Shown here piece by piece: positions 1 through 64,000 of a stretch of DNA of 64,000 nucleotides. The notes beneath the pieces are model-generated. The model was not told where the DNA came from. It saw nothing but the letters and a program-made list of their open reading frames with translations, and ran no database searches. The number at the start of each line of letters is the position of its first letter. Position 1 is the first letter of the stretch. The stretch is taken from assembly GCF_001294205.1 (NCBI RefSeq), contig NZ_LAQT01000032.1, forward strand, positions 1 to 64,000. The letters run 5' to 3'. The position numbers were made by a program, and so were the translations under genes. The stretch is from Amantichitinum ursilacus. Lineage in GTDB: Bacteria > Pseudomonadota > Gammaproteobacteria > Burkholderiales > Chitinibacteraceae.

Positions 1-339
1 CGCGAATGCTTGTTTGTCTTTCCCAAGCACTCACACTCATCGGCTGTATTTTGTTAAAGATCGTTGCCACCAGACACTTGGAACCTGCTAAACTCTTCGT
101 TTTCGCTGTTTCGCTGTGTGTCTGCAGCGGAGAAACCGAACTATACCCACCACCCTGCAGACCGTCAACACCTGCTCTGCAAAAATCTTCTCCCGAATCC
201 TTAAACCCCTGATCCGCCAGCAAATCTTTGTTAAAGATTTTTGAAGGCAATTCTGAATCCGACCAAATCGGTCTCGACCAGACGGTTAAAACATTCGTAT
301 AAAACCTGCTTTAAACGCCATTTAAACGCCATAAAACTG
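1..339. other. Non-coding stretch resembling rRNA-operon spacer or edge sequence
   Basis: No convincing gene. The block around 24-60 (AAGCACTCACACTCATCGGC followed by TTTTGTTAAAGA) resembles, from memory, the spacer sequence common beside 16S, 23S and 5S genes in Neisseriales and other betaproteobacteria. TTTGTTAAAGAT occurs again near 228. No rRNA sequence is inside the window, so an operon lying just left of base 1 is an inference. A 68-codon open frame at 6-212 has no recognisable product and poor coding character. Confidence 0.3.
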
Positions 340-365
340 AAAAGCCGCTCGGGTGAGCGGCTTTT
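340..365. terminator. Intrinsic terminator, possibly bidirectional
   Basis: An 11-bp perfect stem (AAAAGCCGCTC / GAGCGGCTTTT) closes a 4-base loop, with A-rich and T-rich edges on both sides. It lies 35 bases beyond the stop of the minus-strand methyltransferase gene, and so probably ends that transcript as well as any transcript arriving from the left. Confidence 0.8.
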
Positions 366-399
366 GCATATCAATTTGCCTATAAATTAAGCAAATGGA

Positions 400-1881
400 T
401 TAACGATTGGACCCTGCCACCAGCTTGAACTCATAAAAGCGGCAATCCAGTGCACCGTTATATATAGGAAGACGGCGCGACGGCGTCAGGCGGATCAGTT
501 TGGGCAGGCGCAGATCGCCTGTCAGCAGCCAGGCACGCCAGCCGCTGAATTGCTGTTTAAGCACATTGCCCAGCTCCGGATAAAACTCCGCCAGCGCATC
601 CAGTTCTTCCAGACGCACGCCATACGGCGGGTTGGCGATCAGCACGCCTTCGGCTGCGGGCGCTTGTTCGGTATCACGCAGGTCGCCTTGCTGCACGTCC
701 ACCAAATGATCCAGCCCGGCTGCGACCAGATTATGGCGCGCGCTTTCAACCGCAACGGCATCCCGATCACGTCCCGTGATCGGTGCGCTCAATGTTTCAC
801 GCGCAGCGCCACGCGCCTGTTCACGGTAGCCATCCCATTTCTGCGCATCAAAGCCCGACAGACCTTCAAAGCCAAAGCGGCGCAAACGCCCCGGCGCCAG
901 GCCCAATGCAATCTGGGCGGCTTCAATCAGGAAGGTGCCGCTGCCGCACATGGGATCATGCAACGCTTCGTGACCATTCCAGCCCGACAGCAACAACAAA
1001 CCCGCCGCCAGATTTTCGCGCAACGGCGCATCTACGCTTTCCTGGCGATAACCACGTTTGAACAGCGATTCACCCGAGGTATCTATATAGAGCGTCGCCA
1101 GGCGATCGGTCATAAAGATATGGATACGCACATCCGGCGCATGCGTATCCACACTGGGGCGCTCGCCGCAGGCATCGCGGAAGATATCGCACACCGCGTC
1201 TTTTACTTTCAATGCAATAAAATCCAGGCTGCGCAGATTACTGCGTTGCGCCGTCACCGAGACCTTGATGGTGCGTTCCACATTAAACAACGCAGGCCAG
1301 TCGGTACGGGTGCCCAGACGATATAGATCGGCCTCGCTGCGATACGCGCGTTCATCCAGGCGCAACAGAATGCGGCTGGCGATGCGCGAATGCAGGTTGG
1401 CCAGGTACATCAGGTCAATCAGGCCGCGGAAACCCACGCCGCCTTCTTTAACATCGATATCTTGCGCGCCCAGGTTGGCCAGTTCATCGGCCAGCAACTG
1501 TTCCAGCCCGCGCGGGCACGGTGCGTAGTATTGCTGGATGGCGGTCCAATCAAACTGGTTGGGCCGCAATGTATTAGAAGCCGCCACCACGCCACCGCTG
1601 CCCGTGCCCCGGCTTGATACTGCGGCGGGTCGCCGGCCGGTATGCGAAAACCCGTCGCGACTATCCCGGCCGCGACCGCCGCGGTCATCGGCTTTACGCT
1701 CGCCAAACACGCGCGGTGCGCGCTCGGCTTCAGCGTCCGGACGCTTGCCGCCGCTGGCCGCCGCACCCGTCTTGCGGGCGTGGTCGGCTTGCTGTGCGCC
1801 CGGCCGTGCCGGTTTACGCGACGGCGCATCCGCAGTCGGCGCAACGCGTGGTGGCAGTTTCAGGGTTTTCTTTTCAGTCAT
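400..1881 (-). CDS. THUMP-domain class I SAM-dependent rRNA methyltransferase (RlmL-like)
   Basis: Predicted to methylate a guanine N2 in 23S rRNA, by analogy with the N-terminal half of E. coli RlmL. Residues 1 to about 105 are a basic, low-complexity extension rich in Arg, Ala, Gly and Pro. A THUMP region follows (about 115-260), then a Rossmann methyltransferase domain with the DPMCGSGT SAM-binding motif and NPPYG at about 417-421, the catalytic signature of N-methyltransferases. At 493 residues it is longer than usual single-domain relatives because of the extension. A TTG nine bases upstream (1890) is also in frame; ATG at 1881 is preferred. It is the last gene before the terminator at 340-365. 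The exact target base cannot be told from sequence. Confidence 0.85.
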   Translation of the reverse strand: MTEKKTLKLPPRVAPTADAPSRKPARPGAQQADHARKTGAAASGGKRPDAEAERAPRVFGERKADDRGGRGRDSRDGFSHTGRRPAAVSSRGTGSGGVVAASNTLRPNQFDWTAIQQYYAPCPRGLEQLLADELANLGAQDIDVKEGGVGFRGLIDLMYLANLHSRIASRILLRLDERAYRSEADLYRLGTRTDWPALFNVERTIKVSVTAQRSNLRSLDFIALKVKDAVCDIFRDACGERPSVDTHAPDVRIHIFMTDRLATLYIDTSGESLFKRGYRQESVDAPLRENLAAGLLLLSGWNGHEALHDPMCGSGTFLIEAAQIALGLAPGRLRRFGFEGLSGFDAQKWDGYREQARGAARETLSAPITGRDRDAVAVESARHNLVAAGLDHLVDVQQGDLRDTEQAPAAEGVLIANPPYGVRLEELDALAEFYPELGNVLKQQFSGWRAWLLTGDLRLPKLIRLTPSRRLPIYNGALDCRFYEFKLVAGSNR

Positions 1882-1911
1882 GATGTGCAAATCCAGTACG
1901 CCGCAGCCAGG

Positions 1912-2256
1912 CTACGGCAGGGTACGTCTAAGGGCGGCAGGCAATTTGCGCCGCACCAGAAAATAAGAATGCTGGATCAGTTCAGCCAGCAAGTCATCCG
2001 GAATGGCGGCGGGCGTATCCAGCGCAATCCAGTAATAACGCCCCAAATACGGCGCGGGCCGCACACCGGGGCGATCGGTTAGTTCCAGAAAACGGTCAGG
2101 CTCGACCTTGATGCAGACCGAGCCACTGTTCAGGCCATAAATGGCAAACATCTTTGCGCCGATGCTGTAGACCTCGTTGGTCTGCCACTTGATATCGGTC
2201 GTGGCCCCCGGTTGCGCCGCGCAAAACGCGCGAAACTGCTCGGCCGTCATCGCCAT
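1912..2256 (-). CDS. MmcQ/YjbR family protein
   Basis: A 114-residue protein of the MmcQ/YjbR (CyaY-like fold) family, a group of small double-wing DNA-binding-like proteins of unclear role. Visible family features are the N-terminal helix, the KMFAIYG strand, and the C-terminal YYWIALDTPAAIPDDLLAEL segment followed by a helix that ends in KLPAALR. The start at 2256 is chosen because AAGGAG lies 8 bases upstream; a longer in-frame reading to 2298 has no ribosome-binding site and lacks family resemblance. It sits between the SMC-like gene and the RNA methyltransferase on the same strand, with about 80 bases before it. Confidence 0.85.
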   Translation of the reverse strand: MAMTAEQFRAFCAAQPGATTDIKWQTNEVYSIGAKMFAIYGLNSGSVCIKVEPDRFLELTDRPGVRPAPYLGRYYWIALDTPAAIPDDLLAELIQHSYFLVRRKLPAALRRTLP

Positions 2257-2335
2257 CCACGGTACTCCTTCCCTACGTTGATGGCTGCAGGATAGCAAGC
2301 TTCAGCGTGGGTATCGTCCGCACGGCCGTCCAGGA

Positions 2336-5143
2336 TCAGACCGCCGCCTTGGCGCGACGCCGCGTTTGCGCAATCGCAGGCGCCCAGATTTCGCCAGCCT
2401 GCTTTTTGCGCGTAGTCAGCGTCAGATCGCTTGGGCCGTAGACGTTGGTGTTGTGCGTCAGCGGCGTGGTAATCAGATATTGCGCCTGGGTGGCTTTCAA
2501 GAAACCGCCCACACGATCAATGTTAAAGATATCCAGATGCGCAAACGGCTCGTCGATAAACACAAAGCCAGACGGGTTGGCGTCGTCCATCATCAGGCTG
2601 ATCAGCATGATCAACGACTTCATCACCTGCTGCCCGCCCGAGGCCTCGCCATCGTTCAGCCCCATCATGCCTTTCTGGTCAAAGTTGAAGCGTACGGTCA
2701 GGCCCGCTTGCGCCAGCACGGTGTCATCGTTTTCCAGTTGCGGCAGATCGGTTTCGACATCAATGCCCGACAATTCGCCCAGCCGCTTCAGATTGCGGCC
2801 ATAGGTACGCACCGTCGCTTTCAGCTTGTTGATATACGCGGCGCGCGCTTCATCGGTCAGTTGCGCGGTGCGTTCGACTTCGTTGCGATGCAGTTGGGTG
2901 TCGCGTTCCAGCGCGTGGTAATCCTCGCCCAGCTTGTCACGACGCAATAGCACGGTCTGATCGGTTTCCCAATCGGCTTGCGCCAGCCGCTCGCGCTCGC
3001 GCTCGATCATATGGCGCGCTTCGCTCAGACCACCATATTTGTCCTTGTAGGCGCGCAAGCTGGCGCTGCTACGCATTTCGGGCGGCATGCCGGCTTTGGC
3101 GTTGCGCAGATCGCGGATGCGGCGGCTTTGCTCATCGCGTTGGCGCGACAACTGGTTCAGCTCGTCATTGACGTGGGCATTAAGGCGGTCACGCCGGTCT
3201 TTCAGTTTCTCGAATTGCACGCGACCGTCTTCACGAATCTTGCGCGCTTCGTCCCAGCTGGCTTGCGCCGCCGCCACCGCCGCGCCGGCTTCTTGGGCGC
3301 GACGTTGTTCTTCGGGCCAACGCTCTGCGACGGCCGCAAATTCGTCCTGGCGCGCGGCCAACTGCACCACCGCCTGCATACCCATCAACGATTGTTGCAG
3401 GGCCGAGGCATCGCGCTCCAGCTCAACCAGCAAGGCCTCGTCTTTCAGCAATTGTTCGTTCAGATCACGCAAGCGACGCGCGGATTCTTGCAGACGCGAA
3501 ACCCGCGCTGCCTCGCCAAACGCATATTCACCGGGCCGAGCCGAGATATCGCGCGCACCGCGGCGTTCTTTATGAAAGCCATCGCGCGTAATCCACTCGC
3601 CATCCAGATGCTGGCCATCGGCCACTGATTTCGCCCGTTGCGTGCGATTAAGCAGGCTCACCAACCATGCGGGCGCATCGGCCTTAAAGTCGACAATCTC
3701 AAGAATCGAATTGCCATTGGCGCGGCCCACCTTCTCACGATCCGGCACGATGAAATGGCGGTATTTAAGCTGCTGCCCCAGTTCAAATGCGCGCTGCCGG
3801 TCTTGCGGCTTGTCCAGCAGAATGATGTGGCGATACGGGGCCAGCAACGCTTCCACCGCGTCCTGCCAGGTGTTGTCGCGCACCTCCACAATTTCGGTCA
3901 GCAATTGATGGCGGATACCCGCTTCGTCCAGCGCCGCGCGCATGCGGTTTACAAAGTCGGGATGCGGCGCCCGGCCCTGGTCCAGCGCAAACTTCATATC
4001 GGCCAGTTGCTGGCGTTCATCCTTTTGCACGCGGATGGTTTGTTTCAGTTGATTGGCTTGCTCACGCTTCAGCGCCAGTTGGTCCGCCAACGCCACGCCA
4101 TCGGCGCCGTTTTCGGCGGCAGCCAGCTGGCGCAGGCGTTCTGCCTCTTTCATGGTTTTTTCGCTGTCGCGCGCGGCATCGCGCGCCGACTGGAACACCG
4201 TATAAGCCGCATCGTTTTCGATCCGCGCCGCTTCTTCATGCGTCACCGCAATGGCTTGCGCCGCTTCGCTGTGGCGATAGTGCGCATCCAGCGCGTCCAG
4301 TTCATCCTGCTTCTGGCGCAATGATTTGCGCGCGCCGCGGAACTGGTTGATATAGCCGCGCAGGCTTTCCCATTGCTCCACGTACTTCAGCGCAGGGATG
4401 GCGTGCTGCTCCAGCGTTTCAATATCACGCTGCAAGCCTTGCCATTCCAGATAGTTGTTGCCGCGCAATTTAAGACGTTCAACGTCCAGGCCCAATTGGC
4501 TAAGCTGCTGTTCCATCTTGCCGAGTTCGCCCTCGGCTTCCTTCAGACGCAATTTGGCTTCGGCGTAATGGTCGAGCACCTGCTTGTCGCCAAACACCTG
4601 GAACACCAGCTCAAGCAGCGCCTTGGGCGAGTATTCGCACAGCTTGTCGGTGTCGCCCTGCTCCAGCGCCAACACTTCGGCAATCGCGGGCGTCAGGCCG
4701 GCTTGTTCCAGCCGACGTTTGTATTCGTTAACGCCCAGCCACTGCACGGTCAGCTCGGTTTGCGCATCCAGCGTGACATCGCCTTCGGCAATTGCGTACT
4801 GGCGCACCCAATCACCGCCCTGCTTTTTAATACGGCAAAACAAGGTGACGACTTCAGAGGTGGCCGGGAAAAACAGATACGGAAACAGCCCACCGCCCTG
4901 GCGACGCGGGTTGGATACCACGCCGCGCAGCCACGCGTTGTTCTCACGGTTATTGCGCACATAGCGTTTGTAATCGCGCCGGCCCGAGCATTTGAGCGCC
5001 AGCAACGTGCGCAGCGCATCCAGCAAGGTGGTTTTGCCGGAGCCATTGGGGCCAACGATGGTGACAATCTGGGCATCCAGCGGCACCTTGATGGCGCGCC
5101 AGAAATCCCAGTGGATCATTTCGAGTTCACGAATCTGGAACAT
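2336..5143 (-). CDS. SMC-like condensin ATPase (MksB/JetC-type)
   Basis: A 935-residue ABC-type ATPase with SMC architecture. The head has Walker A GPNGSGKT at 31-38, the signature SGGQQ at 835-839 and Walker B FVFIDE at 860-865, followed by an H-L-D loop. Long heptad-rich coiled-coil arms (roughly 190-390 and 590-800) flank a hinge-like globular segment (about 395-560, containing DNTWQDAVEALLAPYRHIILL). It is shorter than MukB (about 1,480) and somewhat shorter than typical MksB/JetC proteins. Its start abuts the stop of the MukE-like gene with no spacing, which implies coupled translation. It is predicted to entrap and extrude DNA with the two upstream proteins. RecN and Rad50 are less likely because of the partner genes and the hinge. 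No zinc hook (CxxC) is seen. Confidence 0.8.
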   Translation of the reverse strand: MFQIRELEMIHWDFWRAIKVPLDAQIVTIVGPNGSGKTTLLDALRTLLALKCSGRRDYKRYVRNNRENNAWLRGVVSNPRRQGGGLFPYLFFPATSEVVTLFCRIKKQGGDWVRQYAIAEGDVTLDAQTELTVQWLGVNEYKRRLEQAGLTPAIAEVLALEQGDTDKLCEYSPKALLELVFQVFGDKQVLDHYAEAKLRLKEAEGELGKMEQQLSQLGLDVERLKLRGNNYLEWQGLQRDIETLEQHAIPALKYVEQWESLRGYINQFRGARKSLRQKQDELDALDAHYRHSEAAQAIAVTHEEAARIENDAAYTVFQSARDAARDSEKTMKEAERLRQLAAAENGADGVALADQLALKREQANQLKQTIRVQKDERQQLADMKFALDQGRAPHPDFVNRMRAALDEAGIRHQLLTEIVEVRDNTWQDAVEALLAPYRHIILLDKPQDRQRAFELGQQLKYRHFIVPDREKVGRANGNSILEIVDFKADAPAWLVSLLNRTQRAKSVADGQHLDGEWITRDGFHKERRGARDISARPGEYAFGEAARVSRLQESARRLRDLNEQLLKDEALLVELERDASALQQSLMGMQAVVQLAARQDEFAAVAERWPEEQRRAQEAGAAVAAAQASWDEARKIREDGRVQFEKLKDRRDRLNAHVNDELNQLSRQRDEQSRRIRDLRNAKAGMPPEMRSSASLRAYKDKYGGLSEARHMIERERERLAQADWETDQTVLLRRDKLGEDYHALERDTQLHRNEVERTAQLTDEARAAYINKLKATVRTYGRNLKRLGELSGIDVETDLPQLENDDTVLAQAGLTVRFNFDQKGMMGLNDGEASGGQQVMKSLIMLISLMMDDANPSGFVFIDEPFAHLDIFNIDRVGGFLKATQAQYLITTPLTHNTNVYGPSDLTLTTRKKQAGEIWAPAIAQTRRRAKAAV

Positions 5144-5827
5144 TTACAGGTCTTCTCCAGATGCGGAGGAATCAACAGTGGCAACGTCGAGCGCCAATTG
5201 CGTGCCCGACAGATCAAGTACTTCGGCCATCGCGCCTTCGATAATGCGCGGCGCCAGTCTGGCGTAGTCGATCATCAGATCGAGCATCGGGCCTTCGTGG
5301 ATCATCTTGTTGCGGCGGACCACAAAGCCGAGCTTGGCCAGTTGGCCCAGGTTCATCGAAAAGCGCGATTTGCCGCCCAGCTTTTTGCCAAAGTCGGCGT
5401 AGATGGCGTCTTCCGGCACGCCCAGCGCCACTTCTTCGCCGCGCGCAATGGGCTTCTCCGAGCCAAACAGATCGGACTGGCCGCCGTTCTTGCTGGCGCG
5501 CGCAATCTGGCGCTCGCGCTTGGGCAGAATGATCAGCGCCCACACAATCACCAGCAAAGCGATCGCATCGCGCGGCAGACCCATATTGTTGGACAGCCAG
5601 TTATCGCCTTCGCCAAACACCCAGTCTTCCATCTCGGGTTTAAGGCCGATGGCGATGTGCTCGGCGTACGGGTTCTCCAGCAATTGCATGCCGCAATCGT
5701 CCAGACGCCGGTCGAGCATGTCGCGAAATACTTCGTCGACCAGCGCGCGACGCGCCAGCGGGTCTTTGCGCGGAATAAAACGGTGGGCGAACAGGCGCGC
5801 CAGCAGAATATTTAAAGCTTGATCCAT
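5144..5827 (-). CDS. MukE/MksE/JetB-like condensin accessory subunit
   Basis: A 227-residue acidic protein placed between a kleisin-like and an SMC-like gene, matching the second position of MksFEB and JetABC operons. It lacks membrane segments and has winged-helix character: the FGKKLGGKSRFSMNLGQLAKLGFVVRR segment reads as a helix-turn-helix with a wing. Family assignment rests mostly on context and size. The ATG at 5827 lies 13 bases after the upstream stop; an in-frame extension to 5893 overlaps the upstream gene and is not favoured. It would bridge the kleisin and the ATPase heads. The Glu/Asp-rich C-terminus (about 210-227) is probably disordered. Confidence 0.65.
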   Translation of the reverse strand: MDQALNILLARLFAHRFIPRKDPLARRALVDEVFRDMLDRRLDDCGMQLLENPYAEHIAIGLKPEMEDWVFGEGDNWLSNNMGLPRDAIALLVIVWALIILPKRERQIARASKNGGQSDLFGSEKPIARGEEVALGVPEDAIYADFGKKLGGKSRFSMNLGQLAKLGFVVRRNKMIHEGPMLDLMIDYARLAPRIIEGAMAEVLDLSGTQLALDVATVDSSASGEDL

Positions 5828-5840
5828 AACGGGTACCTGG

Positions 5841-7097
5841 TCAGAGCGGCTTAAGCCGGCCACGCGTGAGCGCAGCCACTTCGGGGTGATCAATCAGGTC
5901 GACAACATCATCGGTCTCAAACGCCAGCGGCAGCTTGACCAGGTCGGCGACGATGCTTTGCTCCAGCGCGGCCTCGCGGTCACCCAGCAGCGACAACAGC
6001 GACAGACGATAGGCGGTTTCGGCATAGGTATCGGCCAGCACGGCGTCGGTGAGCGGCGTTTCGAGCTTGATGTTTTGCAGCAGCTCAAACAGTTCTTCGG
6101 CATGCCACAGGCGCTCGGCTTCAGCGGCGCTGACATTGGGCGATTCTTCCGAAGCGGGCAGCTCGCTGACGATCTCCTCAACGCGTTCGCGCTCAAGGAT
6201 TTCAAATTCGGTTACGTCCAGCAGCAAATCCGAAACCGCAAAGGCGGGCTCGGGATGAAAACTGAGTAGATCGCGGCCCAGATCGGCCAGTTGTTCTTGC
6301 GAGCGGCCGCGCAGCCAGTCCGACACATTGGTCGAGGTCAGCCCGGACTGGCCCAGATGCACGCGTTGCGCCGCCAGTTCGGCCAGGCGGCGCTGGAATA
6401 CGCCGGTCATATTAAGCATGCGGCCTTGCGACAGCGCGATGGCTTGTGCAATTTGCTGCACGCGGCGCTCGCCCGATTCGTCTTCGAGCACGGCGCGGAC
6501 CACTTCGGTGCCCTTTTCCACCCACTTCCACACGCTATCTAGCTTGGCGCGCGCGCTGCGGATCTGATGTTCGGATTGCGATTCAAGCGCTTGCTCAAAA
6601 TCGCCATGCAATTCGGTCAGCCGCGCCTGCAAATGCTGCAGCGATTCGGTCGAGATATTGCCCACAGCCTGGCCCGCTGCCACTTGCGCGGTCAGATAGC
6701 CGAGTTCGGCATCGCCATCGGCAAATTGCGTCAGCGTGGCCACCGCTGCCAAGGCCACGCGGCCCGGTTCGGACAGGCCGTACAACCCTTCGTCGCTATC
6801 CCACACCAGCAAGCCGTTATCGCGCAGCCGCTTTAACACGGTGTCGCGCTTGATGGCATTGATATAACTGAAATGGCTTTCCAGCTCTTGCGGGCTCCAG
6901 CGTGGCGCTTCGGCGCGCGAGCCAATCTCACGCAGGATCAGCAGCCGCACCATGACTTCGTCTTCGCCACCGCGAAACAGCGTGATCAACGCATCCAGAT
7001 ACGGACGCGCACGCAGCAGCCCGGCCAGCGGTCCGAGATCAGCCGGGTCGACGCCGGGCTGAAAAAAATCAGCAAAGGGGGAATCTGGATTCAACAT
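5841..7097 (-). CDS. Kleisin-like condensin subunit (MksF/JetA-type)
   Basis: A 418-residue soluble protein. Residues about 45-125 form a winged-helix domain (EDEVMVRLLILREIG through DEGLYGLSEPGRVAL), as in MukF-family kleisins. A helical middle (about 150-300) follows, then a C-terminal helical or winged part (about 330-418) with an acidic linker, ERVEEIVSELPASEESPN. This arrangement fits MksF or JetA, which are of similar length. It is the first gene of the three-gene condensin-like set and starts 33 bases after the glycosyltransferase stop, so it is probably co-transcribed with obg. The assignment is from fold features and gene order, not clear sequence identity. Confidence 0.65.
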   Translation of the reverse strand: MLNPDSPFADFFQPGVDPADLGPLAGLLRARPYLDALITLFRGGEDEVMVRLLILREIGSRAEAPRWSPQELESHFSYINAIKRDTVLKRLRDNGLLVWDSDEGLYGLSEPGRVALAAVATLTQFADGDAELGYLTAQVAAGQAVGNISTESLQHLQARLTELHGDFEQALESQSEHQIRSARAKLDSVWKWVEKGTEVVRAVLEDESGERRVQQIAQAIALSQGRMLNMTGVFQRRLAELAAQRVHLGQSGLTSTNVSDWLRGRSQEQLADLGRDLLSFHPEPAFAVSDLLLDVTEFEILERERVEEIVSELPASEESPNVSAAEAERLWHAEELFELLQNIKLETPLTDAVLADTYAETAYRLSLLSLLGDREAALEQSIVADLVKLPLAFETDDVVDLIDHPEVAALTRGRLKPL

Positions 7098-7130
7098 GCA
7101 ACCGCGAGGTAAAACGAGGAAAGCGGCATT

Positions 7131-9396
<2,266 letters not shown>

Positions 9397-9408
9397 TTAC
9401 AAAAGAAA

Positions 9409-9433
9409 AAAGCCCTATCCGAGGATAGGGCTT
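9409..9433 (-). terminator. Intrinsic terminator of rplU-rpmA
   Basis: An 11-bp stem (AAGCCCTATCC type, loop of about 3-4 bases). Read on the minus strand it is followed by TTTTTTCTTTT. It is 25 bases beyond the rpmA stop and separates the ribosomal pair from obg. Confidence 0.88.
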
Positions 9434-9457
9434 TCAAGCTGCGAGGTCGCTAAAGCC

Positions 9458-9736
9458 TTAGGCTTGCGCTTCTTCGCCAACGTACGGGGTCACGATCACG
9501 GTGCGACGCTTTTGCGCGCCCTTGATCGCAAATTGCACGTAACCATCAACCAGTGCGAACAGGGTATGGTCTTTGCCCATGCCGACGTTCTCGCCCGGAT
9601 GAAATTCAGTACCGCGTTGGCGGATGATGATGGAACCAGCGTTGATCAGCTCACCGCCGTATACCTTCACGCCAAGACGCTTGGCCTGTGAGTCGCGACC
9701 GTTGCGCGAACTACCGCCTGCTTTTTTGTGTGCCAT
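9458..9736 (-). CDS. rpmA: 50S ribosomal protein L27
   Basis: A 92-residue L27 with the family N-terminus [20 protein letters not shown], which reaches toward the peptidyl-transferase centre. The [17 protein letters not shown] core is conserved. It follows rplU by 21 bases in a two-gene operon. The start is the canonical ATG. Confidence 0.98.
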
Positions 9737-9757
9737 GGTGTTTTAGCTCCTGACAGA

Positions 9758-10069
9758 TTACGCGTCGATCGAATCGATGCGGATTTCAGTGTAGTTCTGG
9801 CGATGGCCTGCGTGCTTCTGGTAGTGCTTACGGCGACGCATCTTGAAGATGCGAACCTTTTCGCCACGACCGTGGGAAACCACGGTTGCCTTGATGGAAG
9901 CGCCGGCGACCACAGGGGTCCCGATCGTCACTGCGTCACCGTTTGCCACCATCAATACTTCATTCAGTACGATCTGGCTGTCGATGTCTGCAGCAATCTG
10001 TTCTACTTTAAGTTTTTCGCCAATGACAACTTTGTACTGCTTGCCACCGGTTTTTACGACTGCATACAT
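9758..10069 (-). CDS. rplU: 50S ribosomal protein L21
   Basis: A 103-residue L21 ([14 protein letters not shown] start; [19 protein letters not shown] near the C-terminus), which binds 23S rRNA domains. GGAG lies 8 bases before the ATG. First gene of the rplU-rpmA operon, driven by the promoter at 10151-10179. Confidence 0.98.
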
Positions 10070-10150
10070 TTAACAAGCTCCAAAGAGTTTGCACCCAAAA
10101 AAACCATGCCGCGAACGGCACAGCCCTCCGCCCACGCGAAGGAATCGGCG

Positions 10151-10179
10151 AATATACGCAATCTTTCTTTCCCGGTCAA
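10151..10179 (-). promoter_or_regulatory. Sigma-70 promoter of rplU-rpmA
   Basis: Read on the minus strand: TTGACC, 17 bases, TATATT. It ends about 80 bases before the rplU start, leaving a leader that could hold additional control. Confidence 0.6.
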
Positions 10180-10470
10180 TCACTTAGGCCAAATGGACGG
10201 TTGCAGCCACCCAGCCCGCCGCCGCATAGGGTGGGTCTGGACCCACCGACCAAAGTGATATGCCAGGGACGCGCTACGTCGCCGACGGCTTGGTCAGCCG
10301 GGTCCTGGCCAACTCCATGCCCAGCGCCAGCCCCTGATGTTGCCCCCTGGCCAGCGCCAGACCGGGCCAACGTAAACCCGCCTTGCAAGCCGTCCGCCGC
10401 TTGAATCGTGTTAATATCCCGGCGGCTTTATCTCTCACCTTTTTTATCAGATACGCAAAGCGAGGCGCTC
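10180..10470. other. Intergenic region upstream of ispB
   Basis: No gene is supported; frames here have no recognisable product. It holds a hairpin repeat (10221-10247) and presumably the ispB promoter, of which only a weak TAATAT near 10410 is visible. Confidence 0.5.
10221..10247 (+). repeat. REP-like palindromic hairpin, copy 1
   Basis: GGTGGGTC-TG-GACCCACC forms a perfect 8-bp stem preceded by GCCGCATAG. The 17-mer GCCGCATAGGGTGGGTC recurs exactly, in inverted orientation, at 61883-61899. A third related hairpin is at 61790-61809. Dispersed intergenic copies with one conserved flank fit a REP-type element. Confidence 0.7.
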
Positions 10471-11439
10471 GTGGCAATGGAGTTTGTCAAATCGGTAGTC
10501 GACCAGAACATGAACCAGGTCGATGCCTTGATCCGCAAACAGCTCTATTCCGATGTAGTGCTGGTCCGCCAGGTCGCGGAATACATTGTGGCCTCGGGCG
10601 GCAAGCGTCTGCGCCCCATGCTGGTGTTGCTGTCGGCCGAAGCGCTGGGCTATCAGGGCGAACATCACCGCACGCTCGCAGCCGTCATCGAATTTATCCA
10701 CACCGCCACGCTGCTGCATGACGACGTCGTGGACGAATCCAGCCTGCGCCGCGGCCGTGATACCGCCAATGCCGTGTTCGGCAACGCCGCCAGCGTGCTG
10801 GTGGGCGACTTTGTCTATACCCGCTCGTTCCAGATGATGGTGTCGGTGGGTTCGATGCGCGTGATGCAAGTGCTGGCCGAAGCCACCAACATCATCGCGG
10901 AAGGCGAAGTGCTGCAGCTGATGAATATCGGCAATATTGATATCGATGAAGCAGGCTACCTGCACGTTATCCAGTACAAAACCGCCAAGCTGTTCGAAGC
11001 CGCCACCCGCCTGGGCGCAATTCTGTCGGGGGCCGACGCCGATACCGAAGCGGCATTTGCCCGCTACGGCATGCATCTGGGCACCGCGTTCCAGATTATC
11101 GATGACGTGCTCGATTACTCCGGCCAGACCGACGAAATCGGCAAGAACCTGGGCGACGACCTGGCCGAAGGCAAGCCCACGCTGCCGCTGATCTACGTGA
11201 TGCAACACGGCGCGCCCGAGCATGCGCAGGCCGTACGCGAAGCGCTGACCGAAGCCAGCCGCGACCGCTTTGACGACGTCTCGCGCGCCATTGCCGCGAC
11301 CGGCGCATTGGAATACGCCCGCAAAATCGCCGCCGAAGAAGCCGCTCGCGCCAAGGCCGAACTGGCGAATATCCCCGACAACCCGGCCCGCCAGGCCATG
11401 CTGATGCTGGCCGATATCGCAATTTCCCGAAACAGTTGA
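10471..11439 (+). CDS. ispB: Octaprenyl diphosphate synthase (trans-isoprenyl diphosphate synthase)
   Basis: Makes the polyprenyl tail of ubiquinone by successive condensations of IPP. The first aspartate-rich motif DDVVD is at 84-88 and the second, DDVLD, at 211-215; GGKRLRP at 43-49 binds IPP. Length, about 322 residues, is typical. The GTG at 10471 is chosen because GAGG lies 5 bases upstream; an ATG at 10477 is the alternative. The gene precedes a tRNA-Pro, an arrangement common in betaproteobacteria, and its stop codon lies inside that tRNA's promoter. Confidence 0.93.
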   Translation: MAMEFVKSVVDQNMNQVDALIRKQLYSDVVLVRQVAEYIVASGGKRLRPMLVLLSAEALGYQGEHHRTLAAVIEFIHTATLLHDDVVDESSLRRGRDTANAVFGNAASVLVGDFVYTRSFQMMVSVGSMRVMQVLAEATNIIAEGEVLQLMNIGNIDIDEAGYLHVIQYKTAKLFEAATRLGAILSGADADTEAAFARYGMHLGTAFQIIDDVLDYSGQTDEIGKNLGDDLAEGKPTLPLIYVMQHGAPEHAQAVREALTEASRDRFDDVSRAIAATGALEYARKIAAEEAARAKAELANIPDNPARQAMLMLADIAISRNS

Positions 11440-11464
11440 CAGCTTGAAAGCCCGACTGTAATAA
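11436..11464 (+). promoter_or_regulatory. Consensus sigma-70 promoter of tRNA-Pro
   Basis: A perfect -35 TTGACA, 17-base spacing and -10 TAATAA place the start near 11471, about 37 bases before the tRNA. The -35 box overlaps the ispB stop codon. Confidence 0.85.
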
Positions 11465-11507
11465 TCCGGGCTCTTCGCGATTGACGCAGTTTTATTTCGC
11501 AAGAATT

Positions 11508-11584
11508 CGGGGTGTAGCTTAGCCTGGTAGAGCGCTACGTTCGGGACGTAGAGGCCGGAGGTTCGAATCCTCTCACCCCGACCA
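11508..11584 (+). tRNA. tRNA-Pro (anticodon CGG)
   Basis: A 77-base cloverleaf. The acceptor arms CGGGGTG and CACCCCG pair fully. The anticodon stem is CTACG/CGTAG with loop TTCGGGA, putting anticodon CGG at 11542-11544. The T arm is GGAGG-TTCGAAT-CCTCT (with minor mispairing), and the 3' CCA is encoded. It reads CCG proline codons, which are frequent in this GC-rich genome. Confidence 0.97.
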
Positions 11585-11602
11585 GAATATGAAAGTTAAA
11601 TG

Positions 11603-11629
11603 CAGCGAGTTCTCGGACTCGCTGTTTTT
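11603..11629 (+). terminator. Intrinsic terminator after tRNA-Pro
   Basis: Stem CAGCGAGT/ACTCGCTG, 6-base loop, then five T residues. It begins 18 bases after the tRNA CCA end. Confidence 0.88.
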
Positions 11630-11732
11630 ACGTCCGCCGTCTGCGTGGCAAAACGCTGGCCCTTGTACCGCCTCTCGCCAGCGCCTCTTCAAACATCCTC
11701 GCAATCGGCCCTACCATGGAGCCTTTGCCGCG

Positions 11733-12062
11733 ATGCCCCGATCAGCACTGATTTCTGCGTTATTGCTCGCCAGCCTGTCTTTGTCCCTCAACGCCCGCGC
11801 GGAAACCGACCCGTGGGCCAATTACGACAAAGTACTCAAGACCTTGCCCAAAGACGCCGCCGCAACGCTGGACCGCGGCGTTAGCTGCAATCATTTCAGC
11901 GGTGAAATCAACGGCGATAATTCGGCCGCGGACAAGCAGACCTTCCGTGAGATGAAAAAGCTGAAGTGCGGCACGGTCGATCAAGATATCGCTTCGGTAA
12001 AAAACAAATATAAAAACAATAAAGCGGTGGTCAATGCCATCCAGGTCTATTACGAGAACTGA
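11733..12062 (+). CDS. Small exported protein of unknown function
   Basis: A 109-residue protein that I do not recognise. Residues 1 to about 24 are a Sec signal peptide (MPRSALISALLLASLSLSLNARA, probable cleavage after ARA). The mature part is polar and has two cysteines (SCNHF and LKCGT) that could form a disulfide in the periplasm. The longer frame to 11589 runs through the tRNA terminator, so ATG 11733 is taken as the start. It is followed after 4 bases by another small exported protein, suggesting a two-gene operon. Confidence 0.7.
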   Translation: MPRSALISALLLASLSLSLNARAETDPWANYDKVLKTLPKDAAATLDRGVSCNHFSGEINGDNSAADKQTFREMKKLKCGTVDQDIASVKNKYKNNKAVVNAIQVYYEN

Positions 12063-12066
12063 CGTT

Positions 12067-12486
12067 ATGAACAGGCCGCGCATTATCATGACCTCGCTGC
12101 TGTTTGCGGCCTCGGCGTTCTGCCTGGCCGACAACAACCCGCTGGTGGGTCAGTTCGGGCACGACTTTACCCAACGCAAAGACGAACCCGTCTGGGAAAT
12201 CAAAAAGGACGGCGCGCAATACCAGCTCCGTTCCGTAGCCCCCGGCGAGACCGCTCAGGCAGCACATTCATTGAGCGATGCTGAACGACGCAAATTCTGG
12301 CAGACGATGAGCTGGCCGGAAGACACCAGCGCCGCCGCGCAGTGCGTTGGCGACAGCGAACACATGCTGTGTTTCGTCCCGGCCGCGACTCGGCAAAAGA
12401 TCGATTGGCTGAAGTCCAACAAGTCCGATTACTTTTACTACGACCAGGCTGCCGGCGTGATGCAAGCGCAAAAGGTCGCGCACTAA
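12067..12486 (+). CDS. Small exported protein of unknown function
   Basis: A 139-residue protein that I do not recognise. It has a signal peptide (MNRPRIIMTSLLFAASAFCLA, about residues 1-21). A cysteine precedes LADN, but the context lacks a clear lipobox. The mature region is polar, with an EPVWEIKKDGAQYQLR strand-like segment and two cysteines (QCVG and LCFV). It starts 4 bases after the preceding exported-protein gene, so both are probably made together. Confidence 0.7.
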   Translation: MNRPRIIMTSLLFAASAFCLADNNPLVGQFGHDFTQRKDEPVWEIKKDGAQYQLRSVAPGETAQAAHSLSDAERRKFWQTMSWPEDTSAAAQCVGDSEHMLCFVPAATRQKIDWLKSNKSDYFYYDQAAGVMQAQKVAH

Positions 12487-12607
12487 GTCGGCATAAGGGG
12501 CCGAACCCCACCTTGCCTGCACGGGGAACGCGCAATTTCTTCCAATACAGGTGAGCGCAGCGCCGCCACAATGGCGCTCCTTTGCTACCTGATCATCCCG
12601 TCCGCCC

Positions 12608-13255
12608 ATGAGCACCGTATCCAACGGCTTTCTGCTTTCGCTGTCTTTATGTCTGGATATTGGCGTGGTCAATATCGCGATGATGACGGCCGCTATGCAA
12701 CACAATTTCTGGCGCGGTTTCTGGCTGGGCATGGGGTCGTGCGTGGGCGATCTGATCTACGCCATCCTGGCGCTGGCGGGCATGACTGCACTGTTGCAGT
12801 TTCCGGCGGTGCGTTGGGCCATGTGGATAGGTGGTGGGATCGTGCTGGTCATTCTGGCCATCAAGATGATCCGCTCCGCCTTGCATGCGGCAGCCGATCT
12901 GGAACGCAAAGCCGCGCCCATCGAAGGCGGCTATGCCCAGCAAGCCGTCAAAGGCATGTTGTTAGCCCTGTCTTCGCCATCGGCGATTGTGTGGTTTGCC
13001 GCAGTGGGCGGCGCATTGATTGCGCAATCGGGCGTACAGGGCTGGCAGGCCACCGGCTTGTTCCTCAGCGGCTTTCTGGCGGCGGGCGTGGTGTGGACGA
13101 TTTCAATCTGTCTGGTGGCGCGCCAGGGCGGCAAGTTGTTTGGCGCACGTGCGCTGACTTATTGCTACTACGCCTCGGCCGCGCTGTTTGCCTTCTTTGC
13201 CTGGCAAGTCATCACGTCGGGCTACAGTCATTTTATTGTTGGCGGCGCGCCCTGA
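12608..13255 (+). CDS. LysE/RhtB family amino-acid exporter
   Basis: A 215-residue inner-membrane protein with about six hydrophobic segments and the family layout: an N-terminal helix pair, FWLGMGSCVGDLIYAILAL, then a SPSAIVWFAA helix. It is predicted to export an amino acid or related small molecule; the substrate is unknown. It converges with the AraC-family gene, whose stop is 12 bases away. Confidence 0.85.
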   Translation: MSTVSNGFLLSLSLCLDIGVVNIAMMTAAMQHNFWRGFWLGMGSCVGDLIYAILALAGMTALLQFPAVRWAMWIGGGIVLVILAIKMIRSALHAAADLERKAAPIEGGYAQQAVKGMLLALSSPSAIVWFAAVGGALIAQSGVQGWQATGLFLSGFLAAGVVWTISICLVARQGGKLFGARALTYCYYASAALFAFFAWQVITSGYSHFIVGGAP

Positions 13256-13267
13256 TCAGCGGCGCGA

Positions 13268-14095
13268 TCATGCCGGGCAAGCAAATTGCGTCGCCACGGC
13301 GAAGCGCAGCGGACTAATCCCCATCACCTTGCGAAACGCATTGCTGAAGTGGCTGAGATCATAAAAGCCTAATCCCAGCGCCACATCCTGAATATGCCGC
13401 CCCAGCCGCAAACGCCGACGCGCCTCAATCAGCCGCAATTGCATGTGATACGCCAACGGCGGCATCCCCACTGCGGCTTTAAAGGTGCGGATTAAATGAT
13501 GCTTGCTGACATTGCCGATGGCGGCCAGTTGTTCCAGCCCGATGGGAGCATCCAGATGCGCGCGCAAGTAATCCAGCACGCGCCCCAGCATTTGCGTATC
13601 CACCGAGCTGGTCGTGGCTGCCGGGCAGGTCGCGCCATTTGCCAGCAGCGCGGCAGTCAATTCCAGCATGGCCGTCTCAACATCGCCTTCCAGCGGCTGA
13701 CGCGCCGCGCGGTAGCAAGCCAGAATCGCCTGCAATACCGCGGCATTGCTAAACGCGCCCTGGTTTAATTCGGGCGCAACGGCGCGCGTGCGCCAACCGT
13801 TCTCAGCGGCCACAGTGGCAAGGCGTTGCGGCTCTATATATAGAGACACAAAATCAGCGCTGCCGGTGGTTGTGTCAAACGTCGAAGCTTGCACGGCCTC
13901 GGGGTTGTACACCGTTACCGAATGCGCGTTGGCCGTAAACTCACGCCCATCCACCCAGATTTGCTCGCTGCCGGACAAATTGGCGCCGACCACATATTCG
14001 GCGTGTGTGTGGCGTGGAAAACGGGCGGCCGTCTGCGCCTGCAGTCGCGCCACTTCCATCCCTTCTACGCGATACAACTCCGCCATCTCGATCAC
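13268..14095 (-). CDS. AraC-family transcriptional regulator
   Basis: A 275-residue regulator. The N-terminal cupin-like sensor (FPRHTHAEYVVGANLSGSEQIWVDG, about 28-60) is of the AraC ligand-binding type. The C-terminal double helix-turn-helix covers about 170-270 (IGLEQLAAIGNVSKHHLIRTFK and IQDVALGLGFYDLSHFSNAFRK). The start is GTG at 14095, because GGAGG lies 7 bases upstream; an ATG three codons in is less well spaced. It may control the convergent LysE-type exporter, as such pairs often do, but no operator was recognised. Confidence 0.88.
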   Translation of the reverse strand: MIEMAELYRVEGMEVARLQAQTAARFPRHTHAEYVVGANLSGSEQIWVDGREFTANAHSVTVYNPEAVQASTFDTTTGSADFVSLYIEPQRLATVAAENGWRTRAVAPELNQGAFSNAAVLQAILACYRAARQPLEGDVETAMLELTAALLANGATCPAATTSSVDTQMLGRVLDYLRAHLDAPIGLEQLAAIGNVSKHHLIRTFKAAVGMPPLAYHMQLRLIEARRRLRLGRHIQDVALGLGFYDLSHFSNAFRKVMGISPLRFAVATQFACPA

Positions 14096-14263
14096 GATTG
14101 CGCCTCCGGTTGGCCAGATCGCTTTATAACATGATCACCCTGCCGCTTCGTTTGCGGCCGGTTGCGCCAGCGCATGCGACCGACCGATCGGGGCGGGCGG
14201 GCGTTTTTTGCGGGCGTTACATCCCCTTTTTATCGCGCCGCCCTTTATAATTCCCGCCTTTGA

Positions 14264-16900
<2,637 letters not shown>

Positions 16901-16953
16901 TCAGTGCCAGAGCGCCGACACGAACGTTCGCTACATAGATAAAGGTTGAGGCA

Positions 16954-17472
16954 ATGACCCAGACGTTACGCCGGATTACGGCGGTTTTGCTACTTGCGCT
17001 GCTTACGGCATGTGGTTTTCATTTGCGCGGCAAGGGCGACACCGCCGGCTTCGCCTATCCGCAGGTTTATGTGGAAGGGGGCGGCGGCACGGCGGAGCAA
17101 CTGCGCAGTTACTTGCCGCTGCTGGATGGCATCAAAGTGTCGAAAACGCCCGTCGAAAACGCCACCGCCAAGGTCGTAATCATCGGCGAGAAGGTCGACA
17201 ATATTGTGCTGACCATTAATAGCTCGGGCCAGGCCACCGAATACAAAGTGGTGCTGACCGTCAGCTTTAGCGCGTTCCGCCCTGATGCCACCGCGTTGAT
17301 GACCGACCAGAAAGTCACGCTGTCGCGCAGCTATTCCTATGATCCCAACAATCCGATCGCCATGAACGGCGAATCGGACCGCCTGGTGCGCGACATGCAG
17401 CAAGATGCCGTGCAACTGATCCTGCGCCGCATCAACGCCGTCGCCGCCCGTGACAAAGCCAATGCGCAGTGA
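16954..17472 (+). CDS. lptE: LPS-assembly lipoprotein LptE
   Basis: Outer-membrane lipoprotein that plugs the LptD barrel and takes part in LPS export. The lipobox LLTAC places the lipidated cysteine at residue 20, followed by GFHLRGKG, the hallmark of the family. The 172-residue length and the position between leuS and holA are typical. Its last 11 bases overlap holA. Confidence 0.93.
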   Translation: MTQTLRRITAVLLLALLTACGFHLRGKGDTAGFAYPQVYVEGGGGTAEQLRSYLPLLDGIKVSKTPVENATAKVVIIGEKVDNIVLTINSSGQATEYKVVLTVSFSAFRPDATALMTDQKVTLSRSYSYDPNNPIAMNGESDRLVRDMQQDAVQLILRRINAVAARDKANAQ

Positions 17473-18499
17473 CGAACTGGCCCGCCATCTAAAAGGCGGG
17501 CTATCGCCGCTTTACGTGCTGCACGGCGACGAAGCGTTTCTGACGCTCGAAGCCGCGCAGGCGTTGCGTGACGCGGCGCGCCAGCACGGCTACGCCGAGC
17601 GTGAAGTGATGACCGTCGAAGCGGGCTTCTCGTGGAGCCAGCTGGGTATGGTTGGTAACAGCTTCTCGCTGTTCTCGGAAAAAAAACTGCTCGAATTACG
17701 CATTCCCACCGGCAAGCCGGGCGTTGAAGGCGCAAAGGCGCTGGAAGCGTTCGCCAACCGCTTGCCGCCCGACACCGTCACCGTGGTGCAGCTGCCCAAG
17801 CTGGACCGTACCGCGCAAAACGGCAAATGGTTTCAGGCCCTTAGCCAGCACGGCCAGGTGGTCGAAGCGCGTCCGGTGGAGCGCGGCGCATTGCCCGCCT
17901 GGATGAATGCGCGGCTGACGCTGCAACAGCAAAGCCTGGACGCCGATGCAATGCGTTTTCTGGTCGACCGCGTGGAAGGCAACCTGTTTGCCGCGCACCA
18001 GGAAATCCAGAAACTGGGCCTGCTGCATCCGCCCGGCACGCTTAACCTGGAACAAGTGCGCGCCGCCGTCGCCAATGTGGCGCGCTTTGACGTGTTCCAG
18101 CTGGGTGAGGCCTTGCTGGCCGGCGACGCCACGCGCTTTGTGCGCATGCTGCACGGCCTGCGCGCCGAAGGCGAAGCGCCGCATCTGGTACTGTGGGCGG
18201 TGGCCGAAGAAGTGCGCAGCCTGTGGCGACTGGCGCATGGCAAGGCGCACGGCCACAATATGGCGCAGCTGATGAAAGAAAACCGCGTGTGGGGCGCCAA
18301 ACAAGCGCTGGTGGAACGCGCGCTGGACCGTGTTGATGGCACACTGCTACGCGACGCGTTGGCCCACGCCGCCCGCATCGACCAGATGAACAAAGGCGTA
18401 GGCCAGGGCGATGCATGGGATGAGCTGCTGGCCATGTGCCTGCCTTTGTTAAAAACCCCAAAACCCAACCGACCGGATTTGCCGCGCCGCGCCGCGTAA
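17462..18499 (+). CDS. holA: DNA polymerase III delta subunit
   Basis: Clamp-loader subunit that opens the beta sliding clamp. The 345-residue protein begins MRSDELARHLKGGLSPLYVLHGDEAF; the LYVLHGDE strand is characteristic. The ATG at 17462 overlaps the lptE end; a GTG four codons earlier is possible. The leuS-lptE-holA order is common in betaproteobacteria and gammaproteobacteria. Confidence 0.93.
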   Translation: MRSDELARHLKGGLSPLYVLHGDEAFLTLEAAQALRDAARQHGYAEREVMTVEAGFSWSQLGMVGNSFSLFSEKKLLELRIPTGKPGVEGAKALEAFANRLPPDTVTVVQLPKLDRTAQNGKWFQALSQHGQVVEARPVERGALPAWMNARLTLQQQSLDADAMRFLVDRVEGNLFAAHQEIQKLGLLHPPGTLNLEQVRAAVANVARFDVFQLGEALLAGDATRFVRMLHGLRAEGEAPHLVLWAVAEEVRSLWRLAHGKAHGHNMAQLMKENRVWGAKQALVERALDRVDGTLLRDALAHAARIDQMNKGVGQGDAWDELLAMCLPLLKTPKPNRPDLPRRAA

Positions 18500-18539
18500 C
18501 CTTGTTGCGGCGCTTGACGATAGAGCCAGAGAGCCGACC

Positions 18540-19991
18540 ATGAAAGAGCAGATCCTCGTAAACATTACTCCGCAAGAAACGCGCGTCGCCACCGTCGAAG
18601 ATGGCGTGGTGCAAGACATTCATATCGAACGTACGCAGCAACGCGGGTTGGTGGGCAATATCTATCTGGGCGTGGTCAAACGCGTGCTGCCCGGCATGCA
18701 AAGCGCGTTTATCGAAATCGGACTGGAACGCGCGGCGTTTCTGCATATCGCCGACGTCATCGAGCAACGACAACATCCCAACGACGAACTGCGCATTGAA
18801 AAACTGGTGCACGAAGGCCAGCCCGTCGTCGTACAAGTTATCAAAGACCCGATCGGCACCAAAGGCGCGCGGCTGTCGACGCAAGTGAGCATTGCTGGCC
18901 GTTTTCTGGTGTTTTTGCCGCAGGAAAAACACATCGGCATCAGCCAGCGCATCGAGAACGGCGACGAGCGCGAACACCTGCGCAACCGCATGGCGCGCCT
19001 GCTGCCGCCTGACCATCTGGGCTATATCATCCGCACCTCGGCCGACCATGCCACCGATGCCGAACTGCTGGCCGATATCGATTATCTGAATCGCATCTGG
19101 GCCGATATCAAACAGAAATCGCAAACGCTGCCGGCCAAATCGTTGTTGTTTCAGGATCTTTCTTTGCAACTGCGCACACTGCGCGATATGGTCAATACGG
19201 AGACCGAAGAAGTACTGGTGGATTCGCGCGAGAACTTTAACAAGATGCGCGAGTTTGCCGAATCATTCGTCGCCGACGTGCTGCCGCGCGTGCAGCACTA
19301 CGTAGGCGAACGCCCCCTGTTTGAGCTGTACGGCGTGGAAGCCGAAATAGAACGCGCGATGGCGCGCCGCGTAAACCTGAAGTTTGGCGGCTACCTGATC
19401 ATCGACCAGACCGAAGCGATGACCACCATCGACGTCAACACCGGCGGCTTTGTCGGCCACCGCTCGTTTGATGACACCATCTTCAAAACCAACCTGGAAG
19501 CCACCCACGTGATCGCGCGGCAACTGCGCCTGCGCAACCTGGGCGGCATCATCATCGTCGACTTTATCGATATGGATAACGACGCGCACCGCACTGCGGT
19601 GATGGACGAACTGCAAAAGTCTTTGTCGCGCGACCGCACCAAGGTCACCGTGTCGGGCTTCACCAGCCTCGGTTTGATCGAGATTACGCGCAAACGCACG
19701 CGCGAAAGCCTGGCCCACGTTTTATGCGAACCCTGCCCCACCTGCCAGGGCCGCGGCCAGATCCGCACCGCCGCCACCGTCTGCTACGAAATCCTGCGCG
19801 AAATCTTGCGCGAAGAACGCCAGTTCCAGGCGCGCGAGTACCGGATTTTGGGGTCGCAAAATGTGATTGATATGTTTCTGGATGAGGAATCGGCCAGCCT
19901 GGCGCAGCTGGTCGACTTTATCGGCAAACCGATCTATTTGCAGGTGGAGACGGCGTATACGCAGGAGCAGTTTGATGTGGTGCTGGTGTAA
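18540..19991 (+). CDS. rng: Ribonuclease G
   Basis: An RNase E/G family endonuclease that matures the 16S rRNA 5' end and decays mRNA. The S1 RNA-binding domain is about 36-125, with the catalytic region around IDVNTGGFVG and VDFIDMD carrying the metal-binding aspartates. The zinc-link cysteines C396, C399 and C402 lie in CEPCPTC. At 483 residues it lacks the long C-terminal scaffold of RNase E, hence RNase G. It starts 40 bases after holA. Confidence 0.96.
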   Translation: MKEQILVNITPQETRVATVEDGVVQDIHIERTQQRGLVGNIYLGVVKRVLPGMQSAFIEIGLERAAFLHIADVIEQRQHPNDELRIEKLVHEGQPVVVQVIKDPIGTKGARLSTQVSIAGRFLVFLPQEKHIGISQRIENGDEREHLRNRMARLLPPDHLGYIIRTSADHATDAELLADIDYLNRIWADIKQKSQTLPAKSLLFQDLSLQLRTLRDMVNTETEEVLVDSRENFNKMREFAESFVADVLPRVQHYVGERPLFELYGVEAEIERAMARRVNLKFGGYLIIDQTEAMTTIDVNTGGFVGHRSFDDTIFKTNLEATHVIARQLRLRNLGGIIIVDFIDMDNDAHRTAVMDELQKSLSRDRTKVTVSGFTSLGLIEITRKRTRESLAHVLCEPCPTCQGRGQIRTAATVCYEILREILREERQFQAREYRILGSQNVIDMFLDEESASLAQLVDFIGKPIYLQVETAYTQEQFDVVLV

Positions 19992-20209
19992 CGCCTGCAC
20001 CTGCCGTGGCACCACGCTTCGGTTGCAATAGCAGCCCCTCCGCCGACAGTGCATATGAGGCCCCCTGCCACTGCCCATCACGCTTCAAGATATCCTCTTC
20101 GGTAAGTTTTCTTATTTTGCTCTGGTTTTCGATACAGTCGCTTTAGAATGGCCGCCTGTTCAGAAAACCTACTGGACCAGGCGGCAGCCTGGCCTTACCG
20201 AAAAGAATC

Positions 20210-23200
20210 ATGATCCGATCCTATTTGCCTGTAGAACGTCTGGGGCTAGCCGCGGCGTGTATCTCCATTTGCGCAATGGTACTCACCATCATCTTTGGTA
20301 TACATATTGCGCCGACTTATCCCGATTTTATCGCGGGGTATCCTGGCTGGTCGGCCACCGGCAAATGGCAGGATCTCGCCGCAGGGCCCGCGTTTATTCT
20401 GGCGTTGGTGATGTCGGCGGCCGGTCTGGGACGGCGGATCATCATCGAACGCGAAGGTGATTTGCCAAGCCCGGAACGGGAGGCATTCAGTCGACAACTG
20501 TTGTACTGGAGCTTGCCCGCCTTGATGGGGGCGTTGTTGTTGGTGGGCCACCCTGAAACCGACTCTCGACTGTTTTATCTGTCCGGCATCAGCGTCATGG
20601 TGGTCAGCTTTATTGCCCGGCAGTCCAGTGAGACCAACGGACTGAGCCCCGCAGAGTCCGGTATGGCGCTGGTTTGTGTGTGGGGGCTGGCCCTCAGCCC
20701 CTTCTCGGTGCATCTGGCCGCTACCCGTTTTTTCCTGCGTGATTTCGCTTCAGAGAAGACTGCTGTGCACGCAGCGGGGCTGCTTCTGTTATGCGGCATG
20801 ATGGCTTTAGTCTTTCTCGGTCGCTACCGTCCCGTTATCGTACGGCGGCTCTTACCGTTGGCTCTGCTGGTTACCCAATTGACGCTATCACTGTTTTTTC
20901 TGGTGTTATTGCCTGCGGGGTTGATTGATCCGTCTGGCACGTTGCGTCATTACCCGGTTACGCCTGCGCTTTATATCGCGGTAGGTGCGGTAACGCTGGC
21001 TGCTTTGGTTGATGTGATCCGCCGTTATTTGCGCAGCGCTCCGGCTGGAACCGAGGCGTCGCTGTACCCGCTGGTCTCGCCTTGGTCGTTGCTTGCCTTG
21101 CTGATGGCGTTGCATGTGGGCCATACGCAGCCTCCGATCGTCAGCGCCGACGACTACCATTTTGGTGAGATTTTGCTGAGCTGGTGGTCGTGGCTTAACG
21201 GAGCCCAGCCCTACACACAATACATTCCAGCCCACGGCATTATCGATGACTATTCGACCGGGTTTGTGTCATGGCTGTTTCTGGGGGGCGATGCGGGCAC
21301 ATTCAGCGAAGGCACGCGTCTGGCTTACGCTGTCATGGCCATCCCGACCTTCTTTGCCTTGCGCCGTACTACTTCCAGCACCTTGCTATCCTTCATGGCG
21401 CTCTATGCATTTGAAGGACGCCTTGTCTGGCTGTTCTTTACGCTGTTCCTGGCGCTCTGGTTCGACCAGGCGCTTTGGAGACGTCCAGGGCGCTGGTTAA
21501 TCGTCTGGTGCTACAGCGTCCCTGTTCTGCTATTGGGTGTGCCTGCGCAAGGCGCATTGTTAATCGCTGCCGCCACGCCAACCGCGCTGCTTGCCGTGTG
21601 GCGCTGGTGGCATTCGCCCGCGCGGCAAGACTGGAAGCAGGGCGCGCTGGCGCTCGCAGTTCTGCTAGCGCTACTGCTGGCTACGCCAGCGGCTTCCATG
21701 ATCCTGCAGGGGCTTATCTACCTGCGTGAAAATGGACCCATTAACCAACTGGCCTATGGCATTGGCTGGGCATTGTCGTGGACGACGCCCGCAGCACGTT
21801 CCGTGCTGATGTATGACCTGGCCCGTATGTCGTGGATGCCGGTGGCCGCTTTTTGCGCTTACGCGGTTTTTTGCAGCATGCGGCGTCGACCATTTCCTGG
21901 GGTTAGCCTGCGAGTAGCCGCGCTAGGCCTGATTTTTTGCCTGTTAATGATTCCGTACACCATGGGGCGCATTGATCCTGTCGGCACGTCACGCACTGGC
22001 GTGGTCTCGCTTTTTTGCTGGACCCTGCTACTGCCCATCATGTGCCATGCCTGCGGTCCGCGGATAGCCAATGTCAAAGCGCTTTTGTTACTGCTCATGG
22101 CGTTGGCTGGCGGGTTACTGGGGTCGCCACCCGCAGAGTTGAGTAATCTGCGCAGCGTTGCCCACGCCAATATCCAGACGCCTCCCATGCGCGACGTGGC
22201 CGCGGCGGGGTTGCCGCGTTTGGGCATGGGCTACTTCTATGACGATCACTGGCGTCGCCTTGTGTCGGTGGCACATATTCTCAACACCGAACTACCACCG
22301 CGCTCGCCCTACCTGGATCTGACTTCGCGCAACGGGCTATATTTTTATACAGACCGGCCGCCTCTGCTACCAGTCACCGCAGCGTATAACATGGCGCCGC
22401 TGTCACAACAGCAAAAAGCAGTGGATATTGTTTCCCGCAAGCGCCCCGCGCTGGCGCTGCTCGAAGTGGACAACATAGTGCATGACGGCGGTGGCCTTGC
22501 CCTGCGCGCACCCGTTTTGTACCGCTACGCGATGCAGCATTACACCCCTGAAATGAATGACGGTTATGTCATTGGTCATCTGGACAGCTGGACTAAACCA
22601 GCCCGGTTGTTGGCCTACGCACAAGACGCGCTGATAGACGCACGCTGGGATCATGGTGTCGACCGTAACGCGCCGATGATTGCGGTCTCCGATCATAATT
22701 CGCTGCCCTTGCTGCAACCCGGCGACGAGGTGACTTTGGCCAGCGGCGAGCGCAGGGCCATCAGATCTCTTAACCTTGCTGAGAATATTGTCACGTTGAC
22801 GGGCACGCAACTAAAGGCAGCTGAGGGCCGCGTCCTGACAATAGCTATTCCGCCAGCGCGTACCGCGCAATACCGGACTGCACTGCAGGAACGTGCTTTC
22901 GCCATTCATGATTTGCAAATGCTGCCGGCAGCATGGGGCCGCTCCTGGGCCAGCCTGCAACGACGGACGACCGATGAGCGGCCAATCGCGCCGTCGCCGG
23001 TTGACACCCACGACATACGGGCGGCGGGGGGGGTATGGCAGATTGCCGGTCCCGATCCACAGCTGGTTTTTGATATCTCTTCGCTGAAAACGTCAGGCGC
23101 CGCGCGCGGCATGCTGCATTTTGATTTTGAATGCCTTTCCGCAAGCAGCACGCCACGCATACAGATTTTTTGGTGGGGAGACGCGGAAGGCGGCGCGAGT

Positions 23201-23377
23201 GAGGCGCACAGCCTGGTATTTACGGCGGGCGACTCAAAAGGAGCGATGGCTGTACCGCTGGATTCACAGCCGAGTTGGTGGAATTTAAAGCAGGTCAGCC
23301 GCCTGCGTATCGACCTTGATACGGCAGGTGCATGTGGGGCAATAGTGGTGAAAAACCTGACATTGTCGCAGCGCTGA
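20210..23377 (+). CDS. Large polytopic membrane protein, putative GT-C-type glycosyltransferase
   Basis: A 1,055-residue protein. The first 650 or so residues contain many hydrophobic helices. An external loop at about 308-345 holds D314-D315 (SADDYHFGE) and then QYIPAHGIIDDYSTGF, reminiscent of the acidic loop of GT-C enzymes that use polyprenyl-phosphate sugars. The last 400 or so residues are soluble and probably periplasmic, ending in a beta-rich segment. No family is firmly recognised. It lies at the edge of the polysaccharide locus, on the opposite strand, and may add a side-branch sugar. Codon use is less GC-biased than in rng. Start ATG 20210; an rRNA-like ribosome-binding site is not obvious. 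Confidence 0.6.
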   Translation: MIRSYLPVERLGLAAACISICAMVLTIIFGIHIAPTYPDFIAGYPGWSATGKWQDLAAGPAFILALVMSAAGLGRRIIIEREGDLPSPEREAFSRQLLYWSLPALMGALLLVGHPETDSRLFYLSGISVMVVSFIARQSSETNGLSPAESGMALVCVWGLALSPFSVHLAATRFFLRDFASEKTAVHAAGLLLLCGMMALVFLGRYRPVIVRRLLPLALLVTQLTLSLFFLVLLPAGLIDPSGTLRHYPVTPALYIAVGAVTLAALVDVIRRYLRSAPAGTEASLYPLVSPWSLLALLMALHVGHTQPPIVSADDYHFGEILLSWWSWLNGAQPYTQYIPAHGIIDDYSTGFVSWLFLGGDAGTFSEGTRLAYAVMAIPTFFALRRTTSSTLLSFMALYAFEGRLVWLFFTLFLALWFDQALWRRPGRWLIVWCYSVPVLLLGVPAQGALLIAAATPTALLAVWRWWHSPARQDWKQGALALAVLLALLLATPAASMILQGLIYLRENGPINQLAYGIGWALSWTTPAARSVLMYDLARMSWMPVAAFCAYAVFCSMRRRPFPGVSLRVAALGLIFCLLMIPYTMGRIDPVGTSRTGVVSLFCWTLLLPIMCHACGPRIANVKALLLLLMALAGGLLGSPPAELSNLRSVAHANIQTPPMRDVAAAGLPRLGMGYFYDDHWRRLVSVAHILNTELPPRSPYLDLTSRNGLYFYTDRPPLLPVTAAYNMAPLSQQQKAVDIVSRKRPALALLEVDNIVHDGGGLALRAPVLYRYAMQHYTPEMNDGYVIGHLDSWTKPARLLAYAQDALIDARWDHGVDRNAPMIAVSDHNSLPLLQPGDEVTLASGERRAIRSLNLAENIVTLTGTQLKAAEGRVLTIAIPPARTAQYRTALQERAFAIHDLQMLPAAWGRSWASLQRRTTDERPIAPSPVDTHDIRAAGGVWQIAGPDPQLVFDISSLKTSGAARGMLHFDFECLSASSTPRIQIFWWGDAEGGASEAHSLVFTAGDSKGAMAVPLDSQPSWWNLKQVSRLRIDLDTAGACGAIVVKNLTLSQR

Positions 23378-23385
23378 GCAAACAC

Positions 23386-23411
23386 CCCCGTCACCTGATT
23401 CAGTGACGGGG
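23386..23411. terminator. Hairpin between convergent genes, probable terminator
   Basis: A 9-bp stem CCCCGTCAC/GTGACGGGG with an 8-base loop lies between the stops of the membrane-protein gene and the WecA-like gene. There is no strong T run, so it is a weak or Rho-assisted terminator at best. Confidence 0.45.
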
Positions 23412-23430
23412 CGATACGCTCACAGCCAAC

Positions 23431-24543
23431 TTAACGGTGGCGCTTGCGACTGGTACGGCTACGCACCACCAACCACCGCGGAGCTCGAAACCGGATAATG
23501 CAGCGATACAACCAGAGATAAGCAAAGACAAACAACAGCGCGGAACATTGCAGCGCCCACGTGTTGTTCCATAGTAATACCGCCGGGATAACGCCCAGCG
23601 AAGACAACAGCCACAAGTACGGTGAAGTCATCGAATTACGAAATACCTTGTGCCGGGGATCGGGACTTCCCACGGTCCAGCGCATCAAGCGCTTGTACAC
23701 AAGCTGGTGCAGATGTGCAGCGTCGGGCAAGCCTGGATTCGATTGCCGGGAAACCCTTCGCATCATGGTAAAAACGGTTTCGACTACCGGATAACTAACC
23801 AGCAAAAAAGCGAACCATGGCGAAACCTGGGGATTACGGGCTACCAACAGCACAACCAGGGCACCGATCCAGAAGCCCAGAAGGTAAGCGCCACCATCGC
23901 CCAGGAAGATCAGGCCGCGCGGCCAATTCCAGAACAAAAAGCCGAGGCATGCGCCAATGCCGGCGACCGCCATGGCCCAAACCAGATGGTCCGACAGTAT
24001 GAAGGCAACGTAACCGATGCCCGCAAGCATGATGGCCGCTACGGCAGCGGACAGACCGTTGTATCCATCGATGAAATTAAGGGCGTTGGTAACACCCGCC
24101 AGCGCGACCACAGTAATTATGAAGGAGCAGGCCGGTATAGCGAGCACGGGATCAATAAACGGGACATCCATTCGCAACACTCGCACGCCAAGAAAACACC
24201 AGGCTAGCGCCGCCGACAACACAATGCTCGCCATGCGTATCAGCACGCCACCACGCTTGCTGATGTCTTCAAACAAGCCACTGGCAAAGGCAGGCAAGGC
24301 GACTGCAAGCATTTGAAGAAAGTAAGGGTGCTCCGCTTTCCCACGGAACCAGAGCACCCCCCAACAGGCAACGAGCGCAATGGCGATGGCAATCCCGCCG
24401 ACGCGCGGCACAGGTTGGACGTGGAATTTTTGCACGCCCCCCATGTCCGAATCGGCGCTGAAGCGGGCGTGAAGATGACTGCTGCGGACCAGCCACATTG
24501 AGGCTAGAAAGGCGACCGCAAACGAAAAGACGATTGGAAGCAC
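23431..24543 (-). CDS. Undecaprenyl-phosphate sugar-1-phosphate transferase (WecA/TagO-like)
   Basis: Initiates glycan synthesis by transferring a HexNAc-1-phosphate (or similar) to undecaprenyl phosphate. The 370 residues carry about ten membrane helices and the family motifs FHVQPVPRVGG, NALNFIDGYNGLS, FLGDGGAYLLGF and, near the C-terminus, DAAHLHQLVYKR. The start is GTG at 24543 with a weak ribosome-binding site. It is the last gene of the long minus-strand polysaccharide series, 50 bases after a GT2 gene. The sugar donor is not evident from sequence; GlcNAc is the commonest in the family. Confidence 0.88.
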   Translation of the reverse strand: MLPIVFSFAVAFLASMWLVRSSHLHARFSADSDMGGVQKFHVQPVPRVGGIAIAIALVACWGVLWFRGKAEHPYFLQMLAVALPAFASGLFEDISKRGGVLIRMASIVLSAALAWCFLGVRVLRMDVPFIDPVLAIPACSFIITVVALAGVTNALNFIDGYNGLSAAVAAIMLAGIGYVAFILSDHLVWAMAVAGIGACLGFLFWNWPRGLIFLGDGGAYLLGFWIGALVVLLVARNPQVSPWFAFLLVSYPVVETVFTMMRRVSRQSNPGLPDAAHLHQLVYKRLMRWTVGSPDPRHKVFRNSMTSPYLWLLSSLGVIPAVLLWNNTWALQCSALLFVFAYLWLYRCIIRFRAPRWLVVRSRTSRKRHR

Positions 24544-24593
24544 GCGATGTGTTCTTTATGGCTGCAATTTATAAGGCCTATTATGACTCGATT

Positions 24594-25415
24594 CTATAGT
24601 CCGAGGTCATGTTCGGCGCGCTTGTTACGTATACGCCTGTAAGTATCGCTGAACCAACCCCAGCGATTGAAATACCGGATAGCAGACATGATGTGGTATG
24701 CAAGCAAGCGCGGGTTGCGGTAAGAACCCTTGGCATAATCATGAACCGCCGTTGCGTCGGGGAAGTAGCAAGTACTCCATTGCATGCCAATCCGCCTGCA
24801 AAGGTCGGTATCTTCCAGATACATAAAGTAGCGAGGGTCAAACCCCCCGCAATGTTGCAAAGCATCCCGGCGCAGCAACATAAAACAGCCCGACAACACC
24901 GGGATGTCCGCAGGGCTTGCGTAAGACCAATATCGCAGTTCATATCGATCGCGCAGCTTGCGTTTCAGTGCGCAATCCGGCAAAAAACGTCTGAACAAAA
25001 GGTCCAAAGGCGTCGGCAGTAGTTTACACAAATGTTGCAGTCGACCATCCGGATACTCAATGCGTGGCATTAATTGCCCCACCTCGGGGTGTGTATCAAG
25101 GTATTCGAGCATGCGTAGCATGCTGCCAGCATCAAAGCTGATGTCCGGATTAACGACTAAGTGATATGGGGTATCGACGTCACGCAACGCCGACAGAGCC
25201 AGGTTGTGGCCTTTGCCATAGCCATGATTGACGCCCGTGCACAGATATTGCCAACCTTGACGATTAACGTAATCGCGCAATTGGGTGTCATTGCCGTTAT
25301 CCACCACGCAAATAGCGGCATATGCAAGTGCGGTCAGAGAGGTAAACAAAGGATTCAACTGCATCAGCGGTGTGCGGTATACAACCACCGAAATGCTCAA
25401 ACGGATTTCACTCAT
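24594..25415 (-). CDS. GT2 glycosyltransferase, rhamnosyltransferase-like
   Basis: A 273-residue cytoplasmic GT-A enzyme. The nucleotide-sugar domain starts LSISVVVYRTP, has VNPDISF as the DxD-like site and ends with the GGFDPRYFMYLEDTDLCRRI signature shared with WbbL-type rhamnosyltransferases. It probably adds L-rhamnose from dTDP-rhamnose made by the rml genes upstream; the linkage is unknown. Its start overlaps the preceding GT gene by 4 bases (ATGA), so translation is coupled. Confidence 0.85.
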   Translation of the reverse strand: MSEIRLSISVVVYRTPLMQLNPLFTSLTALAYAAICVVDNGNDTQLRDYVNRQGWQYLCTGVNHGYGKGHNLALSALRDVDTPYHLVVNPDISFDAGSMLRMLEYLDTHPEVGQLMPRIEYPDGRLQHLCKLLPTPLDLLFRRFLPDCALKRKLRDRYELRYWSYASPADIPVLSGCFMLLRRDALQHCGGFDPRYFMYLEDTDLCRRIGMQWSTCYFPDATAVHDYAKGSYRNPRLLAYHIMSAIRYFNRWGWFSDTYRRIRNKRAEHDLGL

Positions 25416-26290
25416 GGGGCTCGCCCGGTTTTACCGCGCAACCCGTCCCACAGCCCGCGCAGCATCATGTACGCGTGGCGCCGACGCTGTCGGGTAAAGA
25501 TCGCATAAACCACAAATCGCAAGGGCAGTTTATAAAGCTCAATCCATTTCCATTCGCGTGGAATGTAGGCACGCTTCATCAATGCAATGCAATTGCGAAA
25601 ATAATAATAATGTCGCAGCGGTGAATGTAGCGGATACGATCGCCCGAACACTTTAACGGGTTCATCGCCCAGCGAGTGTTGCATCGTAACCGCTGGCCAG
25701 CCGTAGCTGCGCCAGCCCTGCGCCCGGGCGCGCAACCCCCACTCGATATCGACAAAGTCGATGAACAAGCGCTCATCCATTGGCCCGATCTGCTGCCAGG
25801 CCCGTGATGGAATACACGTGCCCGAAGTGATCAGATAATCAGCTTCGATCAGTGCCTCACCTTGCGCGGGATGTCGCACAATCCTGCCGCCGACCAACTG
25901 AATAAATGGCGCGCGCTGTTGCAAGCGGCGATCAAAATAGGCCGGGCCGATTTGCGCCACCGGCTCTCCATCCAAGGCCTGCAATTGTGCGACGACACCA
26001 TTAACCATGGCGGCCTCTGGCTCACTATCCTGATCAAACAGAAAAAGATAGTCACAACCTTGAGCCAGCAGCCGTGCAACGCCTTGGTTGAGTGCGGCGG
26101 CCACGCCGAGGTTTCGCCCGTTGGCAATCAAGTCAACATGCGCATATCGGTTGGACAACGTCTGTAACGCCGCAGGGCATTGCGCCGAATTATCGACGAC
26201 AGCGACAGCGCCAAATAACTCTTGCCACTTTTCAATGCCGCTGAGGGCAGCCTCGTCCGGATGATAGGTAACTACGACGGCACCTATCAT
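25412..26290 (-). CDS. GT2 glycosyltransferase, rhamnosyltransferase-like
   Basis: A 292-residue GT-A enzyme starting IGAVVVTYHPDEAAL. LFDQDSEPEAAMV carries the DxD motif (DQDS), and MDERLFIDFVDIEWGLRAR matches the ED-type base region of RfbF-like rhamnosyltransferases. C-terminal basic helices may sit on the membrane. It overlaps the next GT gene by 4 bases. Its ATG also overlaps, by an ATGA junction, the end of a short frame (26287-26413) that could be the lost tail of the upstream HAD gene. Confidence 0.85.
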   Translation of the reverse strand: MIGAVVVTYHPDEAALSGIEKWQELFGAVAVVDNSAQCPAALQTLSNRYAHVDLIANGRNLGVAAALNQGVARLLAQGCDYLFLFDQDSEPEAAMVNGVVAQLQALDGEPVAQIGPAYFDRRLQQRAPFIQLVGGRIVRHPAQGEALIEADYLITSGTCIPSRAWQQIGPMDERLFIDFVDIEWGLRARAQGWRSYGWPAVTMQHSLGDEPVKVFGRSYPLHSPLRHYYYFRNCIALMKRAYIPREWKWIELYKLPLRFVVYAIFTRQRRRHAYMMLRGLWDGLRGKTGRAP

Positions 26291-26413
26291 GACGCAACCC
26301 GCTCGAAGCCTCGCCGACCCGCATCGATGCGGATAGCGGGGCGTGGAAAACGAACATGGTATTTCAGCAAATCCGGTAATCCTGATTGATGCATATAGAC
26401 ATGGGGCGCCCGG
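26287..26413 (-). pseudogene. Possible frameshifted C-terminal tail of the HAD gene
   Basis: Right after the HAD stop at 26414, another reading frame continues without interruption to a TGA at 26287 that overlaps the next ATG as ATGA. It encodes a protein-like stretch (YMHQSGLPDLLKYHVRFPRP). Tight overlaps are usual in this operon, so this could be the original end of the HAD protein, cut off by a one-base shift at about 26420-26450. Chance is not excluded. A true double-frame remnant would show conservation in relatives. Confidence 0.35.
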
Positions 26414-28261
26414 TCAGGCCGACAGGCGCCTGTATGCCGCTGGCCACATATCCCGTTTGGCACGCGCGCCTTCGTGTGGAAACGACTCCGGGCTGGCGAT
26501 GCAGATGTGATAATTAGCTGTGCTAGCCCAGTTATCGAAATTATTGATCCATCCAAGCGACGCGGCCAGGAAATGCGGGGGATCGAGAATAATATTCACA
26601 AACAGATGCGCTAGTTCTTCCGCCGTCGCATCGACGTCCAGCGTATTCAACAGCTGACGAGCCTTGCGATAGCCCGCCAATGATCCAGCATTGATCCGGG
26701 CGACGACTTGTTCAATGTCGTAATTGATTCCGCGGCACTGATCTTTGACCACTTTCACCGGCAGCACCGTGCGTTCCCCGAAATGCGCACCCGCATCAAA
26801 ACCGATCGTGGCGCCTTCGGGTGCGGAGAAGAACATTTCGATCGGCACCCGGTTGTCGTAAACCTGAGCTAGCCAAGCCGGATCACACAAACTGGGGTCG
26901 AGCAATGCCTTCATCTGCAGGCGCGCCGCGCGGGCCCGCCGCGACGGGGTATCCGCGAGACAAAAGTAATACCCGATTACCTCGACATCAAACATTGATT
27001 TGACCGCGGTTTCGAACGCGTCTTGCGTTGTGCCGCTCCAGCCTATATCGACAAAGCCCAGCCGCATGCCATCGCGAATTCCCATTTCAAGCAGATAACG
27101 ATATAGGCCAGCGCGCGTGTCATAGGCGTGGCGCACAATTAGCTTTTTATGCAGACGCAAAAGATGGCGTACGTGTTCGTGCAATTCCGCCGTGATAACA
27201 ATGTCACGCGTCAAACCAGCAGCAAATACGGCTTCGTCAGAGGGCAGAGGTAGACCGATACGGGCAAAATAATCGTCCACCGAAAAATAATCGCTTCCCG
27301 AAATCAGGAACTCGAGGTGAGCCTCAAAATTGTGTTCATTAATCTGTGCCAGCGTGTAGGCGACGCGGGAGCCATGCATATAGGCAAAAGGCACGTCGAC
27401 CGGCTCATCGGCAAAAACCTGGTTCAGCAAATGGCCATCGCGTGATACAAGGCAAAGCAGGTCCGGCGTATCTTCAGTGCAGACCGAGCGTAACCATTGC
27501 GAAAACGCCAACAACCCCACCGCACCGCAATAAGTGCCAGCGCCTTCAAGCGGGTCGGTGCCACGATGTTGTTTGACTTCAAGCCTCAACAGCTCTTCAA
27601 GTACGGAGGTAACCGGCGTTTTTGCAAGATGGCGGTGTTTGATATCGACAGGGCAATAATGCACGCCGGTCAGCCCGCGGCTTTGGGCCCGCTGCACGTC
27701 GGAGATGTAATTGTCCCCGATATGGGCAATATCGCCGGTTTCGACGCCAAGCGTCGTTGCAACCTGCAAATACAGTTCGCCCGTGTCGCGTTTGGTGGCA
27801 TTGCTATCGCTAGAGACAAAAACCCGCTCTGGCTGGAGGCCAAAATCCTTGCAAAGCGCAGCGATGAAATCGCCGGGCAAATACATGTCCGAAATAACAA
27901 CTACCCGTTTACCCGCAGCGACCGCGTATTGAAACAACGCGCAAGCGGCAGCACTGGGTCGCGTTAGCGCACGCTCAAACGCCAACTCAGACGCAAACAG
28001 TTCATCACGGTTATAACCAGGAATCTGCATTCCATCATAAATGTCTGCCAGCGTGATTTCCTTGCGGCCGCTTGCCAACATGCGCTGAAATGCCACCCCC
28101 TGTGCCTGCTGACGTATGCGCCGGAAATCCGCAATGCCGTGCTGCAAACCGACCAGATCAAATACGACTTCCGGCTCGGGCATGATCCGGTAGCACAAAG
28201 TGTCATAAAAATCGAAAGATATGATTTTGTGATTGTCTATTTGTTCTTTGATTTGAAGCAC
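26414..28261 (-). CDS. HAD-superfamily protein of a polysaccharide locus, two-domain
   Basis: A 615-residue protein. The N-terminal HAD domain (about 1-215) has ISFDFYDTLCYR as motif I, VVVISDMYLPGDF as motif II and IGDNYISDV as the metal motif IV. The C-terminal 400 residues include a second conserved region (LLCLVSRDGHLL, RLGFVDIGWSGTTQDAF) found in large HAD proteins of O-antigen and capsule loci; its function is unknown to me. It probably acts on a phosphorylated sugar or glycan intermediate in the cytoplasm. The start is GTG at 28261, 5 bases after the upstream stop, with a poor ribosome-binding site. The gene may once have ended at 26287 (see the adjacent tail). Confidence 0.75.
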   Translation of the reverse strand: MLQIKEQIDNHKIISFDFYDTLCYRIMPEPEVVFDLVGLQHGIADFRRIRQQAQGVAFQRMLASGRKEITLADIYDGMQIPGYNRDELFASELAFERALTRPSAAACALFQYAVAAGKRVVVISDMYLPGDFIAALCKDFGLQPERVFVSSDSNATKRDTGELYLQVATTLGVETGDIAHIGDNYISDVQRAQSRGLTGVHYCPVDIKHRHLAKTPVTSVLEELLRLEVKQHRGTDPLEGAGTYCGAVGLLAFSQWLRSVCTEDTPDLLCLVSRDGHLLNQVFADEPVDVPFAYMHGSRVAYTLAQINEHNFEAHLEFLISGSDYFSVDDYFARIGLPLPSDEAVFAAGLTRDIVITAELHEHVRHLLRLHKKLIVRHAYDTRAGLYRYLLEMGIRDGMRLGFVDIGWSGTTQDAFETAVKSMFDVEVIGYYFCLADTPSRRARAARLQMKALLDPSLCDPAWLAQVYDNRVPIEMFFSAPEGATIGFDAGAHFGERTVLPVKVVKDQCRGINYDIEQVVARINAGSLAGYRKARQLLNTLDVDATAEELAHLFVNIILDPPHFLAASLGWINNFDNWASTANYHICIASPESFPHEGARAKRDMWPAAYRRLSA

Positions 28262-28266
28262 GGAAA

Positions 28267-31200
28267 TTACCAGTTGGTCAGAAATTCACCGCTGTTCGGG
28301 TGCAAATTCGGGTTGTAAAACGGATCGCGTCCAAATAATTGTGGATGATTGCGATAGAGGATTTTCTTTTCTCCGTGTAAGCGTTTTAGCTTGGCTGGAT
28401 CAATGTCATCAAGCCCGCGGCTTACAGATTCATAATGATACAATCGGGCCGCCTGCGCGACCACGTTAAAATAGCCCGCTGCGTATAACTTGAAACATAA
28501 GTCGACATCGTTATACCCAATCGCTAACGACTCATTAAAGCCGCCGACGCGTTGGAATTTATCGCGGGACACGAGAAGGCAAGCCGCGGTAACGGCCAGC
28601 CAGTTATAGTCGAGCAATGAACGACCAAAGTAATACGGGTGAGACGGATCGCGGTCATAGAATGCATGCCCAGGTCCATCAGCCAGATTCACCACGCCAC
28701 AGTGCTGCAAAGTGCCATGTTCAAACAATAGCCGGGCACCCACCGCGCCCACATGGGGCAATTGCGCAAAGCCCAACATGCGCTCAAGCCAATCTCCTTC
28801 AATGACCTCGGTGTCATTATTTAAAAACAGCAGATAATCGCCAGTGGCTGCAGCGACGCCTTTATTATTGATTGCTGAAAAATTGAACGGTCCCGCGGCG
28901 TCTACAATACGCGCCATGCTCTCGCGTTCAAGCTGGCTGAAGCAAGCCAGGCTTTCAGCTTCTTCACTGCCGTTGTCGACCACAATAATTTCGTAATTCA
29001 GGTATGTGGTCTTGCTGACGATCGAGTCGATACAACGCCGTAGATAATCGATCTTGTCGCGTGTAGGAATAATGATCGATACCTTCGGATTGCCATCGAC
29101 TGCGTATTTGATTCGATATTGGCCCGGCATCTGCGGCACCGGCTCCAGTTCGCCGCGCAAGCCACGGCGCGCCAATGCATCCAGTTTAGCCTTGCGCAGC
29201 GAATCGATCGCGTAAGGCTTTGCCTCGGCGCTGGCGGCGATCGAGCCCGAGTGTATCCGCCAGTGATAAAGCACTTCCGGAATATGCGCGACGCCGTGCC
29301 AGACCTCGCTCATACGCAGCACCAGATCGTAGTCCTGCGCGCCCTCATAGCCCACGCGAAACCCGCCGACGCGCTCGAACAACGCGCGGCTGAAACATGA
29401 GAGATGACAGGTATACATGATGCTCATGAAGGCATCAGGTGACCACGCGGGTTTGAAGAACGGTTCGCTGAACCGCCCCGCCTCGTCGATTTTGTCCTCG
29501 TCCGAATAAATGTATTCGGCTCCCGTTGCCGCAATACACTTAGCCATCTTGTAGAGCGCGTCGGGCGTGTACAGATCGTCGTGATCCAGCAGGGCGATAT
29601 AGTCGCCAGTGGCCAAGGCGGCGGCCGCATTTGAAGCGGCCGAGATTCCGCCATTGGTGGTCTGAAAAGCGACCTTGATTCGCGGATCGGTGATTGATTG
29701 CAGGTAACGGCGAGTCTTTTCATCGCTGCTAAAGTCATCGGCGATGCAAAGCTCCCAATGGGGATACCACTGCGCCTGGACCGACTCGATCATCGCCTGT
29801 AGCTGGCGTAAATCAGTGTTGTAGGTCGGCGTAACCACCGAAAATAACGGCGCCGCGGCCATGTTGGCGATTTCTGCGGCAATGTCACTCGTGAACGCGG
29901 GATCACGATAATGCCAGGCAGTGGGCAAAGAGCCTTTTTGCACCGGGGGAGCCATAACATTCGCAAGATCGGCAGGCAAGCGGCGATAGAGGCGCAATTT
30001 AAGGCCATGTAACCCTTCATGACGCAGTACCGACAATACGCGACGAAATGCTGCCGCCGGGCCGCCCTGCCGTTTGATCATGCGTGGCATGGCGCGCGCG
30101 CCTCTGCGAGCGGCGCCAACATACAAGGCCACCCGGCCCTTGCGCAGCGGCGAGGCGCCTCCGAAAGCAGCGCCCACCCACCGTACCGGCGCTGCCACAC
30201 GCCAACTGGTGGAACTGCGCAAGGCGGCTATCTCGTGCCGCAACGCGTTAACCTCGCCCACCAGATCGCTGGCACTGGCCTCACGCTCGCTTAACAATCT
30301 GTTTTGTTCGCCAAGGCGCTGCGACATGACCTCTTTTTCCTTCTTGAAGCGTGCCAACAGGCCTTCGCTTTCTGCAATTTTTTTCAGCTGCCCCTTGCTG
30401 GCCAGCATGAGTTTTTCACGCTCGGATTCCAGCAACTGGCAACGCAGGCTGGCTTCGGCAATCGCTGTCATCATCGCGCGGCTGTTATGGCGCAACACGC
30501 CGATGCCTGCCTTGGCGTACACGGCACGCAATGTCACCGGAGCAGACGCAGCCGCCAACGTAGCCGAATCGATTGAGGGAAAAATCTGCGGATCGTCGTT
30601 ATCGCATTGCAATAACAAACCGCGCTGCTCCAGCGCGGGCACACTGACAATATTGACCAATGCGCCCAGCCCGTACTCCGTCCCGTCCCAACGCCAAATT
30701 ACATTGCCCGCCGCATCGTCAAGCCGTAGCTCGCTCAGCATCAGCATCTCGGGCTGTGCTACCGGGTCCAGCCGCAGCGCAGTCAAAGGCACGGAGGGTA
30801 GCTGGAATTCAATCACCGACGGTTCGGTACCCCATTGCCCAAAATGGCGCAGGCAATTGAGTTCGTTGAAGCTCTCCTGGGTGGTCGCAAAATACAGCGC
30901 TGCAAAAAAATAGCCTTTTGGCAATTTATTGGTGCTTGATTTTGGTGACGACCAACCCGTGCGGCTAGCGGTTTGGTAATGAGCCAGCACAGCCCCGTCA
31001 TCCATGCACGCGCTTGCCAAGCTGGCGTTGTACTGTTCAAACGATGCCGCGCGCACATGCGTCAACCAGGCCAGCAGCCTGCGTGGTTGCAGCAGCAGCG
31101 CCGAGGGAAGATGAAAGCGGGTCAGTATCCACGCCAGCACATTTTCCTTTTGCTCCGGCCAGGGCGCATCTGCAGCGGTTAGCAAGGTGGCAATGTCGTG

Positions 31201-32211
31201 GCCATCCCCAGCGGCATCGAGATGGCTATGTCCCAACACTACCAGCGGCTTGCGCCACAACATGGCTTGCAGACCCACGCTGGAGCTGACCGAAACCACG
31301 CCATGCACAAAGGGCATCAAGTAATGCGACGTTCCGTATACCACGCGGAACATCGGGTGCCAGACAAAATTGGGATAACGCACCGTCAGGTAGTCGATTA
31401 CCTCAGGGCGCAGGATTTCGTATTCAGGATGCTCGCAAACCACGACCGCAACGTGCGGAGGCGTGGCTTCCAGCACATTGATCAACAAATCGTACTGATC
31501 TTTGAACGTGGCATTGGCGTCGTAAGCATAAAAGTTGGAAAACTGCAGCGGTAACAGAATTGCCGAGGAGAATTGCGCAATGGTCTCCCCGACATACGCG
31601 TAAACCGGGTTGCTCTGATCAGCCCGCGCAGTGCAATACCGCTCGCGAATCAGGGCGACAACCTGCTCGGCATCTTTCGAAGGTTTGATATTCTGGATTT
31701 CATCCGCAAACCGCCCCAGCATCCCAGCAGAAAACATCCCGCATGGATCGAGGTAGATGGTTTCAGGAAACGGAGGCCGCGAAATCATTCCGAGTTCGAA
31801 ATGAAACGTTTGTGCATGGGGAAACGCAGTCGCGAGAAAAGGCGCTGGCGAAAACGTGATGCAGATATCCGGAACAAAATCCCCGAGCTTGCCAGCAATC
31901 AAGTGTGCCATGGAAGCGAGGACCGGCGCGTCGTTCAAGCCCAGATACCAGCGCGAGGCAGCGTCCAGCGCGTTGGCCCCAAACGCCGGGATCAACTCGG
32001 ATTGGCCAATTGTCACCACCCTGCCTTGCCCCAGCACCTGACGCGCAGTCACTCCGAGCGCGCTACCGGTAACACAGGCAAATTCATGCACCTGGGCATC
32101 GTCCGCGCCCAGAGAAGACACCATGCGGTGCATGAAATCAAGGAGCCATCCTTTTTTCCAGAGCGGATTATCGCGCTCAACCAACGGCTCCACATAAAAC
32201 AGGATATTCAT
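28267..32211 (-). CDS. Giant multi-module glycosyltransferase (N-terminal unknown module + coiled coil + two GT2 domains)
   Basis: A 1,314-residue protein. Residues 1 to about 440 form a module with a surface-polysaccharide transferase look (SVGLQAMLWRKPLVVLGHS near 330-350), not firmly assigned. After a probable beta domain come a coiled coil at about 590-665 (ESEREKLMLASKGQLKKIAE) and a basic linker. GT2 domain 1 starts near 785 (FSVVTPTYNT) with LLDHDD as DxD near 870. GT2 domain 2 starts near 1042 (VSIIIPTRDK) with FLNNDTEV near 1129 and GYNDVDLCFKL. Such proteins can polymerise or build alternating linkages, with the coiled coil setting chain length (an inference from WbbB and WbdA-like systems). 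The ATG at 32211 lies 4 bases after the upstream stop. Confidence 0.85.
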   Translation of the reverse strand: MNILFYVEPLVERDNPLWKKGWLLDFMHRMVSSLGADDAQVHEFACVTGSALGVTARQVLGQGRVVTIGQSELIPAFGANALDAASRWYLGLNDAPVLASMAHLIAGKLGDFVPDICITFSPAPFLATAFPHAQTFHFELGMISRPPFPETIYLDPCGMFSAGMLGRFADEIQNIKPSKDAEQVVALIRERYCTARADQSNPVYAYVGETIAQFSSAILLPLQFSNFYAYDANATFKDQYDLLINVLEATPPHVAVVVCEHPEYEILRPEVIDYLTVRYPNFVWHPMFRVVYGTSHYLMPFVHGVVSVSSSVGLQAMLWRKPLVVLGHSHLDAAGDGHDIATLLTAADAPWPEQKENVLAWILTRFHLPSALLLQPRRLLAWLTHVRAASFEQYNASLASACMDDGAVLAHYQTASRTGWSSPKSSTNKLPKGYFFAALYFATTQESFNELNCLRHFGQWGTEPSVIEFQLPSVPLTALRLDPVAQPEMLMLSELRLDDAAGNVIWRWDGTEYGLGALVNIVSVPALEQRGLLLQCDNDDPQIFPSIDSATLAAASAPVTLRAVYAKAGIGVLRHNSRAMMTAIAEASLRCQLLESEREKLMLASKGQLKKIAESEGLLARFKKEKEVMSQRLGEQNRLLSEREASASDLVGEVNALRHEIAALRSSTSWRVAAPVRWVGAAFGGASPLRKGRVALYVGAARRGARAMPRMIKRQGGPAAAFRRVLSVLRHEGLHGLKLRLYRRLPADLANVMAPPVQKGSLPTAWHYRDPAFTSDIAAEIANMAAAPLFSVVTPTYNTDLRQLQAMIESVQAQWYPHWELCIADDFSSDEKTRRYLQSITDPRIKVAFQTTNGGISAASNAAAALATGDYIALLDHDDLYTPDALYKMAKCIAATGAEYIYSDEDKIDEAGRFSEPFFKPAWSPDAFMSIMYTCHLSCFSRALFERVGGFRVGYEGAQDYDLVLRMSEVWHGVAHIPEVLYHWRIHSGSIAASAEAKPYAIDSLRKAKLDALARRGLRGELEPVPQMPGQYRIKYAVDGNPKVSIIIPTRDKIDYLRRCIDSIVSKTTYLNYEIIVVDNGSEEAESLACFSQLERESMARIVDAAGPFNFSAINNKGVAAATGDYLLFLNNDTEVIEGDWLERMLGFAQLPHVGAVGARLLFEHGTLQHCGVVNLADGPGHAFYDRDPSHPYYFGRSLLDYNWLAVTAACLLVSRDKFQRVGGFNESLAIGYNDVDLCFKLYAAGYFNVVAQAARLYHYESVSRGLDDIDPAKLKRLHGEKKILYRNHPQLFGRDPFYNPNLHPNSGEFLTNW

Positions 32212-32215
32212 TACT

Positions 32216-33505
32216 TCAAAATTCCCCGTGGCGCGTAAATATTTCCTTAGGCGCAATACCCAGCGCGACGGCCATTCCAACGCGCCATTCTTTTTCGATG
32301 CCTTTTAAAGCCAGTTCTTTGATTTCCGGCCACAGTTGCTCGGGGATGGCGATTACTCCATCGCCATCGGCAAAAATGAAATCGCCGTTTTTGACGGTCA
32401 CCCCACCGATATTGATCGGCATGTTCATTGCCCGAGTGGTGCCTTCAAATTTGATATCCACGCAGTAATGCCCCCGTGCAAACACCGGGAAGTCGAGCTT
32501 GGCCACATCATATTTGTCACGCGTTACGCCATCTACCACAGCACCCACCGCGCCCGCGCGCATGGCAAGTTGTGCATTCAGGTTGCCGAAATACGCATGA
32601 TCTGGCACCCGGTTTTCCACCATGATCACATCGCCGGGCCGCACAAACTGGTAGGTGTCGAGCGCGTCGTAGATGCCCTGCCACGACTCGTTTTCCTGCG
32701 GGCGGTCCAGCAACAATGTCTTCGCCCGGCCAAAAAAGCGTCCACCACCCATAATTTCTTTGGGCAGCACAAAATTCAGGCCCATTTCACGGGTGATGTC
32801 GGCAAGCATCGACGAGGTCAGGTAAGGAAACAAAGCGCCCAGGGCAAGGTTTTCCCGTGCGCGGGCGCCAGCGGCAATCGTCTCAGCCAATTGCAGATCT
32901 TCTGGCCAGTTCACGTCGACCACTTCGGTGGGGTCAAGCACGAACATAAGCGGATTGCTACCGAAACGTTTACCCGAGGCCAGTACAGATGCGCGAACGA
33001 TATAAAGCGACATTGCCTCAATGGTGACAGCCGGAAGATCGACGCTATTTGGAATCCGGCCGCGACCATACTCCGGGTTGCCGTCCTTCCACGTGTATTG
33101 CTTGCCTTGTGTGACAGCAACCAGCGAATCGTGATCAGGGCTAGCCAGTAAGGCGTCAATGGCGCGATTGAGCGTACCGGCGTCTACAAACGGCGCCGTG
33201 CAAAGTGCCTGGACATACAGGTCGGCCGTGCGCTGGCTGCATTCCCAGGCAAATAACTCGTGTCCGTCCGTTGCATTCGTGGCCAATTGCTCTGGTCGCT
33301 TCAAACGGCTTACCGGCAGGTCGGAAGCCAGATGTGCGATTTCGTCGCTATCAGTATCCAGTACCACTTCAGTAATGCGCTCACATTTCAAGAGCTGACG
33401 GAGCTTGCGCTTAAACAGGTATTCGCCGTCCAGCACACGTAAGTTCTTGTTCTGAATACGGTCGCTCGACCCTTTGGCCGGCACGAAGGCAACAATATTG
33501 ACCAC
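32216..33505 (-). CDS. Cytidylyltransferase-RraA-like aldolase fusion protein
   Basis: A 429-residue two-domain enzyme. Residues 1 to about 220 resemble CMP-sugar synthetases (NeuA/KdsB type): FVPAKGSSDRI at 7-17, VVLDTDSDEI, and DVNWPEDLQLAE near the domain end. Residues about 235-429 are RraA/HMG-aldolase-like, with NAQLAMRAGAVGAVVDG and the R329-D330 pair that binds substrate and metal in active members of the family. It may split or make a 2-keto acid and load it onto CMP, but this is inference. The start is GTG at 33505 (GGAG 6 bases upstream). An in-frame extension to 33568 is disfavoured. The next gene follows after 4 bases. Confidence 0.85.
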   Translation of the reverse strand: MVNIVAFVPAKGSSDRIQNKNLRVLDGEYLFKRKLRQLLKCERITEVVLDTDSDEIAHLASDLPVSRLKRPEQLATNATDGHELFAWECSQRTADLYVQALCTAPFVDAGTLNRAIDALLASPDHDSLVAVTQGKQYTWKDGNPEYGRGRIPNSVDLPAVTIEAMSLYIVRASVLASGKRFGSNPLMFVLDPTEVVDVNWPEDLQLAETIAAGARARENLALGALFPYLTSSMLADITREMGLNFVLPKEIMGGGRFFGRAKTLLLDRPQENESWQGIYDALDTYQFVRPGDVIMVENRVPDHAYFGNLNAQLAMRAGAVGAVVDGVTRDKYDVAKLDFPVFARGHYCVDIKFEGTTRAMNMPINIGGVTVKNGDFIFADGDGVIAIPEQLWPEIKELALKGIEKEWRVGMAVALGIAPKEIFTRHGEF

Positions 33506-33604
33506 TCTGATCTCCACTAAAAGGAGCGAAACGAGGGCATGCTTCCAAGCCAGCATCGTGCTGAACACGTATGTTTTGCTCTTATGCCACTCGTGTCGCT
33601 ATAG

Positions 33605-34867
33605 CTAAACCGGGGCGACCGGCTTCAGTTCGATATTTGCTGGTGAGTATACGTACCCAAGCACTTGGCGTTTTGAGACAACAGTAATTTTTCGTATCGG
33701 CCAGCGCTGATCGAGCTCGATTCGACTTTCCGAAATATCAGCGAGGCCGATATACAGAAAATATTCGCCAGCCGGTACGTTAAGCAAAAACCGATACGAC
33801 AAGGTTTGAATGCCGGGACTAAGGGCCAGATCAATGCCAGCGTAAAGATTGTTATCGCCCCAGACATCCACGCCTGCCTTGTTTTTTAGCGTAAAACCGC
33901 TCACGACTCGAGAAAACGATTTATGGCTATGGATGGTGGCGCGTATGTCCACCGCGTCACCAGCATGGAAAACCTGGCGCGGGTGGCCGTCGTCCCCAAG
34001 AAAATCAACGCTCAGGTACTCTGCCTCACGTGTACCCAAGCGGGTTTCACTGATGCCTTGCAGCTCGGATTGATAATTCACGGATACCTGTGGCACCGCG
34101 TGCAGGGGCGCTGCCACTGGCGCCACACCTGCTCGGGTCAGCGTTTCGTATTGTTTGACCACGGCCAATGGGTCATCACTGTCGATTAGCAATTGGCCGT
34201 GATCCAGCAGAATGGCGCGATCACAAAGCCGGATGATGCTGCCGGTATCATGCGATACAAACAAAATGGTCACACCGCGCGCTTGCAGTTCGCGCATGCG
34301 CAACATGCACTTGAGCTGAAAGCCGGCATCACCCACGGCCAACGCCTCGTCAACAATGAGGATATCGGGATCTACCTGTACCTGAACGGCAAATGCCAAC
34401 CGCACCATCATGCCGCTGGAATATGTTTTCACAGGCTGATCAATGAAATCACCGATATCGGCAAATTCCGCGATCGCCGAATAGCGATCCGCAATTTCCT
34501 GGCGACTCATGCCCAGCAAATTGCCGTACATGAAGACGTTCTCACGTCCAGTAAACTCGGGGTTGAACCCTGACCCCAGCTCCAGCAAAGCGGCGATGCG
34601 CCCGTTTGCAGTGATGTTGCCCATGGTTGGGTTGAGCGTGCCGCAAATCATTTGTAGCAATGTCGACTTGCCGCTGCCGTTGCGGCCCAGAATCCCGACC
34701 GTCTCGCCTTTGCCGATCTCAAACGACACCCCATTGACGGCCCAGAACTCGCGAAAAAACCGTTTACGTCCCCTCGCCATCATCTGCAGCAGTCGGTCGC
34801 GTGGTCGTTCGTATATGTGGTAGCACTTGCCGACGTGCTCGACAACGATGGCTGCTTCAGAGGACAT
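33605..34867 (-). CDS. wzt: Polysaccharide ABC exporter ATPase with C-terminal carbohydrate-binding domain (Wzt)
   Basis: A 420-residue ATPase. Walker A is GRNGSGKS at 61-68, the signature SSGMMVRLAF, and Walker B ILIVDEALAVGD. Residues about 260-420 form a beta-rich domain like Wzt-C, which in other O-antigen systems recognises the capped chain end. It powers export of the undecaprenyl-linked glycan with Wzm. The start at 34867 overlaps wzm by 11 bases. The presence of this domain suggests terminally modified chains. Confidence 0.93.
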   Translation of the reverse strand: MSSEAAIVVEHVGKCYHIYERPRDRLLQMMARGRKRFFREFWAVNGVSFEIGKGETVGILGRNGSGKSTLLQMICGTLNPTMGNITANGRIAALLELGSGFNPEFTGRENVFMYGNLLGMSRQEIADRYSAIAEFADIGDFIDQPVKTYSSGMMVRLAFAVQVQVDPDILIVDEALAVGDAGFQLKCMLRMRELQARGVTILFVSHDTGSIIRLCDRAILLDHGQLLIDSDDPLAVVKQYETLTRAGVAPVAAPLHAVPQVSVNYQSELQGISETRLGTREAEYLSVDFLGDDGHPRQVFHAGDAVDIRATIHSHKSFSRVVSGFTLKNKAGVDVWGDNNLYAGIDLALSPGIQTLSYRFLLNVPAGEYFLYIGLADISESRIELDQRWPIRKITVVSKRQVLGYVYSPANIELKPVAPV

Positions 34868-35675
34868 CGGCAAACCCCTTTCTGGTTTTCTGGAACCAGG
34901 CGAAACCAGCCCAAGCCACACAGAACGACGCGACGTATTGCGCAGCCAGCATGTTCCATGTTGGCCATTGACCCCAGATCATCACGTTGCGAGCTTGCTC
35001 GATAATCGGAACGAGCGGATTCAGGTTCAGCAATGCCCGGTACTCCGAAGGCAACGACGAAGCAGGATAAAAAATCGGAGACATGAACATAAGTACTGTA
35101 GTGAGCAACGCGGTCACTTGAGCGATATCGCGCAAATACACGCCCAACGCGGCCAATGCCCACGACACGCCAAGGGTAAACAGTAACAACGGCAATATGA
35201 CGAGAGGCAACAGCCAGATGGTCGCAGGGGGAACGCCGCGGCAAATAAAGTAAAAAAACAGCCAGACCAGAAAGCTGATCGCCATGTGGAAAAACGCGGC
35301 GCCCAAGTTGACCCAAGGCAGCATTTCCAGAGGGAAAATGACCTTTTTGACGTAGTTGGGATTAGCCAGAACCAGCGTCGGGGCTCGATTGATGCATTCT
35401 GCAAACAGGTTGAACACCATTAACCCGGCAAACAAGATCAATGCGAATTCGGATTTATCGCCGCTTGCGCCACTCCAACGGGCCTTGAATACCTCGCTGA
35501 ATACAAAGGTATAAACCGACAACATGAATACCGGGTTAAAGAAAGACCACATCAACCCCAATGCCGAACCGCGATAGCGGCCTACCACTTCGCGCCTGAT
35601 CAGCGCACTGACCAATCCCCGATGCCGCCACACGCCACGCGATAGTTCGAGCGGCGACGCCGAAAAATGCAACAT
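34857..35675 (-). CDS. wzm: Polysaccharide ABC exporter permease (Wzm)
   Basis: A 272-residue ABC-2 type inner-membrane permease with six helices and the family RREVVGRYRGSALGLMWSFFNPVFML motif after a cytoplasmic N-terminal stretch. Partner of Wzt. The ATG overlaps the rmlC stop by one base (TAATG), so translation is coupled. An upstream in-frame extension to 35756 would lie inside rmlC and is rejected. Confidence 0.93.
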   Translation of the reverse strand: MLHFSASPLELSRGVWRHRGLVSALIRREVVGRYRGSALGLMWSFFNPVFMLSVYTFVFSEVFKARWSGASGDKSEFALILFAGLMVFNLFAECINRAPTLVLANPNYVKKVIFPLEMLPWVNLGAAFFHMAISFLVWLFFYFICRGVPPATIWLLPLVILPLLLFTLGVSWALAALGVYLRDIAQVTALLTTVLMFMSPIFYPASSLPSEYRALLNLNPLVPIIEQARNVMIWGQWPTWNMLAAQYVASFCVAWAGFAWFQKTRKGFADVL

Positions 35676-36220
35676 TAAGCAAACACCTCGGCGTTTTGCC
35701 ACAAGGCGGCGGCCGCATCCTTGGCCGACAGCGCCGGTTCCCCGGTCAGTGGCCACGTAATAGCCAGTTGCGCGTCATTCCACAGCACGCTGCGTTCGTG
35801 CTCTTTAAACCAGTAATCCGTCGTCTTGTACAAAAACTCGGCGTAATCCGACGTCACCACAAACCCATGCGCGAAGCCTTCCGGCACCCACAGCTGGCGT
35901 TTGTTGTCGGCGCTGAGCGTTACGCCCACCCAGTGGCCAAATGTGGCCGACGATTTGCGCATGTCGACGGCGACGTCGTACACCTCGCCAGCAACCACGC
36001 GCACCAGTTTGCCTTGCGGGTGCTCAATCTGATAATGCAGGCCGCGCAATACGCCGCGGGCCGAGCGCGAGTGGTTGTCTTGCACAAACTGCACCGGGCG
36101 GCCGATGGCTTCTTCAAAGCGTTGCTGGTTAAAGCTTTCGTAGAAAAAGCCGCGGTCGTCGCCGAACACTTGCGGTTCGATGATCTTGACGTCCGGGATC
36201 GCGGTATCGATCACTTTCAT
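35675..36220 (-). CDS. rmlC: dTDP-4-dehydrorhamnose 3,5-epimerase
   Basis: Third step of dTDP-L-rhamnose synthesis. The 181-residue cupin has the family motifs EPQVFGDDRGFFYESF, QDNHSRSARGVLRGLHYQ and WVPEGFAHGF, with the catalytic His in LRGLHYQ. It starts 3 bases after the rmlA stop. The rml order here is B-D-A-C, as in many proteobacteria. Confidence 0.97.
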   Translation of the reverse strand: MKVIDTAIPDVKIIEPQVFGDDRGFFYESFNQQRFEEAIGRPVQFVQDNHSRSARGVLRGLHYQIEHPQGKLVRVVAGEVYDVAVDMRKSSATFGHWVGVTLSADNKRQLWVPEGFAHGFVVTSDYAEFLYKTTDYWFKEHERSVLWNDAQLAITWPLTGEPALSAKDAAAALWQNAEVFA

Positions 36221-36223
36221 TTT

Positions 36224-37105
36224 TTAATAAACCTTTTCTTTCAGCATACGCAGCAGGTACTGGCCATAGCCGTTCTTTTTAAGCGGTTGCGCCAGCCGTT
36301 CGATTTCGGCGGCGCTTACCCAGCCCGAGCGAAACGCAATTTCTTCGGGGCAGCACACTTTGAGGCCCTGGCGGTCTTCGATGGTATGAATAAACTGGCT
36401 GGCTTCCAGCATCGATTCGTGCGTGCCGGTGTCCAGCCAGGCATAGCCACGGCCCATGGTTTGCACGTCCAGTTGGCCAGCGCTGAGGTAGGCCGCGTTG
36501 ACGTCGGTAATTTCCAGCTCGCCGCGCGGCGAGGGTTTGATCGATTTGGCAATCTCCACGACTTTGTTGTCATAGAAATACAAACCAGTCACCGCGTAGT
36601 TGGATTTGGGCTCGGCGGGCTTTTCTTCCAGGCTGAGCGCATGGCCATCGGCGTCAAATTCCACCACGCCGTAGCGTTCCGGGTCATGCACGCGATAGGC
36701 AAATACCGTGGCGCCGCTCGGTTTGGCGGCGGCGTTTTGCAGCAGCTCAGCAAAGTCGTGGCCGTAGAAAATATTGTCGCCCAGCACCAGCGCGCAATCA
36801 TCATCACCGATAAATTGTTCGCCAATGATAAACGCCTGCGCCAGGCCATCCGGGCTGGCTTGCACTGCGTATTGCAGTTTGATGCCCCACTGGCTGCCGT
36901 CGCCCAGCAATTGCTCAAAGCGCGGCGTGTCTTGCGGGGTGGAGATCACCAGGATTTCGCGGATGCCCGCCAGCATCAATGCGCTGAGCGGGTAATAGAT
37001 CATCGGCTTGTCGTAGATGGGCAGCAGTTGTTTCGATACGGCCAGCGTGGCCGGGTACAGGCGGGTGCCGGAGCCGCCCGCCAGGATAATGCCTTTACGA
37101 GTCAT
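36224..37105 (-). CDS. rmlA: Glucose-1-phosphate thymidylyltransferase
   Basis: First step of the pathway, making dTDP-glucose. The 293 residues contain [35 protein letters not shown], the nucleotide- and sugar-binding start of RmlA, and the [13 protein letters not shown] loop. It lies 18 bases after rmlD. Confidence 0.97.
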
Positions 37106-37123
37106 GTTCGTATTCCTTTTGTT

Positions 37124-38038
37124 TTAGCGATGCAGCAGCAGCGTTAGCACCTGGTCAACGCCCGCTTGCCACTGCGGCAGCGTCAGGCCAAAGGTGGCGC
37201 GCAGTTTTTGCGTATCCAGCCGCGAATTGGCCGGGCGTGGCGCGGGCAGCGGATAAGCGCTGGTCGGGATCGCTTCAATGCGCTCGGGCGTGGCTTTCAA
37301 GGCCACACCGGCTTGTTGCGCGGCGGCTGCCACATAGCGGGCATAGCCGTGCCAGCTGGTTTCGCCTTCGGCGGCCAGATGATAGGTGCCATACGGGTAC
37401 GCGGCCGGTTCATCGGTATGCAGATATTGCGCCACCAGTTGCGCGGTTACGTCGGCGATCAGGCTGGCGGCGGTGGGCGCGCCGATCTGGTCGGCCACAA
37501 TCTTCAGCGCGTCGCGCTCTTGCACCAGGCGCAGCGCGGTTTTCAAAAAGTTGGCGCCGTGTGCGCCGTATACCCAGCTGGTGCGCAGAATCAGATGGCG
37601 CGCATGCGCGGCGCGGATAGCGTCTTCGCCCGCCAGTTTGGTCTGGCCATAGACGGAACGAGGGGCAGTGGCGGCGTTCTCGGTATACGGCTCGGTCTGG
37701 TCGTCGCCTGCAAACACGTAATCGGTGGAGTAATGCACCAGCAATGCATTCAGCCGCGCCGCTTCTTCGGCCAGCACGCCGGGCGCGGCACCGTTGATGG
37801 CTTGCGCGGCGGCCTGGTCGGTTTCGGCTTTATCCACGGCGGTGTAGGCGGCTGGGTTAACGATCACGTCCGGCTGCAGGCGTTGCACCAGCGCGCGCAA
37901 AGCTTCGGGCTGCGACAAATCGCATTCGCTGCGATCCAGCGCCACCACGCGGCCCAGCACGGCCAGGCTGCGTTGCAGTTCAAAGCCGACCTGGCCGGTT
38001 TTGCCGGTAATCAGAATAAGAGGCAGATCACGCGCCAT
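37124..38038 (-). CDS. rmlD: dTDP-4-dehydrorhamnose reductase
   Basis: Last step, giving dTDP-L-rhamnose. A short-chain reductase-type protein of 304 residues with [11 protein letters not shown] as the NAD(P)-binding loop, [13 protein letters not shown], and [10 protein letters not shown] leading to the YGQTKLAGE (YxxxK) site. The ATG overlaps the end of rmlB by 11 bases. Confidence 0.96.
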
Positions 38039-39086
38039 ATTGCTGCGCCACCCAGTCGCGGTAGGCGCCGCTGGTTACATTGCCCACCCAGTCCTGGTTA
38101 TCCAGATACCACTGCACGGTTTTGCGGATGCCGGTCTCAAACGTCTCAGCGGGTTTCCAGCCCAGTTCGCGTTCCAGCTTGCGGGCGTCAATGGCGTAGC
38201 GCCGATCGTGGCCAGGGCGGTCTTGTACGTAGGTAATCTGGCTGGCGTAGGCCGCGCCATCAGCGCGCGGTTTGATCTCGTCCAGGATCGAACAAATGGT
38301 GTTCACCACGTCGAGGTTGGCTTTTTCATTCCAGCCGCCGACGTTGTAGGTCTCGCCCAGGCGGCCGTCTTGCAGCACGCGACGGATGGCGGAGCAATGG
38401 TCTTTTACATACAGCCAGTCGCGGATTTGCTGGCCATCGCCATAAATCGGCAGCGGTTTGCCAGCTAGTGCATTAAGAATAACCAGCGGAATCAGCTTCT
38501 CAGGAAAGTGATAAGGGCCGTAGTTATTGGAGCAATTGGTGGTTAGTACCGGCAGGCCGTAGGTGTGATGCCAGGCGCGGACCAGATGGTCCGATGCCGC
38601 TTTTGAGGCCGAGTACGGGCTGTTGGGCTCGTAACGGTTGGTCTCGGCAAACGGAGCATCGGTGGCGCTCAGCGTGCCGTACACCTCGTCGGTAGAAACA
38701 TGCAGAAAGCGGAATGCGGCTTTGTCATCGGCGGGCAGATCAGTCCAGTAGGCGCGCACGGCCTCCAGCAGATTGAAGGTGCCCACCACGTTGGTCTGGA
38801 TAAATTCGCCGGGGCCAGTGATGGAGCGATCGACATGCGATTCGGCAGCGAAATTGATCACGGCGCGCGGACGGTGTTCGGCCAGCAGCTTGCCCAACAC
38901 TTCGCGGTCGCCAATATCAGCGCGCACAAATACATGCGCCGGGTTCTGCGCCAGGCTTTTCAGCGTATCGGTGTTACCGGCATAGGTGAGCTTGTCCACG
39001 TTGATGACGGGTTCATCGCTCTGCGCCAGCCAGTCCAGCACGAAATTGCCGCCAATAAAGCCGGCACCACCAGTTACCAGAATCAT
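38028..39086 (-). CDS. rmlB: dTDP-glucose 4,6-dehydratase
   Basis: Second step of the pathway. The 352-residue extended SDR has [13 protein letters not shown] (NAD binding), HVSTDEVYG and [12 protein letters not shown] with the catalytic Tyr-Lys pair. It is the first gene of the long polysaccharide operon running to 23431; the promoter is presumably in 39087-39308, although no clear boxes were found. The rml genes have strongly GC-ending codons like the core genome, unlike the genes after wzm. Confidence 0.97.
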
Positions 39087-39308
39087 TTATTTACTCAAGC
39101 CATAAGAAAAGTAAGCAGAAGGCAGCCCCGGTAGCGGACTCGCCGTATCAGCCCGCGAGGGCCTTGCCGAAACCTGAACGCGCGATATTGTCTCAGAAGG
39201 CTTAAGCACTTCATAGCTGCGGACAGCGGCAATCCCTGGCATGCCGCATTGCAATATCCCGGGGGAGTGGCGCAGGCGTGGACCAGCCTGACTATTTTCT
39301 CCGGCAAA

Positions 39309-39923
39309 TCAAGTACTGGCGGGCAATTGCGCCGCCAGGTACAGCGCCAGCATCTGTTGTAGTTGTGCCAACACGGCGGGGCGGTGCGGCAGGTCGATTT
39401 CGTTGGTCAAGGCCACTGCCGTCTTCATGGTTTGCAGCACCACCGCGGCCATGGCTTCGAGCTGTTCGGTGTCCATGCCCGGCGCGTGCGGCCGTAAGAT
39501 TTCAGCAACATAGCGCCGCATATGCTTGCGGATGCCGGTGGCTTGTAAGGCGGGGCCGCGCTCACTTTCGGCCAGGCCGCCAAAGGCCGGATGGTCGGCG
39601 CGAAAGCGGATCAGCGTGGGAAACAGCTCGCTGGCCAACTGGTCGATGCGCCATTCGGGCGAGGCATCCTGCAGCGCCTGCATACGTTGATACAAAGCTT
39701 CGGCGTAACGCGCCAATACCGCATCGGCCACATGTTCTTTGGTGGGGAAGTACTGGTACAGCGATCCGATCGACGCCCCGGCGCGCGCCGCAATGGCGGT
39801 CATGGTGGCGGCGTCAAAGCCGTCTTCGGCAAAAACCTGCTGCGCCGCATCCAGCAATGCCGCCACGCGCAGGCGACCTTTCTCGCGTTGCGGTTGTCGC
39901 ACGGTTGCATTTTGTGAGGACAT
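39309..39923 (-). CDS. TetR-family transcriptional regulator
   Basis: A 204-residue repressor with an N-terminal helix-turn-helix (about 21-68: LLDAAQQVFAEDGFDAATMTAIAARAGASIGSLYQYF). The C-terminal part is a helical ligand-binding domain. ATG at 39923 is chosen (GGAG 9 bases upstream); an ATG two codons upstream is possible. It is divergent from yecD, and the spacer holds two inverted repeats that probably are its operators, so it likely represses itself and yecD. Confidence 0.9.
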   Translation of the reverse strand: MSSQNATVRQPQREKGRLRVAALLDAAQQVFAEDGFDAATMTAIAARAGASIGSLYQYFPTKEHVADAVLARYAEALYQRMQALQDASPEWRIDQLASELFPTLIRFRADHPAFGGLAESERGPALQATGIRKHMRRYVAEILRPHAPGMDTEQLEAMAAVVLQTMKTAVALTNEIDLPHRPAVLAQLQQMLALYLAAQLPAST

Positions 39924-39960
39924 CCTCATATACTCCGCGTTTGTGAGTTGATCCTCACAA
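39911..39960. promoter_or_regulatory. Paired inverted repeats, probable TetR operators
   Basis: 39941-39960 is TTGTGAG-N6-CTCACAA, a perfect 7-bp palindrome. 39915-39928 is TGAGGA-CA-TCCTCA, covering the start region of the tetR gene. Both share the TGTGAGGA/TCCTCACA core. They sit in the divergent control region between tetR and yecD. Confidence 0.65.
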
Positions 39961-40021
39961 TATTTTGTCTGTTATTCAATCCGCTGCCCCTTGGGCCAGC
40001 CCCTATTCTGAGGCCAGAACC

Positions 40022-40585
40022 ATGAATATCGATGCAAAAACCACAGCGCTTGTTCTGATCGATCTGCAAGACGGCATTCTGCCTTATGCCGGCGCCCACC
40101 CCGCCAGCCAGGTGCTGGACTTGTCCAACCAGCTGGCGCAGCGGTTTCGCGCGGCCGGTGCGCCGGTGGTGCGGGTGCGCGTGGGCTGGAGCGAGGATTA
40201 TGCCGAAGCGCTGAAGCAACCGGTGGACAGCGCGGCAGGCGGTGGCGCATTGCCCGCCAACTGGTGGGATGTCCCCGCGCAGCTGGAAACCAGCGCCAGC
40301 GACATCCAGATCACCAAACGCCAGTGGGGCGCGTTTTACGGCACCGATCTGGAACTGCAACTGCGCCGCCGCGGCATCAACACCATCGTGCTGGCGGGCA
40401 TCGCCACCAATATCGGCGTCGAATCGACCGCGCGCAACGCCTGGGAAATGGGCTTTGGCATTGTGCTGGCCGAAGACGCCTGCAGCGGCCCGAGCATGGA
40501 CATGCATCAGTTCGCCATCAAGAACATCTTTCCGCGCATCAGCCGCGTGCGCAGCACCGCTGAAATTCTGGCGGCGTTTGCTTAA
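40022..40585 (+). CDS. yecD: Isochorismatase-fold hydrolase, YecD-like
   Basis: A 187-residue alpha/beta hydrolase of the isochorismatase superfamily. D14 (LIDLQDG) and a Lys in [15 protein letters not shown] match two of the active-site positions. The usual catalytic Cys is replaced by Gly in [10 protein letters not shown], which is also the case in E. coli YecD, as recalled. So it is probably not a cysteine amidase; the reaction is unknown. ATG at 40022 is preceded by GAGG at 8 bases. Divergent from the TetR-family gene and likely its target. Confidence 0.85.
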
Positions 40586-40705
40586 GCGACGCACGTCGTT
40601 ATTGCTTTAAACGTTCGACCGCCCGGTCAGAATGACAACCTCGGCCATCGCGCCGTCATGTCTGGCCGGGCATACTCGCGCCTCAGACTTTGCTGAAGGT
40701 TAGAG

Positions 40706-41911
40706 ATGCACGCACGTACCCATGCCCCCCTGACGCCCGCGCTGGTTGCGCTGATGGCGTTTACCACCGGCCTGGCCGTCGCCAGCAATTATTACGCGCA
40801 GCCGCTGCTGCATACCTTGTCGCAACATTTTCAGGTTTCCGCCGCGCATGTCGGGCTGATCGTCACCGTGGCGCAACTCAGTTACGCCACCGGCCTGATG
40901 CTGCTGGTGCCGCTGGGCGATCTGCTGGAACGCCGTCGCATGATCGTGACCATGCTGGTGCTGTCGGCCTGCGGCTTGTTGCTGACCGCCAGTGCGCCAT
41001 CGTTGGGATTGATTTTGGTGGGCACCGGCATCACCGCGCTGTTTTCGGTGGTGGCGCAAGTGTTGCTGCCGCTGGCGGCGACCATGGCGCAACCGCACGA
41101 ACGCGGCAAAGTGGTGGGCAGCATCATGAGCGGCCTGTTGCTGGGCATTTTGCTGGCGCGCACGGTGGCGGGCACGCTGTCGGCGCTGGGTGACTGGCGC
41201 ACCGTGTACTGGTGCGCAGCGGGCTTGATGCTGTTGACGGCCGCAGTGATGCGTTTGCGCCTGCCCAGCAGCCAGCAACATCTGGGGCTCAGCTATCCAG
41301 CCTTGTTGGGTTCGGTGCTGCAATTATTTGTGCAAGAACCGGTGTTCCGCCTGCGCGCTTTGTTGGGCGGCCTCAGCTTTAGCGTGTTCAGCGTGCTATG
41401 GACGTCGATGGCGTTTTTGCTGTCCAGCCCGCCTTGGCATTTTAGCGATGGCACGATCGGCTTGTTTGGCCTGGCGGGCGCGGCGGGCGCTTTGGCCGCC
41501 AATGGCGCGGGGCGGCTGGCGGATAAAGGCAAGGCGCAGTGGGTCACCACCGGTGGCTGGGTATTGCTGGGCCTGGCGTGGTTGCCGTTGGCGTTTGCGC
41601 AGCAATCACTGGTGGCGTTGGTGGTGGGCATTCTGGTGCTGGATCTGGCGGCGCAGGCGGTGCACGTCACCAACCAAAGCATGATTTATAGGCTGCGACC
41701 CGATGCGCGCAACCGGCTTACCGCCGGTTATATGACCAGCTATTTTATTGGCGGCGCGACCGGCTCGTTGTTGTCGGCCAGCGCATTCAATCTGGCAGGC
41801 TGGAACGGCGTGGTGGGCGTGGGCGCAACGCTCAGCGTCATCGGCTGGCTGGTGTGGCTGGTCGGCAGTCGCCGCGTGCCCAAACATGGGCATCATCCCG
41901 AAGCGCACTGA
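40706..41911 (+). CDS. Major facilitator superfamily transporter
   Basis: A 401-residue inner-membrane protein with about 12 helices. YYAQPLLHTLSQHFQVSAAHVGLIVTVAQLSYATGLMLLVPLGDLLERR includes the MFS loop signature GDLLERRR, typical of sugar or drug efflux members. It is probably a proton-coupled exporter; the substrate is unknown. It follows yecD by 120 bases and may share the TetR control. A terminator follows. Confidence 0.85.
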   Translation: MHARTHAPLTPALVALMAFTTGLAVASNYYAQPLLHTLSQHFQVSAAHVGLIVTVAQLSYATGLMLLVPLGDLLERRRMIVTMLVLSACGLLLTASAPSLGLILVGTGITALFSVVAQVLLPLAATMAQPHERGKVVGSIMSGLLLGILLARTVAGTLSALGDWRTVYWCAAGLMLLTAAVMRLRLPSSQQHLGLSYPALLGSVLQLFVQEPVFRLRALLGGLSFSVFSVLWTSMAFLLSSPPWHFSDGTIGLFGLAGAAGALAANGAGRLADKGKAQWVTTGGWVLLGLAWLPLAFAQQSLVALVVGILVLDLAAQAVHVTNQSMIYRLRPDARNRLTAGYMTSYFIGGATGSLLSASAFNLAGWNGVVGVGATLSVIGWLVWLVGSRRVPKHGHHPEAH

Positions 41912-41934
41912 GGGTTACTGATAGATAGCTGCAA

Positions 41935-41964
41935 TAAAAAACGGGGCGCGTGGCCCCGTTTTTT
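41935..41964. terminator. Bidirectional terminator between the MFS gene and hemB
   Basis: Stem ACGGGGC/GCCCCGT with 5-base loop, flanked by A-run (41935-41940) and T-run (41960-41964). Serves both convergent genes. Confidence 0.88.
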
Positions 41965-41981
41965 GCGTCCTGTGCATCCGC

Positions 41982-43019
<1,038 letters not shown>

Positions 43020-44336
43020 TCAATCTGCCCATTTTATCCGGGCTGGTTGCGATTTGCCTTCCGGAATACGGGCCTCGCTACGACCATAACGCACCAGCCC
43101 AAGTTCACTGGCGTCGATTTCGGGTTGGCGTGCCAGCACGCAATCGGCAATCACGCGCGCGCTGCCGCAGGCCATGGTCCAGCCCAGCGTGCCATGGCCC
43201 GCGTTGATAAACAGATTCTCATAACCGGTAGCGCCCACCACCGGCGTGCCATCGGGCGTCATCGGGCGCAGGCCGGTCCATGCGCTGGCCTGCTCCAACG
43301 GGCCCGCGGTGGGGAACAGATCGTTGCTGACCATCTTGAGCGTGGCGATGCGCGCTGCGGCCAGGCGCTTATCAAAACCGGCAATCTCGGCCATGCCGCC
43401 CACGCGCAGGCGGTTGTCAAAACGGGTGAGCGCGATCTTGTAGCTTTCATCCAGCACCGTGGAGCGCGGCGCGCCATCCGGGTTGGTCAGCGGCACGGTA
43501 ATCGAATAGCCCTTGACCGGATAAATCGGCAAATCGAGGCCCAGCGGCAGCGCCATCGCGCGCGCGGCACAGCCAGTGGCCAGCACGACGCTGTCGGCTT
43601 TCAGCACTTCGCCGTTGGCCAGTTCAACGCAATCAATGCGCGCGCCGTGGGCCACCAGCCGTTGCACGTCCACGCCGTAGCGGAAATTAACGCCATTGCT
43701 GGCGGCGCGGGCGGCCAGGCGTTCGGTAAACAATTTGCAGTCGCCGGTTTCATCATTGGGCAAACGCAGCGCGCCTGTCAGCTTGTGCGCGACTTGTGCG
43801 AGCGCAGGTTCGGCATCGACCACGCCCGCGGTGTCCAGCACGTCGTGCGCCACGCCCATCTGCGCCAGCAATGCGGCGTCACGCTGGCCACCCAATAACT
43901 GTTTATCGGTACGGAACACCTGCAAGGTGCCCAGCGCGCGCTCTTCGTAATGCAGATCAATTTCGGCGCGCAAATCACGCAGGCAATCGCGGCTGTATTC
44001 GGCCAGCGGCACCATGCGATTCTTGTTGCGGGCATACGCGGTCTCGGTGCAATTGGCCAGCATGCGCGCCATCCACACCAGCTGAAACCAGCTGCCATCG
44101 GGGCGGATACGCAGCGGCGCATGGCGTGATACCAGCCATTTCATTGCCTTCCACGGGATACCGGGCGCGGCCCACGGCGCGGCATACCCGGGCGAAACCT
44201 GCCCCGCATTGGCAAAGCTGGTTTCCTCGGCCGGCGCGGGCAGTTTTTCCAGCACCGTGACCTCACAGCCGGCCGCTTTCAGGTAATACGCCGTGGTTAC
44301 GCCAACCACGCCTGCACCAATCACGATGACTTTCAT
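43020..44336 (-). CDS. dadA: D-amino acid dehydrogenase small subunit
   Basis: FAD-dependent membrane-associated enzyme oxidising D-alanine and related D-amino acids to keto acids. The N-terminal IGAGVVGVTTAYYL (about 6-19) is the FAD-binding loop. The protein is 438 residues, typical for DadA. YPVKGYSITVPL and the TPDGTPVVGATGYENLFINAGHGTLGW C-terminal FAD site are conserved. It is divergent from an Lrp-family regulator, with a palindromic site between them. No alanine racemase gene (dadX) is adjacent. Confidence 0.95.
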   Translation of the reverse strand: MKVIVIGAGVVGVTTAYYLKAAGCEVTVLEKLPAPAEETSFANAGQVSPGYAAPWAAPGIPWKAMKWLVSRHAPLRIRPDGSWFQLVWMARMLANCTETAYARNKNRMVPLAEYSRDCLRDLRAEIDLHYEERALGTLQVFRTDKQLLGGQRDAALLAQMGVAHDVLDTAGVVDAEPALAQVAHKLTGALRLPNDETGDCKLFTERLAARAASNGVNFRYGVDVQRLVAHGARIDCVELANGEVLKADSVVLATGCAARAMALPLGLDLPIYPVKGYSITVPLTNPDGAPRSTVLDESYKIALTRFDNRLRVGGMAEIAGFDKRLAAARIATLKMVSNDLFPTAGPLEQASAWTGLRPMTPDGTPVVGATGYENLFINAGHGTLGWTMACGSARVIADCVLARQPEIDASELGLVRYGRSEARIPEGKSQPARIKWAD

Positions 44337-44373
44337 AGAGAGGGTCTCGCGCTTTTATGCGCATGCCATATTT

Positions 44374-44422
44374 ATGGAGAATATCTGGAGTATAAAAACG
44401 AACATCCAGTGATATTCTCCAT
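44374..44422. promoter_or_regulatory. Long inverted repeat, probable Lrp-family operator
   Basis: ATGGAGAATATC (44374-44385) and GATATTCTCCAT (44411-44422) form a perfect 12-bp inverted repeat, with a second inner pair CTGGA/TCCAG. It lies in the divergent region of dadA and the Lrp-type gene. Its size fits a multi-site Lrp operator. Confidence 0.65.
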
Positions 44423-44451
44423 TTCATGTTGGCAAAACACGAATAACCACC

Positions 44452-44949
44452 ATGCGCACACGTTATGAAAGCGGTCGGGCATTAGACCGCGTCGATTACA
44501 AGATTTTGCGGATCTTGCAGCAGAACGCCCGTATACCGATTACCGAGCTGGCCGAAAAAGTGGGCCTGACCGCCACGCCGTGCACAGAGCGCATCAAGCG
44601 GCTCGAAGAATCGGGCGCCATCCTCGGTTATTACGCGCGGCTTAATCCGCAAATACTGCATGCGCCGCTGCTGGTTTTTGTCGAATTGAAATTGGGCCGC
44701 AAATCGGGCGAGGTGTTCGATGACTTCCGCCGAGCGGTGGCCAGCATCCCGGAGGTGCTGGAATGCCATTTGATCTCGGGCGATTTCGATTATTTATTGA
44801 AAGCGCGGCTGCCTGATATGAGTCATTACCGGCGCTTGCTGGGCGATATTCTGTTGCGACTGCCGGGCGCAGCCGAGTCGCGCAGCTATGTGGTGATGGA
44901 AGAAGTGAAAGAGACGCTGGCGCTGCCCCTACCCGATCAGGCCCCGTAA
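44452..44949 (+). CDS. Lrp/AsnC-family transcriptional regulator
   Basis: A 165-residue leucine-responsive-type regulator. The N-terminal helix-turn-helix is about 11-62 (DRVDYKILRILQQNARIPITELAEKVGLTATPCTERIKRL) and the RAM effector-binding domain about 70-155. The divergent dadA and the large palindrome between them suggest it is the DadR-type regulator, binding D- or L-alanine; the effector is inferred, not seen. Confidence 0.92.
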   Translation: MRTRYESGRALDRVDYKILRILQQNARIPITELAEKVGLTATPCTERIKRLEESGAILGYYARLNPQILHAPLLVFVELKLGRKSGEVFDDFRRAVASIPEVLECHLISGDFDYLLKARLPDMSHYRRLLGDILLRLPGAAESRSYVVMEEVKETLALPLPDQAP

Positions 44950-45085
44950 GTAGCGCGGCCCGGACGTCAGCGGCGGGCCACAGCGACTACATTTTCACTG
45001 CCACAGCACGCCGCAGCCGCCCTACAATGCGGTTTTGCCCACAAGGCGCTGTCTGCTACGCAGCCGTACCCCGGAGTCCGTCCCC

Positions 45086-46894
45086 ATGTCTACCCAGCCG
45101 CAAATCATCCAGGACCGTATCGCCCAGCTTCGCGCCGCCATGGCCCAAGCCGGCGTCGATGCGGTCGTTGTTCCGTCCGCTGACCCGCATTTGTCTGAAT
45201 ACCTGCCCGAGCGCTGGCAAGGGCGTGCGTTTTTCTCGGGCTTTAACGGCTCCGTGGGCACCCTGGTGGTCACCAAAGACTTTGCGGGCGTGTGGGTGGA
45301 TGGCCGTTACTGGGTGCAAGCCGAAACCCAACTGGCTGGCACCGGCGTCAAGCTGATGAAGTTGCTCAGCGGCCAGGCGCAGCCGCACGCGGACTGGCTG
45401 GCGGCCAATCTGCCTGCGGGCGCGGTCGTTGCCGCTGATGGCGATGTACTGGCGCTGGGCGCGGGCAAAGCGCTGGCCAGCGCGCTGAAAGACCAATCCA
45501 TTACGCTGCGCACCGATCTCGATGTGCTCGGCGACGCCTGGGCCAACCGCCCCACGTTGCCGTCCGCGCGTGTTTATGAACATACCGGCCCGCAAGCGCC
45601 GGTCTCGCGCGCCAGCAAACTGCAAGCGGTGCGCGCTGCCATGCAACAGGCGGGCGCATCGTGGCACTTTATTTCCGCGCTGGATGACATCGCCTGGTTG
45701 CTTAACCTGCGCGGCGCAGATGTTGAATACAACCCGGTGTTCCTGGCGCACGCGCTGATCAGCGTCGATCAGGTCACGCTGTTTATCGGTGACGACAAAA
45801 TCGACGCCGCGTTGCAATCTGCGCTGGCGCAGGATGGCGTGCAGCTGCAGCCGTACGATCAAGCCACCGCCGCCCTGCGCGCGCTGCCTGCTGACGCAGT
45901 GGTGCTGGCTGATCCGGCGCGCACCACCGTCGGCATTATCGGCGCAGTGCCCGCCAGCGCCCGCGTCATCGAAAAGATCAACCCGTCGCAGCTGGCCAAA
46001 TCGCGCAAAACCGCCGAAGAAGCCGCCAACGTGCGCGCCACCATGGCGCAAGACGGCGCGGCGCTGTGCAATTTCTTTGCCTGGCTGGATAAAGCGCTCA
46101 ATGTCGAAGCGATTACCGAACTGACCATCGACGAAAAACTGTCGGCGGAACGCGCCAAACGCCCCGGCTTTGTGTCGCTCAGCTTCAGCACCATCGCTGG
46201 CTTTAACGCCAACGGCGCGCTGCCGCACTATCGCGCGCTGCCCGAAGCGCACTCCGAGATCAAAGGCAACGGCCTGTTGTTGATTGATTCGGGCGGCCAG
46301 TATCTGGGCGGCACCACCGATATCACCCGCGTGGTGCCGGTGGGTACGGTCAGCGCCGCGCAAAAGCGTGACTACACGCTGGTGCTGAAGGGCGTGATTG
46401 CCTTGTCGAGCGCGAAGTTTCCGCGGGCCATTCGCGCCGCCATGCTCGACGGCATCGCCCGCGCGCCGATGTGGGCGGCCGGCGTGGATTACAACCACGG
46501 CACCGGCCATGGCGTGGGCTACTTCATGAACGTGCACGAAGGCCCGCAAAGCATCGGTTACTTCCGCGACGCAGGCCCCGATACCGCGATGGAGCCCGGC
46601 ATGATCACCTCGATCGAGCCCGGTATCTACCGCCCGCAGCAATGGGGTATCCGCATCGAAAACCTGGTGCTGAATACACCGGCGGAAAGCAACGAGTTCG
46701 GCGAATTTCTGCAGTTTGAGACGCTGACACTGTGCCCGATCGACACCCGCGTGATCGACACCAGCCTGATGCGCGCCGATGAACTGGCGTGGCTGAATGA
46801 CTATCACGCCACCGTGCGCGAACGCCTGCTGCCGCTGGTAGAAGGCGCAGCGCGGGACTGGCTGCTGGAACGCACCGAGCCGCTGACCGCTTGA
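45086..46894 (+). CDS. Aminopeptidase P family (Xaa-Pro aminopeptidase), long form
   Basis: A 602-residue protein. It has two creatinase N-terminal-like domains (about 1-310) and a C-terminal pita-bread metallopeptidase domain. DSGGQYLGGTTDITR provides the two metal Asp residues, HGTGHGVGYFMNVHEGP includes the metal His, and ITSIEPGIY and NLVL...EFLQFETLT supply the Glu ligands. Long enough to be the eukaryote-like APP1 type; cleaves N-terminal residues before proline. The ATG at 45086 has GGAG 10 bases upstream; the frame extends to 45035 without support. Confidence 0.93.
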   Translation: MSTQPQIIQDRIAQLRAAMAQAGVDAVVVPSADPHLSEYLPERWQGRAFFSGFNGSVGTLVVTKDFAGVWVDGRYWVQAETQLAGTGVKLMKLLSGQAQPHADWLAANLPAGAVVAADGDVLALGAGKALASALKDQSITLRTDLDVLGDAWANRPTLPSARVYEHTGPQAPVSRASKLQAVRAAMQQAGASWHFISALDDIAWLLNLRGADVEYNPVFLAHALISVDQVTLFIGDDKIDAALQSALAQDGVQLQPYDQATAALRALPADAVVLADPARTTVGIIGAVPASARVIEKINPSQLAKSRKTAEEAANVRATMAQDGAALCNFFAWLDKALNVEAITELTIDEKLSAERAKRPGFVSLSFSTIAGFNANGALPHYRALPEAHSEIKGNGLLLIDSGGQYLGGTTDITRVVPVGTVSAAQKRDYTLVLKGVIALSSAKFPRAIRAAMLDGIARAPMWAAGVDYNHGTGHGVGYFMNVHEGPQSIGYFRDAGPDTAMEPGMITSIEPGIYRPQQWGIRIENLVLNTPAESNEFGEFLQFETLTLCPIDTRVIDTSLMRADELAWLNDYHATVRERLLPLVEGAARDWLLERTEPLTA

Positions 46895-46988
46895 CCCGGC
46901 GGCCCGGGCGGCAGCGCCCGCCTTGGCCCGGTAATGCAATCCACTGCGCCCGACCTGGTTCGGGCGTCGTGCTTTTACGGAATGTTAG

Positions 46989-47405
46989 ATGAGCGCACTC
47001 GACGCCCGCCCACCGATCTGCATTGCTGCGGCAGTGCTGTCGCGGCACGACGGCCACGTGCTGCTGGTGCGCAAACGCGGCTCGCATGCGTTTATGCAAC
47101 CAGGCGGCAAGATCGATGCTGGCGAGACGCCGCTGCAAGCGCTCTGCCGCGAACTGGCGGAAGAATTGCAGATCACCGTGCCGCCGACGCTGCCGGTGTA
47201 TATGGGGCGGTTTGCGGCGCCCGCAGTGAATGAGCCGGGCTTTACCGTGATCGCCGAAGTCTTCACATTGCCCTGGAATGCAGCCGTAACGCCCTCGGCC
47301 GAAATTGAAGAGGCACGCTGGGTAGACCCCGATCAGCTCGACGCCATCACACTGGCGCCGCTAAGCCGGGATCAGATCCTGCGGCACTGGAAAACGCTGG
47401 CTTGA
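46989..47405 (+). CDS. Nudix hydrolase
   Basis: A 138-residue hydrolase cleaving a nucleoside diphosphate linked to another moiety. The Nudix box runs from GGKIDAGETPLQALCRELAEELQI; the usual glycine near its end (EExG) is Gln here. Metal-binding glutamates of REL-EE are intact. Its 3' end overlaps the oppositely oriented membrane-protein gene by about 59 bases. Confidence 0.9.
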   Translation: MSALDARPPICIAAAVLSRHDGHVLLVRKRGSHAFMQPGGKIDAGETPLQALCRELAEELQITVPPTLPVYMGRFAAPAVNEPGFTVIAEVFTLPWNAAVTPSAEIEEARWVDPDQLDAITLAPLSRDQILRHWKTLA

Positions 47406-48081
47406 GGTCACCGGCGCCCTCGCCGTCGCGCTGCGTCTGGAGTTCGATAACCATACCAGGAAAGTCGAGTCGGGCTGCGGCAGCACGGGCCTTGGCATTT
47501 TGATAGCCCGCGCTGTGCAAGATGAGCTGGACGGCCACTCCAGCCACAACCAGCGCCAACGCAGCGCCGAAATAAAAACCCGACAGCGCCAACGCAATCG
47601 TTACAACGGCCGCGATCAGGATGATGCTGCGTGGCGCCTGCAACAGCGTGCGCGCAGTGGGACTGTTGGCCGCGCCCAGCGCCGCGATGATCAGGTGCTC
47701 GGGGAATTCGGTATGCCACGCAATAAAGCGATATTCGCCTGCGGCGATTTGCGCGTCGGCGCGTATGTGCACATTGGGCTGAAAGCTCAGACAGGCCGAT
47801 TCGATACCGCCAAAACCAACCTGGCCGCGCTCGGTAACAAACTGGCCGCGAAGCACGTCAGCGTCGCTGCAATATTGTGCAATCTGCACGGGCACTGCTT
47901 CGCCGACATACAAATGCAGCAGGTATCCGCCATCACCGCCGGTGCTGAGTCGAATCAGGCGCTGCCGCTGCACCAGGCGCGCGATCCCCGCGGCGTCCGG
48001 CAGCCGCTGGGGCAAGGCATCAATATCAAATAACGCCATTTCGGCAGCGTCGGTGCCACCGGACAATCGATAATGGGACAT
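47347..48081 (-). CDS. Hypothetical membrane protein
   Basis: A 244-residue protein that I do not recognise. A long soluble N-terminal half (about 1-145) is followed by two close hydrophobic helices (about 150-190) and a basic C-terminal tail. ATG at 48081 is a simple start, but no strong ribosome-binding site is visible. Its 3' end overlaps the Nudix gene tail-to-tail. Codon use is host-like, which supports a real gene. Confidence 0.65.
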   Translation of the reverse strand: MSHYRLSGGTDAAEMALFDIDALPQRLPDAAGIARLVQRQRLIRLSTGGDGGYLLHLYVGEAVPVQIAQYCSDADVLRGQFVTERGQVGFGGIESACLSFQPNVHIRADAQIAAGEYRFIAWHTEFPEHLIIAALGAANSPTARTLLQAPRSIILIAAVVTIALALSGFYFGAALALVVAGVAVQLILHSAGYQNAKARAAAARLDFPGMVIELQTQRDGEGAGDLKPAFSSAAGSDPGLAAPV

Positions 48082-48150
48082 CGGCGGACTCTAAAGGGTC
48101 TCAGGGATGGAGCAGATCACGCTGCATGCGGCGAGCGGAGTCCGGTTGAA

Positions 48151-49353
48151 TTACCAGTTACTCTCACGTTCCGGCGTGGCGCTGATTTTGTGAATCGACA
48201 AATCGGCGCCATGGTATTCCTCTTCTTCATCCAGCCGGATGCCGACCAGGCGCTTGAGCACGCCGTACACCAGATAACCGCCGCCAAACGCCACCGCCAC
48301 GGCCAGTGAAGTGCCTAGAAGCTGGCTGGCCAGGCTTACACCGCCCGCGCCGCCCAGCGCGGTCTGGCCAAAGATGCCGGCTGCAATGCCGCCCCACACG
48401 CCGCACAAGCCGTGCAACGGCCACACGCCCAGCACGTCGTCGATCTTCCAGCGGTTCTGCGTGACGGTAAACAGATAGACAAACGCGGCCCCGGCCACCG
48501 CGCCGACCACCAGGCTGCCCAGCGGATGCATGATGTCGGAGCCCGCGCATACCGCTACCAACCCGGCCAGCGGGCCGTTATGCACGAAGCCCGGATCGTT
48601 TTTGCCGACCCACATCGCCGCCAGCGTGCCGCCGACCATGGCCATCAACGAATTCAGCGCCACCAGACCCGAGATGCCGTCGATGCGTTGCGCGCTCATC
48701 ACGTTAAAGCCGAACCAGCCCACCACCAGAATCCACGCGCCCAGCGCCAGAAACGGAATCGATGACGGCGGATGCGCCGCCACGCCGCCATCTTTGTGAT
48801 AACGGCCTTTGCGCGGGCCCAGATGCAGTACCGCCGCCAACGCAATCCAGCCGCCCACCGCATGCACCACGACCGAGCCGGCAAAGTCATGGAACGCCGC
48901 CCCCAGATGCGCGGTCATCCACGCCTGCACGCCCAGGTTGCCGTTCCAGAAAATGCCTTCGATAAACGGATATAGAAAGCCCACCAGCACAAAGGTGGCG
49001 GCGCTTTGCGGATGAAAGCGCGCACGCTCGGCAATGCCGCCCGAAATAATCGCCGGGATGGCCGCCGCAAAAGTCAGCAGAAAGAAGAACTTGACCAGCG
49101 AATAGCCGTTGTTTTGCGTGAGCGCGCTGACGGGCTGCAGAAAATGCACGCCATAGGCGATGCCGTAGCCGATGAAAAAATAGGCAATCGCCGAAATAGC
49201 AAAGTCAGTGAGGATTTTGACCAGCGCGTTAACCTGATTCTTTTTGCGCACGGTGCCCAGCTCTAAAAACGCGAAGCCCGCGTGCATGGCCAGGATCATG
49301 ATGGCGCCGAGCAGGATAAAGAGCACATCGGTGCTGGATTTCAGGGTGTTCAC
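48151..49353 (-). CDS. amt: Ammonium transporter (Amt family)
   Basis: Imports ammonium/methylammonium. The 400-residue protein has about 11 helices and the typical AMHAGFAFLELGTVRKKNQVNALVKI start and the DFAGSVVVHAVGGWIAL family signature. GTG at 49353 is favoured (GGAG 6 bases upstream); an ATG eight codons earlier (49377) lacks one. A sigma-54-type promoter sits 47 bases upstream of the chosen start, so it is probably under NtrC-type nitrogen control. No glnK is visible next to it. Confidence 0.93.
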   Translation of the reverse strand: MNTLKSSTDVLFILLGAIMILAMHAGFAFLELGTVRKKNQVNALVKILTDFAISAIAYFFIGYGIAYGVHFLQPVSALTQNNGYSLVKFFFLLTFAAAIPAIISGGIAERARFHPQSAATFVLVGFLYPFIEGIFWNGNLGVQAWMTAHLGAAFHDFAGSVVVHAVGGWIALAAVLHLGPRKGRYHKDGGVAAHPPSSIPFLALGAWILVVGWFGFNVMSAQRIDGISGLVALNSLMAMVGGTLAAMWVGKNDPGFVHNGPLAGLVAVCAGSDIMHPLGSLVVGAVAGAAFVYLFTVTQNRWKIDDVLGVWPLHGLCGVWGGIAAGIFGQTALGGAGGVSLASQLLGTSLAVAVAFGGGYLVYGVLKRLVGIRLDEEEEYHGADLSIHKISATPERESNW

Positions 49354-49399
49354 AAAAAGCTCCGCAATGGCATGCACTAAAACTGAGTGGAGCGCACCA

Positions 49400-49418
49400 A
49401 AAGCAATCTATATGCCAA
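49400..49418 (-). promoter_or_regulatory. Sigma-54 (-24/-12) promoter of amt
   Basis: Read on the minus strand: TTGGCAT-N4-ATTGCTTT, with the GG and GC doublets separated by exactly 10 bases, as sigma-54 requires. Predicted start near 49391. Confidence 0.7.
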
Positions 49419-49825
49419 GCTGGATAAGGTCTTGTTTTATCGAAATTGAGTTCGCCTATTTATGCGAAATGCACCGGATTTGCGCACAAGCTCGGTGCAA
49501 AATAATCAGAAGGCGAGAGATCAGGCACCAAAATGGCGACACATATTTTCGACTTGGTGCGCGCTTGCACCATTGGCGAACAGGTGGCGCGTTCACGTAA
49601 GAAAACCGGCGCTTTTTGATACGTAGCGAGACATCGCCACGGTGCTCTGTAAAGAATGTGAAAAGGCCGGAACGGATTCTTACGCCGTTGTACTAATTCC
49701 ATACAAACCAGGTAGTTATCACACTAGCGATGTGAACTTCACACTAGATATGATGACGGCATTGGGTACAACATCGCTTTGCACTGGGCCGCGTGACTCC
49801 ACGGGGCCGGTAAGGGAGTAACACC
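49419..49825. promoter_or_regulatory. Control region between amt and the glycine-zipper gene
   Basis: No gene is supported. Several TGCACC/GGTGCA half sites (49470-49475, 49494-49499, 49524-49529, about 49555-49571) resemble NtrC enhancer halves, but only a few show the canonical spacing. They lie 60-180 bases upstream of the sigma-54 promoter. The right part (about 49700-49825) should hold the promoter of the next gene, which was not identified. Confidence 0.4.
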
Positions 49826-50533
49826 ATGAAATCGCTCGTGTTGATGCTGAGTCTGGCCTCGATGGTTGGCGTCGCCGCAGAAGCGCAAGCCGCCGAATAT
49901 GGCCGCGTTATTTCGACCACGCCGGTGGTAGAAAACTATTCCAACCCGCAGCAATCGTGCTGGACCGAACAAGTGGTGGTGCAACAGCCCCACAACTACG
50001 GCGGCGCATTGCTGGGCGGGATTTTTGGCGGGTTGCTGGGCAGCACCGTGGGCCGCGGCAACGGCAATGTGGCGGCCACTGCAGCGGGCGCCGCAATTGG
50101 TGCGTTGTCGGGCGATAACGCCGCGAATGCCGCCAACACCAGCGTGCAGAACGTGCAGAAATGCACCACCGTGCAAGGCGCCACGCAACAACGCCTGATT
50201 GGTTATGACGTCACCTATGAATATTCCGGCCAGCGTTACACCACGCGCATGGCGTATGACCCGGGCAACCGCGTGCCGATTTCGGTCAGCGTGGATGGCG
50301 AGCAGCAGCAACAGCAACCGGTGCAAACGGTGACACAATCCGCGCCGATCACCACGACCACCACCTACGTGCAATCGCAGCCGGTGATCGTCAGTTCGCC
50401 GACGGTGGTGTATACCACGCCCACGTATTACGCGGCCCCGGTCATCTGGCCGGCATTGTCGGTGGGTTTCTACCGCGGATGGGGTGGCGGCTGGGGTTAT
50501 CACGGCGGCTACCACGGTGGCTGGCATCATTAA
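49826..50533 (+). CDS. Glycine-zipper 2TM-domain exported protein
   Basis: A 235-residue protein. Signal peptide about 1-23 (MKSLVLMLSLASMVGVAAEAQA). The glycine zipper (about 58-90: GGALLGGIFGGLLGSTVG and AAGAAIGALSGD) is of the kind found in SlyB-like outer-membrane proteins. A Gln- and Thr-rich middle is followed by a Gly-, Trp- and His-rich tail (WGGGWGYHGGYHGGWHH) that could bind metals or sit at the envelope surface. The precise role is unknown; envelope integrity is the family's usual context. Confidence 0.85.
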   Translation: MKSLVLMLSLASMVGVAAEAQAAEYGRVISTTPVVENYSNPQQSCWTEQVVVQQPHNYGGALLGGIFGGLLGSTVGRGNGNVAATAAGAAIGALSGDNAANAANTSVQNVQKCTTVQGATQQRLIGYDVTYEYSGQRYTTRMAYDPGNRVPISVSVDGEQQQQQPVQTVTQSAPITTTTTYVQSQPVIVSSPTVVYTTPTYYAAPVIWPALSVGFYRGWGGGWGYHGGYHGGWHH

Positions 50534-50585
50534 GCCCGTATCGGCCTTGTCTCGGCCTGCGCAGTAACCCCCGGTCGCAGGAAAC

Positions 50586-50619
50586 AAAAAACCCGCATTG
50601 GCACAATGCGGGTTTTTTT
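50586..50619. terminator. Bidirectional terminator between glycine-zipper gene and grxD
   Basis: Stem ACCCGCATTG/CAATGCGGGT, 3-base loop, A-run before and T-run after. Serves both convergent genes. Confidence 0.9.
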
Positions 50620-50646
50620 ATGGGCGCTTGATTGCGCGCAAAATGC

Positions 50647-50952
50647 TCAGTCTTGCAACATTTTTTCCAGTTCACCGGTGCTGAACAGTTCTTTCATGAT
50701 GTCCGAACCGCCCACAAATTCGCCTTTGATATACAGCTGCGGAATGGTCGGCCAATTGGCGTATTCCTTGATGCCCTGACGCACTTCGGCGTTTTCCAGC
50801 ACGTTGACGGCCACAAAGTTGGCGCCGAGGTTTTTAAGGATTTGCACAGCGCCAGCCGAAAAGCCGCATTGCGGGAAAGTCGGCGTGCCTTTCATGAAAA
50901 GCACAACCGGGTTTTCGGTGACGGTCTGACGGATGCTGTCTTGGATGCTCAT
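50647..50952 (-). CDS. grxD: Monothiol glutaredoxin Grx4
   Basis: A 101-residue Fe-S-related monothiol glutaredoxin, active site CGFS with Cys29. It carries the WPTIPQLYIKGEFVGGSDIM glutathione-binding region. Works in Fe-S cluster trafficking with BolA-like partners. It follows prmC by 72 bases on the same strand. Confidence 0.96.
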   Translation of the reverse strand: MSIQDSIRQTVTENPVVLFMKGTPTFPQCGFSAGAVQILKNLGANFVAVNVLENAEVRQGIKEYANWPTIPQLYIKGEFVGGSDIMKELFSTGELEKMLQD

Positions 50953-51024
50953 GGATTTAACTCGCGCTGCGGAACCCCCACGTAGCGATCGACGCTGAGT
51001 TCCTGATTAATTTACTCGGGTATT

Positions 51025-51852
51025 CTACTCAGCCGCCGGTTTGGGGGCAAGCCCGCCGCTGACGCGATCCAGCCCGGCCAGGTCTTGCCAGGTCTGCACG
51101 TCGCGATAACCGGCCTCGGTCAGCAGATCACGGCTGGCCAAGCCCTGGTCATAGCCGTGTTCAAACAGCAACCAGCCGTCAGGCGTCAGCCAATGCGGTG
51201 CGTTGTCGATAATTGTGCGGATATGCGCGAGGCCGTCCGCCTCATCAGTCAGCGCGCCACGCGGCTCAAAGCGTAGATCGCCTTGCGCCAGATGAGCATC
51301 GTCGCGTTCGATATACGGCGGATTAGACAAGATGAGGTCAAAGCGTTGCGGTGACAGCGCACTAAACCAGTCGCTCAGCACAAACTGCACTTGTGGCGCA
51401 TGCCGCGCGCCATTGGCCTGGGCCACGGCCAGCGCCGCCGCGGACACATCCACCGCCGTCACCTGCGCCAGCGGTCTTTGCTGCGCGACGGTGACCGCGA
51501 TGATGCCGCTGCCGGTGCCCAGATCCAGCACCGGCGCGGGTTGCGCCACAGTGATGCGTTCCAGCGCCAAATCAACAATCAGTTCGGTATCGGGCCGCGG
51601 AATCAGCACATCCGGCGTAACCGCAAACATCAAGCTGTAGAACTCGCGCTCACCCACCAGATACGCCACCGGCTCGCCAGCCCGTCTGCGCGCCGCCAGT
51701 TCGGCAAAACGCTGCGCCAGATCGTCCGGTACGTCGTCGCGATCATGCGCAATCAGCCACGCGCGGCCGTGGCCGGTCAGGTGGAACAACAAGGCGGTGG
51801 CATCGCTGCGATCAAGCCCGCTTTGCGCTAACAGGGTCTGGTAGGTAGGCAT
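51025..51852 (-). CDS. prmC: Peptide chain release factor N5-glutamine methyltransferase
   Basis: Methylates the GGQ glutamine of release factors RF1/RF2. The 275 residues carry LDLGTGSG (109-116) for SAM binding and NPPYIE (177-182) as the catalytic signature. The usual neighbour prfA is not present upstream; the adjacent gene is the divergent corA. Confidence 0.95.
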   Translation of the reverse strand: MPTYQTLLAQSGLDRSDATALLFHLTGHGRAWLIAHDRDDVPDDLAQRFAELAARRRAGEPVAYLVGEREFYSLMFAVTPDVLIPRPDTELIVDLALERITVAQPAPVLDLGTGSGIIAVTVAQQRPLAQVTAVDVSAAALAVAQANGARHAPQVQFVLSDWFSALSPQRFDLILSNPPYIERDDAHLAQGDLRFEPRGALTDEADGLAHIRTIIDNAPHWLTPDGWLLFEHGYDQGLASRDLLTEAGYRDVQTWQDLAGLDRVSGGLAPKPAAE

Positions 51853-51954
51853 GCGCGCAGTTTAGTAGCCGCGAACACGCCGCACAAATTGTGCGGGCGC
51901 GCGGGCGGCAGGCTCTCGTATAATCCGCGCACAGAATGAGACGGAGTTGTGCGC

Positions 51955-52914
51955 ATGCTAACCGCTTACGGTTTTGTCGAAGGCCGACTGCGGCCGATGC
52001 CGGTAGAAGCGGCGGCCGATCTGGTCAAGCCAGACGTGGTGTGGGTGGATGTGGTCGACGCGCTGGAACACGAGCGCGGCTGGCTGAATGAAACCTTCAA
52101 GCTCAAACTCGATGACGAAGAAATGGAAGACATCGAGGATTCGGCGCGTTGTTATATCGACGAAGCCGGCATCCATCTCAATTCGTTTTTTCTGCATCAG
52201 CGCCATGACGAAGCCGAAGTGCTGACGGTGACTTTTTTGCTAACCGAAGGCCGGCTGTTATCCATCCGCACCGACGAGCTGGCCGCGTTCCGGCTGTTCC
52301 GGATGCGCGCGCGCATGCAGGCCGACTTTGTGCATTCGGCGGAAGACATTCTGCTGGCCATTTATGACGTCGCGGTCGAATACGCCGCCGATGTGCTCGA
52401 AGGCGTGTACACCGGCCTCGACAAGGTCAGCAGCCGCGTGCTGACGCGTTCCAGCGAAATGAGCGATAAAGACATGGCCGAAACCGTCTCCGACATCGCG
52501 CGCCAGGAAGACATGAACGGCAAAGTGCGGCTGGACTTGATGGACACGCGGCGGGCATTGTCTTTTTTGCTGCGCGGACGTAGTTTGACGCACGCACAGC
52601 AAGACAATCTGCGCGAAGTACTGCGCGATCTGGAATCGCTGAACAACCACACCGCCTTTCTGTTCGACAAGATCAACTTCTTGATGGACGCGGTGATGGG
52701 CCTGATCAACCTGCAGCAAAACAAGATCATCAAGATTTTCTCGATTGCCGCCGTGGTGTTTCTGCCGCCGACGGTCATCGCCAGCATCTACGGCATGAAC
52801 TTCAACGCCATGCCGGAACTACACTGGCAATTGGGCTATCCGTTTGCGCTGGTTTTGATGGTGCTGTCCGGCATTGCGCCGTACTGGTTTTTCAAGCGCA
52901 AGGGCTGGTTGTAA
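51955..52914 (+). CDS. corA: CorA-family magnesium/cobalt transporter
   Basis: Forms a homopentameric inner-membrane channel. The 319 residues have a long acidic cytoplasmic N-terminal domain and two C-terminal helices with the YGMNF signature between them (VIASIYGMNFNAMPE). A TATAAT at 51919-51924 may be its -10 box. ATG at 51955 has GGAG 8 bases upstream; a GTG two codons earlier is possible. Confidence 0.95.
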   Translation: MLTAYGFVEGRLRPMPVEAAADLVKPDVVWVDVVDALEHERGWLNETFKLKLDDEEMEDIEDSARCYIDEAGIHLNSFFLHQRHDEAEVLTVTFLLTEGRLLSIRTDELAAFRLFRMRARMQADFVHSAEDILLAIYDVAVEYAADVLEGVYTGLDKVSSRVLTRSSEMSDKDMAETVSDIARQEDMNGKVRLDLMDTRRALSFLLRGRSLTHAQQDNLREVLRDLESLNNHTAFLFDKINFLMDAVMGLINLQQNKIIKIFSIAAVVFLPPTVIASIYGMNFNAMPELHWQLGYPFALVLMVLSGIAPYWFFKRKGWL

Positions 52915-53021
52915 CGTAACCCGCGCAGGCTGCGATAACGCCCCCTGCAGGCGTGCTACCTTGTTTTTTTGTCGCCACGGCCGCATTTGTGCCTGACGCT
53001 TTTTTAAGATGGGTGTTACCG

Positions 53022-54320
53022 ATGACCGTTCCGCATCTCACCACCGCGCTGTCTGGCCCTTTGCTGGATCTGGAGCGCCGTATTCTGCTGGCCCAGCCCG
53101 AAATCGAACACTGGCTGCGCAATCAATGGCAAGAATCGACGCCGCCGTTCTATGGCTCGGTGGATTTGCGCAACGCCGGTTACAAGCTGGCCCCGGTGGA
53201 CATGAACCTGTACCCGGGTGGCTTTAACAACCTGAATCCCGAATTCCACCCGCTGGGCGTGCAAGCGGTGATGACCGCGCTGGAAAGCTTCTGCCCCGAC
53301 GCCAAGCGCCTGCTGCTGATTCCCGAAAACCACACCCGCAATACCTTCTATCTGCAGAACGTGGCCGCGCTGACGCGCATTCTGAAGATGGCGGGCCTGG
53401 TGGTGCGCCTGGGCACGCTCAACCCCGAAATCACCGAGCCGACTTCGTTTGATCTGCCCGATGGCCAGAAACTGACGTTGGAACCGCTGGTGCGCAATGG
53501 CCGCCGCTTGGGCGTGGCCGGTTTCGACCCGTGTGCCGTGCTGCTTAACAATGACTTGTCAGCCGGTATTCCGCCGATCCTGGAAGGCATTGAGCAAACG
53601 CTGCTGCCGCCGCTGCATGCAGGCTGGGCTGTGCGCCGCAAAACGCATCACTTTGCCGCCTATGACCACGTCGCCAACGACTTCGCCAAGCTGATCGGCA
53701 TCGATCCGTGGACCATCAACCCGTATTTTGATCATGTCGATCAACTCGACTTCCACGCCCGCACCGGCGAAGAACGTCTGGCCGATACCGTCAGCCAGAT
53801 GCTGGAAAAAATCCGCAGCAAATATAAAGAACACGGCATCGACCATGACCCGTTTGTGATCGTCAAAGCCAATGCCGGCACCTACGGCATGGGCGTGATG
53901 AGCGTTAAATCGGCCGATGACGTGGTCGGTCTTAACCGCAAGCAACGCAACAAGATGAGCGTCATCAAGGAAGGCCTGGAAGTGCACGATGTGATCGTGC
54001 AGGAAGGCGTGCCGACCTTTGAGAGCATCAACGACGCCGTGGCCGAGCCGGTGGTTTATATGATGGATCGCTTTGTGGTGGGCGGTTTCTACCGCGTACA
54101 CACCGATCGCGGCCCCGAAGAAAACCTCAACGCGCCCGGCATGCATTTTGTGCCGCTGGGCTTTGCCAGCCCGTGCACCACGCCGGATTGCGATGGCGAA
54201 CCCGATAGCGCGCCTAACCGTTTCTACGCCTATGGCGTCGTCGCGCGGCTGGCCTTGCTGGCGGCAGCGCACGAACTGGAAGCCACCGCGCCCGCCGTGC
54301 ATTTGTCGTTCGCGGCCTGA
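53022..54320 (+). CDS. gshA: Glutamate-cysteine ligase
   Basis: First step of glutathione synthesis. The 432-residue protein is of the betaproteobacterial/Acidithiobacillus GshA type, with ATP-grasp-like parts: DPFVIVKANAGTYGMGVM and YMMDRFVVGGFYRVHTDRG. ATG 53022 begins MTVPHLTTAL; the upstream frame to 52953 has no support. gshB follows after 39 bases. Confidence 0.93.
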   Translation: MTVPHLTTALSGPLLDLERRILLAQPEIEHWLRNQWQESTPPFYGSVDLRNAGYKLAPVDMNLYPGGFNNLNPEFHPLGVQAVMTALESFCPDAKRLLLIPENHTRNTFYLQNVAALTRILKMAGLVVRLGTLNPEITEPTSFDLPDGQKLTLEPLVRNGRRLGVAGFDPCAVLLNNDLSAGIPPILEGIEQTLLPPLHAGWAVRRKTHHFAAYDHVANDFAKLIGIDPWTINPYFDHVDQLDFHARTGEERLADTVSQMLEKIRSKYKEHGIDHDPFVIVKANAGTYGMGVMSVKSADDVVGLNRKQRNKMSVIKEGLEVHDVIVQEGVPTFESINDAVAEPVVYMMDRFVVGGFYRVHTDRGPEENLNAPGMHFVPLGFASPCTTPDCDGEPDSAPNRFYAYGVVARLALLAAAHELEATAPAVHLSFAA

Positions 54321-54359
54321 ACGCCCCCGCCCCTCCCGCGGTTTTAACCGGAACCCAAC

Positions 54360-55310
54360 ATGCGCCTGCTCGTCATTGCTGACCCCGTGGTCGGCTTCAA
54401 GATCCACAAAGATTCCACCTATGTGATGTTGCGCGAGGCCGCGCGACGCGGGTGGGAACTGTGGGTGACGCAGGCGCATGATCTGCGTGTGTACAACGGC
54501 GTGGTCGAAGCCGCCGCGCAAAAGCTCACCTTTACCGATACGCAGGAATACAAGATCTGGTTTGAACTGGAACCGCATCTGCAACAGCCGCTAAAAGACT
54601 TTGGCGCCGTGCTGATGCGCAAAGACCCGCCGTTTGATGCGCAATATCTGTACGCCACGCATCTGCTGTCGCTGGCCGAGGCGCAAGGCGCACGCGTGTT
54701 CAATCCGGGCCAGACGCTGCGCGATTACAACGAAAAGCTGGCCATCCTCAAACACCCGGAATTCATTACGCCCACAATGGTGACGCAGCGCGCCGCCGAT
54801 ATCCGCGTATTTCTGGCCGAGCATCAGGATGTGATTCTCAAGCCGCTGGATGGCATGGGCGGCATGGGCATTTTCCGCATTACACCCAACGACCCCAATG
54901 TCGGCTCGATTATCGAAACGCTCACCGAGAACGAAACCCGCACCGTGATGGCGCAGCGTTATCTGCCCGCCATCAAGGACGGCGACAAGCGCGTGTTGCT
55001 GATTGACGGCAAGCCGGTGGACTGGTGCCTGGCGCGCATTCCGGCCGCGGGCGAAACGCGGGGCAATCTGGCGGCGGGCGGCACCGGCGTGGCGCGGCCG
55101 CTGACGCCGCGCGACCGCGAAATTGCAGAAACGCTGGGCCCGCAACTGGCCGCCAAAGGTCTGTTTCTGGTGGGTCTGGACGTGATTGGCGACAACGTCA
55201 CCGAAATCAACGTCACCAGCCCCACCTGCTTCCAGGAAATTACCGCGCAATCCGGCATTGATGTGGCGGCTTTGTTTATCGACGCGCTTGAGCGCAAGTT
55301 GGGCCTGTGA
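54360..55310 (+). CDS. gshB: Glutathione synthetase
   Basis: Adds glycine to gamma-glutamylcysteine. The 316-residue ATP-grasp enzyme has [17 protein letters not shown] (ATP lid), [19 protein letters not shown], and [22 protein letters not shown] for metal binding. Its end overlaps apbE by 4 bases. Confidence 0.97.
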
Positions 55311-56347
55311 TCCGATTGTGGTGCCGGTTTTTGCTGTATGCCGTATGCGCGATCACGCTGACTGCCTGCGGCAAACCGCCTGAATTCCAGCAAGAAAGCT
55401 ATGTGTTCGGCACGCGCGTGCAGATCACCATCTATGGCGAGCCCGAAGACAAGGCCGCGCCCGTCAGCGCCGCCATCCTGGCTGACCTCGACCGGCTGCA
55501 CGCGCGTCTGCATGCCTGGCAGCCTTCAGAAATCACGCGCATGAATGCGGCCTTTGCCCAAGGCAAGCCGTACCAGACTGACCCCGAAATGATCGCGATC
55601 CTGAAGCAGGCCAAGGGCTACGCCGATCGCTCCGATCAATTGTTTGATCCGGCCATTGGCGATCTGGTGGCGGCTTGGGGTTTCCATGAAGACACGTTCG
55701 CTGCCGTTTTGCCCGACCCGGCCTTGTTGCACACGCTGGTGGCGGCGCATCCGTCGCTGGACGATCTGGAATTTGATGGCAACCAGGTCAGCAGCCGCAA
55801 TCCGGCCGTCAACATTGATCTGGGTGGCTTTAAAGGCTTTGCGCTGGACCGCGCCGCCAGTTATTTGCGCAAAAAGGGCATGAATAACGCGCTGATCAAT
55901 ATTGGCGGCAATGTGCTGGCGCTGGGCCGCAAAGGCGATACGCCGTGGAAAGTGGGCCTGCAGCATCCGCGCAAACCTGGCGTGCTGGCCATCATCCAGC
56001 TTAACGACGGCGAATCGATCGGCACCTCGGGCGACTATCAGCGCTACTTTGAAGTCAAAGGCCAGCGTTATTCGCATCTGATTGATCCGCGCAGCGGCCA
56101 GCCCGCGCAAACCATGCAGGCGGCCACCGTGATTGCGCCGCCCAGCGCCGAGGCGGGCGCGATTTCGGATGCGTCCACCAAACCGGTGTTTATTGGCGGC
56201 ATCAGCAGCGCCACGCATTACGCCGAACGCTTTGGCATCAAGGATGTGTTGCTGGTGGCCAGTGATGGCAGTGTGTATCTAACCCCCGATATGCAGGCGC
56301 GCGTGCAATGGCAGCAGAACCCGCCGCATATCTACCGGTTGCGCTAA
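55307..56347 (+). CDS. apbE: FAD:protein FMN transferase (ApbE)
   Basis: Attaches FMN to flavoproteins such as NQR or RNF subunits. Start GTG at 55307 overlaps the gshB stop. The lipobox TLTAC places Cys21 as the lipid-bearing residue, so it is anchored at the periplasmic face. [26 protein letters not shown] (FAD binding) and [14 protein letters not shown] are family hallmarks. Confidence 0.95.
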
Positions 56348-56529
56348 GGCCACAACCCGCCCCGCTACACCGGATATTTTGCCGCGCAGGTCAGGTTATC
56401 TCTTACGAGACAGGCGGTTTTTCGGTTATAAATCCGGGTAGGGCGCGCGCCGGGCAGCTTGCGGCGCGGCGATAACCCAAAACAAGACCCGAATACACTG
56501 CACCAGGCCGTACAAGGAAACCGTTCCAC

Positions 56530-56925
56530 ATGGTAGGCATCATCATCGTGACGCATGTGTCGCTGGGCGAGGCGCTGATCTCGTGTGCGCAGCACATCAT
56601 GGGCCGCCCCGTGCTCAATGTCGCGCAACTGGCGGTCAGCAAAACCGATGATCCCGACCAGGTGGTGGTCAAGGCGCAAGAACTGATCGAAGTCCTGGAC
56701 GATGGCTCGGGCGTGCTGTTGCTCACCGACATCTACGGCGGAACGCCCTCGAATGTGGCCAACCGCCTGATCCAGCCGGGCCGCGTCGAAGCGGTGGCCG
56801 GTGTCAATCTTCCCATGCTGGTGCGCGCGCTGACGTACTGTCAGCAGCCGCTCGAAGTGGTGGTCAGCAAGGCCATCACCGGCGGGCTCGAAGGCGTTTT
56901 GTACATGTTGCCCAATCAAGGCTGA
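56530..56925 (+). CDS. PTS EIIA, mannose-type
   Basis: A 131-residue mannose-family EIIA domain with phospho-acceptor His9 (VTHVSLGE). It retains LLLTDIYGGTPSN. Member of the EIIA-HPr-EI series with no sugar permease in the window, so it probably serves regulation rather than uptake (an inference). AAGGAA lies upstream. Confidence 0.92.
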   Translation: MVGIIIVTHVSLGEALISCAQHIMGRPVLNVAQLAVSKTDDPDQVVVKAQELIEVLDDGSGVLLLTDIYGGTPSNVANRLIQPGRVEAVAGVNLPMLVRALTYCQQPLEVVVSKAITGGLEGVLYMLPNQG

Positions 56926-56943
56926 TCAAGGTCAGAGAACACC

Positions 56944-57213
56944 ATGCCGTTACTCGAAGTGGAAATCGTCAACAAACTGGGCCTGCACGCCCGGGCCTCC
57001 AGCAAGCTCACCCAACTGGCCAGCCAGTTTCAGAGCGAGGTCTGGATCAGTCGCAATCAAAAACGTGTCAACGCCAAGTCCATCATGGGCGTGATGATGT
57101 TGGCGGCGGGCAAAGGCAGCAAGGTCACGCTGGAAACCAGCGGCCCGGATGACCAGAACGCACTGGATGCGCTGACGGCGCTGATTGCAGACAAGTTCGG
57201 CGAAGGCGAATAA
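56944..57213 (+). CDS. ptsH: PTS phosphocarrier HPr
   Basis: An 89-residue HPr with phosphorylatable His15 (LGLHARAS) and Ser46 (KSIMG), which in other betaproteobacteria is the HprK target. It transfers phosphate from EI to EIIA. It lies 18 bases after the EIIA gene. Confidence 0.97.
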   Translation: MPLLEVEIVNKLGLHARASSKLTQLASQFQSEVWISRNQKRVNAKSIMGVMMLAAGKGSKVTLETSGPDDQNALDALTALIADKFGEGE

Positions 57214-57265
57214 GCCTGCCCAGCACACACCGGCTGCCTGCACGCAGCCCTCGTCGGGAGGTTGG

Positions 57266-58993
57266 ATGAGTCTTACATTGCATGGGATCGGCATCGGTGG
57301 CGGTATCGCCATCGGCCACGCGCATCTGATATCGCATACCGATATCGAGATTGTGCATTACGCGCTGCGGGACGAAGATCTGCCGTCCGAAGTGGCGCGT
57401 TATGACGCCGCGATCAAATCCACGCGCCAGGAACTGGAAATGCTGTGGGGCAGCATTCCGGATAACGCCCCCACCGAGCTGGGTGCGTTTCTAAGCCTGC
57501 ATATCATGTTGCTCAACGACCAGACGCTGTCGGTGGAACCGCGCGAGCTGATCGTCAAACGCAAATGCAATGCCGAGTGGGCGCTGAAAGAACAGCTGGA
57601 CCAGCTGTTGGCGCAATTTGACGATATCGAAGAAGAATATCTGCGCGAACGCCGCACCGACGTCATCCAGGTGGTGGAGCGCATCTTTAAAGCACTGGCG
57701 GGCCACGATGCGTGCAGCCATGCGCTGGCGCCCACCAACCGCGACACCATCCTGGTGGCGCATGACCTGTCGCCGGCCGACATGGTGCTGTTTAAAGACA
57801 CCGATTACGCCGCCTTCATGACCGACGTGGGTGGCCCCACCTCGCACACAGCCATTCTGGCGCGCAGTCTGGATTTGCCGTCCGTGCTGGCCCTGCGCCA
57901 GGCGCGCGCGCTGATCCGCGAAGAAGAAGTGGTGATTGTCGATGGCGTGAACGGCGTGGTCATCGTTGACCCGGACGAACGCACGCTGGTGGAATACCGC
58001 GCCCGCCAGATTGAATGGCAAGCGCGCCAGGCCAAGTTGCAAGACATTCTGAACAGCCGCTCGATTACGCGCGACGGCGTGGAAATCGAACTGTTCGGCA
58101 ATATCGAAATTCCTGACGACGTTGAACAAGTGCTGGCCGCCAACGCGGGCGGCATTGGCTTGTTCCGCTCCGAATTCCTCTTCCTCAGCGAAGACGATCT
58201 GCCCACCGAAGAAGAACAATACCAAGCCTATAAAGCGGTGACCGAACGCATGGGCGGCCAGCCCGTCATCATCCGCACCATCGATCTGGGCAAAGACAAA
58301 ATCCCCAAGTGGCAAACCGAAACGGATTCGCCCAACCCCGCGTTGGGGCTGACCGGCGTGCGGCTGTGCCTGGCGGAAGCCGGCATGTTCCGCATCCAGT
58401 TGCGCGCGCTGTTGCGGGCCTCGGCGCACGGCAAGATCAAATTGCTGGTGCCGATGCTGTCGCACGTGGGCGAAGTCAAGCAGGTGCGCCGCCATATCGA
58501 AGAAACCAAGGCGCAATTGCAACGCGAAGGCATCGCCTTTGACGACGCCATCGAACTGGGCGGCATGATCGAAGTGCCGGCTGCAGCGCTGACGGTGGCG
58601 CATTTTCTGCATCATCTCGACTTTGCCTCAATCGGCACCAACGATCTGATCCAGTACACGCTGGCCGTTGATCGTAACGATGACGCGGTCTCGCACCTGT
58701 ACGACCCGGTGCACCCGGCCGTGCTGCAATTGCTGGAACACATCATCGGCACCTGCAATCGCATGAACAAACCGATCTCGATGTGCGGCGAAATGGCCGG
58801 CGACCCGGTGCTGACACGCATTCTGCTGGGCCTGGGGCTGCGCCGCTTTTCGATGCTGCCCACGCAGATCCTCAAAGTGAAGCAACAAGTGCTGGATACC
58901 GATCTGGCCGAGGTGCGCGATCTGGTCGGCCAGTTATTGCAAGCCGAAAACGCCGACGAAGCGCGTGCACTGCTGAAACAACTGCAGTACTAG
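57266..58993 (+). CDS. ptsI: PTS enzyme I
   Basis: Takes phosphate from phosphoenolpyruvate and passes it to HPr. The 575-residue enzyme has active-site His194 (GGPTSHTAILAR) and the PEP-binding barrel with GLFRSEFLFL and SIGTNDLIQYTLAVDR, ending at MCGEMAGDP. GGAGG 4 bases upstream supports ATG 57266; a longer reading to 57185 is rejected. Confidence 0.97.
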   Translation: MSLTLHGIGIGGGIAIGHAHLISHTDIEIVHYALRDEDLPSEVARYDAAIKSTRQELEMLWGSIPDNAPTELGAFLSLHIMLLNDQTLSVEPRELIVKRKCNAEWALKEQLDQLLAQFDDIEEEYLRERRTDVIQVVERIFKALAGHDACSHALAPTNRDTILVAHDLSPADMVLFKDTDYAAFMTDVGGPTSHTAILARSLDLPSVLALRQARALIREEEVVIVDGVNGVVIVDPDERTLVEYRARQIEWQARQAKLQDILNSRSITRDGVEIELFGNIEIPDDVEQVLAANAGGIGLFRSEFLFLSEDDLPTEEEQYQAYKAVTERMGGQPVIIRTIDLGKDKIPKWQTETDSPNPALGLTGVRLCLAEAGMFRIQLRALLRASAHGKIKLLVPMLSHVGEVKQVRRHIEETKAQLQREGIAFDDAIELGGMIEVPAAALTVAHFLHHLDFASIGTNDLIQYTLAVDRNDDAVSHLYDPVHPAVLQLLEHIIGTCNRMNKPISMCGEMAGDPVLTRILLGLGLRRFSMLPTQILKVKQQVLDTDLAEVRDLVGQLLQAENADEARALLKQLQY

Positions 58994-59088
58994 AATGCGC
59001 TAGAGTGCCCTTTCGCGAATTCGCGCCCGCCGCCCGCCTGGCTACCCGCATCAGGCCCGCGCGGCGGGTCTTACGTCCCAGGTGATTT

Positions 59089-60717
59089 ATGAGTATGCAG
59101 CTGGCGCCGGCCAGCCCGGATGTCGCACAGCTTCTGGCGCAGGCCGAAGCACTGTATTTGCCGCAATGTGAACTCAGCCTGCCGCTGGCCGAGCAAGCCG
59201 CCCATCTGGCCGCCACGCTGGGTGATGAGGCCGGCGAAGCCGCCGCGCTGTGGCTATGGGGCCGTTGCCTGAACGTGCTGCAAGGCGGCGAGGCCGCGCA
59301 ACCCGTGTTGCGCCGCGCGTTGACCATGGCCACCCACCTCGACAACGCCTTTGCCCGCGCCCGCGCCAACCACGCGCTGGCCGAAGCGCTGGCCAGTGGC
59401 GGCGACGACAGCCGCGCGCTCAGCCATTGGCTGGATTGCCTCGAAGACGCATTGTCCACCCAGCAAATCGGCCTGTTTATCGAAGCCACGCTGGGCCTGG
59501 GCAATCTGTACGTCATCCACGAAGACCACGAAAACGCCTTTCGCTATCACACCATCGCATCCGATTTCTCGCGCTTGCACGACAACCAGGATTTGCGCGC
59601 CAAAGCGGCGCTGCATCTGGCCGCCGACCTGATCAAGCTCGACCGTCTGCCGGTGGCCGAATCGGTATTACGCCGCGCGCAACAAGACCTGATCCTGCCC
59701 TTGCGCCGCGACTGGCTGGCCGAAATTCACAACTATCTGGGCGCGATTGCGCTGCGCCAGAACCAGTTTGACGCCGCCCGCGAGCATCTGGAGCAGGCCT
59801 ATCAGATCAACCTTGATACCGGCTTGATGTGGGGCCAGATCGTCAATCTGACCGGGCTGGGCAAGCTGCTGCTGCGCTCGGGCGATGGCCAGACCGCCGA
59901 GCGCTACCTGTTGCAGGCGCTCAAGGCCGTCGAAAAACTGCATGCGCCGCATCTGGTGCAAGACATTCACGAACAACTGGCGCTGTTGTACGAGCAACGC
60001 GGCGATGACGTGCGCGCGGTGATGCATTACATCGGCTTTCACGAACACTATATGCAGCGTGTTAACCAGGGCGTGGCGGGCAAGCTGGCGCAATTGTCGT
60101 CGCGGCGGCTGGCCAATCTGGAAATCCGCTTGCGTTTGTTGGGTTCCGAATTCGAGCTTAATCGATTACGCGAAGCCAATCGCGAAACCGATCTGCGTGT
60201 GCAAGCGCTGCAAGATGCGGCCTATCGCGACGCGCTGACTGGCGTGATGAACCGGCGCGCGCTGGATGAATCGTTGCCCGGCATGATCGAAGCCGCGCAG
60301 CAGACCGGCGAAGCGCTGAGCATGCTGGTGCTCGATTTCGATCACTTCAAACTGATTAATGATCGCTGGTCGCATCAGGTGGGCGATCAGGTGCTACGCA
60401 CTGGCGCGACCGTCTTGCAGGCTTCATTACGCGAGCACGATCTGGCCGCGCGTTACGGCGGCGAAGAATTCGTGCTGGTGTTGCGCAATACCGCGCTGGA
60501 TCTGGCGCGCAATGTGGCCGAACGCATCCGCGCCCGTGTTGAGACCGAAGCCTGGCACCATATCGAACGCGGCTTGCAGGCCACGGTGTCGGTGGGCGTG
60601 GCGCAGTGGCAGAGCGCCGAATCCGCGGGTGCGTGGTTTTCGCGCGCCGATGCCGCCTTGTACGACGCCAAACGGCGCGGACGTAACCGGGTGTCTGTGG
60701 CAGGAGCCGATCGATGA
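59089..60717 (+). CDS. TPR-GGDEF diguanylate cyclase
   Basis: Makes cyclic di-GMP from two GTP. Residues 1 to about 340 are tetratricopeptide-like helical repeats, a sensor or protein-binding part; a coiled linker follows, then a GGDEF domain (about 380-535). The catalytic GGEEF is at 457-461 and an intact I-site, RxxD, at 448-451, so product inhibition is likely. No membrane segment is seen, suggesting a soluble enzyme. The gene is followed after a 4-base overlap by a TPR-only paralogue. Confidence 0.93.
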   Translation: MSMQLAPASPDVAQLLAQAEALYLPQCELSLPLAEQAAHLAATLGDEAGEAAALWLWGRCLNVLQGGEAAQPVLRRALTMATHLDNAFARARANHALAEALASGGDDSRALSHWLDCLEDALSTQQIGLFIEATLGLGNLYVIHEDHENAFRYHTIASDFSRLHDNQDLRAKAALHLAADLIKLDRLPVAESVLRRAQQDLILPLRRDWLAEIHNYLGAIALRQNQFDAAREHLEQAYQINLDTGLMWGQIVNLTGLGKLLLRSGDGQTAERYLLQALKAVEKLHAPHLVQDIHEQLALLYEQRGDDVRAVMHYIGFHEHYMQRVNQGVAGKLAQLSSRRLANLEIRLRLLGSEFELNRLREANRETDLRVQALQDAAYRDALTGVMNRRALDESLPGMIEAAQQTGEALSMLVLDFDHFKLINDRWSHQVGDQVLRTGATVLQASLREHDLAARYGGEEFVLVLRNTALDLARNVAERIRARVETEAWHHIERGLQATVSVGVAQWQSAESAGAWFSRADAALYDAKRRGRNRVSVAGADR

Positions 60718-61790
60718 ACGCACGTGAGCAACTGCAAACAGTGCTGGCCACGCTGCGCAATCGCGGCATTGGCAACGAGCCCCCGGACGCCCAGGAACGC
60801 GCCGCACAAGCGGTCGCCCTGGCGCGGCGCGAGCAGGAAGTGGATCTGCTGGGCGCATTGCTGATCGAACAAGGCATGCTGGCCCTGGGCCGCGGCGAGC
60901 AAACGCTGGCCGAAGACATCCTGCAAGAAGCCGTGCGCGTGCTGGGCCGCGGCAAACACGAGCGCGAACATGTGCGCGCGCTGCATGCGCTGGGCCTGGC
61001 GCTGTATACCCGCGGAGAATATCTGCAGGCACTGGATACCTGGCTCAAAGGCATGGAACTGGCCGTGGCCGAAGGTCTGCGCGAAGACTGTGCACGCGCG
61101 TGGGTGGGCGTGGGCAAGGTCTATCACGCGTTTGGCCACACCCAGAGCGCACTGCATTTTCATGAGCAGGCATGGCAGTTGGCCGAGCGCGTGGGCGACC
61201 CGACGCTCTCGTGCGAGGTGGCCATCAACCTGGCTTCCACCGCTTATCGTTTGCATCATCTGGATGACGCGCTGCATTACCTGGCGCTGGCCGAAGTGTG
61301 GCTGAAAGGCCCGGTGCAGCACCCGTTGTGGTCGGCCGAAGTGCTGTCGTATTACGGGCTGATCTATTTTGAGCAGCATGATTACGCCAAGGCTGAAGCG
61401 GCATTAAACAGTGCGCGCGCGCTAAACCAGCATCACCGCAATCTGTGGGGCGAAGGCCATGTGCTGCTGCATCTGGGCCGCACTTATTACCAACTGCAGC
61501 GCATCCCAGAAGCGCTGGATTGCCTGAACCAGGCCAATGAAATCGCTGTGCGCGGCGGACTGGCGCATCTGGTGCAGCAAGCCGAAGCGCTGCTGGCGCA
61601 GATCAGCATGGAAACCGGCGATTACCGCCAGGCGCTGACGCACCAGAAACGCCTGCACGCCAGCGTAATCGCCACCCACCAGGACGAAGGCCAGACCATG
61701 CGGCTATCGCGCGCCAACGAAAAACGCCTGGCGCAGCTGGAACATCAACTCTCGGTAGAACGCATCCGCTTGCAGTTCAATCAGCCATAG
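60714..61790 (+). CDS. TPR protein, GGDEF-less paralogue of the upstream cyclase
   Basis: A 358-residue protein with tetratricopeptide-like repeats from about 10 to 310 and a C-terminal coiled segment (RLAQLEHQLSVERIRLQ), where the upstream protein continues into GGDEF. It starts inside the cyclase stop (ATGA). Its own stop codon, TAG at 61788-61790, lies in the conserved flank of a REP-like hairpin. It may be an adaptor for the cyclase or a truncated copy; the two are not distinguishable here. Confidence 0.8.
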   Translation: MNAREQLQTVLATLRNRGIGNEPPDAQERAAQAVALARREQEVDLLGALLIEQGMLALGRGEQTLAEDILQEAVRVLGRGKHEREHVRALHALGLALYTRGEYLQALDTWLKGMELAVAEGLREDCARAWVGVGKVYHAFGHTQSALHFHEQAWQLAERVGDPTLSCEVAINLASTAYRLHHLDDALHYLALAEVWLKGPVQHPLWSAEVLSYYGLIYFEQHDYAKAEAALNSARALNQHHRNLWGEGHVLLHLGRTYYQLQRIPEALDCLNQANEIAVRGGLAHLVQQAEALLAQISMETGDYRQALTHQKRLHASVIATHQDEGQTMRLSRANEKRLAQLEHQLSVERIRLQFNQP

Positions 61791-61810
61791 GGTGGGTCAA
61801 GACCCACCCT
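61786..61810 (+). repeat. REP-like palindromic hairpin, copy 2
   Basis: GGGTGGGTC-AA-GACCCACCC, preceded by CATA as in copy 1. It begins at the stop codon of the TPR gene and supplies its TAG. Confidence 0.7.
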
Positions 61811-61872
61811 GCAAAGCCGCCGAGACGTGCCACAAAGCGCGCGCCACCTTGGCGCGTCCGGCCACTCTGGAA

Positions 61873-61899
61873 GGTGGGTCTCGACCCACCCTATGCGGC
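61873..61899 (-). repeat. REP-like palindromic hairpin, copy 3 (inverted)
   Basis: GGTGGGTC-TC-GACCCACC followed by CTATGCGGC, the inverse of the flank of copy 1. Together with copy 2 it forms an inverted pair 63 bases apart, as in paired REP (BIME) arrays. Confidence 0.7.
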
Positions 61900-62074
61900 A
61901 TCAGTTCGGTGCACAGCGCATCAAGCGTCGTTCATCGCGGTGCAAGTTGTCTGTAAACCGCGTCAGCGTTTTCGCACAAACCACTCAAATTCCCTTTTAA
62001 ATCAACGCCATCATTCCGCTGGCATGCGCCTTGCTCTAGTTCCATCACGTATGTATACAAGATGGAATACAAAC

Positions 62075-63889
62075 ATGAGCGCAACGGTACTTCCGCAATC
62101 GGGCTGGACACTCGAAGAATGGCAAGCCGCCTATCGCAACGGTCTGACCGTTGACACCGCCCTGCGCCATGTCTTGGCCCGCTGCTCCGCCAGCGACGTC
62201 GCCTGGATTTCGCTGGCCACGCCCGAGCAAATCGCCATCCAGTTGCATCAGCTGCAAGTGCGCCTGGCCGCAGTCGGTGGGGATCGCAGCCAGCTCCCTT
62301 TGTATGGCATTCCATTTGCCGTCAAAGACAATATCGATGTCGCCGGTTTTTCCTCGACCGCCGCTTGCCCCGAATTTGCGTTTGAGCCCAAAAAGCACGC
62401 CACGGTCATCCAGCAGCTCACCGATGCCGGCGCGATTGTGCTGGGCAAAACCAATCTTGATCAGTTTGCCACTGGCCTCAACGGCACGCGTTCGCCGTAT
62501 GGTCCGGTGCCCAATGTGTTTAATCCGCGCTATATCAGCGGCGGTTCCAGCTCGGGCTCGGCCTCAGTCGTGGCGCGCGGACTGGTGCCGTTTGCGCTGG
62601 GCACCGATACCGCCGGTTCGGGCCGCGTGCCCGCAGGCTTTAACAATATCGTTGGCCTGAAGCCCACCAAAGGCTGGCTGTCCAACACCGGCGTCTTGCC
62701 CGCTTGCCGCACTCAGGATTGCGTGTCGGTATTTGCGCTGACCGTGGACGACGCCCAGGCCGTCGCGCATGTGGCCGGGGGCTTCGATGCCACCGACGCC
62801 TATAGCCGCGTACCCAATGCCGTCACCCGCGCCATGCCGTCCAAACCACGCTTCGCCATTCCGGATACGCTGGAATGGTTTGGCGATCAGGAATCCGCCC
62901 GCCTGTTTGCCGCCGCCATCGAGCATCTGCACGAAGCCGGCGTCAAAGTGGAAACCGTGCCGTTTGCGCCGTTCCTCGAACTGGCCGCGCTGCTATACAA
63001 AGGCGCGTTTGTGGCCGAACGCCTGGTCGCCACCGCCGACTTGCTGGCGCGCAACCCGGCCGCGATCAACCCGGTGGTGCGCGGCATTCTGGAAGGCGCC
63101 AATCAATATTCCGCGCTCGACGCCTTCAAAGCCGAATACCGCCGCGCCGAACTCACGCGCGTTATCCACCAAACCCTGGCCGGTTTCGATGGTCTGGTGG
63201 TGCCCACCGCGCCCAGCATCTACACCATCGAATCCATGCTGGCCGACCCGGTGGTGCTGAATGCCAATCTGGGCACGTATACCAACTTCGCCAATTTCTC
63301 CGATCTGTGCGCGCTGTCGCTGCCGTCCGGTTTCCGTGGCGACGGTTTGCCGTTTGGCATTACCGTGCTGGCCCCGGCGTGGCAAGACGATGCGCTGGCC
63401 GAGTTTGGCCGTGGCTGGCAACAACGCGCCGCGCTGCCTTTGGGCGCCAGCGGCCGCTGCCTGCCCGCACTGGCCCCAGCGCCAGCCCGCGCCGATTGCA
63501 TCCGCGTCGCCGTAGTGGGCGCACACCTCACCGGCATGCCGCTCAACCATCAATTACTGGAACGCAACGCCACGCTGGCCGCGCGCACCTTTACCGCGCC
63601 CGAATACAACCTGTACGCGCTGGCCAATACCACGCCGCCCAAGCCCGGCCTGGTGCGCAGCGCCAACGGTGCGGCCATCGAAATCGAATTGTGGGATATG
63701 CCGATCAGCCAGTTCGGCAGCTTTGTCGGGCTGGTGCAAGCGCCGCTGGGTATCGGCACGCTCACCATCGCCGACGGCAGTCAGGTGAAAGGCTTTATCT
63801 GCGAACCGTGGGCCATTGCCGACGCCACCGACATCACCCGTTTTGGCGGCTGGCGCGCCTATCTGGCCAGCCTGAAGCCGCACGAATAA
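62075..63889 (+). CDS. atzF: Allophanate hydrolase
   Basis: Splits allophanate into ammonia and CO2 in the second step of the ATP-dependent urea pathway. The 604-residue enzyme has an amidase-signature N-terminal domain with Ser-cis-Ser-Lys: K84 (FAVKDNID), S158-S160 (GGSSSG) and S182 (TAGSGR). A C-terminal domain (about 470-604) is of the AtzF type. ATG 62075 is used. A TATGTATACA palindrome just upstream may be a GntR-type site. A carboxylase gene follows after 73 bases. Confidence 0.9.
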   Translation: MSATVLPQSGWTLEEWQAAYRNGLTVDTALRHVLARCSASDVAWISLATPEQIAIQLHQLQVRLAAVGGDRSQLPLYGIPFAVKDNIDVAGFSSTAACPEFAFEPKKHATVIQQLTDAGAIVLGKTNLDQFATGLNGTRSPYGPVPNVFNPRYISGGSSSGSASVVARGLVPFALGTDTAGSGRVPAGFNNIVGLKPTKGWLSNTGVLPACRTQDCVSVFALTVDDAQAVAHVAGGFDATDAYSRVPNAVTRAMPSKPRFAIPDTLEWFGDQESARLFAAAIEHLHEAGVKVETVPFAPFLELAALLYKGAFVAERLVATADLLARNPAAINPVVRGILEGANQYSALDAFKAEYRRAELTRVIHQTLAGFDGLVVPTAPSIYTIESMLADPVVLNANLGTYTNFANFSDLCALSLPSGFRGDGLPFGITVLAPAWQDDALAEFGRGWQQRAALPLGASGRCLPALAPAPARADCIRVAVVGAHLTGMPLNHQLLERNATLAARTFTAPEYNLYALANTTPPKPGLVRSANGAAIEIELWDMPISQFGSFVGLVQAPLGIGTLTIADGSQVKGFICEPWAIADATDITRFGGWRAYLASLKPHE

Positions 63890-63962
63890 GCCGTTGCCAC
63901 ACCCACAAATCCAACAACTTGAGTAACCAGCCGGCCTGCCGCCGTTTGCGAGGTGTTTGAAG

Positions 63963-64000
63963 ATGTTCAATACCGTACTGATTGCCAACCGGGGCGAAAT
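63963..64000 (+). CDS. Biotin-dependent carboxylase, N-terminus only, probably urea carboxylase
   Basis: The first 12 codons read MFNTVLIANRGE, the standard start of a biotin carboxylase domain. Following allophanate hydrolase on the same strand, urea carboxylase is the natural expectation; acetyl-CoA or pyruvate carboxylase start alike. It is cut by the window edge. Confidence 0.75.
   Translation, partial: MFNTVLIANRGE

What the first reader, a model, noticed from the sequence alone, without database searches (positions are those of the whole stretch)
2336..7097. Condensin-like three-gene system without a visible JetD nuclease
A kleisin-like, MukE-like and SMC-like gene in MksF-E-B/JetA-B-C order, with zero to 13 bases between them. 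The SMC-like protein is only 935 residues. Flanking genes are a GT14 protein and a YjbR protein; no topoisomerase-VI-like JetD nuclease is there. It could be a plasmid-unrelated chromosome organiser (MksBEF-like) or a defence variant lacking or using another effector.
Basis: partly seen in the sequence, partly recalled or inferred. Interest (0 to 1): 0.65.

Follow-up and report, generated by a model that had tools for sequence, protein, structure and literature searches.

The report
Wadjet-derived condensin that lost its nuclease
This bacterium carries a conserved three-part DNA-looping machine (MksF-E-B) that descends from a four-part anti-plasmid defence system; its closest relatives still encode the DNA-cutting fourth part right after it, while this genome and many others have lost that part and kept the rest under strong selection, most likely as a chromosome organiser.

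Summary
In detail: mksF-mksE-mksB lie at 7097-2336 (-), with gaps of 13 and 0 bp. Predicted folds are kleisin (best hit MukF) and KITE (best hit JetB); MksB has intact SMC ATPase motifs. Standard libraries do not name MksF or MksE. The operon is conserved in Neisseriales and scattered Burkholderiales and gammaproteobacteria, beside obg in 38 of 61 loci. This genome also has a canonical Smc and no JetD anywhere.

New: 11 of 63 genomes with this operon carry a fourth gene directly after mksB, a divergent JetD/MksG nuclease with Toprim E, DxD and EQE motifs. The window's nearest relatives, Silvimonas amylolytica and S. terrae, have mksB-jetD-yjbR; the window has mksB-yjbR. JetD and MksB trees are compatible, favouring an ancestral four-gene system with repeated losses (18 under a loss-only count). 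Where JetD persists in Neisseriales it evolves fast, and in Pseudogulbenkiania its metal-binding Glu is Gln. The other three genes stay under strong purifying selection.

Best reading: an MksBEF-type condensin derived from a divergent Wadjet by loss of the nuclease. That it organises the chromosome is inferred, not shown. P. aeruginosa MksBEF could not be compared directly.

The parts
5841..7097 (-). mksF (jetA-like), kleisin, 418 aa
   Evidence: ORF; AF2 model pLDDT 77, best Foldseek hit MukF 9gm7_C E 1.4e-4, then other MukF chains; conserved in related loci
5144..5827 (-). mksE (jetB-like), KITE protein, 227 aa
   Evidence: AF2 model pLDDT 73; Foldseek hits JetB 8as8_C 4.6e-5 and 8dk1_E/F 7.5e-5, then MAGE-G1/NSE1, Nse1-Nse3-Nse4 and ScpAB entries
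2336..5143 (-). mksB (jetC-like), SMC ATPase with a conserved hinge-like middle (~400-545), 935 aa
   Evidence: SMC_N PF02463 5.5e-16; profile hits JetC 8dk2_C 6e-8; hhalign to JetC of Wadjets E 1.7e-17 over the hinge region
5027..5053 (-). Walker A of MksB, residues 31-39 GPNGSGKTT
   Evidence: invariant but for P32 in 22 relatives
2627..2641 (-). ABC signature of MksB, residues 835-839 SGGQQ
   Evidence: invariant in 22 relatives
2546..2563 (-). Walker B of MksB, residues 861-866 VFIDEP
   Evidence: invariant in 22 relatives
2257..2335 (.). empty jetD slot: 79 bp between the mksB stop and the yjbR ATG; Silvimonas relatives hold a jetD of 405-408 codons here
   Evidence: no remnant found
1912..2256 (-). 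yjbR-like gene; marks the downstream border of the jetD slot
   Evidence: PF04237; orthologous gene follows jetD in L002 and L025 and follows mksB directly in Andreprevotia
7131..8057 (-). GT14 family glycosyltransferase, upstream neighbour, not part of the machine
   Evidence: PF02485
8017..9255 (-). obg GTPase, start of the co-directional gene run that holds mksFEB
   Evidence: translation; obg within two genes of mksF in 38 of 61 loci
340..365 (-). terminator-like hairpin that closes the obg-GT14-mksFEB-yjbR-methyltransferase run
   Evidence: consensus scan only

Best explanation
The three genes encode an SMC complex: an MksB dimer with ATPase heads, a kleisin (MksF) that bridges the heads, and a KITE protein (MksE) bound to the kleisin. 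It descends from a four-gene Wadjet-like (JetABCD) system with a Toprim nuclease (JetD/MksG) after mksB. In the window's lineage that gene was lost from between mksB and yjbR, and the other three were kept. With no nuclease, the complex most likely uses ATP-driven DNA loop extrusion to organise or segregate the chromosome beside the cell's canonical Smc. Shown by computation: the folds, the intact ATPase motifs, the JetD in the orthologous slot of sister species, its absence here, the compatible JetD and MksB trees, and purifying selection on the core. Inferred: loop extrusion, a chromosomal role, and loss rather than repeated gain (supported by congruence, not proven).
For: Kleisin, KITE and SMC identities. 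A fourth gene of about 400 aa directly after mksB in 11 of 63 genomes and nowhere else in them. It matches JetD: PADLOC JetD1 7.4e-14; Pfam DUF2399 above cut-off in three of four members, JetD_C and TOP6A-Spo11 Toprim above cut-off in one; hhalign to Wadjet JetD 5.1e-6. Its E, D.D and EQE motifs correspond to MksG E236, D279, E349/E351 (PMC10123090). The window is sister to S. amylolytica + S. terrae, both with JetD. Slot order mksB-jetD-yjbR there, mksB-yjbR here. JetD data do not reject the MksB tree (AU p 0.11) nor the reverse (0.21); three misplacements are rejected by both. dN/dS of F/E/B window vs Silvimonas 0.09-0.14, pairs of JetD-less congeners 0.02-0.10. Housekeeping location beside obg; canonical Smc elsewhere in the genome. 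No relative in viral contigs or phages, only two partial ones on large Variovorax replicons.
Against: No experiment. No JetD remnant was found in any JetD-less locus, so loss rests on trees and synteny. The loss-only count is high (18 on the whole tree, 14 in the Neisseriales clade), while the fewest changes of either kind is 7, so some transfers are possible. Structure models are only moderate in confidence (pTM 0.39 and 0.57). Sequence-level profile comparison of MksF and MksE with Muk or Wadjet partners is not significant. Direct comparison with P. aeruginosa MksBEF was not possible.
Confidence: 0.7

Rival explanations
1. Still a defence system: MksFEB recognises small circular DNA as Wadjet does and works with a nuclease encoded elsewhere or by merely compacting plasmids.
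For: Ancestry from a JetD-bearing operon; Wadjet JetABC are DNA-shape sensors (PMC10586767).
Against: No JetD of either kind in the genome; no other gene conserved after mksB across JetD-less loci; location beside obg, not a defence island; present in every sampled family member.
Confidence: 0.15
2. JetD was gained several times: the three-gene condensin is ancestral and JetD joined it in some lineages.
For: JetD is rare and patchy; fewest changes 7; no JetD remnants.
Against: All gains would have to land directly after mksB and come from one JetD family; JetD and MksB trees agree on their well-supported splits and alternative placements are rejected; the four-gene form spans Neisseriales, other Burkholderiales and a gammaproteobacterium of another order.
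Confidence: 0.2
3. A decaying leftover: with the nuclease gone the core has no function.
For: JetD loss itself.
Against: dN/dS 0.02-0.14 in JetD-less lineages, intact ATPase motifs, intact frames in nearly all loci.
Confidence: 0.03
4. A standard Wadjet system with a distant jetD gene.
For: Some relatives (G032, G077, G056, G046) do carry a complete Wadjet elsewhere.
Against: Those have their own JetC of 1120-1164 aa and partners next to JetD; the window's genome has no JetD_C hit at E up to 1.
Confidence: 0.02

Closest known systems
Wadjet / JetABCD / MksBEFG (anti-plasmid SMC system)
   Same: Gene order kleisin-KITE-SMC-(nuclease); MksE folds like JetB; the nuclease of relatives matches JetD/MksG with the same active-site residues
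   Different: Window lacks the nuclease; MksB is 935 aa against 1120-1164 aa for Wadjet JetC in genomes that carry both; MksF and MksE are not recognised by Pfam or PADLOC JetA/JetB models (weak hits of a few relatives at 0.002-0.009 only)
MksBEF of Pseudomonas aeruginosa (chromosome condensin without MksG)
   Same: Three genes, no nuclease, co-exists with a canonical Smc; [quoted passage not shown]
   Different: No member of this MksE family in 198 Pseudomonadaceae genomes (one 33-residue match at E 0.007, taken as chance), so the sequence subfamily appears different; whether P. aeruginosa is in that sample is unknown
MukBEF of Escherichia coli
   Same: Kleisin fold (MukF), KITE, SMC; gene order F-E-B
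   Different: MukB is 1486 aa; no significant profile match except the ATPase end of MukB; here a canonical Smc is also present

Membership tests
Wadjet (JetABCD) | JetA kleisin, JetB KITE and JetC SMC encoded in that order | tested here: met
   order and folds; by fold, not by the curated JetA/JetB models
Wadjet (JetABCD) | JetD Toprim nuclease in the operon or genome | tested here: not met
   absent in this genome; present in 11 of 63 genomes with the same operon
Wadjet (JetABCD) | match to known type I-III JetA/JetB/JetC models | tested here: not met
   MksF and MksE unnamed; MksB hits JetC only partially
Wadjet (JetABCD) | restriction of small circular plasmids | not testable with these tools
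   needs a plasmid assay
MksBEF condensin | kleisin-KITE-SMC operon distinct from Smc-ScpAB, without the nuclease | tested here: met
MksBEF condensin | sequence relationship to P. aeruginosa MksB/E/F | tested here: inconclusive
   no MksE relative in 198 Pseudomonadaceae; P. aeruginosa sequence not at hand
MksBEF condensin | role in chromosome organisation | not testable with these tools
   needs mutant and chromosome-contact data
MukBEF | long MukB (about 1486 aa) replacing canonical Smc | tested here: not met
   935 aa, canonical Smc of 1196 aa present
JetD/MksG (fourth gene in relatives) | Toprim metal-binding Glu and Asp (MksG E236, D279) and C-terminal Glu pair (E349/E351) | tested here: met
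   conserved in all but Pseudogulbenkiania (first Glu is Gln in both species; in P. subflava also one of the C-terminal pair is Asp); MksG residues from PMC10123090; equivalence by sequence motif, not by structure

The most novel reading that the evidence does not exclude
Neisseriales show the conversion of an anti-plasmid Wadjet into a chromosomal condensin while it happens: one undescribed JetABCD family in which the nuclease is first released from constraint (fast evolution, active-site change in Pseudogulbenkiania) and then deleted many times independently, while the DNA motor is kept under strong selection.
Probability: 0.5. Interest if true: 0.78.

Novelty: new variant of a known kind. 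Interest (0 to 1): 0.62.

Why it matters
A review proposed that MksBEF condensins arose from Wadjet defence systems by losing JetD (PMC10586767); I found no paper in the held library that shows a series of intermediate states. Here closely related species differ by just that gene in the same slot, which makes the proposal directly testable: compare plasmid restriction and chromosome folding between Silvimonas (with JetD) and the window's species (without). It also adds a JetABCD family that current defence-finding models miss except for JetD, so such systems may be undercounted.

Tried and rejected
Sequence-only identification of MksF and MksE: no Pfam, NCBIfam or convincing PDB match and hhalign against single E. 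coli Muk proteins not significant; settled by predicted folds instead. PADLOC JukB hit of MksF members (up to 1.8e-5) covers only residues 119-203 in the window's protein (E 0.0058) and was not taken as homology. A 216-aa gene between mksF and mksE in some relatives looked like a possible fourth subunit, but it is absent from this genome and from most other genomes searched. An acetyltransferase-like gene between mksE and mksB in three relatives is not conserved. Search for JetD remnants downstream of mksB in JetD-less loci gave nothing better than E 0.076. Pseudomonadaceae search with MksB returned only partial matches in longer ORFs, so no P. aeruginosa comparison. Profile search of the fourth gene in the PDB gave only insignificant topoisomerase VI and Spo11 matches.

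Full report
1. The observation. Three co-directional genes lie on the - strand: mksF 7097-5841 (418 aa), mksE 5827-5144 (227 aa), mksB 5143-2336 (935 aa), with gaps of 13 and 0 bp. The window is the first 64 kb of contig C32 of a 4.93-Mb genome that is 99.75% complete. Flanks are a GT14 protein and obg upstream and a yjbR-like gene downstream. All are in one orientation, and a terminator-like hairpin lies at 365-340 after the methyltransferase gene that follows yjbR (a consensus match only).

2. What the proteins are. MksB matches SMC_N (5.5e-16), and its profile matches a JetC structure best in the PDB (6e-8). Walker A, ABC signature, Walker B and H-loop positions are essentially invariant in 22 relatives. 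Its middle part aligns with the hinge region of Wadjet JetC proteins (hhalign E 1.7e-17). MksF and MksE match nothing in Pfam or NCBIfam. An AlphaFold2 model of MksE (pLDDT 73) has as best PDB matches JetB of E. coli and P. aeruginosa PA14 Wadjet (4.6e-5, 7.5e-5), then a MAGE-G1/NSE1 complex, an Nse1-Nse3-Nse4 complex and the ScpAB core complex. A model of MksF (pLDDT 77) has MukF as best match (1.4e-4) and further MukBEF or MukE-MukF chains in most of the top eleven places. So kleisin, KITE and SMC are supported by fold; overall superposition scores are modest.

3. Distribution. 43 loci in named genomes encode close relatives, mostly Chitinibacteraceae and Chromobacteriaceae. 23 of 150 genomes sampled from the order carry MksB, among them every listed member of the window's family. 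Two further relatives lie in other orders of the class. MksB length is 927-946 aa throughout. obg is within two genes of mksF in 38 of 61 loci. No relative of MksE was found in viral contigs or phages; two large Variovorax replicons hold partial MksB relatives. The genome has one canonical Smc (1196 aa).

4. The missing nuclease. No JetD_C domain was found in the genome. Neighbourhood clustering showed a conserved gene of 388-420 aa directly after mksB in some relatives. Its profile hits the JetD of a complete Wadjet in relative G046 (1.8e-10). Single members match PADLOC JetD1 (7.4e-14), and Pfam DUF2399, JetD_C and TOP6A-Spo11 Toprim. The C. glutamicum MksG residues E236 and D279 (needed for cleavage) and the proposed E349/E351 (PMC10123090) correspond by motif to its VEN, CDxDP and EQE. 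These are kept except in the two Pseudogulbenkiania species, where the first Glu is Gln; S. terrae has lost a TKA motif. The equivalence is by sequence motif, not by structure. A whole-genome search found the gene in 11 of 63 genomes with the operon, in each case adjacent to mksB (one split between contigs), and not in the window's genome.

5. Loss in the window's lineage. In the tree of concatenated MksF, MksE and MksB the window is sister to S. amylolytica and S. terrae (SH-aLRT 99), both of which have JetD. There the order is mksB-jetD-yjbR, with the jetD stop overlapping the yjbR start; in the window yjbR begins 79 bp after the mksB stop. No remnant is left there or in other JetD-less loci. 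Trees of JetD and MksB agree on their well-supported splits. AU tests do not reject either tree on the other's data (p 0.11 and 0.21) but reject three trees with displaced groups. This favours common descent of the four genes. A loss-only reading needs 18 losses on the tree, 14 of them among the 49 rows of the Neisseriales clade; the fewest changes of either kind is 7, so occasional transfer is not excluded.

6. Selection. Between the window and the two Silvimonas species dN/dS is 0.09-0.14 for the three genes; in pairs of JetD-less congeners it is 0.02-0.10. dS is near or above 1 in several pairs, so values are rough. Between the two Silvimonas species dN is 0.246 for JetD and 0.030 for MksB. 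In the other Burkholderiales and the gammaproteobacterium, JetD identity is about equal to MksB identity (for example 54% and 52%). The nuclease thus seems less constrained in the lineage where it is often lost.

7. Two systems in one genome. G032, G077, G056 and G046 also carry Wadjets elsewhere, with a JetC of 1120-1164 aa and JetD in one operon; the one of G046 was checked protein by protein. The obg-linked MksFEB is a separate family.

8. How it probably works. By analogy with MukBEF, Wadjet and P. aeruginosa MksBEF (established knowledge; PMC10586767, PMC7485682), the complex should bind DNA with its ATPase heads, kleisin and KITE, and extrude loops. Wadjet uses this to find small circles and lets JetD cut them; without JetD the same motor can only shape DNA. 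The housekeeping location, presence throughout the family and purifying selection fit a chromosomal role. This step is inferred.

9. Status. It works like a condensin of the MksBEF kind and descends from a Wadjet-like system, but it is not a Wadjet now, since the nuclease was tested for and is absent. I rate it a new variant of a known kind.

Noticed in passing
L004, L005, L006, L008, L012-L015, L024, L025, between mksF and mksE: A conserved 216-aa protein of unknown family (begins MGLLDELKKQAE) is inserted in the operon in these relatives; absent from the window's genome.
   Followed up: partly
L004, L011, L019, between mksE and mksB: An acetyltransferase-like gene of about 180 aa (named by eye, not by a family search) interrupts the operon in three relatives.
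   Followed up: no
L107, L108, L109, L110: JetABCD Wadjet operons in relatives that also carry the MksFEB of this finding.
   Followed up: partly
L039 and L041, gene after mksB: Pseudogulbenkiania JetD has Gln in place of the Toprim metal-binding Glu, though the gene is intact: possibly a nuclease-dead subunit.
   Followed up: partly
window 1-400 and the ends of many related contigs: The window begins at a contig end, and many related contigs also end a few kb downstream of mksB, which suggests a repeat such as an rRNA operon there; no rRNA is inside the window.
   Followed up: partly
NZ_LR594690.1 543090-544571; NZ_LR594663.1 180829-182217: Partial MksB relatives on large Variovorax replicons, each covering about half of the protein.
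   Followed up: no
window 11508-11584: tRNA-Pro(CGG), the only RNA gene found in the window.
   Followed up: yes
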